The position numbers and the translations under genes are program-made. Shown here in pieces: positions 1-64,000 of a stretch of DNA of 64,000 nucleotides; positions within the stretch are counted from its first letter, which is position 1, and the number at the start of each line of letters is the position of its first letter. The notes beneath the pieces were generated by a model. The model had not been told where the DNA came from. It saw only the letters and a program-made list of their open reading frames with translations, and did not search any database. The stretch lies in contig NC_057923.1 of NCBI RefSeq assembly GCF_018873765.1, positions 56,600,593-56,664,592 on the forward strand, read 5' to 3'. This DNA is from Telopea speciosissima (lineage: Eukaryota; Streptophyta; Magnoliopsida; Proteales; Proteaceae).

Positions 1-573
1 GTTCTTACTTTCCTATTGTGTTCAGGTCTTAGGCATAGCAAGGTAAGTGTCCTTTTCGTATTGTAGTTCAGTTTTACTTAATACATAAAGATCCAGAGGC
101 TGGTATGATAGAGCAAATTGTCTATCATTCAGATTCTCTTCTCTCCTCTCTCCTCTATTCCAGTTACTGGTTTCAGATTCTGGGTTTTTCACAATCCTTT
201 CTTCATTTCCTCATTTATTGATACAGCCCACCATGAACTTAAGAAAACTTTTTTATTCAGTTTTCCTCATGGAATTACATATTGATTATCGTTGCTCTGT
301 TTTTATTTCTCTCTCTCTCTCTCCCTTTAGAACTTGATTGATGCTAAAGAAACACTAGTTTAGTTTCTGATGCGATGTTCAGTGATTTTATTTCTTTCAT
401 CATCACAGTTTTCACATAAGCATAACCTAAATAACCTAACGATTTTGGTTCGTTGTTTGCATGGATGATTTTCCACTCTTCCAGTCTATTCTACCTTATG
501 TTTAAGAAGAATTAATATTCCCACATCTTTTCACTACCTTTGCCTTGTCAAGTTACAGCCTTTTCTTGTCCTT

Positions 574-822
574 TTGGGCTTTTGTTTTGCAGTGAGCTAT
601 GTAACTCCTTACCTTGGCTGTAATTGGTCTTTGCTGCATATTACTGAACCACCTGAGTCAGCTTTCCATATTTTATCACCAATTGCTGATTATTTGTTTA
701 GGCTAAAAGTGGGCCATGTTACTTCTATTTTGGGTTGGCTGGATAAAATTCAGGATTTCTGTTTAGAATTAAATACATGTGTCGGAGATGCTTATCTTGA
801 AGAGAATTCCTTTCAACCATAG
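574..822 (+). CDS. Putative last exon of a gene entering from the left edge (unrecognised)
   Basis: A pyrimidine-rich tract followed by an AG at about 591-592 looks like a 3' splice site. Behind it an open frame runs about 76 codons to a TAG at 820-822. Its composition is protein-like, with motifs such as YVTPYLGCNWSLLH and ILGWLDKIQDFCLELNTC, and it has no low-complexity character. A second possible acceptor lies near 703. I do not recognise the family. A GC-rich palindromic repeat begins immediately after the stop, so the 3' UTR, if there is one, holds a repeat. A possible 17-nt micro-exon at about 26-42, between tgttcag and gtaagt, does not join to this exon in frame, so the real upstream exon is probably elsewhere or outside the window. 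It could also be a pseudogene tail. Confidence 0.35.
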   Translation: MGFCFAVSYVTPYLGCNWSLLHITEPPESAFHILSPIADYLFRLKVGHVTSILGWLDKIQDFCLELNTCVGDAYLEENSFQP

Positions 823-827
823 TTGGC

Positions 828-940
828 AAGGCGTCGCCTAGGCGTCCAGGCGCCTTGGACGCCTTGTTTGCTTAGTTGGTGTTGCCTTGAATTTTGACCC
901 TCTCCACCGCCTTGGGTCACCTAACCGCCGTGACAACTAT
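828..940. repeat. GC-rich palindromic repeat (GGCGCC type)
   Basis: The stretch is full of short self-complementary GGCG/CGCC words (gcgtcgcctaggcgtccagg and variants) in an AT-rich background. A related foldback sequence lies near 63490-63645. It is probably a small MITE or a remnant of one. Confidence 0.5.
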
Positions 941-1057
941 GCTTTCAACTGATCATTCTTTATGTGGGTTATTCTTTGCTGGGACAAAGTCTTTCTCTTC
1001 CAGTTGACACAATTCTCAAACAATCTCCAGGAGGGATGATAAATCTGCCACTGAAGA

Positions 1058-1092
1058 TTTTTTTTGGGGGTGGGGAGGAGGGGGGGGGGGAT
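1058..1092. repeat. T-run/G-run tract
   Basis: Oligo-T is followed by broken oligo-G. Similar tracts lie at 2932-2972 and 3585-3630. The reverse complement, C-rich followed by oligo-A, resembles the end of the L1 remnant at 12660-12700, so these may be tails of minus-strand retroposons. Confidence 0.5.
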
Positions 1093-1284
1093 AGAAAAGA
1101 CTCTGCTCTCTTCTTCTAGTTTTGGTGAATGGAAGAGCGAGGGGGATGAATAGGGGTGTCTAAAGGTCGGTTCGAACGGGCTGAACTGGTGGCTGGGCTG
1201 GGCTGGGCTGGGTCAAACTGAAGCAGGCCCGATAAGGGAAGGCTTGGTCTCGGTTATCTCTTATCGGTTTGATGTCGGGAACGA

Positions 1285-1385
1285 GGGGATCCATGTATGA
1301 CTTTCAATAGAGCTGATTGGAGAGCAAGGATCCATGTAGCCGACCCCATTTAGTTGGGATATGGCTTCGTTGTTGTAATCATCAT
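1285..1385 (+). mobile_element. 3' fragment of a TTG-tailed plant retroposon (RTE/SINE type)
   Basis: The conserved tail 'gtagccgaccccatttagtt' followed by gggatatggcttcgttgttg is a widespread plant retroposon 3' end with a TTG-repeat tail. A second, minus-strand copy of the same sequence lies at 4633-4710. Only the 3' part is visible. Confidence 0.6.
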
Positions 1386-1427
1386 TTAGCGATTTCAATT
1401 TAAATATATTGTTAATAATAATCACTA

Positions 1428-1560
1428 AACAAAGGGCGTACCCAGTGCACGAAGCTCCCGCCACTGTGGGTCTGGGGAGGGTCATAATGTACGCAGCCTT
1501 ACCCCCGCTTTCGCAGAGAAGCTGTTTCCAACCTTCACCATTGCACCAAGGCTCACCCTC
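1428..1560 (-). mobile_element. Au-type SINE, internally deleted, with 14-bp target duplication
   Basis: On the minus strand the element begins with gagggtgagccttggtgcaa, the tRNA-derived head of the Au SINE, and ends with the family's 3' sequence gtgcactgggtacgcccttt. It is flanked by a perfect 14-bp direct repeat, AATAATAATCACTA, at 1414-1427 and 1561-1574, so both ends are certain. The stretch that normally holds the B box is missing when compared with the copy at 54107-54269, so this insertion carries an internal deletion. Perfect flanks suggest a fairly recent insertion. Confidence 0.88.
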
Positions 1561-1574
1561 AATAATAATCACTA

Positions 1575-4500
1575 TTAACATTTATTTATGTTCTTACCAA
1601 CCAAACGAAGAAGCCCTGGCTGAGCATGCTCTGATTTGCCAGTATACAATAGATTATGACCTTGACATTCTTCATGGCGTGATTAAATGATCCTCTTGAA
1701 TTTTAACAGCTGATGTCAACAATAATGCTTCCATCCTTAGATGTTATCAATATCTTTATGGTTGATACTAAATTTGGTGGTAACCTGGTAATGAATCTGG
1801 TTTCTTTTTGTCTGGTAGAATATACATGGTGTAGGTTTGTTTCTTGACTACTAGGCAAGTGGGTCCTCACCCAGGTCCGAAGGATGTCAACTTAGCATCT
1901 TGGAACCAAATCTTGTATATAAGAAACTCTATCCCCTAGCCTTGGATTATCTTAACTCTTTAAGGAATGTAATACTGGGTTTTCTGATGACTGTCTGTGC
2001 CAATCTCTCTTCCTTGCTAAATTAGAATTTCAGAATTATGATTTGCTTGGGGTGGCTGTTTGAGTGTCCAATTCCAATACTCCTTTCAACCAATTCAGCT
2101 CTTTTGTCTTTGTCAGAAAAAAAACTTAATCTTATCCATTTTATTACTTTATTAACTGAAGAATGTCCTGAGGTTTCTTATTTTTAATCAATGCCTTCCT
2201 CACCTTTTGTAGTCCATCTCATTTTTAGAAATCTACTCTTTTGCTTTTAAACTAAAATACTCTCGGCATTGAAACTGTTGGGTGTTTTTTAAACATCTGC
2301 TTATGTTTAAGCCAAAAGCATATAAATTGTTGTTTGCTCGCAGACTAGAAGTTTTGTCCGGTAATTTACTCGTATAGTTGTGAAAAGTTTGTTAAAAAGA
2401 TATCTAATGCAGCGTGGAAATGTGTTCCAAATACTTTTCATTTTCTGATTCTTCTTGACATGGGTTCGGACAGCTTTATTATTTGTACATGACTACCATG
2501 AAGGCATTAAATGTTGTGTTTCTTCAGTGATTTTTTTCTTCTTGGACTGGCTTACCATTTCCATGTTGAATCCCTCTTGATGGAATGATTGAGTAAATTT
2601 GCTCTAAGTTGTACGTGCGTGTGTGTTCACACACACAATCTGTTTTTGCATGTGATGCTTTAAGGTTGGGATGTCAAGTGTTTTAACCCTTGAGAATTTC
2701 CAGTTTCTTAAGTCATCTGGCCTTTATATTGTTTCCTAATGAATTCAATAAGGAGCATGTGAAACTTCAAATGTTATTAATTCAAAATATGCAGCTTGTG
2801 CAAAAGGAGCTCTTAAATTGTATATTGTGACATGCCAATCTAGAAAACAAAGTCCTAATCAATATCCAGACAGACTGATCAGGGATTCCCAGCATTTGAA
2901 CACACACACTCTCGCTCTTTCTCTCTCTGCTTTTCTTTTTTTTGGGGGGGGGGGTTGGTTGGGGAGGGGAGCTGAAGAGGATTTTAGGCAGAGTGAGATG
3001 CCATCTGATTCCCCAACTATGCATTTTGACTGATATTCTGCCTAGGGATTTAAATCATTCACCTACAGCATAAAGAACAAATATTGGTTAACAGATTCTC
3101 CATCTTTTACGTGGTTATATTTCATTCTTTCATTAAGAATTTGAGAATAGGAAAGGTCAGATGTTGCAGGCTAAAATTTTCAACAAATATGTGAATCCTC
3201 CAGGTTCATATTATCTTCAATGTTTCTTGTATTAGCTACTCATTTTTAGGTTTTTGTCATTTCTTCAGATGTTGGATATATTTTAACTTGTGGGCTACTA
3301 TATTTAAATTGTCTCCAGGTTTCAACTACGTCAACATGTAACATTGCTCAAACAATTATACATTGCAGAATTAGGCATTTTGTGTTACTTGAATTTCTCC
3401 TTAAATAATCTCTCCATTATGCACTAATATGATGGTGTTCTGCTCTGGCAGGGTCATGAATTTTAGCTTTCATCTACTTCTGCTTCTACAAGGTGCCTGG
3501 ACCAGATCTTTGGTTTGCCTGATCATTTCTTTCATGTGTTTTTTCCCCACCAGTTATTTCGTATTCAAAGTGTATGTGCATTACTTTTTTTTTTTTGGGG
3601 AGGGGGGGCAGGGGCGGCGCAGGGGGGGGGTTGTCTTGAAAGAATTTGTAATGAAAATGTTGGATTAGAATAACCTTCATAATTCTTAACTATTTCATTT
3701 TTTCAGTACTCTGTGATGTTGATAAACTAATGCGAGCACCATTGTTTGATACATAGAAAAAATCTTAATATTTGAGACCGTTTGTTGAATGATACATTCT
3801 GTGATCCCATCTAATTATGTAGATAAGAGCGAGTCTATGTCTATAAGCCCAACCTTGCCCCTTACAGTGGTTTGAGACATCCATTTCAATACTTCCCGCT
3901 TCCTACATAAGAGGTCTCCAGATTGCTTCTTCTTGAATGGTGGACACCCTTTTAACAGGGTATGAATGACCTGGGAAAAGAGGAAGTTATATAGATTTAT
4001 GTGGGTGTATCCTTCCTGCAGGTTGACCTTCAGGCAAAGAGAACTCCAAGGAGGAGGCTCTGATCAATCTCCACTCATCTTATTCTCCCTACCCCCCCCC
4101 CCCCCCGCTCTCTCTCTCTCTTGGATTGGAAGGTTGAAAAGGGAGGGAAAAAAGGTGGGGGAGGGGGGTGGGTGAACATGTTTATTATATGGCCTTTCTT
4201 CTCTGTGCGTACAGTATACTTTCACTGATAACACAATGTGGAATTTCATCAATGAGCATGAAAGGGCTAATGAGCAATAAATTTTTGGGTGTTGTTTATC
4301 TTTTTATTCTTGTTTTAAATATTGGATGGATTCTCTTGTTGATCCAAATGGTCTAATTTTCAGTGCAATGATGCAGTACTGTGGCGTCCAAGTTCTCTCC
4401 ATTGTCAACCAAGCATGGGGGAGCAGGAAGTGTATGATTGTTCCATTTTAGACTTTGTGTGTGTAAAAGTCTCTGAAACCAATTATCAATATGATCCAGC

Positions 4501-4632
4501 AATTTTCGTTTGCAAAAGAGTGAAACTTAGACTATATGAAGTTGCAAATTTATAAGTTTATTTCACCTGGATGCTTCAGTATCATCACTAAACCTCTGGA
4601 TCAGAGGTCATCAGCACCCTATTTCTTTTACA
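1575..4632. other. Spacer without recognisable genes
   Basis: AT-rich spacer downstream of the CAN nuclease gene. It holds T/G tracts at 2932-2972 and 3585-3630, a C-run next to a CT microsatellite at about 4090-4120, and a short CA repeat near 2620. The open frames here are short and several are driven by low-complexity sequence. I see no coding signal. Confidence 0.6.
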
Positions 4633-4710
4633 CTATAACAACTCGGCCTTTTCCAAACTAAATGGAATTGGCTACATGGATCTTTGCTCTCCAATCAGCT
4701 CTATTTTTTT
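4633..4710 (-). mobile_element. Second fragment of the TTG-tailed retroposon
   Basis: The reverse complement reads agagctgattggagagcaaa and then gatccatgtagcca, matching the element at 1285-1385. It is diverged and truncated. Confidence 0.55.
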
Positions 4711-4996
4711 TACACTACTAATACAATTCAATTTCTAAAGTTGTAAATTCTCAGCCCCACTCCCCCCACCCCCTCCCCCGCGCGCCAAGGGGTTGGGTTG
4801 TGGGTGTTAGCATTATAAAGTAAAAGGTAGAAGCTGTCTTGAATTTGATCAATACTTTAAAAACAATCCTGACTGACCCATCTGGAGTTGCATGGCAGAT
4901 CCCAATCCCATCCTCTCTAGGACATGGTGGGTCTTCTTTGGGAGATACAGTGTTAGTATTTTCTTTTGCTCTTTCTTGCTACCTCAAAAGGGAAAC

Positions 4997-7900
4997 TTAT
5001 CTGCCTTCACGTCGATCTTTTCTCCATTCCCATGGCTTTTCAGGGTTAGATTGAGCCCATAACCCAACTTTAGCAGCTCGAGCCTGGTTCTCCCACTGGC
5101 ATAACAAAAGTTCATTTATAGATATAATGTTAGTTATGTCTCTGGTTTTCATCCTACTGGTTTATATATAGTTTCTTATAAAGATTGTGGTTAAGATTTT
5201 AGCTTACCATTTTAATTTTATGTTAAATAAATTTACGCAAAAAGAATGCTACTTTGTCACGTGCCTCCTGAATCCAGACACTGGAGTGTAAAAAAGTACC
5301 GTGCCTCTCATGAAATAAAAAAACAAATCTATGTTAATGCCCATGCATTCGCTCTCATTGGTTTTTGCATTGGTGTAGGTGCTACATGACCAGACAACAA
5401 TCTCTTGCCCATAAGTTTATATCTCCTTCTCAAATTACCTTTGTTCAAGGATGTCAGATGTTTGATAACATTAATACTGTCCAAAAGAGTTTTTCATTTT
5501 CTAAAGAACCATAAAGGGAAAAGGGGATGGGTTGCCTTAAAATTAGATATGTCCAAAACTTATGATAGAAATAGAACGAGGGTATTTATGTGCCATTCTT
5601 GAATTTTTGGGTTTTAATTCCCATTGATGTGATAAATTGGAGGAAAGTGTTTTTGAATATATTGAACCTTCTAGGGGGCTTAGAAAAGGATGTCCTCTTA
5701 ACCCTTTTTTGTTTATTCTTGCTATGGAATGATTGTCTACACTTCGTAACATTATAGAGATCTTAATCTTTTTCTTGCCTCGAAGATGAGAAGATTGGGT
5801 TTAGAAATTTTCCATCTACTTTTTGCCCATTATATTCTTTTATTTTGTTGTGCTTCTAAAAAAGACATGTCAACCTTATGATCGGTATTAGAACTATTTC
5901 ATGATCTCTCAGGACAACAAATTAATTTTGATAAAAATGGAGTTATTTTCAGTAGGAGTACTTCTCTTGCCACAGGATTTATGGTCTATCAAACCTTGGG
6001 TGTTAACGATATTCCTTTGTTTGCTGTCTACCTGGGAACCTCTGTATCTAGATCTAGATCTAGTGGATCGAATTTTCTCACACCCAAGGCCAAGGAAGAA
6101 TCCCTTGACCAATGGGTGTCGGTGTGTGGGATGGATATCATGGATAGTGCGGAGGGTGTTTTCGACTTTGACTAGTAGGGGGAGTAATAATGGATGGGTG
6201 GGTGAACCCTTCACGCCTGGTGAAGGAAAACTGTTTTATTTAAACTTTATTCTTAATAGGGTCAAAGAATTAGTTAACCAAATGAAAAATTCCTCTCCTC
6301 TCTCAAGCATGGAGGTCTGTTTTGATAAAAGCTATTATTAAAGTTCTCCATAATGCTCATCGAGATTTTTGGATTTGTCTTTTGACAAAATCAGGGTCTT
6401 TCTCTACTAAAGTTGCAGTTGTGTTGTTATCTCGTTCGCATGGAAAGGTGGATGCGATATAAGGCTATGGAATTTTTTTTGGAAGCTCAACATTTATCCC
6501 AATAGCAAGATCTTCATTTGGAAAAAGTTTTAGTTTGAGAGCTTAAAACCAAGAAGAAACTCTCTCATTTCTTGAATATTGATTCTAATTTTTTTTTTGT
6601 AATAATGAAATGGAATCTGATTGGCATCTTCTTCTATCTTGTGACTTCTACAAAAGAATCAGGGCAGTACGGCCTCTAGGGTTAAGGACTGAGTACCTTG
6701 AAGCTCCTTCTTTATTTCATATTTTTAAGACCTTGGTTTTGACCCAATCGTTGTCTAAACAGGTTAAGGTAGTAATTCTATCTGTGATTGCTATTTCTTT
6801 TTATTTTATTCAGTTGCATTGAAATCATTATATCTTCCAACCTAAACATCCTAATCCCTCTTCTAGGTTGCTCCATCAGCAATTGACACTTTCCTTCATT
6901 AGCCTACTTGTCTCTGAGATGTCTGTTCTTTTCTTACTCTGATGCATAACATCTCTAGATGGCTTTCTGATTTGCATCTTTTCAAATCTAATGTCTCTCT
7001 ACTTTAGATTTATCAAAGTTTATGTTTAGGGGATCACCCTATTATTTTTAGTGATTAGTTTCAATCTTCTCAAGTGAGGTAGGGTGGACTTCAGTTATTT
7101 TTTTCAATCAACAGTTTATTGTAGCTTTTGTAGATTATGATATTACAAGATGCACCCAGGAAGCAGAAAATCAGGGACGTGCAACAAGGATTGCAGGGTG
7201 CATTGGAGTTGAAATGAAAAGAGTTAAAAGGTGTGGATAGATTGCAAGGAGCTGACTTATTGGTTCAGTAAGGGGCCGGAATCTGAGTGACCATGGGAGT
7301 TATTTCTGATACTTTACGATGAGAATGTTTCAATTAATCATATTAGGTTTGTAATATTGCTTAAGAAGAATAGATTGTTAGTTTCAGTAGCTTATCATTT
7401 GGCTATGATGGCCAGAACAGATAAGCTTAGGGTAAAGATTGTTGAGAGTCTAGACTCTGTTCTGTTTCCTTAGTTCTTTTATAAAGTTTTCTATGCATTA
7501 AAAAAAAAAAAAAATCAGTTCTAGATCAAACAGAGGGTTAACAAAAACATCATGAAAGGACAATGGTGTTTTCGGGACTCACCAATGCAAGTTCTGGGCG
7601 ACGGTCATAAGCGGCGTAATGCCATGCAAACCCTTTCTTGAGCATGGTTTCCTGTATGAAGGATAACACATGGGTAAGAATCAAATAGATAAATTTCTTA
7701 CTATAATTTAATGAAGGTAGTCTATGTTTGATCAAGCACCTGCACAAACACACCATTGCTATAGATATCCCCAACAGATCTGCCATAACGGTCTGTATCA
7801 TAAACATAAATTTTCAAACATTTTCCCTGTACCAGCTTGATCAGCTTATCTTTTGCCTCCTTTCCAAAGGGCATGGAACTTTCTGGTGCATCTATGCCCC

Positions 7901-9216
7901 TGCCTTATAATAAAGATGTTACACATCTGATCTTAAGGCATGTAAAACCCTGCCAAAGACATCTACTACGATGCTTACCTTAGTCGAATCCGATACTTTC
8001 GAGCTAGAATGTCCTCATTGTCTAGACCAGTTAATACACTGTCAAAAAGCAAAATGAACAAAAGATATAAACAGATTTGAAAGGCAATTGATACCTTAAA
8101 CAAGGTTATGGAGACTTAATATTGTGGGTAGAGTGCAGTACCGATATCCTGCATCAATAATGTTCTTGTGAAGTGCATCTGCCTTTACATAGTCCTTGGC
8201 TGCTCGGGCTTTTGATCTTTCGATGGCGGCGAATTGTACATCTCTGGGAACAGCAGATGATTCTCTGGGGTCTGAAGTATCTACATAGACTGTTATAGTG
8301 TCCCCATCTGCCACAGCTTTTGCATCCACCTAGTTTCAGTAGTAACTTGTGTTAATCCAGTTACAGTAGGAAAAATTAGACACTTTGAGCTGATGACTTA
8401 ATTTTGAGATTTGAGTGGCAATCAAGAAAAGGAGATTGTGGCCTTACAGGTAGTGTCTGCAATTCAAATTTGACTCCTACAGGCACTGACAGAGGGACTG
8501 GCTCAAGAGTGTGAGGAAGAGGAAGACCATAAAAGGCCAATAAACCCTATAAAGAGAAGACCCTTGTTGAGAAACTGAGTATAAAGCTCTGCAACACATA
8601 GAAATTACAATAAAGCTCCATGGGAAAGAGATTTGTTTTTCCAATATTGAACCTCAACATCAGCCTTTTGGTGTCTCTTCAATGTCTGAATGACAAGCCT
8701 TGAAGCTTCTTCAGGTGTTTTTGGTGGGGACTTTGTTTCCTTCCATGCATCCAACAGTTTTCTGTACCTTAAGAGCACAAATCCATGGTCATATTATGAA
8801 CAATTTTATCAATCAATGGCTATTGTAGTGATTATTTTCTTCTTTTTTTTAATATATTAATAATACCAGTTAGCTTGAGCCTTCTTCAACGAAACGACAT
8901 GCTGGCTTAATCCTTCAGGAACCTTTCAATCAAGAAATTAGAAATGTTAATAGACCTTCAACTACTGTGATAACCTAAAAAATGGGGGTTTATGAGAGAT
9001 GGGTTAAAACCTAAATTGAATCAATCATCCTGAATTCAAGTCTGAAACTGAAGAAGATAGGCATACCTGAGCTGTGATGTCAAAGTGAAATAGGTCATGG
9101 GAAAGTGCAGAAACCCCAACCGTTGCAGCAGAGACGCCATGAGGACCAAGTGATTCAGATTCCTGAGTTGAGGGTTTGCAGCAGTTACCCCATAGAAACC
9201 TAAGAGCATTCCCCAT
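4997..9216 (-). CDS. CAN: Ca2+-dependent staphylococcal-nuclease-like protein, CAN1/CAN2 type, complete in nine exons
   Basis: Exons on the minus strand, in order: 9216-9067, 8922-8867, 8767-8653, 8546-8448, 8329-8142, 8038-7979, 7899-7740, 7651-7583 and 5095-4997. They join in frame with GT-AG introns to 331 residues, close to the roughly 320 of Arabidopsis CAN1. The N terminus [13 protein letters not shown] has Gly2 for myristoylation and Cys12/Cys13 for acylation, as expected of a plasma-membrane-anchored CAN protein. The SNase fold covers about 140-325. The catalytic residues known from staphylococcal nuclease can be matched: Asp150 in ADGDT, Arg221, Asp226 and Glu229 in [10 protein letters not shown], and Arg263 in DRYGRSVGD. 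The family cleaves RNA and DNA with calcium and is linked to programmed cell death. The last intron (5096-7582, about 2.5 kb) is far longer than the others because an L1 LINE sits in it on the opposite strand. The last exon encodes [13 protein letters not shown] and ends in TAA. The gene looks functional. Confidence 0.95.
5400..7515 (+). mobile_element. L1-type LINE remnant inside the last CAN intron
   Basis: Forward-strand fragments in several frames match the order of an L1 polyprotein. Reverse transcriptase pieces come first: [19 protein letters not shown] near 5511-5570, then [10 protein letters not shown] near 5670-5700. An INFDKNG-like block follows near 5920, and a zinc-binding reverse-transcriptase tail with [10 protein letters not shown] lies near 6610-6650. 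An oligo-A run at 7499-7514 ends the element. The 5' half, including the endonuclease, is absent, and stops and frameshifts are frequent, so it is an old 5'-truncated copy. It lies antisense to the CAN gene and accounts for most of the length of that intron. Confidence 0.85.
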
Positions 9217-9379
9217 TCTTTATCCTCTCTACCCAGAAACACAGAAAATTTCTCTTCTTTGGATAGATTTTGTGAGAATTTCAGAAACAGAAACACAGAG
9301 AGAAGAATTATAGATTGAGGGGCGGAGGAAAGGAGAAGGAGAGGAGGAATGAAAGAAATTAAGGAAAAGTAGGGCAAGC

Positions 9380-10545
9380 AACCTCTTCAGTATTTCTTTA
9401 ATCTTGAACTCCAACGAATCAAAATCTGTTTTTTTTTTTTTGGTTAATTTCAATGAAGATGCCTTGACTAGCAGAAAGTTCCTCAGGCAAAGGAGAGAAG
9501 AGAGAGTTCAGAGGACACGTGGCTTCTTTCTATTTGCTTGGCCTCAATGGCCCAAACTCACATGTAGATTCCCCTCATTTTCTTCGAAAAAGAAAATAAT
9601 AATTTTTTAAGATATCCAAGTCAACGACTCACTCAATGGCTTGATTTGTTGGATTTGGCATATTGTGAAGGCGGCGTAGGGACCCACAACAATTATGCAA
9701 AAAACCAATCAAAGAATATTAACGATGTAGATTGAAGCTGTACTGCAAGAACAATATACCCTACTTCAGCAAATCAACATGATAAGTATCAATCATAATA
9801 ATCGGACGATCCTAATTTCTTGGTTTCAGGATTGTAACATGCACCTGCAAAGTAGTAGATGAGTGGTCGTTGACAAAGCTATCTACCTAAAGGGGTTTCT
9901 TTGAGTCTAAGAAACGCGTCTTAAGGTTCAATCACAGGATAAATTCCTGAGGATGCGTTTGGTAGGCACATGGAATGCAATTAAATTTATTTTGAATCCG
10001 CGTAAGAATTTTTTGAATTCAAATTAAAGTGGTAACTTTTCCCCAAGTGAAGCACCATGAATCTAACGTATAAATTAAAAATTCCTTCTTTTTGAGCAAG
10101 AACCAAAGTTTGTCTTCATCTATGGTTAAGAGAGAATCTACATGATAAAACCCTTTGATTGGATTGAAAAAAGATATTTCGAATCTTTATAGATAAAAGG
10201 TGAGAATTAATTAACTATTCCTAGAATCCAATCATAACGTCAAATAACCTTGAAATAAGAGATCCTCTCTTTACCTTAGGTGGGGTGGCAGAAAACTCTC
10301 TCCTTTAAACAAAACTTATTTTCATGTAAAATTCTTAGATTTTGATGGATATACGTACCGTACCCTGAATCGAACATTGTTCTCATTACAAATTACATTT
10401 TAAGAAAGGTGTATATACTTATTAGATTCTTAGATTTTGATCGGATTCTAGAATCCAACTTCTAGAGTTGGATTTTCAACTTCAAACCTAGTTTCCAAAC
10501 ATGATAGCGAAAGCTATGGTGCCTAACACACAAAGAAGCTCCAAA
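9380..10545. other. Upstream region of CAN, no gene seen
   Basis: This is the divergent side of the CAN gene. The 5' leader and promoter of that minus-strand gene should lie at about 9217-9700. I could not single out a convincing TATA box or element. The remainder is AT-rich spacer. Confidence 0.5.
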
Positions 10546-10794
10546 GATGCTGCTGACTCCTTCTAAGGAATTCTGGCCATCACACTTCATGCCCGCTTTA
10601 CTTAACTTTTTGCCCAATCTCTTTGCATTGTTAATGCAACATTACCCTGAAGATCCTTTAGTTTTAATCGTGCAGCATTTAGCGCTATGCACATTACTTG
10701 GAAAACAATCCTTTTGTATTAGAAACTCCGTTGTAAAATTTTTGCATTAATTGAAGTTTCTTTTATCACCCAAAAAAAAAAAAAAAAAAAAAAA
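10546..10794 (+). repeat. Sequence ending in a long oligo-A tract (possible retroposed fragment)
   Basis: A stretch of about 220 bp ends in roughly 25 adenines at 10770-10794, which is typical of the 3' end of a LINE or a processed transcript. An open frame from 10547 covers 67 codons, but I do not recognise the product. No direct repeats were found by eye. Confidence 0.35.
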
Positions 10795-11029
10795 ACACAT
10801 AATTGCGAAAAGGTTGAGCCGTTCCAAATTTTCAAACCTTGTTACTAGTTATTACTATGCCCAGCTCTTAGAATATATGCTTGTGACGATGTACATGGAC
10901 TAGTCAGCCTAGTTTCTTGCTTTTAGACTAGAATACAGAAGTAGGCACCAAGCCAAACATACGTAAGCAGTTTTAGTCCAAAAATAAAATAAAGAAAGAG
11001 AAAGCAACCTAGTTGCTTGTGGTATGTGG

Positions 11030-11155
11030 GCCTGCGCCCAGACACAAGGTCGTGCAAAATGACTGTCTCATACTCAGAGATTTTGGCTTTTCTATGGAGG
11101 CGCGACAATGATTTAGCGTCACCCTGTGTCTAGACACAGGGGCCACATTGTCTTT
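11030..11155. mobile_element. Foldback MITE, family A (CACATGGGGG type), diverged
   Basis: Imperfect inverted halves (gcgcccagacacaag against ccctgtgtctagacacaggg) surround a conserved centre with gcaaaatgac. The same architecture recurs at 46795-46970, 53845-53985 and 61855-61965. Confidence 0.55.
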
Positions 11156-11269
11156 TAGAGTTTTTTTTTTTTTACAATAATGTTATTTATGAGACTTTTC
11201 AATTTTTTCTGTTGTCTCTATCATCTCTTCACAAAACCCACCGCGTCATATATAAGCTTCACCCCAAAC

Positions 11270-12705
<1,436 letters not shown>

Positions 12706-13632
12706 AAAAGTGACAATACTACACGAATGCCATAACATGCAAATCAGGGTGAAATACCATTCTTGTTGGAACTTTTAAATATACCTTTTGACAATAGGGG
12801 TAGAATCAATCAGACTAGTTTTTTCGAATAGTTTAAATGAATGGTATCAATACCAAAGAAATAAAAAGAAAAATCAAATTGATATAAAAATATATTCATG
12901 ACCAAATGATGATGTAGATAACATATCACCCCCATGAAAGATCAACTACAGTCAATGGACTACGTTCTTCTCTAAACATGATTGGACTCTTGGGTCATCA
13001 TGGCGAAGTCGAAAATATATACCCCCTTCCTAATACAATGCAACGTGATTGATGAGAATGAATTTGAAGATTCCCTCCACACCCATGGTGTAGAGAAACT
13101 TGGTCCATTGCTGAATTTCAAACCAGGGTAGGTTTTTATACAGATTTCTTAGCGTACTTAATGGGTTAATTCTGTAGCTTGGGTTTGGAGCCAGCAGCCA
13201 AGGCTTCCAATATTAACTAATGTCACACAACAATCAAACTGGAACAAGGTTGGTGCTGCCTTTAATTTAGACCTTTACTTTTTTTTTTTTTTTTGGTTGA
13301 AAAGAATTTAATTAAATATGGACTAGTTAACAAAGAAAAGAATCTAAAAAGACCTTTTCCTGATGGCTTTCTTAATCTAAAAGGAGGCCTTTTAAGTTCC
13401 TTTCTTGTGCATATAAATGAGGTAAAGCTCTTCCCACAACCAAACTATATCCAAGAGTACTGCTACTTCTTTCATCAATTATTCCTCCTCCTCAAGTAAC
13501 CTTACCTTCAAAGGGTCTTCAAGATTTGTTCTCTTACTTAATTGAATCTACAGATCTTAATTTCAATAAGAGAGAGCTCAACCCATTGAAGCCCTCATTT
13601 TCCCTGTCTCCTAAGTCCTATTAATCTCAATC
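12706..13632. other. Spacer and upstream region of the HMA gene
   Basis: AT-rich sequence with an oligo-T run near 13277-13294. The promoter and 5' leader of the HMA gene presumably lie in its last few hundred bases, but no element stands out. Confidence 0.5.
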
Positions 13633-13812
13633 ATGGCTACTGTGAGTTAACCCTTTTTGTCATTATTGTGAGAAGTAGTTATAACTTCCTTTTAATTAAT
13701 GAAAAATCTCTTCCACTGCATTATTAGGTGGTAGAGCTGAAGGTGGGTTTGCATTGTGAAGATTGCATCAAGAAAATCTTGAAGGCCATTAAAAAGATTG
13801 AAGGTATATATA

Positions 13813-13854
<42 letters not shown>

Positions 13855-14017
13855 AGTCCTGTTAAAAGAAAATTTTTTGTGGGTGGCAGATATTGAGAGG
13901 TACAATGTTGATACAAAGCTGAACAAAATCACTGTGGCTGGTAATGTAACAACAGAAGAAGTCATGAGGGTCCTTCGAAAAATTGGGAAGATGGCAAGTT
14001 ATTGGGAAGAAGACTAG
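13633..14017 (+). CDS. Small heavy-metal-associated (HMA) domain protein
   Basis: Three exons, 13633-13641, 13728-13803 and 13890-14017, join with GT-AG introns to a 70-residue protein made almost entirely of one HMA domain. The metal-binding loop reads VGLHCEDCIKK (Cys13 and Cys16), with His in place of the usual Met before the first Cys, as is common in plant relatives. The rest, with NVTTEEVMRVLRKIG, follows the beta-alpha-beta order of the ATX1-like fold. No C-terminal CaaX box is present (the end is SYWEED), so it is not an isoprenylated HIPP and is probably a soluble cytosolic metal carrier. The first exon holds only three codons, which is why single-frame prediction misses this gene. 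A CT microsatellite lies in intron 2 at 13817-13852. The ligand (copper, zinc or other) cannot be told. Confidence 0.9.
13817..13852. repeat. (CT)n microsatellite in HMA intron 2
   Basis: About 18 CT units lie between the donor at 13804 and the acceptor at 13888-13889, lengthening the pyrimidine-rich part of the intron. Confidence 0.9.
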
Positions 14018-14786
14018 AGAAGAATTAATCTTTACATCTACTGGATCATATATATATATATATATATAACTTGAAATCACATTTCCTGGTCTTTGGTTGA
14101 TCTCTGATCTATCGATCGATATCGTTCGCAGCTGTATTAATTACCCAAAATGGGGAAAATTGGTGAAGAATTAAGTTGCAGAGAATGATGTTTCATGAAG
14201 TGATTTTTATGCATATATATGGTGTGAGAAATTAAAGCAGCAACTAAAAGTATGTTCTGTTCTGTAATAGCAATAAGTAAAATATATATTTATAGTGAGA
14301 TATTGAAGTTGTTATCAGAACCAGTAACTACTTCTTGAAGCTGCAGCCGTGGTTATGTTAAGTGGTAGTAGTAGAATTAAAAGGGTTATTAATTTGTTGC
14401 TCTAGCTTCATCAATGGTGGCTAACAAATCCAAGGATTGCAGAGGTTTTAGTGGGTTGGACTCCTGGTTTGAGTCATTGAGATTCTACATCCCTCAAATC
14501 TGAATTGGGAGACTTGTTGCATGCAACTTGAAAGGGAAAAAAAAATCTTTGGTTTTAGTAGTTTTTTCAAAATATCCTTTAAGATTCCATTTCTTTCACT
14601 GTGAGCCCGGGTAGCAGGAAAGTCCCTGCAACTCAGGTAGCAGCAAAATTTTGTCTACTTGAAAGCAACTAGGTATAAAAATTCGTTTTCCCAGCCAATT
14701 GACTGTTGGATTGGTTTTAAAACTTATGGATTAGTCAGAGATCAAATTATGGATTCAAATTCAATCAAATACCCTTCCATGTATGT
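14018..14786. other. 3' flank of the HMA gene, no further gene
   Basis: The 3' UTR starts at 14018 and contains an AT microsatellite at 14050-14069. No clear polyadenylation signal can be chosen from several AT-rich candidates. Confidence 0.5.
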
Positions 14787-14973
14787 CATTAATGGGAGAG
14801 GGATAGGTATGCCAGCGGTATACCGTATGCTAGCATCCTATGTGTCTATCTCTCTCTGCCACTCTTTGAAATGACTCCCTTACCCCTTAAAGGGAGGAAG
14901 AGAGAGACAGACACATAGGGTGCTAGCATATGGTATTTCACTAGCATACTCAGCCTTTTCCCTGCCATTAATA
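14787..14973. mobile_element. Foldback MITE with about 80-bp inverted arms
   Basis: The left arm (gtatgctagcatcctatgtg, then tctatctctctctgcc) is the reverse complement of the right arm (gggaggaagagagagacaga, then cacatagggtgctagcatat), with a short loop near 14870-14890. The outer ends pair as attaatggg and its complement. It has the structure of a non-autonomous DNA transposon. Confidence 0.75.
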
Positions 14974-16155
14974 AACATTCTTGTATTTTTTTTTCAGCTA
15001 TTTGTATATGTCCGTGCATCCTTCCATATTCCTTTTATTTTCAAAGTTCTATCTTACCACTTGACGAACTTTTGGGCTGAAACTTGAGACATTAAAAGGA
15101 CCTACCTATTCACAAAGTTTGGGTCTCACCCGATCTATTACATGGCAAATATTTGGGCTTATTTGTTTCGGCTGTTCAAATAAGCTTATCAGAATTCGAG
15201 GAAACTTTTGTCGTTATGTTAAATATTATTTAAGACAAGGGGTGCAGATTTCATTTGGATTCCAATATGAAGATTGTTGGAACCAAAACTCATTCATATT
15301 GATGCCCCCTACGTATGCTCTCATTGACCCTCGTGATAAGGCAATAATCTCTTGCCCATTTTTTTGTGCTACCAATATTGTGACATTACAGGCAACACTC
15401 CCCCCCCCCCCCCCCCAAACCCCTTATCCTCCTCCCCCTCAACCCAACCCTCACACGAAGTCGTGATTCCGTCCTAGAACTTTGGGGGGCAACAGGCCTA
15501 GGTCCTTTTACTAGTTGGCACCTTCTAAAATTTATCTATAACCAAGATGGAAGGACTCCCTACAATTTAAAATTTCGCACCATTATCGACTATTTAGGTA
15601 ATTGGGCCCCATGGGCTAGAGCATTGACACATTTTTATTTGGGTAGTCGGTTACCAATCTATAATCGGCCTCGCAGTAATCAGGCTAATCGGTCTATAAT
15701 TGGGCTTAAAATGGGTTGATTCACTAGTCAAGCTAAATGGGCTTAAATGTTAAAATTGGGCAAGAAACGGTCGGTCTTGATCGGGCCCATTGGGCGATAA
15801 CCAAACACCAATTACTGACCCTATAACCATCATTTTTTATGAGTAATATATTATTAACCAAACCCATGGGCCGCATTAGGAAAATAATAGCTTTTATCTC
15901 TTAGTGGAGGTCCATGAGGCCCATCTTGCCACATTATGTGCTTCACTGTTTTGCCTGGCTTAAGAGTGTGAAGATTCGAATAGTGGAAGAAAGGGTAAGC
16001 TTCTCTTGAACATATAGTTAATCAAGCTCTTTATATGCAAGAGAAAAACCACTAGGCACAAGGCCATGTTTGGAAGAGTGAGATAATAATTCCAATATAT
16101 TGGATATCTAGGAGATAATCTGGATTGACCTATTATAAATTTTCAGTCTTGAAAT
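14974..16155. other. Spacer with C-run and degenerate repeats
   Basis: Contains a run of about 15 C at 15400-15416 and an imperfect repeat of tcggttaccaatc/taatcgg words at about 15630-15800. No gene recognised. Confidence 0.5.
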
Positions 16156-16164
16156 TCAATTATG

Positions 16165-16365
16165 GGAAAAAGAAGCATACACCGCAAGAGTGCAGATTCC
16201 AATATATACCCTCTCACGAGCCATAGGGCCCATATTGACATCCTCTCTCCTATTTCTGATCATGTGGGGCCTATGTGGATCCATATAAATAATACCATTC
16301 TCCAAATCTTCATTGGTGAGACGTGCATATCTCTTCTTATGTTGGCGTCGTGGGAAACCCTCTCT
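16165..16365 (+). repeat. Dispersed repeat family B, copy 1
   Basis: This shares a series of blocks with copies at about 26770-26950, 27305-27480, 28140-28275 and 39240-39415: a 'ccctctca' block, 'cctatgtggatccatat' and its variants, a 'caccattggtg' block and a final 'gtgggaaaccctct'. Copies are about 150-200 bp and diverged. No poly(A) tail or coding capacity is seen. It is probably an old MITE family. Confidence 0.55.
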
Positions 16366-16941
16366 ATTCAATTATATATGCTCTTATTTATTGTCTTATT
16401 ACTTGCCTAATACTTTCAGTCATCCATTTGCTTTGAGTGAATTCCCTGCTTTCAATAAGTTGTCAAAGCATATTTTTGCCATTTCAATAATTATATATTT
16501 GAACTCAAACTTGACATGCTAGTAAGGGACCTTATTGTCTACCTCTTCACAAAATTTCAAGTCAATTCAATTATGTCAAATGACAGATATTGTGTTGGTC
16601 AAGAGATTCTTCTTGTACCTACTTAGATTTGGAACCACTTCCTTGCTTGATTTGGATTTTATAGGTGATGGGTTGGTCGTTGGTATTGAGCCATGTAGTA
16701 GTGTTGCCTTCAATATTATAAGAAATTATTTTTTAATTATTCATATAAGTTATATTGAATACAATATTGAGTTCAATATAAGAAGAAAATTGGATATGAT
16801 GTGCTGTGCTGAAATGTTTGATTCTTTGATTAATATTCTTAGATATTATTGAAAGGTATCAATGAAAAAAATATGAGATGAAAAATGAAATGGATGGGAA
16901 GGGATCACTTCTAGCAAATGAAATATAATTTTTGAAAGCTC

Positions 16942-17210
16942 CTTCTGATTGTAAGGGAAATTAAACGAAACGTAGGGAATTGAAAATCTTCAAACCTAAA
17001 AAATAAATTTTTACAATTATTACCTAACATGATTATATCACTAACCCCAATACATTCCAAGTTTATAGATCTAAAAAGTCTAATTACTAAAAATAGTAAG
17101 AAATGTATGTAGATTATACAATCATGTTAGATAATAATGATTATAATTTTTTTCTTTTTTAAAAGTCAATTTCACATCCCTTCCTTTTATTTTATTTGCA
17201 ACCAGACGAA
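16942..17210. mobile_element. MITE with TIR 'GATTGCAAGGGGAATT', copy 1
   Basis: The ends gattgtaagggaaattaa and ttttatttgcaacc are inverted copies of each other, and the inside is symmetrical around 17075. The same family, better preserved, lies at 43043-43370. Confidence 0.65.
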
Positions 17211-17578
17211 TTCGGAAGTAATTTTTTAATCCAAAATGTTTTGCAATATATATTATTATTTTGTAAATAACTAGGGAAGGTAATCCAAATCAATACTTGT
17301 AACCATGGATCCAAGTCCATAACAAAAGTAAAAAAACATTCTGAATTCTATAATATAAAAATTTAATTCTTTAATACAAAATGTTGTCATATATCAATTT
17401 GTAAGTAGCTAGGGAAGGCATCCCCTATTGTTGGATGTTTTTTTTTTATTGGGTACTCAATTGAATGGCGAGGTGGGATTTGTCTTTAGTTGGGGGGTAA
17501 TATTTTTATTTAGTTTCTATTTATTTATTTATTTTAAAGAAAGAAGCATGCATTTGAAGTAAATAAAAAATGAAAAGA

Positions 17579-17996
17579 TAAATTACACTTGGCATACCAA
17601 ACATTTAAAAAAATTATGTTTAAGATACTTGATGTTTGATATATTATGTTTGAGATATCATTTTCATATTTCTAATATTAGTAATATCATCACCTCTAGA
17701 AGCTTCTCCCCACCAATGAGGCTATGGTTTGATGTAGAGAAATGATACACTAAAATGATTTGATTTATTCTCGTTCCCTATTTTCTCAATCTTTCCTCGA
17801 CTGATCTACTGGAGAAGGAAAGGAAAAAAATTATTGTCAAACATAATGTCGGTAAATAAACTTGAAAATATGAAAATAATATTCCACAAATATAATATTT
17901 AAGAAATGTGAGATATCTCAAACATAATATTTATTAAACAAGAGATACCCCAGATGTGATTTTTCCAAAAGTTAGGTACCCTAGTTGTAATTAACC
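17579..17996. mobile_element. MITE-like element with long imperfect inverted ends
   Basis: The left end (aaattacacttggcatacca) pairs with the reverse complement of the right end (taattacaactagggtacct). Internal blocks such as ttatgtttgagatatc and its complement pair as well. It is about 420 bp, AT-rich and non-coding. Confidence 0.55.
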
Positions 17997-20379
17997 TTAT
18001 AAAAATACAGAATTTTCAGCATCCAACATACAAGGAGAATAAGAATCACTCAAACAAAAGATTGATCAAAACCAATTTTAAGAGTTTGTGGCTTAGTTAA
18101 CATTTGTTGAATTATATTATATGTATGGGAAAGAGATCGCTACCTAGTCAAGTAATCTCTGCATCGACATAGGAGCCAATGAGAATGCTCACAAAATCAT
18201 CAACATGGATGAAATTTATTATTTCATGACAGACAGAGTGATACTTTTGGCGTAGGACCACATGACCAAACAACGTTCTTTTTCCCTATATATGTATTGA
18301 GTGAAAGGAATTGTGTAAGCACATACGTAATATTGTCTTTAATTATAGAGTTATACCTGCAGAGGTCCACCTGGACTCGCTTTGCCTAGTATCATTAGTG
18401 CGCACGTATATGAGCACGTTGAGTGATATGCATGCTTAGTGAAATATTTTTTTAAGAAAAAAAATAAAGTTTCACATTAATTACTTTATCAAAAATTATT
18501 TAAGGGATACATAAAATGGATAAATAATATATAACAAAATCCATGCATGCATATGCAACTTCATTTACATATACATGGAAAACATTACATATATTTCTTT
18601 ATATCAGATATAATATTTTTTTTAGCATATATATATATATATATATAAGTTGCAAAAGTCCTTATGTATTACATTAGGGCATTTTTAGTCATCCATTTGT
18701 TTTCAACAATTTTTTTTAAAATTTCAATTTCTTAGTTGGTTTTTAAAGTTTTATTTTTCCCATGTAACCAACTCTACTTGAACTGAAACTTCACATGTAA
18801 GATGATGTGGCAACTCTGCTTTATTTTTTCTTTCTATTTTCAATCATCCATCTGATGCTCGACATCCTATTATTCCCCCTCCCCCACTCCCTTCCTTGAG
18901 TTGGGATGCCACGCCTTGCTGCCATCTTGGGCTGCCATCCTAGTGGCCTATGGGCCCTCCATAGAATTGACCAAAAAAATATGAAAAATCCAAATATTTT
19001 ACAAAAATTGATCCTCATCTGACTTGTTGCATGGCAGATATTAAGATTGTACAAGGCCTCCTGCATGAGAAGTTGATGAAACCAGGGGCCATTTTTTTTT
19101 TTGCAAAATTGTGAGGCATGCAAATCTTTATTAGGTGGGAGGGGGGTGGGGAGCTACTCTAGTTTTCCCCTAGAAAACATTTAACTATTTAAGGCTCCAC
19201 CAACTCTAGATTTCTCCTTGAAAACATTTAATTATTTAAGGCTCTATAGAGAAATGAAGGCAACTAAAATTAATTTAAAAAAATAAAATGGAAAGATTTT
19301 TCAATTTATATAAATTCAAATCTTACCAATTATGGAATTGAACTTTTTTTTTTAACAATAAAATGTTTCCCCAGAAAACATTGCCTCTTCATTCCATGCT
19401 CTTTATAACAAATCTGACTAATTCATGAGTACATCTATTAGCTGAAAGCATGAAAAAACCAACAAAAACATCTCTTAAACTCTTCCAACACCTTAAAAAA
19501 AAAAAAAAATCATTAATCAAATGTTTGGCTCTCCACGACCGGTGATAATCCACCCCACATATAACCAAAACAATAAACTAAGCACCATGCACCCTCCATA
19601 TAAAAAATTAAGGATACCCTAGAAACCATCTACAAAGATTAATTACTTATTCAAAGGCCAAGGCTTCGTCTTCCTCCAAAGAACAACTAGCCACTGCTTT
19701 AGCTTTATTTCAAATGAAAAATTATCCACTTCATCCCTAACAATAGTAGCTGGGAAATCCTTTATCAATAGTTCTCTTAATTTTAATTTTTGAGAAAAAT
19801 ATCCCCATGTGGACAGTGTGGGGGTTCTTTTTCATGTTTTCTTTTACATCTGATCCTGTGAGACCCACATGACACTCTATCCTTGATCATGTGATTCTCT
19901 TATCGACGAAATTGTTACTTTACACATTGTGATTGGTGTGCATGGGAGATTTCACCCACTCTGGCTAGAGGAACCCCCTTAATTTTTAAACACTCATAAG
20001 GAGGTGTCTTTAACCCCCCACTCATTCAAAACATTCTTTGATGATTTTCTACCTCCCTGCAAACACCCATGACATTAAATTAAATATGCCATTGACCTGA
20101 AAAATTACCTGCTTAATAAGGATCTAAATATACATTGTCAAAAAAATTTTAAGATTTTGAGCTTTCAAATATTCTACATAATAAGCATACCTAAAGTAAT
20201 CATCTAACAGAAAGAGAAGATCAAAACATACAACTTGAGTAATCACCAATTACTTGAAATCTAAATTTTTTTTTGAAATAAATAGAAGTTAATTGAATAA
20301 AAACCCTTCAACATCCACATTAGTAGACCCGTTCAGCTTAGCAGTTCTACCCCTCCTAACCCACTTTGTGCTCTAGATA
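17997..20379. other. AT-rich spacer, no gene seen
   Basis: Contains an AT microsatellite near 18630-18647, a short tandem duplication at 19168-19243 (aaaacatttaactatttaag twice) and a diverged spacer repeat near 19790-19985 resembling family B. Open frames are short and unconvincing. Confidence 0.5.
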
Positions 20380-20702
20380 TGTTATTGGTGAAGCATGATC
20401 TCAGTTTAATCTAAGAAGTATTGTTGTTTCTTCCCCAATATCAGTGGTTCTCGAATCGTTTATACTAGGGACAATTTTGTATTTTTAGGTATTAGAGTTT
20501 CTATTCAAGAGACTCTATATATAGGGTGTTGGTGTGTGTTAGGGTTTTGGAATTTCTTCATCAGAATAGTGAAAGCTCGATTTAGCATTCGACTATGGAC
20601 ATAATCCATCTTGGATGAACCATGTAAATTTTTGTGTTCTGTGTGTATATATGTGGTTTTCTTTTGTAAATCACTGTTATTTTGCATTTTTAATTCTTAA
20701 CA
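20380..20702 (+). mobile_element. Putative solo LTR, Copia-like size
   Basis: A 323-bp segment begins TGTTA and ends TAACA, a perfect 5-bp inverted pair typical of LTR ends. Inside is a TATA-like tatatatagggtg followed by a transcript-like T-rich 3' part. The flanks share only GATA, so a clean 5-bp target duplication is not shown. No internal retroelement sequence adjoins it. If the reading is right, this is an old solo LTR. Confidence 0.42.
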
Positions 20703-21203
20703 GATACAACATATCTATCATTTTTCCTTAAAATCTAAATTTACTTGGATGAATGAAAGATGATTTCACACCCATTTTACTGGTTGAATCAAACTTTAAA
20801 AGGTACAAGAATTGGTTCAACACTAAAATTTAATTTTTGTAAAACTAAATTATAGAAATTTTGCCATTAAATTCCATAGTACCATTGCGATTACAATTTA
20901 ATTTATAATCTTGGATTTTTCTTAGATTTATTTTACTACCTAGCCAACTTCATTACTAAGCTACTCGACATAGTTCACTTTTATCTTTGGGATTGAAGGG
21001 CAAATACTCCACAAAATGAAGGACCATGATCGGGGTTGAGGCTGTTCAATTTGAAATGTAGAAAACGTTATGGATTGGTCACATGTTATTCTATGCATTG
21101 TAGCAATCCCCTACCCTTACAAAAGAAAGAAATATCTTGTTGTATCAAACTTGATGAAAAAGAAATTATAATCTTACTTTTCTTCCGTTTTAGTATAAGA
21201 ACG

Positions 21204-21413
21204 GTCTATAGGATACCTTTATATATAGGTGTATTTAGAACTTGACTTTTCTTATTCATAAAAATTCTTTAAATTAAGGCTATAAATTGATTTTCAAAAA
21301 AGGTTGAATCTATAGGATACCTTTATATATAGGTGTATTTAGAACTTGACTTTTCTGATTCATAAAAATTCTTTAAGTTGAAGCTATAAAATGATTTTCA
21401 AAAAAAAGTTGAA
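21204..21413. repeat. 105-bp tandem duplication
   Basis: Two head-to-tail copies starting with tctataggatacctttata are about 95 percent alike by eye, with a period of 105 bp. The high similarity points to a recent duplication in otherwise diverged spacer. Confidence 0.85.
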
Positions 21414-22220
21414 AATGACTTATTATTATGTCATTATTGAAAGTTTCATTGCCTTGCACATTTTTTCGAGTACATATGTGAAATGATGTATTTATCTCAT
21501 TAAAGGAAAACTATTATGTTATATCAAAAATACAAAAAAATAAGATTACAAATTATTTGACTCCTTAAAGGATGTCAAAGCAATATGAAAATTCCTTTAT
21601 ATAAATATTTTTTGTAAATGAGAGTAAAGTCTAATTATTTCACATGTCAACACCAAAAGCATGCAAACAAAATAAACTCTTGATGATATAATGATAAAAA
21701 TATCAATTTGAAGTGTGATAACTTTTCCTTTAAATTTGCCAATCTCTTCGCCAATTAATGCAAACATAAGAGATGAGGTATTGTCGCTCAGGTTGACCCA
21801 CATAATCTCCATTGTGTTTACAACTTGATCTCTATCTTTAGAATGGGATGCAAGAATGGAATTTTCATTTCAATCTCCAATTATTTATATTGTATTGAAT
21901 TAGGGACAGAGACAAAAAAAAAAAAAAGGGAACTTCCTTTTTCTGACAAAGTAAATAGACAAAGGACAATTAAAAGAAGATTGCAACTTCTAAATTCACG
22001 ATTGTTAAGAACACCCTACAATAAAATGATTTTTCTTATAATCTTACAAAAAATAAGATTAAAAAATTTTAAACTCACCTTTCATTTGCTTTTCTTACTT
22101 GTATTAAACTACAAATTCAAATTGTGATATGAACGTGGGTCAGTCTTGGAATGTGTTGTCCAAGACTCCAAATCCAAAGCTTAGAGGCTCCTCTCTAGCG
22201 TAGCCCCGAGTTGGAGATCA
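21414..22220. other. AT-rich spacer
   Basis: Several short open frames are present, but all are AT-rich and none resembles a known protein. No repeat ends were recognised. Confidence 0.45.
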
Positions 22221-22225
22221 TCCAG

Positions 22226-25200
22226 TGTTACACCCGCATCCGAAATATACTCTAATACCTCAGGACAAATTAGACTTTACCAACGGGTAATGCCACAATG
22301 GCAATAGTCAACACCTATGACCTTCAATCTAAATTACTATTATAAGTGTCCCCTTAGAATCCTGGAAGTACGGGTCGAAGCTCCGTAACTTTCCTTGAGA
22401 TTTGGACCCTGACAGCAGCAACGGAATCACGAACGGACTCACTTGACTGGTTCCGCTCGTGGATCCGCCCGTGCTATTACTTGCCTTTTTGATTTATTTT
22501 CTTGTGGGACCCACCTCTCCGTGTCTCGGACACCATAATTAGATCCCCAGACCAGATGGACTCCCACCCTTACCTTCTTACGGTTAATTGGGCTATGAAA
22601 GTGGGCCCACAAGACTTAACTTAAATAAATAATGAGTTTTCTATCCTAGCTTAGACCAAACAGACTTTAAGGACCAATATGACTTATAAGGCTTAGGGTA
22701 GACCCAAACATGTCCTAACTAGATGGACTTAATAGGTTATGACTTGGGCCAAATAAGCCCTAAGGCCCATTTAAACCCAAATGACTATTTGTGTTTTAGG
22801 GGCTCCTAAACAAAAACAAGACCTAAAGCCCCTTTGGTCTTTAAAAGATAAGATAACTTCATATTCTCTTTTAACTTCATATTCTCTTATCTGTCCCCCT
22901 CCAAGCCAAACCGTAGAGGAGAAGAGATAAGGAAGAAGAAGAAGAAGAAGAAGAAGTAGGAAGAGGAATGAGAGGGGAAGGAAAGAAGATGGACGGCATA
23001 CCAAAGGAGATTGGCTACCCTACCTCTCCTCCCCCTGTTGCTCGACCAAGGCTTGAAGAAAAGAAGAAAAAGGGAAGAAGGAGGAAGGAGGAGATGGATC
23101 TTCAAGGCTGACTAGGGCTGGAATTGGAGCTCCACTCACCAAGGTAAGCCCTAACCCTTGGTACATCTCTCTATTCCATTTCTCATTCTTAATTTAAGTA
23201 GATTCCTTGGGCTTAAGCTAACCTAGGGTTCCATTTGGGACTCAAGGTGAGGCCTAATCCTTAAATGAAGCTCTAATGGTAAAGACCAAACCTTGTTAAA
23301 AACTTTTATGAGCTGCCTTGCAGCCATTGCTGCTGAATCCTTGGTTCTAAATCACCAAACCCTACCCTTGAACCAAATGAAGCCAAACCCCTTTTGTGAT
23401 CTTGGATCCATGAGGTAGACCTAGGTTCTAGTGACCCTAGGGAGACCTAGAACACCCCCTCCATGACCCTGAGTGCCATGTGAACTCCAGGTTCCAAGCT
23501 GGAGGAAAAACCCTAAGAAATCTCAGAAAAGACTTTCGACGGACGTACGAACGGATTCACCGTCGTGTTTTCGTCCATCAGTCCGTCCAGTATAATCCCA
23601 GTGACTGGGTCTGAACGGATGAAGGAACGGATTTACTCTGTTGCCTTCGCCCGCGGGTTCGTTTCCTCTTAGGAATGTCTCAGGGATCGAACGGATGCAG
23701 GGACGAGTTAAGAAGAAGCTTCCGTCCGTGGATCCGCTCGCTCTCGGGTGTGTCTCAATCGAACGGATGTAGGAATGGATCCAGGTAGTAGTTTCGTCTG
23801 TGGATCCGTCCCTTGTGTTTTGACTTTCTTGCCTGAACGGAGTCAGGGACAGACTCACCCTGTTGCTTCCGTCCTTGAGTCCGTCCGTGCTGTCTTGGTT
23901 GAAACTTAGTTTTAATTTTGGGGGCATGACATAGGACCCCTCTATACACCTTTTGATGTTTGCTTTTGTATTTTTAGGCTACCCAACTCGATGGATAGCT
24001 AGTGCACCGGTGAGATTCATGTCAACCACACCGGGTGACACCCGAGTTCGGTGAGTGGGTCTTGGGTGACTTTGTTGGGTTTGAATATATATACATTAAG
24101 CAATCATTATCATGCTATTATATAAAATATGAGCATTGTGCGCATTGCATTATTTATCTCAAATGTGAACTGTTATGAACGTGATGTGATATTATGCTCA
24201 CTATTGTATTGGGTTACGGTGCCGGATGTATCGGTACCGGAACCCCATAATTTAATTATGAAACCTGTTATCTGTCATCCTAATCTGTATGTGTCGTGCC
24301 GTGCTGATACCCGTGTACTAGATGGAATGAGACGTTGATGCACCCAGAATACCTTTCGGGACGATAGGACTTGCATAAAGTATATCTGTGGCTAGGATTC
24401 TTGCTCCCTTATGCTACGACCCTTGCCAATAGGGGTTTATGTGTTGGATAGTCTGAGCACCTGTTGCCTGTGGAGGTGGGAGAGGCTATGTCAAGGGTAG
24501 TGATGGCTATCGGGGTCTGCCACTGGGTGGTCTGATGGCTTCTACCGGCGTAGGCTCCCGTGTGATAATTGAGGTTTCATTGGAGCGATAAGTTAAGTGA
24601 TCCTCAGTGTCTCCCAAGTTATCACAATTACACAGTAACATACACTTGACTTAGAATTGTGTGTTAGGTGGAAAATGAATCTAACATTAGCATGCATCAT
24701 GAATTGCTTGAAATTGCATGTTTGTGTGTATGTGCATTCTCTTTTGCTCTCTCACTAGCTTGTGGAGTTAACCCCGTTGCGCAACCCCTTTTTAGTTGAT
24801 ATGCAGGTAATCTCTTGATGAGCACCGTTGGATGCGAATCAAGTGGAGCCGGTGGCTGTGACTTGGATGTCGATGTACACCCAAGAATGGTGCCCTAATG
24901 GCGTGATTTATTTATTTACTTCTGTATACATCTTCATTCATGTATAAACTTTATGTTTAATTATAAGGAGAGAAATGAATGGTTACGAGATATTGAAATT
25001 GTATTATATGTACCATTAGAGAACCGATATTTTATATTCACATGATTTAATTAAATTTTGCTTCCGCTAACTCTGTAATTGGAGCGATTTATTCCATTAG
25101 GTACGTTCCTTGCTGTTATCATGACTTGATGACAGGGTGGACTGTGGCTCGGGACACTGTATCTGTGATCCTGGTAGGTATTGGGATGACACTTGTCCCA

Positions 25201-25250
25201 GTCACCCCCTTGTTATTGTAAAATATCTTCATTGGGATGGGGGCGTGACA
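22226..25250 (+). mobile_element. Solo LTR of a long-LTR Ty3/Gypsy element (Del/Tekay chromovirus type)
   Basis: The 3025-bp segment starts TGTTACACCCGC and ends GGGGGCGTGACA, and it is flanked by a perfect 5-bp duplication, TCCAG, at 22221-22225 and 25251-25255. The terminal sequences and the block near 24760-24800 (gcttgtggagttaacccc) are of the kind seen in long LTRs of plant Del/Tekay chromoviruses. No primer-binding site, gag or pol adjoins it, so it is what remains after recombination between two LTRs. It contains a degenerate tandem array at about 23525-23895. The intact duplication and sharp ends suggest a moderately young insertion. Orientation is inferred from the terminal motifs. 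Confidence 0.85.
23525..23895 (+). repeat. Degenerate minisatellite inside the solo LTR
   Basis: About five units of 70-80 bp alternate words such as gaacggat(g), agg(g)acgga and tccgtccgt(g)gatccg. A further isolated unit lies near 22425-22480. The units are GC-richer than the surrounding LTR and create many gaacgga/tccgttc inverted pairs, so the transcript could fold. Confidence 0.7.
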
Positions 25251-25430
25251 TCCAGTGCGACAGCAGATGTCGACATGTGGCCTGGATGCCATTTGGACGA
25301 AACGAACCGATGAAGAATAGATGGGCATGATGCACATGCAATGGAAAGAAGGATTGAAATCCTCATTTCCAGTTTGATCCACGCCATCCGAATGACACCC
25401 ACTCACCTAGGCCACGTGTTGACACCTACC

Positions 25431-25939
25431 ACGGTTTTAATGCACGGTATTAGAACGGGCATCGATCAACTCGAAAATCGATATGGTATCGGATCAGTAT
25501 CGACACGGATCGACCGTATCGAATAAATTCCCCAGATCCTCCTTTAAAATGGATTTTTTTAACCATTTTACCCTTTTATCCGTACTATGTCACCAATATA
25601 GTATCCTCACGGTATCAGGATCAACCACTTGTAAAATCGATATATCCGAATCCAAATCGAATCGAATTATAAAGACATTTCTAGATCCAAGTATGGTTTT
25701 AGTGCACGGTATCAAAACAGGTATTGGTGATCCACAAAATGATACGATATCAGCCTGAATTGGCTGTATTGGACAAAAATACCCCTGAATTTCTTTTAAA
25801 AATAAGTTTTTTGATCATTTTACCCCTTGTCCGTATCGTATTACCGATACAATATCAGCATGGTATTGATATAAACAACTAGCAAAATCGATACATATCG
25901 CTCAATACAAACCATATGCTACCGATACTTAAAACCTTG
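25431..25939. repeat. Two-copy tandem repeat, period about 260 bp, GTATCG/CGATAC-rich
   Basis: Copy 1 starts at 25431 (ggttttaatgcacggtat) and copy 2 at 25692 (ggttttagtgcacggtat). Both contain an 'accattttaccc' block and end with gtaaaatcgata-like words. Similar diverged sequence appears near 32155-32470 and 58020-58380. Confidence 0.65.
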
Positions 25940-28347
25940 GATCTAAGACTTAACCATATTAAATTCAGTTCGTATCGATTCAAGTTATTCTCGGATTGGG
26001 TATTTGGTTCGTGGTTACCCACTGACACCCTTTCTGTAAAGTAGTAGTTTTTCCGTGCAAGAAAATAGTACCTTTCCCTCCTCTACGAATTTACGGAATC
26101 AGTAGTTGGATTGCATTAATGAGTGATATGGGCCTTCCACTAGGTGGCACTAAATAAGGGACAAGGACTAGCGTGGGCCTTGCCGTGAGTTATGGTCTCA
26201 TCTCAATCTCTTCATATGGACCCTTTTTTCTCCAAAACCCTATCCCTATTATTATTCTCGTTCTTAGTGTTGTAGGTATGAGTGAAGACTTTTCACCTTA
26301 TGGAATCCAATCCTCATTATTTAATAAAACCTTCCGTTCTTATCAGGGTAAGGCAAGGTACGGCATGTGAGAGAGAAAGAAGAATGAGGAGTGAAAAGTG
26401 GGGTCCACAGACCACCTGCCATACATAAATTTTCTTTTTCTTCATTAACTTGGGTGATAAGAATATGGATCATATCATTAAATAGTTATTAGCATCTAAG
26501 TTGATGCTTAATATAAAAAGATTACAAAGAAAAGGCATCTTTGGTGGTGGTGGTGGTAGCGATGATTTGATGAGGTCAGCGAATTTTATGTTAAAGTCAA
26601 AGAAAGTAGATTTTTATATATACATGTGAGCTCGTCCTTTCTCCAACTTAGTAGTTGTTCCTCCCTTACATGTTTCTCCACCAAATAAGTCTTCTTTCAC
26701 TTCTCTTTCAAATCACTTTTAATGATCTAAGGTAATTTTAACGTGACTTTTAATTAAGAAAAAAGAAGAATCCAATGTAGAGTGTAGATTCCATCATATC
26801 ATATGTCCTCTCATATAATAAACAGTGAGATTCATATTGATATTTTCTTTCTTATTGTGATCTATGTGGGCTCCATGTGAATGATATAATTCTCTACACC
26901 ACCATTAGTGCGATGTATAGGTTCTTTCTTATGTTAGCATCATGGGAATTAATTGTTTGACACTTGATCAATACGTCAAAAACTTCAGAGTTGAGGGAAC
27001 GTGTTAAATCAAACCTTTTGATCTATTTCATAATAGGTTGCTCAATCTAACGCCTATAGACTAGAATAGGTCTCATTAGGCATATAACAGAAACTTAAGA
27101 GTAAAAAACAAGGCTTAGTTTTCCTTTAGTCACATTGAGGCGTGTTCAGATGCACACAGGGGATATCGGAGGGTATTTTGGAGAACATACTAAAACATAA
27201 GAGGATTTGTGAACCCTAGGATGGTGGCTTTTCATTCATCGGGTGATGGAGGGAAACATAATCATTCAAAAACCTATCAATTAGTAGAAAAAATAATTTT
27301 GGAAAAAGTGTTTCATCGTATACCCTCTCAGGTAATGAACCATGGGATTTACACTGACATTCTCTTTCTCTCTCATTTCTACCTATGTAGGCTTCATATG
27401 GATGAAACGATTCTCTACACCACCATTGGTGTGACTGTGCATATTCTTCCCCACATTGGCATCTTGGGGGAACCCTCTCCCAAAAGTATCCTAACCTCAT
27501 GTCAAAATTCTTACCTAAAATACTTGAACTTCAAACTATTATGAACACCAATCAATTAGTAAAAAAATAATTTTCAAAAAAGTGTACGCCGCCTACTTGA
27601 CCTAGGCTCTCTTACATTGAATTTTTCAAAAAAGAATTTTCTCTCCTTTTTCCATCCGCCCTGTCTCCATTGAAAGAAACACTGTTGCCCTCTCTCATTG
27701 GTCTGCTTCGAGATTTCTTCCCAAGCTAGCAGTGTGGCATTCCCTCCCCAATAATTTTTATCTATTTTTTCTTGGACTCATGATAATCTAATAGGGGTTA
27801 TTGCTTAAAGCAATGGCAAAAGGTTTGGAAGCAAATTCCTATGTCCGAGGCTTAGAGACAAATTTGTATGAGTTCTAAGTGAAAATTTTTTTTTCTTGAC
27901 TTTAGCATAACTTTTGTGTCTTAGACAATAAGGGATGCTTCAATCCACTTTCTTAATGCCCATATTGCCCTTTCTTGTACTTGGGTCCTTTTTTGTACGG
28001 ATGAGTATTACATCACTACCCAAATAACCAAAGTTCCCACCATTTATATGTTTTCAATTTTTTAATCGTCACATGATTCATCAAAGGGTCCATTTGTTTC
28101 AACATTAAATTGATGTAAATTAAAAAAAAAAAAAAAAAAAAACCTCTATGATGTGAGAGTGATATTCTCTCTCATGCTTTGAATATGCGGGCCCATATGA
28201 ATGATATCTTTTTCAAGATAGTCATTAGTCGATGTAAAAATTTCTTCCTACACTAGTAGTGTGGGAAACCCTCTACCATAAGAAAATGAGCATAATTATA
28301 CTTATACGATGAATAAAAAATAGAAAGAAGAATCCTTCTCTCTATTT
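25940..28347. repeat. Spacer with three more copies of family B
   Basis: Diverged family B copies lie at about 26770-26950, 27305-27480 and 28140-28275, recognisable by 'ctctacaccaccatt(a/g)gtg' and the following 'ttggcatct(t)gggg' or 'gttagcatcatggg' blocks. An oligo-A run lies at 28121-28142. No gene was found between them. Confidence 0.5.
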
Positions 28348-28680
28348 GAAGATCACGAATTTGATTCTTCTTTTTAAAGTGTTAGCAAAATCTTCTCATT
28401 TCAAATCACTTTGTCCATGAAGACATATCATTTCATAATAAATTTCAGTCTTATTTTAAAAAAAAAAAAATTGAAGTTTCTATCATCCTTGAGAAGATAT
28501 CAAAGGGTATGGAAATAAAAACCTGGATCAAAAGCTATGAAAAGTTTCAAGTACACGGAAGACTTGGGCTTCAACCCTTACAACCTCGTTGATGAAGAAA
28601 TCCTTTTTTGCAATGATTGACTTCATCAACCTAAACTCCTGATTAATTTAGTGGTCAGTTTAAACAATATATTTTTTTGA
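28348..28680 (+). pseudogene. Decayed copy A of the 5' end of the FBL3-like gene
   Basis: This matches the leader and first codons of the intact F-box/LRR gene that starts at 35261. The leader word gaagatcacgaatttgattc corresponds to gaagatcccaaattcgattc at 35172. The start atgaaaagtttcaag at 28536 corresponds to atgaaaaatctgaaa, and 'gatgaagaaatc' follows as in 'actgaagaaatc'. The frame then reaches a stop within about 35 codons. Compared with the gene, the leader carries about 100 extra bases. Only the 5' leader and the start of the F-box are present; no LRR part follows. Confidence 0.72.
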
Positions 28681-28717
28681 TAAAATCAATTTAAACAATA
28701 TGATCCATCATATTTTT

Positions 28718-29147
28718 GAAGATCATGAATTCGATTCTTCTTTTTAAAGTGTTCGCAAGATCTTCTCATTTCAACTCACTTTGTCCATGAAAACATCACG
28801 ATTCCATAACAAATATAAGTTATTTTTTCGGAGAAAAAAGTGTTAGTAACATCTTCTCATTTCAACTAACTTTTTCCATTAAGACATATCACGATTCCAT
28901 GATAAATTTAAATCGTTTTTCTAAGAAAAAAAAATTGAAGTTTCAATCGTCTTTGAGAATATATCAAAAGATACAGAAAGAAGAGCTTAAATTAGAAGCT
29001 ATGAAAAGTCTCAAGTACCTGTAAAACTTGGACTTCAACCATTTCAACCTCCTTGCTGAAGAAATCTTTTTTTCTTTTTTATTATTGACTTCATCAACCT
29101 AACCTTGATGATTTTAGTGGCCAATATAAACTATATGATCCATCATA
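28718..29147 (+). pseudogene. Decayed copy B of the 5' end of the FBL3-like gene
   Basis: Same layout as copy A. The leader word is gaagatcatgaattcgattc, and the start is atgaaaagtctcaagtacct at 29001 with an early stop (cctgtaaaac). It keeps the line-up to 'cttgctgaagaaatc', matching the F-box of the gene at 35261. The leader segment (cttctcatttcaactcactt) is itself duplicated inside this copy. Confidence 0.72.
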
Positions 29148-29965
29148 TATTTGAAGGTAACGAATTTTATTTTTCTTTTTTAATTTTTAGCAAGATCTTC
29201 TCATTTCAACTCACTTTGTCCATGAAAATATATTACAATTCCCTAATAAATTTAAGAGGGGGCGTTCTCTGTGGGGGGTCTTGATTGCCAAAAGGGCTTG
29301 GAACATGGGCCTGAGGAGGCATCGTGGGATTTTGGGCCTGGGGCTGTTGTCGTTGCTGTGGTGGTGCTTGTGGAGCAGTGTCCACTTCACTGTCGCTGCT
29401 ATAGATGATAGGTTCAGTTGCCTGAGGATCATCTGGAGCTTTAGTCTGATAGACTGGCAAAGGACTCGAGGAAGCCTGTGATGCTGAGTCCGAGAAGGAA
29501 GTGACAGAAGAGACCTTAGAGGTTGCCAACGCAGGGATGGCTTGTGGAGCTAAGGTTAACTGGGTCAAATAATTACTAAGGGTATTTGGATGTGCAGGAG
29601 TTGAGAACGTGCAAGCTGGCATCTCGAGAGGCGATATTTCTGCCTTTCATGGGGGTCGGAATGGTCATTTCACACCCAACTGTCTAGGCGTGGCCTCCCC
29701 CACATCCCCCATACAAGAACATTTTCCCTAAATTTTTTTTTTTTTTGGAAAAATAAAATTGAAGTTTCTATTGTGCTTGAGAAGATATCAAAAGATACAG
29801 AAAGAAGAACTTGAATTTGAAGCTATGAAAAGTTTCAAAGTACATGGAAAACTCAGGCTTCAACCCTTTCAACCTCCTTGCTGGAGAAATCCTTTTTTGA
29901 ATATTGACTTAATCAACCTAGACCCGTGATGAATCTAGTGGCCAATTTGAACAATATCCAATCAT
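29148..29965 (+). pseudogene. Decayed copy C of the 5' end of the FBL3-like gene, split by an insertion
   Basis: The leader part lies at 29148-29245 and the remainder at 29740-29965, with the start atgaaaagtttcaaagtaca at 29824. The interval is occupied by the insertion described at 29246-29735. The copy ends, like A and B, shortly after the F-box start with 'ctagtggccaatttgaacaa'. The shared break point shows that the three fragments came from repeated duplication of one unit rather than from three independent losses. Confidence 0.7.
29246..29735 (-). mobile_element. Insertion with TIR-like ends and a P/Q/S-rich open frame
   Basis: The segment interrupts pseudogene copy C. Its ends, ggcgttctctgtgggggg on the left and the reverse complement of its right end (gttcttgtatgggggatgtg), are roughly inverted copies and resemble the foldback family with 'GTTCTCTGT' ends. 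On the minus strand a frame of 129 codons from 29622 is open and rich in Pro, Gln and Ser (APQAPPQQRQQPQAQNP). I do not recognise it. It may be a captured gene piece or the linker of an old retroelement polyprotein. A family A foldback signature (cggaatggtcatttcac) lies near 29650-29700. Confidence 0.5.
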
Positions 29966-30319
29966 ATATGGGTTTTTTCCCTTTTTACCTAAAAAAATAA
30001 TTTGGGTTTTTTCTCCATATTCGACGTACCTTGTTACTTAAACAGTTTCAAATATATTTTATATTTTTTATTCCCTTAAATTTTATTTAGATGACTAAAC
30101 AATGATATGAGCATATATTTATGATTTGGGTGCTAATGCCAAACATAAATTCTTTGAAAACACTGAAAGGTCAGAGGAAGAGATCGAGCTTATAACCTTT
30201 TCTCCATTGCTAGTGAAACTATTCTCATCTCTCCATGACCGTAGACACCTTGCTGAACCACCCATATCCGTTTATTATCTGATTATTATTTTTTTCTTCT
30301 TTTTATTTGTTTTTTACAT

Positions 30320-30321
<2 letters not shown>

Positions 30322-30386
<65 letters not shown>
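30322..30386. repeat. (GA)n microsatellite, about 32 units
   Basis: A pure GA run 65 bp long produces artificial Arg-Glu and Leu-Ser open frames on the two strands. None of these is a gene. Confidence 0.95.
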
Positions 30387-30389
<3 letters not shown>

Positions 30390-30460
30390 CCGATTTAGAA
30401 CAGTTTGTTTTTTAGGTTTAAACCAAGGATCAAGAACTCGGTTCCAGACATGGTTTTGTT

Positions 30461-30890
30461 GGGTCCAAAACGGATCTTGTTTCGAGGTTTTGATTCTAGG
30501 TTTCAATTCTGGGTCTCTTTGGATTGAAATTTATTTGATTCTGGGTTTTGACACTACATTTTGTTTCGAGACAATTCAGAGATTTTGATCAATTTCAACC
30601 AAGATTTTATTTCATGGTAGTTCCATTATATGATCAGATATCCTATATTTCTTATCATCGCTTTCTTGCCCTTCTTCCTGTGTGTAGTCCAAAGGATCAA
30701 GATGTGTTGGATCTTGTTTCAAGGTTTTGACACTGGGTTTTGATCCTAAGCTTCCTTGGGTTGGAACTTTTAGATCAAAACTTGAGTTTTAACCATTGGT
30801 TTTGTTTTGGTCAAACTCGAAACCGAGACAATTCGGAGAATCTGATCAGTTTCAGCCGAGATTTTATTCTATAGTTTAAACCATAATGAA
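30461..30890. repeat. Two-copy diverged tandem repeat, period about 225 bp
   Basis: Both copies contain 'ggatcttgtttc(g/a)aggttttga', 'gagacaattc(a/g)gaga' and 'agattttatt(t/c)'. The two are about three-quarters alike by eye. Non-coding. Confidence 0.6.
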
Positions 30891-32637
30891 ATCTTACATT
30901 TATAATCTTTAGTGAGAAAAGATTCGGCAAAAACACTTTAAATCATCTTTCCAAGTCAAACAAGTAAACAACTAAGAATAAGGAAATTGATTTGATGTGT
31001 TTATGTTTTATTGGTAACAAGAGGAATGAATTGCGAGGAGAAGATAACTAATACTGAAATCAATGGATAAATAGAGTTTGTAGCGAAATCATTGTCGCAA
31101 ATCAAATCATTGTTTATCATTATAAGAGGAAGATAACTAATATTGAAATCACAAAATGAACCCTACTATCGAATCATTCATTTAAATGTCCAACTAATTT
31201 TGTATAGTGAACAAGGAGATCAATGGAAGCATTGACACATATCAATTTTCCTTCATAACCTCATACTCATTGATTTATAACGACTCCCCTTACAACCATA
31301 AATTTTCTCATTAGGATAACTAATTCACTTGTTCATAACCTTATATTTTATGATTTTTTTATTGGTTTCATTCAGTTCGATTTTCAATTTGGATATTGGT
31401 CAGTTCAATGCGGTCTATTTTTGAATCGATCCCGTCATACCCCAATCCAAAACCAATCTGATAAGAATCGGTTCATTTTTATCTAAATTTTTTGATTGAT
31501 TTTACTGGTTCGAGCTAAGTTTTGACACCACTAGTTACAATATGATCAAAAATTTAATGAGGTAGAGGTGGATATATGTTGGACACAAATAATGATGTAT
31601 AGTTTACCCAAAGATAATAATAATAATGCATGGTAAAAGGCACTTAACTTGTCCTCTCAAGGCAGTTACAACATTAACCACCCCCACCAAGTTTGTACAA
31701 AAGTCTAAGAGTTACCTACTTCCCTATAACACCTACACTTATACGTCAAGTTGTTACTTCCACCATAATAAGACAAAAATTAAGTCATATTAAGCACTCC
31801 CCATAAACCATATCACCTAACCTCAAAAAAATAGAAGCAAGGGATGAGTGGTGAAATCTCGTCCTGGTTCAACTCTCTCTCTCTCTCTCTCTCTCTCCAC
31901 ATCAAATGACCTTCTCCATTTAAGAAACCGTTTCCCACACGTCTATTGGTGTGATGTTTCACATTGGCATTGTGGGAAATCTATGCCCATTAGGAATATA
32001 CTAAGGAAAAAATTAAGAACGTTGAAAAGTTACATGTCCTATCCTTATTGATGTTTTCGTGCATTCTTTCATTGACCCCTGTGCTGACTCTTGCCTTGCA
32101 AAGATTCATGGCCCTTCTACTACTTCCAAGGGGGTGTAACCAGTGTTTGAGGTATCAGTGCTCCATTGGTCATCGTTGATTCTGATACCATATTACTACG
32201 GACTAGTTGGTATCGACTCGAATCGGGTGCAAATTAAAAATACAAACCACTTTTTGATTGATACTCTCGATCCGTATTGGTGGAATATCAGCCAAAACCA
32301 ACACCTACATCTCTTGAAATTAGATACGGGATTGGTCTCCATAAATTTTGATATCTTTTTGAAATCAAACAGAATTGATCAAGAGTCAATTGGACTCGAC
32401 TGGAATCTGCTTGACTTGGCCAAGCTTAGCCTGATTCAATCGAGCAATATGCATAAAATCAGTCTTGATGATGTTAGAATCAAATCACTCATGACAGCGG
32501 AATTAACACAAGAGGGGATCACTTACCTCTGTCCAAAACAACGTTACCTCTAGACACCGTTGTCAAACTCCGTCAATGCTAGTATGCTCCTGCGATTCTA
32601 TCAGCTCCAATAGTCACCAGTAATGCAGTATGATAAA
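30891..32637. other. Spacer, no gene seen
   Basis: Holds a CT microsatellite at 31866-31896, a possible family B fragment near 31900-31985 and a GATACC/GGTATCG-rich repeat near 32155-32470. The 136-codon frame at 32143-32553 lies in this degenerate repeat and has no recognisable domain. Confidence 0.5.
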
Positions 32638-33400
32638 GGGAGTTGCCTTTTGGCTTATATGTATCTCCCTGAGCTATAGATTAGATGGAATTGCTGTGAA
32701 TGCCTTCCCCAGCCAGAACGTCCTTTCTTAATATCAACCACGTATAACTCCCTACCATCAAGGGAGTTGCTTCTAGTTTGTATGTCTCTCCCTGAGTAAT
32801 AGTCCAGATGGAATTGTCATGAATGCCTTCCCAAGCTAGAAACCATTTTCTTAATATCAATCGCGTACAACTCCTTACCATCAAGGGAGTTACCTTTTGG
32901 CATGTATGTCTCTCCCTGAGTCAAAGGCTAGATGGAATTGTCGTGAATATCTTTCCAAGCCAGAACACCCTTTCTTAATATCAATCACGTATAACTCCCT
33001 ACTATCAAGGGAGTAGCCTTCTGGCTTGTATAGTTGTATCTCTCCCTGAGTAACAAGCTAGATGGAATTGGTGTGAATGCCTTCCCAAGCCAGAACCTCC
33101 TTTCTTAATATCATTCACGTATAACTCCCTTGATACTATCAAGGGAGTTGCTTTCTAGCTTGTATGTCTCTCCCTGAGTAACAAGCTAGATGGAATTGCT
33201 ATGAATATCTTCCCAAGCTAGAACCCCCTTTCTTAATATTGACCACGAGGTACAAACTCCCTACTACCAAGGGAGTTGCATTCTAGCTTGTATTTCTCTT
33301 CCTAAGTAACGAGCTGAATGGAATTGCCATGAATACTTTCCCAAGCCAAAACCCCCTTTATTAATATCAATCACGTACAACTCCCTACTATGAAGGAAGT
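32638..33400. repeat. Six-copy tandem array, unit about 123 bp
   Basis: Units begin with gggagttgc at 32638, 32762, 32885, 33009, 33143 and 33271 and end at about 33394 (spacings 124, 123, 124, 134, 128 and 124). Each carries 'tctctccctgag', 'agatggaattg', 'aatgccttcccaagc' and 'tttcttaatatcaa', followed by 'acaactccctac'. Inside every unit boundary aactccct and gggagtt form a small inverted pair, so each junction could fold. Copies differ by about 10-20 percent, so the array is not new. It is not a CRISPR: the repeats are continuous, with no spacers. Confidence 0.92.
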
Positions 33401-33411
33401 TTATGAGGGGG

Positions 33412-33526
33412 TGAATGTTCACATACGTGAGCGACTCACAACCGTTCAGATGGAACATTCCCATAGAATAGATTCCATCTGAACGGTTGTGAGTTGTTCA
33501 TGTACTCTCACGTACATGAACATTCT
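33412..33526. mobile_element. Foldback MITE with nearly perfect arms
   Basis: The arms gaatgttcacatacgtgag and ctcacgtacatgaacattc, together with cacaaccgttcagatgga and its complement, pair almost completely around 33465. It lies directly after the 123-bp tandem array. Confidence 0.8.
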
Positions 33527-33790
33527 CTGCACATGTTAGGTATTTATGCATCTGAGCCATATCATTGCCACATCAGCCAACAGATGAATCTAAAATCAAA
33601 TAGTCTGATTCAACCGATTCCAATCCGATTTTTAGAACAGCCAAGTTATGGGTTTTTTACTCTGACAATGTAATCTCTCTTCATTCCTATTAGGGTAAGA
33701 CTTAAGTACGGCATAAAGAAAAGAATTTCCCCTTTTGGTAGCTGAGGATGTTCTTCCCCATTTCCCCTATAGGATTCCTTAGGAGGGAGG

Positions 33791-33792
<2 letters not shown>

Positions 33793-33836
<44 letters not shown>
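33793..33836. repeat. (GA)n microsatellite
   Basis: A run of about 22 GA units preceded by ggga repeats. A shorter GA run lies at 34453-34483. Confidence 0.9.
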
Positions 33837-33839
<3 letters not shown>

Positions 33840-34165
33840 GTATGTCCATGTCCATGTTACCTAATGAATCTAATTCTGTTAAGAGGTATTAGCACCCTGG
33901 TCGGCTATTCCTTAGGGCATTAAAGTATTATTATTGCAGCATAAGGTACAGTTAAATTATTCAAAAATAAGAAAGGCACTTAGGCATCTTTTGAGGGTGT
34001 GTTGATATCATATAATTTATGGAAAAGAAAATTCCATCCGGTCGCGTAGTGCATGCTGCCCCTGCATCTTGATACATGATGTATAAAATGACTATCGTAT
34101 CCCTTGATTCTTGAAAATGACCAAGGATGCGGTGGTCTTTTGTCTTAAAATTCTCTGTAATAACC

Positions 34166-34268
34166 AGTTGGGTGGCAGTGCATATCCAACGGTATAGCAG
34201 TGGTTATGTGTGTCATATTTGTCACCTGGTCTCTACTGTGCCGTTGGATGTACACTACCACCCCACCA
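34166..34268. mobile_element. Foldback MITE
   Basis: The left arm gttgggtggcagtgcatatc, then caacgg, pairs with the right arm ccgttggatgtacactacca, then cccc, over about 38 bp, with a loop near 34205-34225. It lies 1 kb upstream of the F-box gene. Confidence 0.75.
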
Positions 34269-34448
34269 ATACGACAGAGGATCATGATTCGTGGTCTTTT
34301 ACCGTATCCCTGTGTTAGTGTGCACGAACAGCGTGTATGGCACGATCGTTCTTTCTCTTTATTTATTATAAAAAAAAATAATAATAAATAAAGATAGATA
34401 GAGAATAGAGATATTTGACTTGTGTGACAGACAGAGGATAAAAATTCC

Positions 34449-34486
<38 letters not shown>

Positions 34487-34499
34487 TGTAGTGATGGTC

Positions 34500-35260
34500 G
34501 ATCGTACTGTCTGCACTTGAATCCGTCCTTCCTCACATACGTTTTTGCGGCATTAGGTGTTCCCTCCCTCATATACTTTCTCCACCAGATGTTCCAATCA
34601 CCAGATGTAACGTATTCCAATAAAATTAAAATAAAGTCAAGTGGGGCCCACACTACTTTCTTTTCTTCACTCTTTTTCTTCTCCGCCAACCAATCAAATT
34701 ATCGATCCTTTCTGTCTCTAATTCGATTCTCTTTCCAACGTGACTGTAACCGCTTTCTCCTCTGGTACCGTCCTTCTCCGTACTATCAGATATCAAAATT
34801 ACTTACTCTACCCAGTACGTCTTCGAGAGAAAATTCTAGAACCCTTTAATAAAGGACTATTTCGTCATTCCATAAAAGGTTATTCTCGTAATTTAATCCT
34901 CACAGTTCCACAAATAGAAAGCCCACAGATTTGTAGTTGCCTTTCTCGTTCAGTTGAACGGTTATTCCCTGAATTTTTTTTCCCATTTCCATTTCCATTA
35001 TTATTTGTTTAGATAATCCCAAAGGCTTCTTCTTCTTCTTCTTCACCTCCTCAGTCCTTCCTTTCTTCCTCCATGGCCTTTTTTTGGTAATATTCTTCCT
35101 CCATGGCCTCCCCCTGAAAAGCACACACAGACACGTTAGGTAATAACTCTCCATGGCCCATTTCTTCTTCTGAAGATCCCAAATTCGATTCCTCTCTTTA
35201 AATCCTCTGCTAGATCTTCTTCAATCGTCAATCCAACAACAAGAGATTGGATTTGAGGCC
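34500..35260 (+). promoter_or_regulatory. Promoter and 5' leader region of the FBL3-like gene
   Basis: The sequence between the GA microsatellite and the start codon at 35261 is pyrimidine-rich near its end, with a short TTC repeat at 35026-35040. The last 90 bases, from gaagatccc at 35172, are the part repeated in the three decayed copies at 28348-29965, which marks them as transcribed leader. No TATA box can be assigned with confidence. Confidence 0.45.
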
Positions 35261-38200
35261 ATGAAAAATCTGAAATACATGGAATGTCTCGACTTCAATT
35301 CTTTCGACCTTCTCACTGAAGAAATCATCTTCGCGATTCTTGACTTTCTTGACGAGAATCCTCTTGACAAGAAATCATTTTCTTTGGTATGTAAATCTTT
35401 TTATGTCTCTGAAGCTCGACACCGGAAGACCTTGAAACCCCTTCGTTCTGAGTTGCTCACCACAATCCTTGACCGCTATCCTTCTGTTTCTCATCTTGAT
35501 CTCACGCTTTGTCCTCGGATCACAGACAATTCTCTCATCGTTATCTCTTCCGTTTGTAAATCTACGTTGCGTTCCATTGACCTATCTAGATCTAAGTGTT
35601 TCTCCCACGTTGGCTTGTCTAATTTGGTTCTTAACTGCTCGTCTTTGGTCGAACTTGATCTGTCTAATGGTACTGAGCTCACGGATTCTGCTGCAGCGGC
35701 TATAGCGGAAGCAAGGAATTTGGAGAAGTTATGGCTGGTTAGGTGTAAATTAATTTCCGATTTGGGGATTGGATGTATTGCGGTTGGGTGCAAGAAGCTG
35801 AGACTGATCAGCTTGAAGTGGTGCTTAGGTGTTACTCATTTGGGTGTGGGTTTGCTTGCAATCAAATGCAAGGACATCCGTAGTTTAGATCTCTCTTACG
35901 TTCCGGTAATCCCTATGCTCTCTTTCTATTTCTTTTCTAGTTTATTCTTATCGAGGGGAAGAAATTAAGAAAATGCTATATTCCAGTCTCTTTAGATTCG
36001 TTTGATGCGGTTTATGGACTTGGATATAGTTTTAGAACTGTCTGCGCTGATTTGATGTAGGATGCATTTATGTTTATTAAATAGAGTTTCTTTTTCTTCT
36101 GTGTGAGTTGAAGATTCCTACTTAATTAATGCTTTTTTCTGCATACGGTAGATTACAGTTAACCGTAATGCAGTTTTTTTCCCCTCCTTTATAATTTCTT
36201 CCCTCCTCTGTTTAACTCTTGAGTGTTTGCGCAATTTGATTTCCTCTAGATTTTGTTTCTAGCTTGATGCAATTTTGAATCTGAAAGGTACAGTGAGTTG
36301 CAAGTAGCGCATGGACAATATTATAGAAGTGAATCTGCAATTCTTTGTGGTTGCTTTGCCTATTTAATTTAGTTATAGATCTGAAGACCTGCTTGAAAGT
36401 TAAAATTTGAAGTGGAGTTACTCTGTTATCTGCAAAGAAGTGTTTGCCGATTATTTGTGAGTCAGGTTTTGGTGGGAACCGTGCCTGCACCAACTCCATG
36501 CATTAAAACTTTAAACATATTCTCAAATAAAATTCATGGATTTAAGTTAAGTTAGAAAAGTCGTTGGATTTGTGGAACTAGCAGATCTGGCCTTATATTT
36601 AGGTGATAGGAAATTCTTTGTCTCTTGTATTTGGATCTATTCACTAAGGTATCTTTAGATTGATTTTATCAATTACATACTGTTCATTCTGTTGATTGGA
36701 AAAAAAAAATCCTGTTTGTCTTCTTTCATTCTTTTTTACCCCTTTAAAGGAAGCGTTTGTCGTGTTGAATCATTTGTGCTGTCCTATTGTGCAGATTACT
36801 AAGAAATGTCTTCCATCTATCTTGCAACTACAACATCTTGAAGAGCTGGTTCTTACAGGATGCCTTGGTATTGATGATGGAGACCTTGCAACCCTCAAAC
36901 GAGGGTGTGCATCACTTCAGGTACTTATGTTGGTGAATTTATTTTGGTTGCTCCCCATTATATGTTCAACTTTTTTGTGTTGTGATAAAAAACACAGATT
37001 GGTATTAGGATATATATTAGTCTTGTTGTAATTAGTATACCATTGCTTGTGGATATGAGCTTGCAATTATATTGTTTAGCTCATACGATGTTCAGTCATT
37101 GGTACACCAATGCCCCGCCAACTGGGAGAAACAGAAAGTTTGTTCAAGAGAAATTTTTTATTTCAGTATATACTTTTCCCAATTCATTTTTGTTGATAGA
37201 ATTCTCTGTTTTCTGCTCGCAACAGACACTCAATATGTCATGTTGTCAAAATGTGACACATGAAGGTTTATTTTTCCTGACAAATGGAGCTGGAAGTCTA
37301 CGCCAACTTATTTTAGCATATGGTTCTCCTGTAAGTCTACAAAACTCCTGTTGATTTCTCCTAATGTCTGAATGGTGTTTCTAACGGAACCCTTGTTTTG
37401 GTTCTCTCCAGGTTACACTTGCGCTGGCTGGAACCTTGCAAAAGTTCTCAAAACTGCAGTCTATCAAATTAGATGGTTGCCTTGTCTCTACTGATGGGCT
37501 AAATGCCATTGGAGATTCTTGTGTCTCACTTAGTGAATTGAGCTTAAGTAAGTGCTCAGGAGTGACAGATGAAGGTCTATCTTCCATTGTGACAAAACAC
37601 AAAGAGTTAAGGAAGCTGGACATAACATGCTGCCGCAAGATAACTCATGCCTCCATTGCCAGCATCAAAACTTCATGCACCTCTCTCACTTCCCTCAGGA
37701 TGGAATCTTGTAGCCTCGTTTCAAAGGAAGCCTTCGTCTCGATTGGAGAGCATTGCCCTTTCTTGGAAGAACTAGATGTGACAGATAACAGCATCGATGA
37801 TGAAGGTATGTGGAGATCCTACCGACTTTTAGGTTCATAATTAATGAATACGATTAATTCATATTATTCAATTTTGCAGGTCTAAAGTCCATATCAAGGT
37901 GCTCCAATCTCTCTAGTTTAAAAATAGGGATTTGCTTGAGCATAACAGATGAGGGACTTACTCATGTTGGCATGTGTTGTCCAAAACTTAAAGAGCTCGA
38001 TGTGTACAGGTTTGTGAGTTTTCACCATTTAGTTTGGATCTCCATATTTATTTCTTGTTTATTACTTAACTGACCAAATCTTCAGATGCATGGTCTATGT
38101 GCAACAAGATTTAAGGCTTAATCTTCATGATTCTGAATTTTTTGAAGAAAATTCAGAAATGTTATGATGTCCATAACTTATAAGCACAATCCTGCTGGGA

Positions 38201-39176
38201 AATTTCCAAAAGCCTTCAATCTTGATTTGAAAAACCGGTAGCATGGAAGAGAATCTTAAATATGTATAGTTGTACCAAACACCTATTTTCTAATCATAAT
38301 AAATGTTTTTTTAGTGTAAGAAAAAAAAAAAGAATTGCATTAGATTTCCCATGTATTGCCCCAAAATTTGGTTCCAGAATAACTTCGTTTTATTTCTGTT
38401 GTTCAGGGCCATGGGAATAACTGATTTAGGCATTGCAGCAATTGCTTCTGGTTGCTCTAGGCTGGAGATGATTAACATAGCATATTGTAAAGATATAACT
38501 GATCACTCTTTAAGATCATTGTCAAAATGCTCAAGGTTAAATACGCTTGAAATTCGAGGATGCCTTCATATTTCATCATCGGGTCTCTCAGCCATTGCTG
38601 TGGGCTGTAAGCAACTGACCAAGCTAGACATAAAGAAGTGCTACAACATTGATGATTCTGGAATGCTTCCTCTCGCTCACTTCTCCCAAAATCTCAGAGT
38701 GGTATTTCTTCTCGACTCTTTATTTTGATCACCTAGGTTTGGTACTATATGTATAACAATTGACAGTGGTAGTTCATTATTTCTATGCAGATAAACTTGT
38801 CATATTGCTCTGTAACTGATGTGGGCCTGTTAGCATTAGCCAGCATAAGCTGTCTGCAGAGCACGACCATCTTGCACCTGAAGGGTTTGACTGCAAATGG
38901 CTTGGCAGCAGCACTGTTAGCATGTGGTGGGCTAACAAAAGTAAAGCTTCACTCATCCTTCAGACCCTTGCTCCCCCAACCTCTTGTTGAACACATTGAA
39001 GCTCGTGGCTGTGTTTTCCAATGGAGGGACAAACCCTTCCAGGTTAATGCTTGCTTCTCTATCACAGCCCTCCCGCCATATGTAGAAAATTCTAGCTGGT
39101 ACTGATTTAAGCTATGTATGCTTGGCAGTGTGAAGAAGATGCGAGGAGTTGGAAACTGCAGGTAGATGTGGTATGA
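35261..39176 (+). CDS. FBL3: F-box/LRR-repeat protein, FBL3 type, complete in eight exons
   Basis: Exons 35261-35905, 36795-36920, 37226-37330, 37412-37805, 37880-38009, 38407-38701, 38791-39042 and 39129-39176 join in frame to 664 residues, almost exactly the length of Arabidopsis FBL3 (about 665). The F-box lies at about residues 16-50 ([22 protein letters not shown]) and would bind the SKP1 subunit of an SCF ubiquitin ligase. The remainder is a chain of about 18 cysteine-containing leucine-rich repeats, such as [20 protein letters not shown] and [18 protein letters not shown], that should form the substrate-binding solenoid. The C terminus [15 protein letters not shown] is encoded by a tiny last exon that a single-frame scan misses, reading through instead to a false stop at 39105. 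The substrate is not known from sequence. The gene appears intact. Three decayed copies of its 5' end lie 5-7 kb upstream. Confidence 0.96.
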
Positions 39177-39239
39177 GTTTTGACTGAGTAGTGTAGGAAG
39201 GATCGGAGATTCCTAAGTTGGAGTTGGTCCCATGCTGTA

Positions 39240-39415
39240 TATATATTATGGGAAAAATGTTCCCCACGATGCTAGTGTACTATTGCCCTCTCACATGGAT
39301 TTTTCTCTTTATCTTGATCATGTGGACCTCATGTGGATTATACCATTTTCCATACCTCCGTTTATATGGTGTGGGAGACTCCCCCATATTGGTGTTGTGG
39401 GAACCAACTCCCATA
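39240..39415 (+). repeat. Family B repeat in the 3' flank of the FBL3-like gene
   Basis: Shares 'ccctctcacatgga', 'gacctcatgtggat' and 'ggtgttgtgggaacc' with the copies near 16165 and 27305. It begins some 60 bases after the stop codon, so it may be part of the 3' UTR. Confidence 0.5.
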
Positions 39416-39419
39416 TAAA

Positions 39420-40409
39420 GTATCTGTTTGGATTTGTTCTATTTATAATTGCGGACAGCTGGCTTCAGTTTATATGGCTAGGGTGGTCCATTCAGCATCT
39501 GGTTATGTGTCATCTGAATCATCTTGGAATAGATTCTAGGAAGTAGGAAAGTTCTGGTGCTGTTACTTCTTAAATTATTGTTGTAGTTTATTGGAGTAAA
39601 ATTACTCCCCTTAGCTTGTAATCGTGGCCAAATTGAGAAAACAAATGTGAAAATTTATATCATAATTCTAATCTTGTTCCTTATTTACCCAAACTACCTT
39701 TGGAATTCCATTTTTTTTTTTTTTCCATTCTGTTAATAAAGTGAACTTTTATCTCTCCTTGTCTTGGGGTTTTTTTTTTAAATGCTTAGATTTAACCTTC
39801 AATGGTATATATTCACTACCTTTTTCACTTCCCTTTTAAATTTACTTCCTAAATACATAATTAGAATACATATTTAGATGATCTAATTATGTATTATATA
39901 ATTATTAATGTTATATTCTCTTTTTAATGCAAATATTTCATTCTAATGTCTAAGTAGTTGTCCCCAATCCAACTAGGGAATATATTTGATGCATGTGATG
40001 TGGATCGATCAATTTTATTACACATTTCTTATTTATATGTAATAATTTAGTTTAACTGTTGATTAGTCACTAAATTTTAGAAAATATGCACAATATAATT
40101 TAGGTTGTCTATCTGGATGTGAAGATAAAATGTAAGCACAAAAGGGATAATTTGGCATTAATAATTATGCAACATGTAGCAAGGTCATTTCAATACATAC
40201 ATTAGAGGTAGATTTGAAAGTGAACTGAAAAAAAAAAAAGTGAAAATATAACCATTGAATTGATTCAGTCTATGTATTATGATAATTGATGCTTTAAGTA
40301 ATTTCTAATTGGGCGAGAAATTTTGGAGAATGCCCACCACATGATTGAGGGTGTCTCCTTGGATGTTAGAATTAAGAATATGCATTAGAGGTTTGAAGTG
40401 GAAACCAAA
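39420..40409. other. AT-rich spacer
   Basis: No gene or recognisable repeat ends seen. Oligo-T and oligo-A runs are common. Confidence 0.45.
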
Positions 40410-40418
40410 TAATGAAAA

Positions 40419-42036
40419 GAGCAAATTACTCAGACCTCCCCTGAACTATCTGACAATTCAGGGAACCTCCCCTGCCCTTCTGACAACTACTCAAACCTCC
40501 CCTATTTTTTAAAATGGGCTTCACTTAACCCCAGTCCGTTAGTTTTTTAACGCTAGGTAACAGATAAATTTGAAAAACTTAAAAAAATTACAAATAATAA
40601 CTTTTTTACCTATAGAAAGTTACCCTATTGCCCTTACGCTCTTTCCCTTCTTCTTCTTCCTCCTGCAAACCCACTTGCTCCCACCCTTCTGCAACCCCAT
40701 CCACGCAGCTCACAATCCCCACCCTCCTCCACCTGAGAAACAAATTAAACTTCTCTCTCTAACACTTTTTTTCCTTGAAGAGAAGGAGAAGTAAATGCTT
40801 CTTAAAGTATGATGATTATTGGACCAGTTTTTACTGCACAGAACTTCAAATGAACCCACGATCTAGGGCAAATTTGATTTACTTACAGAACAAATCTAGG
40901 GCAACAAACCCACGATCTCATCAAATTGCACTCCCAGATCACTAAAGAAAACCCTAACTCAACTCAAAACCTAGATCACTAACAGACGAAAGCAAAATGA
41001 ACAAACAAAATCATGTTTCCAGATGGAAACACTCAACTCCTCACTTATCACGGAGATCCACTGAGAAAGATACGAATCAAACCAGCTCAAACAAGAATTA
41101 AGAATAATACACCGAACATTTGGCGAGGAAAAAAGTCGATTTTTTTTTCCATCAAACAAACAGATTGGATTTGAAAAGGAAATGGCAGGAGAAGTCTAAA
41201 ACAATAAGGGAACCTCTTGCTCGGACAAAGGCTTCCACTGCATAAGCTGAGAAATCTGCTTATCAATGTGGCTATGGGAGTTCATATTTCATGTCTGGAA
41301 ATTGTGCAAAGTTCTATGTTGATGGGTTTGATGTGAAGCAAAGTGCGGAACTGAAATTGACCAGACCTACCCCAAATGTTCTAAAGATCCTGCAAATCTG
41401 GAATGAACCCTCTTGGATGATCGGCTTCAATTTGGGAAGAATGGAAATTACTAATAATTTATGGTCTGATTTCTGAAACTCTGTTTTGTAGAATTTCGAA
41501 TGGTTAGAATGAATATATTATTCTTCAATGATGTACTGAGCAAAACTTCTTGGCGAGACATCAGATTGAAGGCACAAATTTTGAAAACGTAAGCGCCTTA
41601 TTATCTAGGTTTTCCATGTGGGACTAATGTGATAAAGATGCTGCGGAGGTGGGTTTTGGAGAGAAGAGTGCTGTTGCATCTCATCTGAGTTAAAGGTTTG
41701 CAGGAGGAAAAAGAGTGCTGTGGAAGTGAAACGAGAAGGATGAGGAGGTGGGTTTTGGAGAGAAGAGTGTTATTGCATCTCATCTGGGTTCAAGGTTTGC
41801 AGGAGGAAAAAGAAGAAGAGGAGGAAGAAGAAGAAAAATGGGAAAAGGTGTGTTGTTGTTGTCTTTTGTAAGTAAGGGCATTTTGGTCACATCAGGTTAA
41901 TTATTAACACCGTTAACGGCCTGGGGCTAAGTGAAGCCCAATTTGAAAAGTAAGGGAGGTCTGAGTAGTTGTTAGAAGGGCAGGGGAGGTTCCCTGAATT
42001 GTCAGATAGTTCAGGGGAGGTCTGAGTAATTTGCTC
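40419..42036. mobile_element. Mutator-like element 1 with long TIRs and perfect 9-bp duplication
   Basis: The terminal inverted repeats start GAGCAAATTACTCAGACCTC and can be followed for well over 100 bp (left from 40419; right arm from about 41900 to 42036). The 9-bp direct repeat TAATGAAAA flanks the element exactly at 40410-40418 and 42037-42045, the size expected for Mutator-like transposons. The interior has no transposase. It contains TTC/GAA-rich stretches, a 98-bp tandem duplication near 41646-41815 (gaggtgggttttggagagaa) and a 61-codon frame at 41291 with no recognised domain, so it is non-autonomous and may carry captured host sequence. Confidence 0.9.
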
Positions 42037-42134
42037 TAATGAAAATGTACAATTTGAGGGGTAATCTTGGCATTTTCAAAAGTCAAGGGAGAAGAAAAGG
42101 TTAAAGTTTGCTTCATTGAGGGAATCAGCAATTC

Positions 42135-42312
42135 AGATCCTCTACGGCGCAGCTGCCCTAGCGGCCTTAGCGGTGCAGACACAGCCGTGCACACAATGAC
42201 TGCCTTACCTCTGCCCGAGTGCCTTGCCCGAGTGGGGGTAAGGCGGTCATTGTGCATGCAGCTGTGTCTGCACCGCTAAGGCCACTAGGGCAGCTGTGCC
42301 ATAGTGGATCTG
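42135..42312. mobile_element. GC-rich foldback MITE with about 80-bp arms
   Basis: The arms agctgccctagcggccttag, then cggtgcagacacagc, pair with the right half (gctgtgtctgcaccgctaag, then gccactagggcagct). The outer ends share cagatcc/ggatctg. It lies only 100 bp beyond Mutator-like element 1. Confidence 0.82.
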
Positions 42313-42439
42313 GATCCGGGAATCAGAAGAAGTATTCTCATGGGGTTGGCCCGCCCAAGGAGTGGAGAAGAGTAGAACTCAATACCTCTGCCTCAGGAAG
42401 CATCGTTTGGTTGCGAGGAAAATTAAAGGCTAGCCTCTA

Positions 42440-43740
42440 TCCCCATACTTGTTCTTGTTACTCATGCAGTTCCTTTCTGATTCCAACAAAACTAAGCTTA
42501 GTCTTATAAAGCTCCACCAAGACTGCACTAACCCTATAATCAGGCATCTTTACTTCGTGGATGATCTTCTCGATTTCTTCGGGCTGATGATCTCTTGGTC
42601 CTACAACTCTTGGACTCGTTGAGCACATTTGTTAAACTTTCAAGTCTTTTGCCAGAGCAGTTTGGTTCGGTAATAACTTTTCTTATATTGTTCCCCAAGA
42701 GGAAGAACCAAAGGTATGCTATGGATCAATAGTTGGGAGACCATTCTATGCGGGAACAAGCTTTGAGATAGAGAGACAATGGGGCTATGCTCTTTCCTCC
42801 TTTGGTTTGTTTGGAAAGCAAGACATGATATCTATTATTTAATCAGAAGCACTGGACTCCTATGGAAGTGATCTGTTCTGCACAGAGAGCTCATCGTGAT
42901 TTCTATCAGGCTACTACCTTGCCCCAATTGTCTCCTATTCAAGGTCTGTGCTTCGTATGGGTGGGGAACTCCCCTTGTAACTCTGGCTTTGTCAAGGTGA
43001 ACTACAATGCTGCTTTGGTTTTATTTTTTGGGATCATATAGACTCTGTTTGATTGCAAGGGGAATCAATGGGAAGGGAAGTAAAATTTTCATACATAAAA
43101 AAGAAATTTTTGTAATCATTACCTTATGAGACAATATCACCAACTCCAAATCATTTCATATTTGGTTATTAAATTCCACTTTACTTGCATCCAATTCCCT
43201 TTGGTTTAAAATGTAAAATAAAAATTACATATAATATATATCATTACTAAATATGGTAAGAAATTTAAGTAGTTTATACAATCACTTGGGATAATGATTA
43301 CAAAAGTTTCTTTTTTAAGTATGAAAATTTCACTTTCCTTCCTTTTAATTCCCCTTGCAACCAAACGGCCATTTCTGACCCGATGAATTTTCATAGTCTC
43401 ATTATAGGAGAGGCTATTGCTATGCGCTCAGCTCTCCTTCACGTAATTTTAGATTGCTTGAATAGAGTGATGATTGAATTTGACAACAAGAGTTGATTTC
43501 TCTATTGAGCAATTCTCACAAGATGGCTCCCATTGTCGTCTCCCCTATTGTAGATGATATTAAGCTTCTGTTACCCCTCTTTGTAGAGTGCCTTTTTACT
43601 CATGTTCCTCGAGAGACTAATAATATAGTTGACTCTTTAGCCCAAAAGGCGTTGTCGATAACTTGTAAGAAAGTTTGGCCCAATTTCACTCTATGGCTCC
43701 AAGATTTATGTTGCTTGAATGGCTAATTGTGTGTCTCACA
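42440..43740 (+). mobile_element. L1-type LINE remnant, split by a MITE
   Basis: The reverse transcriptase active-site block HLYFVDDLLDFF (YxDD type) lies near 42545-42580. It is followed near 42950-43020 by the start of an RNase H domain (FVKVNYNAA). The RNase H tail, with HVPRETNNIVDSLAQKA, lies at about 43595-43655. The part in between is broken by the MITE at 43043-43370 and by frameshifts. Ends are not clear. A long-dead copy. Confidence 0.78.
43043..43370. mobile_element. MITE with TIR 'GATTGCAAGGGGAATT', copy 2
   Basis: The left arm gtttgattgcaaggggaatc pairs with the right arm (ggccgtttggttgcaagggg on the other strand), and the whole 328 bp is nearly symmetrical. It has inserted in the L1 remnant, dating it after that element. 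The same family occurs at 16942-17210. Confidence 0.78.
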
Positions 43741-44205
43741 TGGCCATAACTTGGTGGCCAAGAATATCTCAAATTAGAAATTGGATTTAATTAAGGAAAC
43801 CTAATATTGCTAATTAAGGGAATAAAGTCCTAATCTAATTCACACACCTTGATGGGAGGGTTCATTACAGACTTTATAAATAGGACTCTAGGTCTTCTCT
43901 CTGTCTCAAGCATTTCATATCGGCACCATCACTAAGAAATATTGTGGGAGATGAAGAGAGAGAAACCTAAAAGCTCCACTATTCGTTCTTGTTACAGTGA
44001 TTCGAAGACGAACATTATCATGGCTAGTGGGAGTCCAGGAATTGTGATACAACATATGTCGGTGAATAGTATGTGTATCCTCTCTTATGTTTGTGATTCT
44101 TGAATGAATTGACAACAACCTAATGAAATCGTGTGTATGAAGATATTAATCCATAGCCTCAGTCACATATAATCTCCAATAAATTTTCTCTTTACCAAAA
44201 AAAAA

Positions 44206-45860
44206 GGGTTTTTGTCAAATGCCCCCCTAAAAATGTCCATTTGTCCAAATGCCCCCTTTACAATTTTTTTAATTGTAAATTTCCCCCTATTTTTAACAAA
44301 TTGTAGCATTTTGGTCCAGTCCGTTAGTTTGGAACGGTAGACATTGGTTCTAGGAAGTGTAATGACCAAAATGCCCTTATGACAAAAACCAACAAAAAAT
44401 AAAAAATAAAAAATAAAGTGACCAAATTGCCCTCATCTTCCCCAAATGGTTTAGGGTTTGAAACTGAAAATCAAACCCTAAACCATTTGGGGAAGATGAA
44501 CCCTAAAATCAAACCCTATAATCACCCATCAATCCAATCATAATTTCTTCTGCAAATCGAAAAATCGAAGAAAAATGGGATCGAATCCAAACTTTACATC
44601 TACTTTTCGAATGATTTCCAAATGCTTGCTGCAATTGTTTGAGTTTCTGCAGCAAGCATTTGGAAATCAATGTATTGAAAGTCACCGTGTTTGGGACTTG
44701 CAGAAATCATCAATGAAGAAACCAGAATAGCAGAAACCATCAATGAAGAAATCATTACTCAGTGGAAGAAACTAAGAATTTCATTACAAAGGTTTCGATC
44801 TGCAGAGCAACATGCCAACAGCGGCGGCAAGAGCAGAGAACCAGGGGTTGATTTCCAAACAAAGGCAAAGTAACCCATCGACCATAAAGCTCACAACCGA
44901 ACTTGAAACCATCCGTCATGGACTGGTAGATTGGTTAGATTTGTAAGGATTTCTTTTTTGTTTTTCAGCAAGTGAAACCCTAAACTCAACAGGTGAAACG
45001 AGCCTAAATGTAATGGTGTTTCTGGTTGTGAAGCTCTAGTTTACTACTGGTTCAGCTCCAAATAGTTTATTAGTTTGCTTTTCCTGTTATATCCATGCCC
45101 TGCTCTGTTTTACATACTTGTCCAAATCAGCCTAATCACACCCTTCATAGTAGTTGAGATTTCAAAGTTTTCAATCTTATGGTTTGATCTGATTCATACA
45201 TGCTCTCGACCTGAGTTTGAAACGAGCCTAAACCTGTTGGTTATTGAATTTTTCCCTTGATCCTAAGTTCTTTTCCTGTTCGTTCCATATCAGTCCCTTT
45301 CATCTGTGTTCGGAGGGCATTGGAATTCTTCCATCTTCTGCATCAAGGAAGCCACTTCTTCTAACAGGCCATGGTTCCCATAGATGTGAATCAATGTATT
45401 GAAAGTCAGTGTGTTTGGGACTTGCAGAAACTCAAACAATTGCAGCAAGCATTTGGAAATCATTCGAAAAATAGATGTAAAGTTTGGATTCGATCCCATT
45501 TCTCTTCGATTTTTCGATTTGTAGAAGAAATCACGATTGGATTGATGGGTGATTTTAGGGTTTGATTTTAGGGTTCATCTTCCCCAAATGGTTTAGGGTT
45601 TGATTTTCAGTTTCAAACCCTAAACCATTTGGGGAAGATGAGGGCAATTTGGTCATTTTACTTTTTAATTTTTGTTGGTTTTTGTCACAAGGGCAATTTG
45701 ATTATTACACTCCCTAAAACTAACGTCTAACGTCCCAAATTAACGGACTGGACCAAAATGCTACAATTTGTTGAAAATAGGGGAGAGTTTACAATTAGAA
45801 AAATTGTAAGGAGGCATTTGGACAAATGGGCATTTTCAGGGGGCATTTGACAAAAACCCC
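44206..45860. mobile_element. Mutator-like element 2 with about 450-bp TIRs and a captured PPR fragment (Pack-MULE type)
   Basis: The left arm, from 44206 (gggtttttgtcaaatgcccc), and the right arm, ending at 45860 in the inverted copy, match for roughly 450 bp. Each arm contains an inner hairpin, catcttccccaaatggttta and its complement. The flanks are oligo-A on both sides, compatible with a 9-bp duplication of nine A but not proof of one. No transposase frame is present. The interior holds a fragment of a pentatricopeptide gene on the minus strand at about 45295-45420. It is a typical gene-capturing, non-autonomous element. Confidence 0.85.
45295..45420 (-). pseudogene. Captured pentatricopeptide-repeat (PPR) gene fragment
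   Basis: On the minus strand the stretch encodes NTLTFNTLIHIYGNHG followed by LLEEVASLMQKMEEFQCPPN, which is one PPR motif with its 35-residue spacing. It is joined in frame to part of the surrounding transposon arm (a 69-codon frame, 45499-45290) but lacks all further PPR units. It is best seen as a host gene piece picked up by Mutator-like element 2, not a working gene. Confidence 0.75.
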
Positions 45861-45946
45861 AAAAAAAAAAAAAAAAGTTCAGTTGAGACCGTCTTGCTAA
45901 GCGAAGAGCCAAGGTAGGCTGAGTCTAAGGAAATTTGAAGATGTCA

Positions 45947-46101
45947 CCCTAAGGGGTCAGCTCAGTTGGCAATAGACCAACTCCTCAAATAAGAGGTCAT
46001 GAGTTCAAACCACTTTGGGGCCTATCCCCATCCCCTATTTCCCCCCTGCCCCCTTCCTATTATACAAGCTCTTAATCCAAAACAAAAAAAACAAAAAAAA
46101 A
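45947..46101 (+). mobile_element. tRNA-derived SINE with a 17-bp target duplication
   Basis: The head has an A-box-like gtcagctcagttggcaa and a B box, ggtcatgagttcaaacc, as in RNA polymerase III promoters of tRNA origin. A C-rich body follows, and the tail is A-rich (caaaaaaaacaaaaaaaa). A perfect 17-bp direct repeat, GAAATTTGAAGATGTCA, lies at 45930-45946 and 46102-46118. Its sequence differs from the Au family copies in this window, so it belongs to another SINE family. The intact duplication indicates a relatively young copy. Confidence 0.9.
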
Positions 46102-46794
46102 GAAATTTGAAGATGTCAACTTGGCTTACCTCTTTGGACACATTTGGCTCATCATTACTAATAAGGACTCCCTTTGGGTTAGAACTTGGAATGGATCCAT
46201 GTCCAAGTATCTCAAGAAGAGAAACCCTTTGTCTTTTCTCGTGGGCCATGAGGGATATTCTTCAAATTCGAATAGTGGCTATAAAATGTGTGAGACCTCT
46301 AATGGGCCCTGATAACAACCCACTCTGGTTAGTTCCTTAGGCCGGCCCATACATTTTGGCTGCCCAACCCAATATCCTCCTTTCCTACACTTTAGGGATG
46401 GAAAAGTGGGCCCAAATATCCACTTAATGTAGGACAGGAAACGGTATATATGTCGAAAAGTAACTAATTGGGAGTGAGCTAAAAGATTAAAATAGTCAGA
46501 CAGTATATGAGAAATCCGCACAGGAGGATCAGGAAGAGCGCGATTAAGAAGATTGTCACCATCTGATTGTCGCATTCCACTATAATCTTCCTATCACCCT
46601 TAGAGGCGGCAACAACAGAAGGCTTGTCGAATGGCGAGAGCCTCTTAACATATGCATAAGAGAAGCCAACAAAATCTGCAAAAGCTAAGATAAATATCCC
46701 CTCGAAATCTCCAAAAAAAGACTTGGGCTATTGATTGAAGGGCACTCTATTCCTGAAGACTTGGAAGTTTTTAAAAAAAAGGGAACTGTTCTCT

Positions 46795-46970
46795 GTCTGA
46801 AAGAATAGTTCTTGTGTGCACATGGGGGTCAATGGGAGAGCGCACTAGGCATCAAGCGGAGCATTATTTGCTTATTTCATAGGGCTGGGGTAGTCATTTC
46901 GCCATCACCCCCCTCCCCCACCCCCAATGTGTCTTTGTGCAGGGCGCACATTCTTGGACAAAGTTCTTTT
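46795..46970. mobile_element. Foldback MITE, family A, with GTTCTCTGT end
   Basis: Starts ggaactgttctctgtctg. The central part (gtgcacatgggggtcaatgg against ccaatgtgtctttgtgcagg) folds back. The 'gtagtcatttcgcc' centre is shared with copies at 53845 and 61855. Confidence 0.62.
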
Positions 46971-48130
46971 TTTCTAAAACAATTCTTTAGTTTGAGTGTT
47001 TTACACTAGGGGTGGCAAACCTTAAATTGAACCAGTCAATTATTTTAACCCCAACCAAAAAAACGTGAATCAAACCGAACTGATTCCCCATCGGGCTGGG
47101 GATATTGTGATATCGATAAAAAACCGAATCGCACCAGACGGATTGAAAACGGAGCTGAAACCGATAAAAAATCAAAAACCAGTAAAAAAAATTCTATAAT
47201 TTATTTATCTACACTCAAAGTAAATTGAAACCGAATACGACCAAGTCCGGTAACATCAGGTTAAGAGAAAAACGAAATAAACTGAACCAAAACCAAAACT
47301 GGCCAAAACCAAGCTTTCTCTTATTTGGTCAAACCAATTAGCAGCTTTAAACCAGTTCAGCCTGATCGAAATGACCGTTAGACATCCCTAGTTGGGAACT
47401 TGGATTGGATACCAAAATCTGTCCTATTAAAAAAACAAGAAGAAAAATTAAGAAGCCCCTCACCTTCTATATTTTCCCCTTTTTTTTGGGTTTAGGATTC
47501 GTATTTTTAAAATTTAAACGTTTAAAATCCGTATCATCCATTTTTTTTTTTTTTTTTTTGGTCTTTTTTGAAAATTTTGACCATATTTTTTTATCATCAC
47601 ATTCATTCAAGTTATGATCCGCTTAAAACACGTCCATATTAAACACCGTATTTTTTTGTCATTTTTAGGGTTGGGAGTTGGGACTGCATACCAAAATTTG
47701 TCGTATTCAAAAGAAAAAGAAAACTGGAAGAGTTTTCTCGCTACTGACTTACTGATGGGTTTATCTTGGGTTTGAATCATAAAAACTCTCTTCGTTAATT
47801 ATAAAGGTCTAAACACCCGGACTCCATCAATTCCATTGTGGATTGGATCAGAATCTGCTAAGAAGTGGTTGAAATCGGTCATAATTTAAACCTTATTTGG
47901 TATGATTTCTATTTCAATTTTAGGGGATGATTTCTAATTTGAAAATCGCTTGGTTTGATTTTGCATTTTATTTTGATAAAATATAAATAAGGTGGAATAG
48001 AAATTCTGAAATAGCTTAAGAGCAGAATTTCTATTTCATTTTATTTCACTAAGCACATGATTAATTTGATTGCCAAAGTAGTAATTTCATATTAAAAATA
48101 AGGCAAAAAGGTCGCGGTACGTCCTTATGA
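46971..48130. other. Spacer with AACCGAACC-type repeat
   Basis: At about 47025-47390 a degenerate repeat rich in aaccgaac/ccgataaa words appears, similar to sequence at 63840-64000. Two oligo-T runs follow near 47478-47490 and 47541-47560. No gene is seen. Confidence 0.5.
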
Positions 48131-48767
48131 ATTAGTTTGGGGAACGTTCATCTCTCATTACCGTCGATTTCACTATGCAAAATCTAAGCCGTAAAAATGT
48201 CTGAATCTGTTTAGTCTTGCTATCACCGTGACAGTCGGTGAAAATCTCTCCCCGCAGTCCCTGGCCTCTTTCCCAATTGAAGAAACCGAGAGGTTGCGAA
48301 ACTTGCGACTGTGAGCTGCTACCTCTCGGGTTCTTCTGGAGATCATTGAAACCCACATCAGGTAGAATCTTCTCGATTCTTGTTCTTATTCCATTAATCC
48401 CTAACTAGGTTTTCTTCTCATCTCCTCGATCCATCTCTCTCTAATGGCTTCTCCTCCATCGCCGGTGGTGTTTTTCTCTGGTTCTAACGGATAAATCGGA
48501 ATTAGGCGAAGGGGATTTTAGTGAGGGAGAGTCATTTCAGAGTAATCTAAACCTTCTGTATCCCAATGTGGGGATATTGTAATATATATATATATTTTTT
48601 GTGTCTCGTCATGGCTTCCTTATGCTGGTTTTCTCTGGTTGTTATGGCATTTCGTGCTGGAGCTTCTGCATCTAGGTTTCTCAGAATTTGATAAAAGAAT
48701 CACTATATAGGTGGAGAAAGGATTAAAATAAGTGTTTATAGTTTTTACCTTTCTTCATTTCAAAACC

Positions 48768-49184
48768 ATGGGTGAAGCAATGAGAGGTAAACCTAGTGAA
48801 ATCGAGCATCTCTCTCTGCCAATGGCTAGGTACCCGATAGATTTGTTGAAGAGATTCACGTCTGTGAGTAATCGGGCGACCGAAATTGAGGCTAAAACGG
48901 AAGATAGTGAAGGAATCGAACTGAATCTTGGGCTTTCTTTAGGTGATTGCTTTCAGGTAGACCCCAAGGTGAAGAGGCAGCTCATACGTTCATCTTCGGT
49001 CGCTGGGTTAACGACTTTTTTGCGGGAAGATGATGCTGTTACTCCACCACCTGTTGCGCCTTTGCCCAGAACCTATTCATTGCCTACTGAGACAGAAGAA
49101 GAACAGAGGAAACGAAAAGAGTTACAGTGTCTGAGGAGGATGGAGGCAAAGAGGAAGAGCAGAGACATGGATTCAGCGTCATAG
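48768..49184 (+). pseudogene. Truncated Ninja-family / ABI-five-binding-protein (AFP) gene
   Basis: The 138-codon frame carries the first two conserved parts of the Ninja/AFP family in order. An EAR repression motif in GIELNLGLSLGDCF lies at about residues 50-63, where family members recruit TOPLESS co-repressors. The second block, RTYSLPTETEEEQRKRKE followed by LQCLRRMEAKRKS, is diagnostic of the family (about 103-133). The normal protein has about 250-450 residues, and its C-terminal domain, which binds ABI5 or JAZ partners, is absent: the frame stops after MDSAS, and nothing like that domain is seen downstream. A possible 5' UTR intron starts at 48359. The region is therefore a truncated gene or recent pseudogene. 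A short EAR-only protein with repressor-type action cannot be excluded. The ATG at 48768 is chosen because homology begins after it and the upstream part of the frame has no family features. Confidence 0.72.
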
Positions 49185-49383
49185 CAGGGATTTCAAATAA
49201 TGACCTGTTGTTAGGATGACAGTCGGTTTTCGGTTCAACTGAGGAAACACGTTCAACGACTCAGATTGTGCTTGGTGAAATCAATGGTCACCAGGGAAGA
49301 ACGTCCTGCAAATCTATTTCACACGTACGTACCGCGACCACTCACCCTAAAAATAAAACCCCATCTTTCTCATTCTTTTCCTA

Positions 49384-49570
49384 ATGGTCTCACCACCACC
49401 ACCCTGTCATCGCAACCACCAACAAAGTGGTAATTTCATGTTAAAAATAAATCACCACCCTTCTTCTCCTAGTGGTCTCACGGTCTCACCACCACCATGC
49501 CACCACCATCACCCCCACCACCACCATTGCCACGCCATTCACTACCATCACCTTGCAATCGCCACCGCTG
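49384..49570. repeat. CAC/CCA-rich low-complexity sequence
   Basis: Repeated caccaccacc and catcaccccc words give artificial Pro/His-rich frames. It follows the truncated AFP gene and has no coding support. Confidence 0.75.
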
Positions 49571-50373
49571 TAGTGTCACAACCCGGTCTCACAAATGGCT
49601 CAATTTTGTCCGCTTTGGATCAAAGCCCGCACAGTTTTAAAATGCATCATATCAAATAAGGAGGCCACAACATTTATATGCATTCTATGACACATCCCCA
49701 AACGATGTGAGACTATTCCGTGGTTCTACAACCGTTAACACCACCATCACCGGTCACCACCTTTCTTACAGAAATATGGTGAATCAAAAAACCTATTTGT
49801 TGACTATTTCATGAAATCAAATTCGAAATTGAAATAGAAATCATACCAAATCTAATTATAAAAAAGGAAAGGGAAATTTAACACATACCACCCCTGAGGT
49901 TTGACGAAAGGATATTTTCACCCCCCAGTTTTGAAAAATTCTACGTACACCCCTGAGGTTTGCAAACGGTAAAAAATAAGTCCATTTCGTCAGTTCATGA
50001 CTAACATTGTTAAAAATTAGACTTGAACTGACAGAATTGCTCTTACAAGAAAAAAAAAACGAAAAAAAAAAACACACCTGCAACTCATCTTCCCCAATCG
50101 ATTTTGGGGAAGATGAGTTGCAAAAATGTGATCCTTATACATATCAAATGCATCTTTCAGCTCTTTCATCCCATTACTGGCGTCTGCATCACCGATGGAA
50201 CTTCCACGGTGGAAATCGGCAAATTATTTTGTCAATTATTAAGGAAATTTCATGAATCATTTAATCGTTTTATACGCAAGAAGAGCAAGGAATTAAAAAT
50301 AAAAACCATGGGAACCTGCCACAAGTTCCCATGAGAAATCACGGGAATTACATTATCGATTCTCTATCCTTAG

Positions 50374-50790
50374 TTAGTCCTCAAGGATTTTCCCCTTCTT
50401 TATACCAATCGAAGCATCTGGCTTTCGACCAGGAGAAGCAAGATTTTTTATCCTAAACGTAATCTCCTCCGGAGAACATTCAGAGCCTAGGGCATTAGAA
50501 GAGAAGTGATTACAAGTCGAGAAGGACATCTTCTTCTTCCTCTCCAGTGGTAACAACAACTTCTTCAAGCCTAACGATTGGAGCAACCTGAGCTCCTGTA
50601 TCTTCGTCTTCACCGGCTGCACTTCTGTTGCCTCTTCCTCTCCCTCCTCTTTGCGCTTGGCCTCGTTACTCGCCATGATCACTGCAAAGAACAACATAGT
50701 GGAACTAGGGGAAGAGAGATTCTGACTTTTGAGAGAATGAGAGATTGGGAGAAAGAATTGAAGGCAGAAGATGGGTTTTAAACCGTACAA
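50374..50790 (-). CDS. Unrecognised open frame inside Mutator-like element 3
   Basis: The frame from the inner Met, in VIMASNEAKRKEEGEEE, is Lys/Glu-rich at its start and then has LRLLQSLGLKKLLLPLERKK. No domain is recognised and no introns can be tested. It lies between the TIRs, so it is either captured host sequence or chance. The low stop density over 138 codons argues mildly for captured exon material. Confidence 0.25.
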   Translation of the reverse strand: MYGLKPIFCLQFFLPISHSLKSQNLSSPSSTMLFFAVIMASNEAKRKEEGEEEATEVQPVKTKIQELRLLQSLGLKKLLLPLERKKKMSFSTCNHFSSNALGSECSPEEITFRIKNLASPGRKPDASIGIKKGKILED

Positions 50791-51412
50791 ACCCTATTCT
50801 TCCTAATAGCTACAGTTACTCCATTCCTCAAAAATCCACTAACAGTTTCATTCCTACTTCCACCAACCCCTCTGTAACCTATTAAATTAGTAAAAATTGA
50901 AGACAGAAGTTATAAAACTTGAATCAATGGAAAGAGAGAGGTGTTGGACCCGTGAAGCTTCTGAAGCACAAGGAAATAGGGAAAGTTAAGTTCTTCAATG
51001 CTTCTTTGATGTCCTTTGAACCTGGTAAAAAATGGGTTTGGTGAGATTATCTGCTTTCAAACCAAACGATTTGAGGCACCATTGCGATTCGTGGAATTGA
51101 AATTAAGGCATCATATCGTCTTATTCGGCTGCCACCGTATCATTCGTCCAACCTCGTCACTGCTGCAACTCGGAATTTCATATTTGAGGCTGCAACTCCG
51201 AATTTCAGATTTGAGATCCCTCTTGTATGGTTTTGCAATAAAACTAGAATTTTATGATGGAAAAGTGCTTAGAGATGGTTAGGTACTCATCTTCCCCAAA
51301 AATCGATTGGGGAAGATGAGTTGCAGGTGTTTTTTGTTTTTTGTTTTTTTTTGTTTTTTTGTTTGTTTTTGTAAGGGCAATTCCGTCAATTCAAGTCTAA
51401 TTTTTAACAGTG

Positions 51413-51957
51413 GCACGCTGCCTCAGGTAGTCACGGAAGAGTTGTTGGTCGTCGAGGATCTGTCGCTGTAAGTCATTGATCTGACCCACAGTCGCTGGTA
51501 CATTGGGGTCGGGTACTACCTCCACCTTCATTTTGGTGTTGGGTTCGACTACCACAACTTGATCATCGTCTGGGATCTCCCTCTGCAGAGAGACATGGTT
51601 ATGGTCATTGGCTCTGCGAGGAGAGCTCTTTGGAGGAGATGATCCGTTCCTTGGGGCATTGTAGGTGGAGGGAGCAGTCTTCTTACCCTGTGGTGTCATG
51701 ATTGAACAATTATGGAAACAAGCTAGTAGATACTATGGCTAGCGTCATTCCCACAGACGACGCCAATCTGTTGCGTCAGGTAATCGTCTGCGGTCTCTTC
51801 GAGTATAGTAACCTGCAAAAGGACCAAGGTGACAAAGGAGAACCAGTGTGGTTCCGACCTAAGACTCTCCGATGCCTAAGTTAGACCCCTCTGAGCAAAT
51901 AGATGAATAGTAGAATTCAAGATGGGCTCATGGAATAGAATACCTTCCCTTTTATAA
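51413..51957 (-). mobile_element. Fragment of an LTR retroelement nested in the TIR of Mutator-like element 3
   Basis: Read on the minus strand the parts come in retroelement order. The 3' part of an LTR (51957-51769) ends in CAACA. A primer-binding region, gattggcgtcgtctgtggga (about 51768-51749), follows, and then a leader and the start of a gag-like frame at 51699. That primer-site sequence is common in plant Gypsy-type and short non-autonomous LTR elements. The rest of the element is missing, so it is broken and old. The host TIR resumes on both sides, which shows insertion after the Mutator-like element arrived. Confidence 0.75.
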
Positions 51958-52097
51958 GTCATGAGCTGACGGAATGGACTTATTTGTTACCGTTTGCAAA
52001 CCTCAGGGGGGTACGCAGAATTTTTCAAAATTGGGGGTTAAAAATATCCTTTCGTCAAACCTCAGGGGTGGTATGTGTAAATTTCCCAAAAGAAAAT

Positions 52098-53840
52098 TAA
52101 AAAGAAGAATTAAAGATTTCTATTTATCTTTGAGGGGTAGGATTTTCATGCACGATCAACATATGAGGGAGGAGGGTTATAATGCATCAAATTGGGGAGG
52201 GGGCTTTTAGTCATTTTACCCCCTATTATCTCAGTCCAGGATTGGTGCTAATGCTCAACCGTACATAGTGTACGGTCATGCACAAAACTTTTGCCTTTTT
52301 TTTTTTTTTTTTTTTGTTATTTAAAAGTTCTGTTTATCTAGCTACAAGGAATATTACATCAATCATAAATACACCTAGATTTTTATTTTATTTTTGAGTT
52401 AAAAAAATTCCTTCTTTGGGTTAAAAAAGTTTCTTCTTTGCAAAGAACATGGAAAAAGATATATAATAAAAAAAAAAAAACTTAGGCAAAAAGTTTTCCT
52501 TCCATGAATGTGGAAGGATCCCTTGTCTATTGGTGATGTGATCGTAAGATAAACTCTCACTCTTTATTAACGAATTTAAAAATACTCTTCCCTGATCATC
52601 TATGAAAGTGATGGCGATGTTACCCACCTGAACTGACCTAATGGCTTTAAAATTTTTAAAATACCAACTCCTATTGAGTCTTGACCGGTCATTGTGTTGC
52701 ATTTTTGACTGGGGGTTGGGACTTTAGCTTGGAGAAACCAGTTTGTATCGATAAGTATGACTTCTTCAAATGAGAGAGAAAGGAAGTGAAGAAAAGAAGG
52801 AGTGAAGGAAACTTACAGTTTTAATGAGCAATTTATATTGTTTGTAAATAAAAAAGATCCAATTAACTAAAGATGATGGTGACGACCTTTTGCCCAATCC
52901 CCTCACAATATTAAAAACTTTGATAAAGTTTCTTTTAAAGTCAACCTAATAATAAAAGCCCCTCAAATGGTATTAATAATCTCTATTTCCACATCTATTG
53001 TATTCATTTTTTCATAATTGTTTTTTATCCAAAAGAATATAAAATTTCATAATTGTTTCTCTTCTTATTTAAACTAACTAGGGTTTTGACCAAAAAAAAA
53101 AAAAAAAAACTAACTAGGGTAGTCTTTTTTTGAGTCAAAGAGTACATAGAAGAAATCCAATAAATGTAGGCTATCTCTAAATTGACACAAATATTCATAA
53201 TATGGCAAATAAGATAGACCTGATATTTTGTGAAAAATTAAGATTCAACTTTTAATGGAATTGTCTAACAAATTTTAACGGAATTGCCCAAAAGGCAAGT
53301 TAGGAGCTTTGAAAATTAAGTAAAGGAAAAAAGATCACTAACCGGTCGTATAATGGTCTCTGCACCTAAACATAAGAATATGCGAAAAAACCATCCAACC
53401 CTTAGTGAAATTGAAAATCTCAACCAAAACAATGTCTTTATGCAAACTTTCGTTGGCCCCTACATTGGTGCGGCAGCTACATGACATGTTATTATTCTCT
53501 TGTCCATAAGTAACTATATGAACTTTTTAAAGAACAAATGAGATGCTAGAATAAATGAAATATATCAATAGATATGAGGATATATTTATTGAATCTTAAT
53601 TTGAAATTTGACGTGCGGCCAATCTAGACCATATCATAGATATCTATATGGTCAAAATTGTCATATCACTCCCTATATGACAAGATTTGGTATCAATCTA
53701 AATATATACCATCTCGACTTGTTGCTCTAGAAAAAATGCTAGTGAAGGACTTTTGTTTTTTTTATGGAAAAGAAAAAAAACACTAGAAAAATGCACCTAG
53801 TCTAAAGGACTTTGATTTTTTTTAGGGAAACTATTCACTG
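52098..53840. other. AT-rich spacer
   Basis: Oligo-T/oligo-A runs lie at 52297-52315, 52469-52481 and 53091-53109. A diverged repeat at about 53450-53515 (gcagctacatgac, tctcttgtccataag) resembles sequence at 5340-5405 next to the L1 remnant in CAN. No gene is seen. Confidence 0.45.
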
Positions 53841-53844
53841 CATT

Positions 53845-53985
53845 GAGATCTCAGGATGCGCCCAAACACATGGGGGTAGGCAAAATGACCGACCCACCCC
53901 CCTAAATGATTGAAATGATGTGCCCACCCCCCCATGTGTTTGGACGTAGCCTGTGCTGCAGTGCGCTCTGCAGCAAAGGACATTG
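53845..53985. mobile_element. Foldback MITE, family A, best-preserved copy
   Basis: The arms gatgcgcccaaacacatggg and cccatgtgtttggacgtagc are inverted around a centre rich in cccaccccc. The outer ends carry ctgcattgagatc/ctctgcagc words. Confidence 0.72.
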
Positions 53986-54106
53986 CTCTTTTTTTTTTAT
54001 TTTTTATTAAGAGATAGAAAAAAGTTTTATTGGCATGGAGAAAAAACCTTTGTGTATCCAAAACAACCAATATTCATTATTTCTTTAAGTAAAAGATAAT
54101 CAAAAT

Positions 54107-54269
54107 AAAGGAGTACCTATTACACGAGGCTCCCATCACTACAGGGTCTAAGGGGGTCATAATGTATGCAACTTTATTTCCGCTTTGCGAAAAGGGTGTT
54201 TTCAAACTCCAGCTCGTAACCACTAGCTCGCAATGGAGCAAATTTATTGTCACGCCAAGATCCACCCTC
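54107..54269 (-). mobile_element. Au-type SINE, nearly full length but diverged
   Basis: On the minus strand it starts gagggtggatcttggcgtga and contains a B-box-like part (ggttacgagctggagtttga) and the family core (cataatgtatgcaac on the plus strand). It ends with acgaggctc and ctccttt-type sequence. Compared with the copy at 1428-1560 it keeps the tRNA-derived middle that the other lost, but has many point changes. No clear target duplication remains, so it is older. Confidence 0.8.
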
Positions 54270-54773
54270 TAAAAATATGAATTATGAAGTTGCAGTAGCA
54301 TTGCCCTTTCAAGATAAAATCCAATATAGACATGTTTGTTGATCATATGTCGAAAATAAAACTTTGAAAATATCGTAAAGTTGAAACTCCTAAAGAATGG
54401 TAAAAAAAAAAATAATAATAAAACATTTGACATGTTAAAAAAAACTTTGAGGTCCACTTAACCACAAAATTTCAGTTCCATTCAACATCTTGCACCACAC
54501 TATTTGATGTTTTTTCCATAGATTCTAAACAAAATTCTATTTATCCAAACATGAAAATTACCAGATCAACCTTCCATATAATACAACTACATAAAACCAA
54601 CACAAAAAAGGCTTCCATATGGGGCCTACCCACATGTGTTGGAGCTAGGAAAGTCTTTGGAATTCCCCAAGGAGATATTTAATGGGTCCCATGAATAATA
54701 AATAAATCACAAATTATAAGTGTCACTTCATTTTAGTCCATTTGATTGAAATATTATCATCAAATCTTGTACC

Positions 54774-54977
54774 ACGTGATATGATAACATACATAACTCA
54801 ACTCTAGGAGTTACACGTGGGTATTATACACGTGCCAATTACCAAAAACAATAAAAACTGACCCCCCGTTTCTCACGAAACAGGGCTTATGCAGCCCCCG
54901 CCACACCCCAACCCATTAACAAGTCTTCTAAGCCGGTCATCTTTTCGGCCCCAAAAGTCCAAGTCTTTTCACACGTG
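54774..54977. promoter_or_regulatory. Cluster of four G-boxes upstream of the WRKY gene
   Basis: CACGTG occurs at 54774-54779, 54814-54819, 54829-54834 and 54972-54977, about 330-540 bp before the start codon. G-boxes bind bZIP and bHLH factors (ABA, light and stress responses). Four palindromes within about 200 bp is well above chance for AT-rich sequence. Confidence 0.65.
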
Positions 54978-55071
54978 TCATTGCTTCTGCTTCTCCTTCT
55001 TCTTATTGAAATTACCAGATTACCCCTAAAGTCTTTTATACACCGAAAGATCTCGCCGCCTCCTCCAAATT

Positions 55072-55127
55072 GGTCAAACCTACAATGTTTGACCAAGCAT
55101 CTGTGTTTAGTTGTTTTCCACGGTCAA
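55072..55127. promoter_or_regulatory. W-box triplet upstream of the WRKY gene
   Basis: Three W-box cores (TTGACC or its complement GGTCAA) lie at 55072-55077, 55089-55094 and 55122-55127, about 180-240 bp before the start codon. W-boxes are the binding sites of WRKY factors, and WRKY33 genes are known to be controlled by W-boxes in their own promoters, so auto- or cross-regulation is likely (inference). The transcription start site is not certain; the triplet may lie in the core promoter or the upstream part of the leader. Confidence 0.75.
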
Positions 55128-55309
55128 AACTCCTCCATAGCCTTCTTCTCTCACCTTCACCTTCTGAGAAGATGCTTGCAAGACGTGAGCCTTTCTTACT
55201 TCTTTCTCTCTCTTCTCTTCTTCTTCTCCTTCATATCTAACCCAACAACCTTCTCTCCTTCCCTCCATTTATTCCCAATTCTCCTTTTTCTTCTCTTTCT
55301 CTCTGTTTC

Positions 55310-57362
55310 ATGGCTTCTTCTTTTACAGGAAGTTTAGAGACCTCATCACCTAATTCTCATCCATTTTTCAGTTTTTCAAACCAATTCATGACTACTACCT
55401 TCTCAGATCTTCTCTCTGCTGATGATGACTCTGAAACCCTGAAACGAGAACGAATTAACATGAGGCAGGGACTTTCTGAACGTATCGCTGATCGAACTGG
55501 TGCTGGTGTTCCCAAATTCAAGTCTTTACATCCTCCCTCACTACCCCTCTCTCCTCCTGCTCCTTCTCCTTCTTCTTACTTTGCAATCCCTCCTGGGTTA
55601 AGCCCCACCGAGCTCTTGGATTCACCTTTACTTCACTCCTCTTCCACTGTAAGTCTCCTTATCCTTGCTTCTCTTCTCCAAAATTCCTTAATTTTTTTGT
55701 TTCCATTCGTTTTAATGATGTATTGGGTTGATCGGTTTCTCTGGATGTTGTACTTTTCCATTATTATTATATACTACCCATGTGTTCAGTTCGCTTAATT
55801 TGTTTCTCATGGCTGCAGATTCTACCATCTCCAACAACTGGAACTTTTCCTGGCAACGGATTCAATTGGAAGAATAGCTCTGTTAACTTCCAGCAAGGTG
55901 TGAAGCAGGAAGAGACAAATAACTTCAATTTCTCTTTCCAACCGCAATCACGGCCTGCCATGTCTTCAGGATCGATGTTTCAGTCTTCTGCAGCAACATC
56001 TTCTACGGTATGCTGATTCTTTCCCTTTTCTTCCCTTTCTATTGCTTGGTCTGATTTAATTTTGGTCTCAAAGATTGATATTTTATTTGGGTTTTGATGA
56101 TTACAGGCTGAAACCTTGAAAAGACAACAACAATCATGGAATCAGCAAGAACCCAACAAGCAAACCGATTTGAATGCCACCGTGAAATCTGAGTTCGTCC
56201 CACATAGGAGCTTCTCTCCTGAGATTTCATCGATTCAAACTAATACCCAAGGGAGTGGATCCTATCAATCTGAATACAATCAGTACCCTCAGAACACTAT
56301 GTCTGTCAGAGAGCAGAGGAGATCGGAAGATGGGTATAACTGGAGAAAATATGGGCAGAAACAGGTGAAAGGGAGTGAAAATCCAAGAAGTTATTACAAG
56401 TGCACCTACCCAAATTGTCCAACCAAGAAGAAATTGGAGAGGTCTTTAGATGGACACATTACTGAGATAGTCTATAAAGGAAGCCACAACCATCCCAAGC
56501 CTCAGTCCACAAGAAGGAATTCAGGTTCTTCTCAGTCAATTCAAGCTTCTGCAGCTCCAACATCAGAAATTCCTGATCAATCAATCACTACACACGGTGC
56601 GACACAAGCGGATTCTGTTGCAACTCCAGATAATTCTTCAATCTCAATGGGGGATGACGATTTTGACCAGAGTAAATCAGGAGGAGATGAAATGGATGAA
56701 GATGAACCTGAGGCCAAACGATGGTAAGTAATTAACCATTTTTATTTGTTTTAACAAGTCTAATCTGATTGACCCATTTATGTTGTGGACAAATTCTGTG
56801 ATGGGTTCTGATTTACTGATTGTTTGTTCTACAGGAAGAACTATGGTGACCTTGAGGGTATCTCAGCTGCTGGGAGTAGAACAGTGAGAGAACCAAGGGT
56901 TGTGGTTCAAACTACAAGTGATATTGACATTCTTGATGATGGGTACAGATGGAGGAAATATGGGCAGAAAGTTGTGAAGGGGAATCCTAACCCAAGGCAA
57001 GTAATCTGTTTCCTTCCATCTCTACCTAAACTTTAAAAAAGATACTCACCTTTCAGGTCCTGTTTTGTTATTAAACTGTTAAGTAGTTCAAACTTTTGTT
57101 ACATGCAGAGTGTTTGACTAAATGTCAAGCAGAAAAGCATAACTGCATAAGATGTTTCTACTTTCAAATTTCTCTAACTGGGTTTCTTCCTTTACCTGCA
57201 GGAGCTACTACAAGTGTACATATGTGGGATGTCCAGTGAGGAAGCATGTAGAGAGAGCATCCCATGACCTCAGAGCAGTGATCACTACTTATGAGGGGAA
57301 ACACAATCACGATGTTCCAGCTGCTCGCGGTAGCGGCGGCCACTCAGTCAATAGGCCCTTAC

Positions 57363-57404
<42 letters not shown>

Positions 57405-57628
57405 GCAATAATGCAGTAATGGCTATAAGGCCTTTGCCCACTAGCAATGGCTTCAGCAACAATTCTGCTAACACTCTTCAAAGTTTAAAAGTACCAAAAT
57501 CAGAAGGGCAAGCATCCTTTACTCTAGAAATGCTGCAAAGCCCAGGTGGTTTTGGGTTCTCAGGGTTTGGGAACCCCATGATCTCCTACATGAGCCAACC
57601 AGCAGAATACAGAGACTGTCTTCCCTAG
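55310..57628 (+). CDS. WRKY33: Group I WRKY transcription factor, WRKY33 type, complete in five exons
   Basis: Exons 55310-55648, 55819-56007, 56107-56723, 56835-56996 and 57202-57628 join to 577 residues (Arabidopsis WRKY33: about 519). The N-terminal part has the Ser-Pro cluster ([32 protein letters not shown]) that MAP kinases phosphorylate in WRKY33. The first WRKY domain has WRKYGQK at about 255-261 with a C-X4-C-X22-H-X-H finger. The second has WRKYGQK at 421-427 and C441, C446, H470 and H472 (C-X4-C-X23-H-X-H). The protein is nuclear and binds W-boxes to drive defence and heat or salt responses. The last intron begins with GC: only a GC donor after PNPR gives the conserved SYYKCTY continuation, since the nearest GT (57001) would break the frame. 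An AAC run encodes poly-Asn after the second domain. The gene looks functional and has W-boxes upstream. Confidence 0.97.
56997..57201 (+). other. GC-AG intron in the C-terminal WRKY domain
   Basis: The exon ends CCAAG and the intron starts GCAAGT, an otherwise perfect donor with C in place of T. It ends in ctgcag. The position, inside the codon for the Arg of NPNPR, is the conserved intron site of C-terminal WRKY domains. Confidence 0.88.
57368..57410 (+). repeat. (AAC)n run coding for poly-Asn in the WRKY protein
   Basis: About 12 consecutive AAC codons plus AGC/AAT variants follow the second WRKY domain. Such runs often vary in length between alleles. Confidence 0.9.
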
Positions 57629-59945
57629 AGTCAAAAGAACTACCCAGGGATGAGATGTTTCTCCATTCATTGCTATCCTGAAGGAACAAATGAGTCAAGT
57701 TAGCAAGACAATAAGATATTGATTTGTTTGACTAGTTAAATTTGTTTTACTGTATATTTCATAGAAACTTGAATGTTGTAAATCTATAGACAGAACACGG
57801 GAAGTTAGTCTCATTTGTTCATTTGTTTTGAGGCCTAGTTTAGACCTAGGAAAATCAGGCCTCATTTTACTTTTTGTACTACAACAGTAGAGGTTCAAAG
57901 TTCAAACATAAATGGATTGAGAATTCCTTTAGAATCATTATTCAAAATTTTTAAGTTTTCCTTTGCATAATTTTGTCTAATCAAAGTGAATGGAAAAGAA
58001 ATTTGGGTTTGTTTCAATCAGGGTTTACAGATAATCGGGATTCAGATCGGTCCCAGCCAATTCTGATCTGTATCATATCGAAATCGGTCAGAATCAGCCA
58101 AAACATGACCTAACCCTAGTTTTCAAATCAAATCTGATCCTGATTCTTGAAATGGTTCCAATGGTGGGTCTTGATTCTTGTGTCCAGAGAAAGGGTTTAA
58201 AAACCTGGAATCAGGATCTGGATCGAGATCAGTCAAAATCGATCCAGAATCTGTGGGAATTGGCTAAAAACCTCGTAAACCCTAGTTTTCGTGCAGAATG
58301 AGCTGATCTGAATAGACCGAAATCAGATTGTATCGGCCTTGTAATATCCGGTCTGATTTCTTCAAACCTTGGTCTAGAGCCTGTTTGACAATAGAAACAG
58401 GCAAGTGATAATTAGTAGCACAAATGACCCAAGAATCTAAAATATTTCTACAGCGTTTCAAGGTTCTGTTCTTCATTAATTTAAATTAAGAGTAGGTCGT
58501 TGTAGTTAATAAATAACAGAGCACCTCCATTCTCTTTCACTCTGCTGGAAAGTTTTGAATGAGTCAAAGATTTTAGGCAGGGCTTTGAGCTTCCTTCCTG
58601 AGCACGCTGTCGGTCAATAGTGACTTCAGCCTCAATAATAAATTATGGTATGAAAGAAGAACAAGTTATATATTGTTCACATCCAAACCAAAGAAGCCAA
58701 CTATATGTAGCTAAAAAGTAATCCAAAACCCTAAAAAATTTTGGACTTGGAATTTTTCATAAGAATCATGGTTTTAGAACTCGGTTTGGAATCGGTTGAG
58801 TTGATTCAGAAGCGAAACAATTTGGGTCGATTTTGATAAAATCTGATTCTTCGATTCTGGTCAATTCCAAGATGTTTCAATTCGGATTGGAATCAATGGT
58901 CTTGTACCATGTTCCAAGTTTCAAAACCTTGATAAGAATTGCCTTTTTAACTTCAACATGATTAGAATTCTTTGGAGTAGGAAAAAGTGGTCATAATGGA
59001 ATTAACACTAACTATAGCTAAAGGGGAATTCTTGTTGTAATCAAGGTTTGTTTTACCCTTGGTGCTGGATAGTGAGCAGTTACAGCCCCTTTGGGTTAGG
59101 TCGGTCGGTGAGACTCGTCTGGTTGGAAGCGAATAGACCATGTAAAATCTCTAATGCATTAAGTAATATGGGATCTATACGGTCCCACATAGCTGTGAGA
59201 ACATTTATGTTACCCGACCATGTGTATAAGTATATTTTTATGTATATCAACCCTTTTTGTATTACATTTCTTTTAACACGGGTAAATCATGTTGTTCCAC
59301 ATGAAAGCTGTATTAAATGACTTTCAATTTTTTGAAACCCATGATTTATTTATGCATTAATAAATATTCTATTAAATAACTTTTGATAATAAGCAAGGGG
59401 CAAAAAGTAGGGCTATAGTTCTAGTTCACCACTTCGATGACAACACGCTATTCTCTAGAGGCAAAAAATAGGGTTATAAATTCTTATTTCATCACTTTGG
59501 GACATGTAAAATTAGGTCAACTTTCAATCCCAACACCAACGCAGAACCAGTGATGAAATGAACATGGTGAGACTAAGAAATCCTCTAGATGGACATTTGG
59601 ACCCAAACATGAGAGTTTTGGGTAAGTTTATCACATCCAAGAGTGAGGTTCCTACACGTAGTTTAGAAAAGCTATTATGGATGGACACCTAATTCTGTTA
59701 TGTTGCAGGTTAGATAAAGTTGAAATTTTGTGGACAGGTAGATCTTAAGATCTCTTGTTCGCCCGCCAATCTTTATATTGAACAGACATGAGCCAATTGA
59801 CAGATTAAAGCATTGAAAATTTTCAAGGGTACGAAGAGGGTGCATGGACCACAAGGGGGTACATTGACCTACATAAATAGTTGTTGAACTATATAATAGT
59901 TTAATTCTTTTAGGGGGAGTGATTTGCCCACATTGTGCATTAATA
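57629..59945. other. 3' flank of the WRKY gene and repeat-rich spacer
   Basis: The WRKY 3' UTR starts at 57629. At about 58020-58380 and 58765-58930 there is a degenerate repeat made of gatc(a/g)g, aatcggt and gattc words, similar to 25431-25939 and 30461-30890. No gene is seen; the frames present are interrupted and unlike known proteins. Confidence 0.5.
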
Positions 59946-60100
59946 ATATATGAGAAGCAATTTTATGTCCGGGAGTGTGACCTACGACAGCCTCCTCTTT
60001 AAAACAAGGGGGTAGAGATGTCTTTTCATATGAAAAAGAAAGAGATAGACTCATGGGAATGTTGGAGTAGGCCACACTTCCAGATAGAGTTCTTTTTCCC
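59946..60100. mobile_element. Foldback MITE with GTCCGGGAGTGTG end, copy 1
   Basis: The ends gaagcaattttatgtccggg and the complement of the right end (ctggaagtgtggcctactcc) pair, and the centre carries cccttgttttaaag/ctttcatatgaaaa blocks. It is the same family, with the inner part inverted, as the copy at 61286-61443. Confidence 0.7.
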
Positions 60101-61011
60101 ATAATATATATACGGATGCTAGGCTTTGGTATACTGGCAGTGTACTCAACCTTTTCCCAACATATATCTTGTCGTCTCGATGTGCTGTAAACCTTACAAC
60201 AGTGGCATCACATTTTGGTTTTGATTTCATAAAAGGCCGAATCGATAATTCCAGCTGTTGGATGGACAATGGACTTCTCTAATTAATTAGGTATCAAACT
60301 GATAAGTGGTATTAATTAAATGATTCATCATGTAAGTCAACTCTATCTTTTATAATTAAATGTTTAGTTTTTCTAGAAAAGATTGACTTCCTTAATGTTT
60401 ATTTTAAATTTCGGCTCAATCCCATGTAGTGAGCTTTGGAGTTTAGATTGAAGGTAAGAAAACAATAGAGAATTATGGGGTTTCCAGTAGAAGGACAAAG
60501 GACAAAGGACAAAGATATGTGGATCACCTGTGACCTGTGTCCATAATATTGAATTCCAATTACGCTGCTACATGGCTGGAAGCAAACCCAACCCATTTAA
60601 CTAGATTTGGCTGTAATGCTGATGAGCCATCCACAAACTTTGAAATGTAAAGTGTTATTTTGGAAGATTAATATATAATGAGAGAGGGTTCCCTCCAATG
60701 CTTGTGTGTAGTTTCAGTAGAATAGAAAACTTTGTCAAATAGGGGGTATTTAGGAGATTTTAAAAAAAGATGTGTTTTGAGTGAGGGTGTGTAGCTCTAT
60801 CCTCCCCATAAATAAAGGAGAGGATACCCCAACTGAGTGTTGAGGGAATTTCTCATGCCACACCAATGGTAGTATCAGGAATGGTATCATTCACATGGAC
60901 CCAGATGGTGATGGAGGATAGAGAGAATAAAAAAAAATAACTAATTAGATGTGAGAGAATTAATTAGGAAGAAAATCCTAACACCAACAGTGTTGGGATT
61001 ATTTTGCACAC

Positions 61012-61059
<48 letters not shown>

Positions 61060-61285
61060 TTTTCTCTTTCCTCCTTGACCTTGTGGGTCTTTTCATTGAT
61101 GAAACCAATTCCGCATACTGATAATTGGTGTGGCATGATAGATTCCTCGCACCCGAGTAGTGTTTGGAACCTTTGCCAATAAAATAAAATGGTAAAAGAG
61201 TACTTATATTCTTTTAGGGTGGCCGCAAGGCTATTGGAATCATAATTGAAAAACCAGGTTTTGCCTTGAGCTAGTAAAAAAAATG
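60101..61285. other. Spacer with family B fragments and a compound microsatellite
   Basis: A CT run followed by a CA run lies at 61013-61060. A reversed family B-like block (ccacaccaatggtag, tatcattcacatggac) lies at about 60855-60990. No gene is seen. Confidence 0.5.
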
Positions 61286-61443
61286 GGGAAAAGAACTCTG
61301 TACGGGAGTGTGGCCTACACCAGCACTCCCATGAGTTTATCTATCTCCTCCCCATATGAAAAGACATCTCCACTCCCTTGTTTTGAGGAGGAGAGAGATA
61401 GACACATGGGAGTGGTGGGGTAAGCCACACTCCCGAACAGAAA
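61286..61443. mobile_element. Foldback MITE with GTACGGGAGTGTG end, copy 2
   Basis: The arms gggagtgtggcctacaccag and cttaccccaccactcccatg-type sequence on the other strand pair over about 70 bp. The ends carry aagaactctgt and its complement-like acagaaaattg. A further partial copy starts near 62480 (gagttctctgtccgggagca). Confidence 0.8.
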
Positions 61444-61854
61444 ATTGCTTCCAAAAATAAAATATGAAACCTAAAAAAGAATCAAGAAGACTTGTCCAGG
61501 TTTAATAAATGACTAGCCAAGTCTGAGTCCGTTCGAGTTTTCATTGATTTGATGTTTTTTCGAGTCATGCGAAACTCCCTGAGTCTAGTTTTTTAATTGG
61601 ATCATATACTATTCATAGACCTTAAGTTTGGTCTACAACTAAACAAAAGCCAAGAATTTTGTTTGTTGTTCCAATATTAGCTCCACATGACTTGCCCTAA
61701 TTAGGTTTGAGTCGTCCAAGTCACAAGGTTTTGAAAGGAACAGATCGAGTCGAAAATCCTAGTTTTCCAACTATGGTTGGAAGAACCAACTTTTAATCTC
61801 TTTTTTTTATAAGGAAAATGATATAAAATAGTGAAAATGTTTTTTGTATCGGGG

Positions 61855-61965
61855 GTGCAAGCTACGCTCAGACACATGGGAAGTGGGCGAAATGACCGCC
61901 CTACACCCTTGAATGGTGCGATTATAACCCCCATGTGTCCGGGCACAGCCTGTGCTGCGGCACAT
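61855..61965. mobile_element. Foldback MITE, family A
   Basis: The halves gctacgctcagacacatggg and cccatgtgtccgggcacagc are inverted, with a gcgaaatgaccgcc centre as in the copies at 46795 and 53845. Confidence 0.7.
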
Positions 61966-62649
61966 AGAACATCAACCCTATAAAATTATATAAAGTATGA
62001 CGTGATCGTGGTCGGTGGTGGCCGGTAGTGGTCGGTGGCAACACCGCTGCCATACGTTATAGCCACAGACTCCTCAGCCATATCATATTCCCCGCGGCCA
62101 AAGTGGGTGGCCCAGTAGATCTTTTATATCCCATTTTATTGGGTTCGAATCACCATTTTATGCCAAAATCCATCAACCATATCCGTTAGAGAAGTAATTA
62201 AAAATAGATATAAATGGAGCTAACAAACAAAAGAAAAGTTCTGGTTCCTGGATGAGGAGACAAGCCTAACTGGTTCACTCAATTAATGTCGTTTGAGTTG
62301 TCTTTGTTTTATTCTTATGGTGATCTTATAAGGCTGTAACGTACGTAACTTGAGTTGGAAAACTTACCAAATCCTATTAAAAATAAACCATTTATATATG
62401 ACAGTGATTTGTGCCGTCGGCAATGAAATTACTTCACAGTCAGTAGAGACACGCCATACTACAAGGAGATATAAATGATATGGGGGAAGAGTTCTCTGTC
62501 CGGGAGCATGGTCCTCGCACTAGCATGGGACCAATAGGAACGCACATGAAAGCATCAACAAGGGCAGCATTTTCACTTTTCATGAGAGGCGGCAGCAACA
62601 TTTTGTAGGGTCAGGGAACAATAACCACACTCCCTATTGGAATTTTCAA

Positions 62650-63240
62650 AATGATGGTGTGGGACTTTAGTCCCACGTCTGTTGGAAAGAAAGGTATCAT
62701 ATGGATTATATATGAAAGTGGTTAACTATTACATATTATATTTAGAAAAGTCTATGGAGCACTTGCGAGGACGGTCCAAGCATGTGCATAGCTGTGAGGT
62801 GTTTGATGGCGTACTTCGCACGTACGCATCGTTGCAATGAGACGTCTTAACCTTTTCTGGGTCATCGGTCAATGAACCAGTGCGATGGTTTGGAACTGAC
62901 CGTTGTATTGATGTCTGAACCAAAGGGTGTGACCCATTGAGTTCAATGGTTCGAATCTGACTGTTGGATTGGTGTCTGAATCAAAGGGTACGGTGTAACC
63001 CATTGAGCCCAATGGTTGTTACCCATTCGAACAGCCTAGTGCAAGACAATAAATAGTCCACGAATTCAATCATTCTCTCATAGTTTTCAAGTAAGATTAC
63101 TGTTTCTGCAAAACAGTGATCTAGTCAGGCTTGATTTATCTTGGGAGGTATAGTTGTTATAACCTGTTGCAGTAATAAGGGTGCAAATACTGTCTTAAGG
63201 ACAGAATGTGTTCATTCGACTCAAACAATCTAATCATCCT
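62650..63240 (+). mobile_element. Possible LTR fragment (Copia-like)
   Basis: The start gtgtgggactttagtcccac, then gtctgttggaaag, resembles the beginning of plant Copia-type LTRs, and a transcript-start-like part (aataaatagtccacg) follows near 63050. An internal duplication of about 65 bp near 62885-63015 (tgaaccaaagggtgtgaccc and gaatcaaagggtacggtgta) is visible. The ends and target duplication could not be fixed, so the assignment is tentative. Confidence 0.3.
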
Positions 63241-63489
63241 CTCCATTTCTGATCTTAGTTTTTCTATAATCCTGGATAGACTGGTTTTCCCATATGATAA
63301 TCTATCGTGAACTTCCACGTAAGTACGTTCTCGCAGCCAGCAAAGTCCAAGCCCGGATGATCAACTCCCCCGGTTTCAGGACGACATGTGTCTTATACTA
63401 CCATGTAGAGCATTGATTTTGTCACATGACATGTCAGTCAAACCTATAATTTTGTGGATAAGTGGTTATCAACGTCCCTTGCCTTGAGA

Positions 63490-63645
63490 GCAACGGATTT
63501 TCCACTGCCCACTGCCCAATGCACCTATGAGGCGCATCGGGCGGTGCACCACACAAGGAGAGTGATGGATTTTTATCCTATCAAGTGTTGTGCACCACCC
63601 GATGCCCAGGTAGGCGCACTAGGAAGCATTGTACTTGATACTATA
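63490..63645. mobile_element. GC-rich foldback repeat
   Basis: The halves tgaggcgcatcgggcggtgc, then accac, and gtgcaccacccgatgcccag are inverted around 63570. It is similar in base make-up to the repeat at 828-940. Confidence 0.55.
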
Positions 63646-64000
63646 AAGATCCAAGGTACGACAATCCCAATGAATAGAACAAGGGGTGTAGTACCAGATT
63701 TCTTCGATTTTGATCAGATTTTTTTGATGCCTAAATCGATGTCTTATCAATTTTGATGCAGTCTACCTTGGTTTTGGTGTCACAAAACCCTAGTTCGAAA
63801 CATGATCCAATAAATTGATATTGACTTGGATTGATTCAATTCGGTTTCATTGGTTAGCATTAGGCTTTGACACCCCTAGATTGAGTTTTAAAAAAAATAA
63901 TAAAAAATCTGATTATCATCCATATTACTGTGATTAGGGCTGCAACAAGTTCGAGTTGAACCGAATTTTTTAAAATCCTAACCCAACCTTGAGTCCCCTT
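63646..64000. other. Right-edge spacer
   Basis: Degenerate AT-rich sequence with gattgattcaattcgg and cgagttgaaccgaat words, as in the repeat at 47025-47390. No gene is seen. Confidence 0.45.

Follow-up and report, generated by a model that had tools for sequence, protein, structure and literature searches.

Three decayed tandem copies of the start of an F-box/LRR gene form a probable local, non-functional relic upstream of it

The window analysed here, a stretch of 64,000 nucleotides (G000:C8:56600593-56664592) from a genome of 823 Mb in 1287 contigs, harbours an F-box/LRR gene starting at 35261 and, 5.3-6.9 kb upstream of this start and on the same strand, a tandem array of three copies, each comprising the leader and the first ~30-40 codons of such a gene. 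In the following, C8, the contig of the local gene, also denotes the gene itself. The gene was fitted by hand with seven exons (35261-35905, 36795-36920, 37226-37330, 37412-37805, 37880-38009, 38407-38698 and 38791-39105) and a product of 668 aa, a length that holds for the chosen splicing, other acceptor or donor choices giving 669-675 aa or shorter products. In this product the Pfam family LRR_6 scored above and F-box_5 below the cut-off, the latter being a weak F-box match; we take the gene to be FBL3-like. The features are listed below in window coordinates.

28348..29970, + strand: the array, three tandem copies
28348..28716, + strand: copy A; leader, ATG at 28537, 27 open codons and a stop (from the sequence, codons by eye), with an additional short duplication near its 3' end
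28717..29151, + strand: copy B; leader, ATG at 29001, 7 codons and a stop (from the sequence)
29152..29256, + strand: copy C, 5' (leader) half
29257..29729, no strand: repeat-derived insert splitting copy C (~470 bp, ends by eye)
29730..29970, + strand: copy C, 3' half; leader, ATG at 29825, frame lost by a one-base insertion within the first 5 codons
35173..35260, + strand: leader of the local gene, homologous to the copies and lacking a ~55-column block of the C3 paralogue and the copies
35261..39105, + strand: the local F-box/LRR gene

The original prediction was of three consecutive partial copies of the 5' end of the gene, in the same orientation and with a common end, and the direct repeats and alignment scores bear this out, except that copy B is internally duplicated and copy C interrupted. 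One family of the direct-repeat search (D3), with members at 28507, 28971, 29796 and 35231, lines the copies up with the start of the gene. The repeated unit runs from a leader block matching the gene at 35173, through the ATG, to a shared end ~50 bases beyond recognisable coding sequence; the unit end points and the end of the array (~29970) were placed by eye from the alignments. The leader of copy B contains a tandem duplication of its own (28746-28931, period 91, ~91 bp). Part of the insert in copy C (29269-29608) matches at least 39 other genomic places (40 of 273 candidates scored), and an imperfect repeat flanks the insert (AAATTTAAG / AAATTTTTT, by eye). Since its best relative is 96% identical, against 82-83% identity of the copies to one another, the insert is probably younger than the copies. 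Membership of an unrelated repeat family, proposed beforehand as a competing source of the similarity, applies to this insert and not, as far as was found, to the copies. An open frame of 129 aa on the - strand (29233-29622) lies mostly inside the insert and gave no Pfam match at E ≤ 0.001.

In the upstream flank of the array (26500-28347; 40 of 2056 candidates scored), the repeats found were short and confined to 26874-27481; in the downstream flank (29955-31300; 40 of 1227 candidates scored), repeats were found mainly from 30569 onward. Between array and gene, positions 32636-33401 hold ~6 tandem copies of a ~128-bp unit. No Rfam family matched in the whole window at the gathering threshold.

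Local alignment to the gene start (35100-35400) gave scores of 34, 43 and 46 for copies A, B and C, against maxima of 20, 18 and 23 in 200 shuffles per copy. When 850 slices of the window were scanned on both strands with the 5' part of the gene, the background maximum was 17, and non-gene slices exceeded this value only at starts 28201-29851 on the + strand. These scores rule out chance similarity, the outcome that the proposed alignment of the array to the gene start could have had. A blastn search of the window with the gene (34700-39300, E ≤ 1e-3) returned, besides the gene itself, leader and 5' blocks in copies B and C and one 21-nt match at 60093-60113; copy A fell under this cut-off and was recovered by the direct-repeat search and the local alignments. 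As anticipated, this search found no LRR sequence in the array; it detected no intron sequence there either, and no trace in the window of further parts of a lost neighbour.

The alignment of the copies with the two genes contains 105 columns that are present in most copies and missing in the local gene, a few of which may fall past the start codon. About 100 extra leader bases common to all copies had been noted before; the amount is confirmed, while about half of it is also a property of a paralogue, 55 of the columns being present in the C3 gene and 50 in neither gene. This paralogue (C3:64123604, L011/L014) is full-length, has the longer leader, and was found by the genome search that had been suggested. 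Its exon 1 is 82% identical to that of the local gene (NG86 dN 0.068, dS 0.95). A search with one LRR exon (E ≤ 1e-8) returned at least 13 places (150 of 203 candidates scored), with C8 at 99%, C3 at 85% and the next place at only 42%. Judged by this exon, the lineage of the local gene appears to consist of C8 and C3 alone, and any third source gene would therefore have been lost. Since the leader block is kept both in the C3 paralogue and in the copies, the local gene would most simply have lost part of a long leader. A second array beside the C3 gene was ruled out, as the 29,671 bases surrounding it contain none.

With the internal duplication of B and the insert of C left out, the pairwise K2P distances among the copies are 0.202, 0.203 and 0.197, a star-like equidistance that points to one triplication. 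Identity among the copies is 81-82% in the leader and 83-88% in the coding part, a similar divergence in both. Stops disable the frames of A and B, and a frameshift that of C. Relative to the consensus, substitutions number 10, 8 and 4 by codon position (in 89, 90 and 89 cells), showing no third-position excess at these few sites. Over shared columns, the majority sequence of the copies agrees with C8 at 61 of 89 leader and 76 of 116 coding positions, and with C3 at 87 of 131 and 83 of 116. The copies share a state with C3 at 24 sites and with C8 at 21, while C8 and C3 agree at 34, a count inflated by constraint on both genes. By these alignments the copies resemble the local gene no more than they resemble C3 over shared columns, and the near balance of the patterns (24 vs 21) argues that they are no recent derivative of the local gene. 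Their higher scores against the C3 paralogue in the 850-slice scan (A 58, B 70, C 75, vs 34, 43 and 46 against the local gene) owe much to the leader block missing from the local gene. A five-taxon tree of copies and genes, which is unrooted and does not give the branch of origin, set the copies apart from both genes with support 100; their point of attachment relative to the C8/C3 split had a support of only 0.474 (without outgroup). The idea that the copies derive from a lost paralogue and not from the present gene holds in so far as their source differs from the present local form; at this support, that source may have been either a lost paralogue or an ancestor.

A recent tandem duplication of the start of the present local gene would explain the location and orientation of the array, as well as the 77% identity between the local gene and the first leader block of copy B (53 nt). 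However, the copies carry a leader block missing from that gene and differ from it by ~33% across the shared columns; the long leader and this divergence led us to reject the gene in its present form as a recent template. We consider such a duplication highly improbable; were the block lost only after the duplication, the account would become identical to the one preferred below.

Alternatively, the array could be what remains of a Pack-type element, Mutator-like or Helitron, which took up the gene's 5' end and inserted close by. Captures of this gene family are indeed found, pieces of both the C8 and the C3 gene being carried by mobile or dispersed repeats elsewhere in the genome. A search with the gene start gave 45 match rows at 37 places, including the local gene and C3. 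One group, derived from the local gene, is 88-95% identical to it (by piece) and lies mostly between Mutator-like inverted repeats: among nine loci tested, the repeat occurred in both orientations at seven (L019-L023, L046, L047), in one orientation at L018, where blastn detected both, and in none at L015. Two of these loci, L046 (C10:46562000-46569000) and L047 (C3:31270000-31277000), are Mutator-like and hold parts of the local gene's leader and exon 1 at 86-96% identity; L046 is flanked by a 9-bp duplication with the same bases at both ends (by eye). The leader is present more than once in both, a feature that would suit a mobile origin of the array. The window itself contains a Mutator-like element at 49872-52087, with 131-nt inverted repeats (92%), inner repeats, and flanks identical at 8 of 9 positions (by eye). 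The inverted repeats bordering captured F-box gene pieces match those of this element.

A second group of captures is C3-like, with six of the seven loci compared 86-89% identical to C3 vs 77-79% to C8, and L044 at 70% vs 61%. A large dispersed repeat (L028-L032 and L041) carries a 5' piece of a C3-type gene and includes L028, L030 and L041 of the compared set; its members L028-L032 are 94.6-97.4% identical to L041 over 4.3-5.3 kb, and L032 comprises two copies in opposite orientation. No stop-to-stop frame of at least 110 aa was found in L041 or L030, and neither L041 nor L032 matched the Mutator-like element of the window.

Against a mobile origin, the captured copies share with the array just the gene-derived blocks, and the array lies near the gene in the same orientation. 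Around the array, the search for inverted repeats (minimum 16 nt, listing 25 of 30 pairs; Helitron ends and ends below this length would escape it) found no pair longer than 34 nt, and thus no long terminal inverted repeats of the Pack-MULE type, the pairs that span the array being A/T-rich. Apart from the array itself, a genome search with it returned copy C, the C3 gene and a single place on C4 (E 1.6e-5), with 3 candidates scored and no dispersed relative; it is weak evidence against such relatives, since this insensitive search missed the local gene even at E ≤ 10. Rough, post hoc arithmetic puts the chance that one of the 35 other gene-related places (the 37 places minus the two genes) would land within 10 kb of either gene in 823 Mb at ~0.2%, which favours a local origin. 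Taken together, a mobile element seems to us an unlikely source and is less likely than local duplication. A broader proposal treats the 5' end of this F-box gene lineage as a hot spot of recurrent duplication, perhaps because its leader is open in chromatin or prone to breakage; different repeats would independently have copied leader and exon-1 pieces of both genes, a local event would have added the tandem copies here, and some of the pieces could give rise to small RNAs acting back on the genes. We judge this distinctly doubtful; if the gene start is a target of repeated capture, it would be a way into the question of why certain genes are duplicated in pieces.

We favour, as the probable history of the locus, that part of a long-leader gene, ancestral or since lost, was duplicated locally, then triplicated, and decayed neutrally into a non-functional relic. 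A segment consisting of the leader and ~30-40 codons would have been duplicated upstream of the gene in the same orientation, its source being an ancestor of the gene or a lost neighbouring paralogue that retained the long leader. The unit would then have been triplicated in tandem, as indicated by the shared unit end and the shared A/B and B/C junctions. The copies would subsequently have decayed separately through point mutations, small tandem duplications and one insertion, and the present local gene would have dropped ~55 leader bases. On this reading, the array may serve as a small fossil record of a leader form that the neighbouring gene lost and the paralogue kept.

The array gives no sign of a function. 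Small-RNA or antisense action on F-box genes had been raised as speculation, and truncated copies near a gene can act in this way (PMC8042742). A few 21-mers come within 2-3 mismatches of a target. Against the spliced C8 mRNA, one 21-mer of copy B shows 2 mismatches, and three from copy A show the same number against leader and exon 1 of C3, compared with a best of 3 (C8) and 4 (C3) in 40 control slices (~310 nt); such 21-mers would lend weak but not nil support. However, exact matches extend over at most 11 nt in the C8 mRNA and 16 nt in the leader and exon 1 of C3, and the substitutions by codon position (10/8/4) show no sign of constraint. A functional role of this kind, similar to FOLT2, would seem extremely improbable.

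Several systems invite comparison with the array. In the Arabidopsis accessions C24 and Sha, truncated copies of FOLT2 express siRNA that silences a paralogue (PMC8042742); several truncated copies near a full gene are a common feature, but the array retains short exact matches only. HvARM1 is a partial duplicate of barley HvPUB15 that encodes a protein with a tested role (PMC6092874), and the likeness lies in the partial duplication of a ubiquitin-ligase-type gene, whereas the copies described here are without a usable frame. Pack-MULE elements carry captured gene fragments (PMC3310237), and Mutator-like elements elsewhere in this genome have captured pieces of the same gene, but the array showed no long inverted repeats.

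The homology of the array to part of a functional-looking gene, by which partial tandem duplicate pseudogenes are recognised, is clear. Such truncated duplicates occur in plants, and the array is like them in missing most of the gene, in lying near a parent-type gene in the same orientation and in its disabled frame. It differs in occurring as three units that share their end points and in preserving a leader form apparently lost by its neighbour. The array is best regarded as a further example of this known kind of pseudogene.
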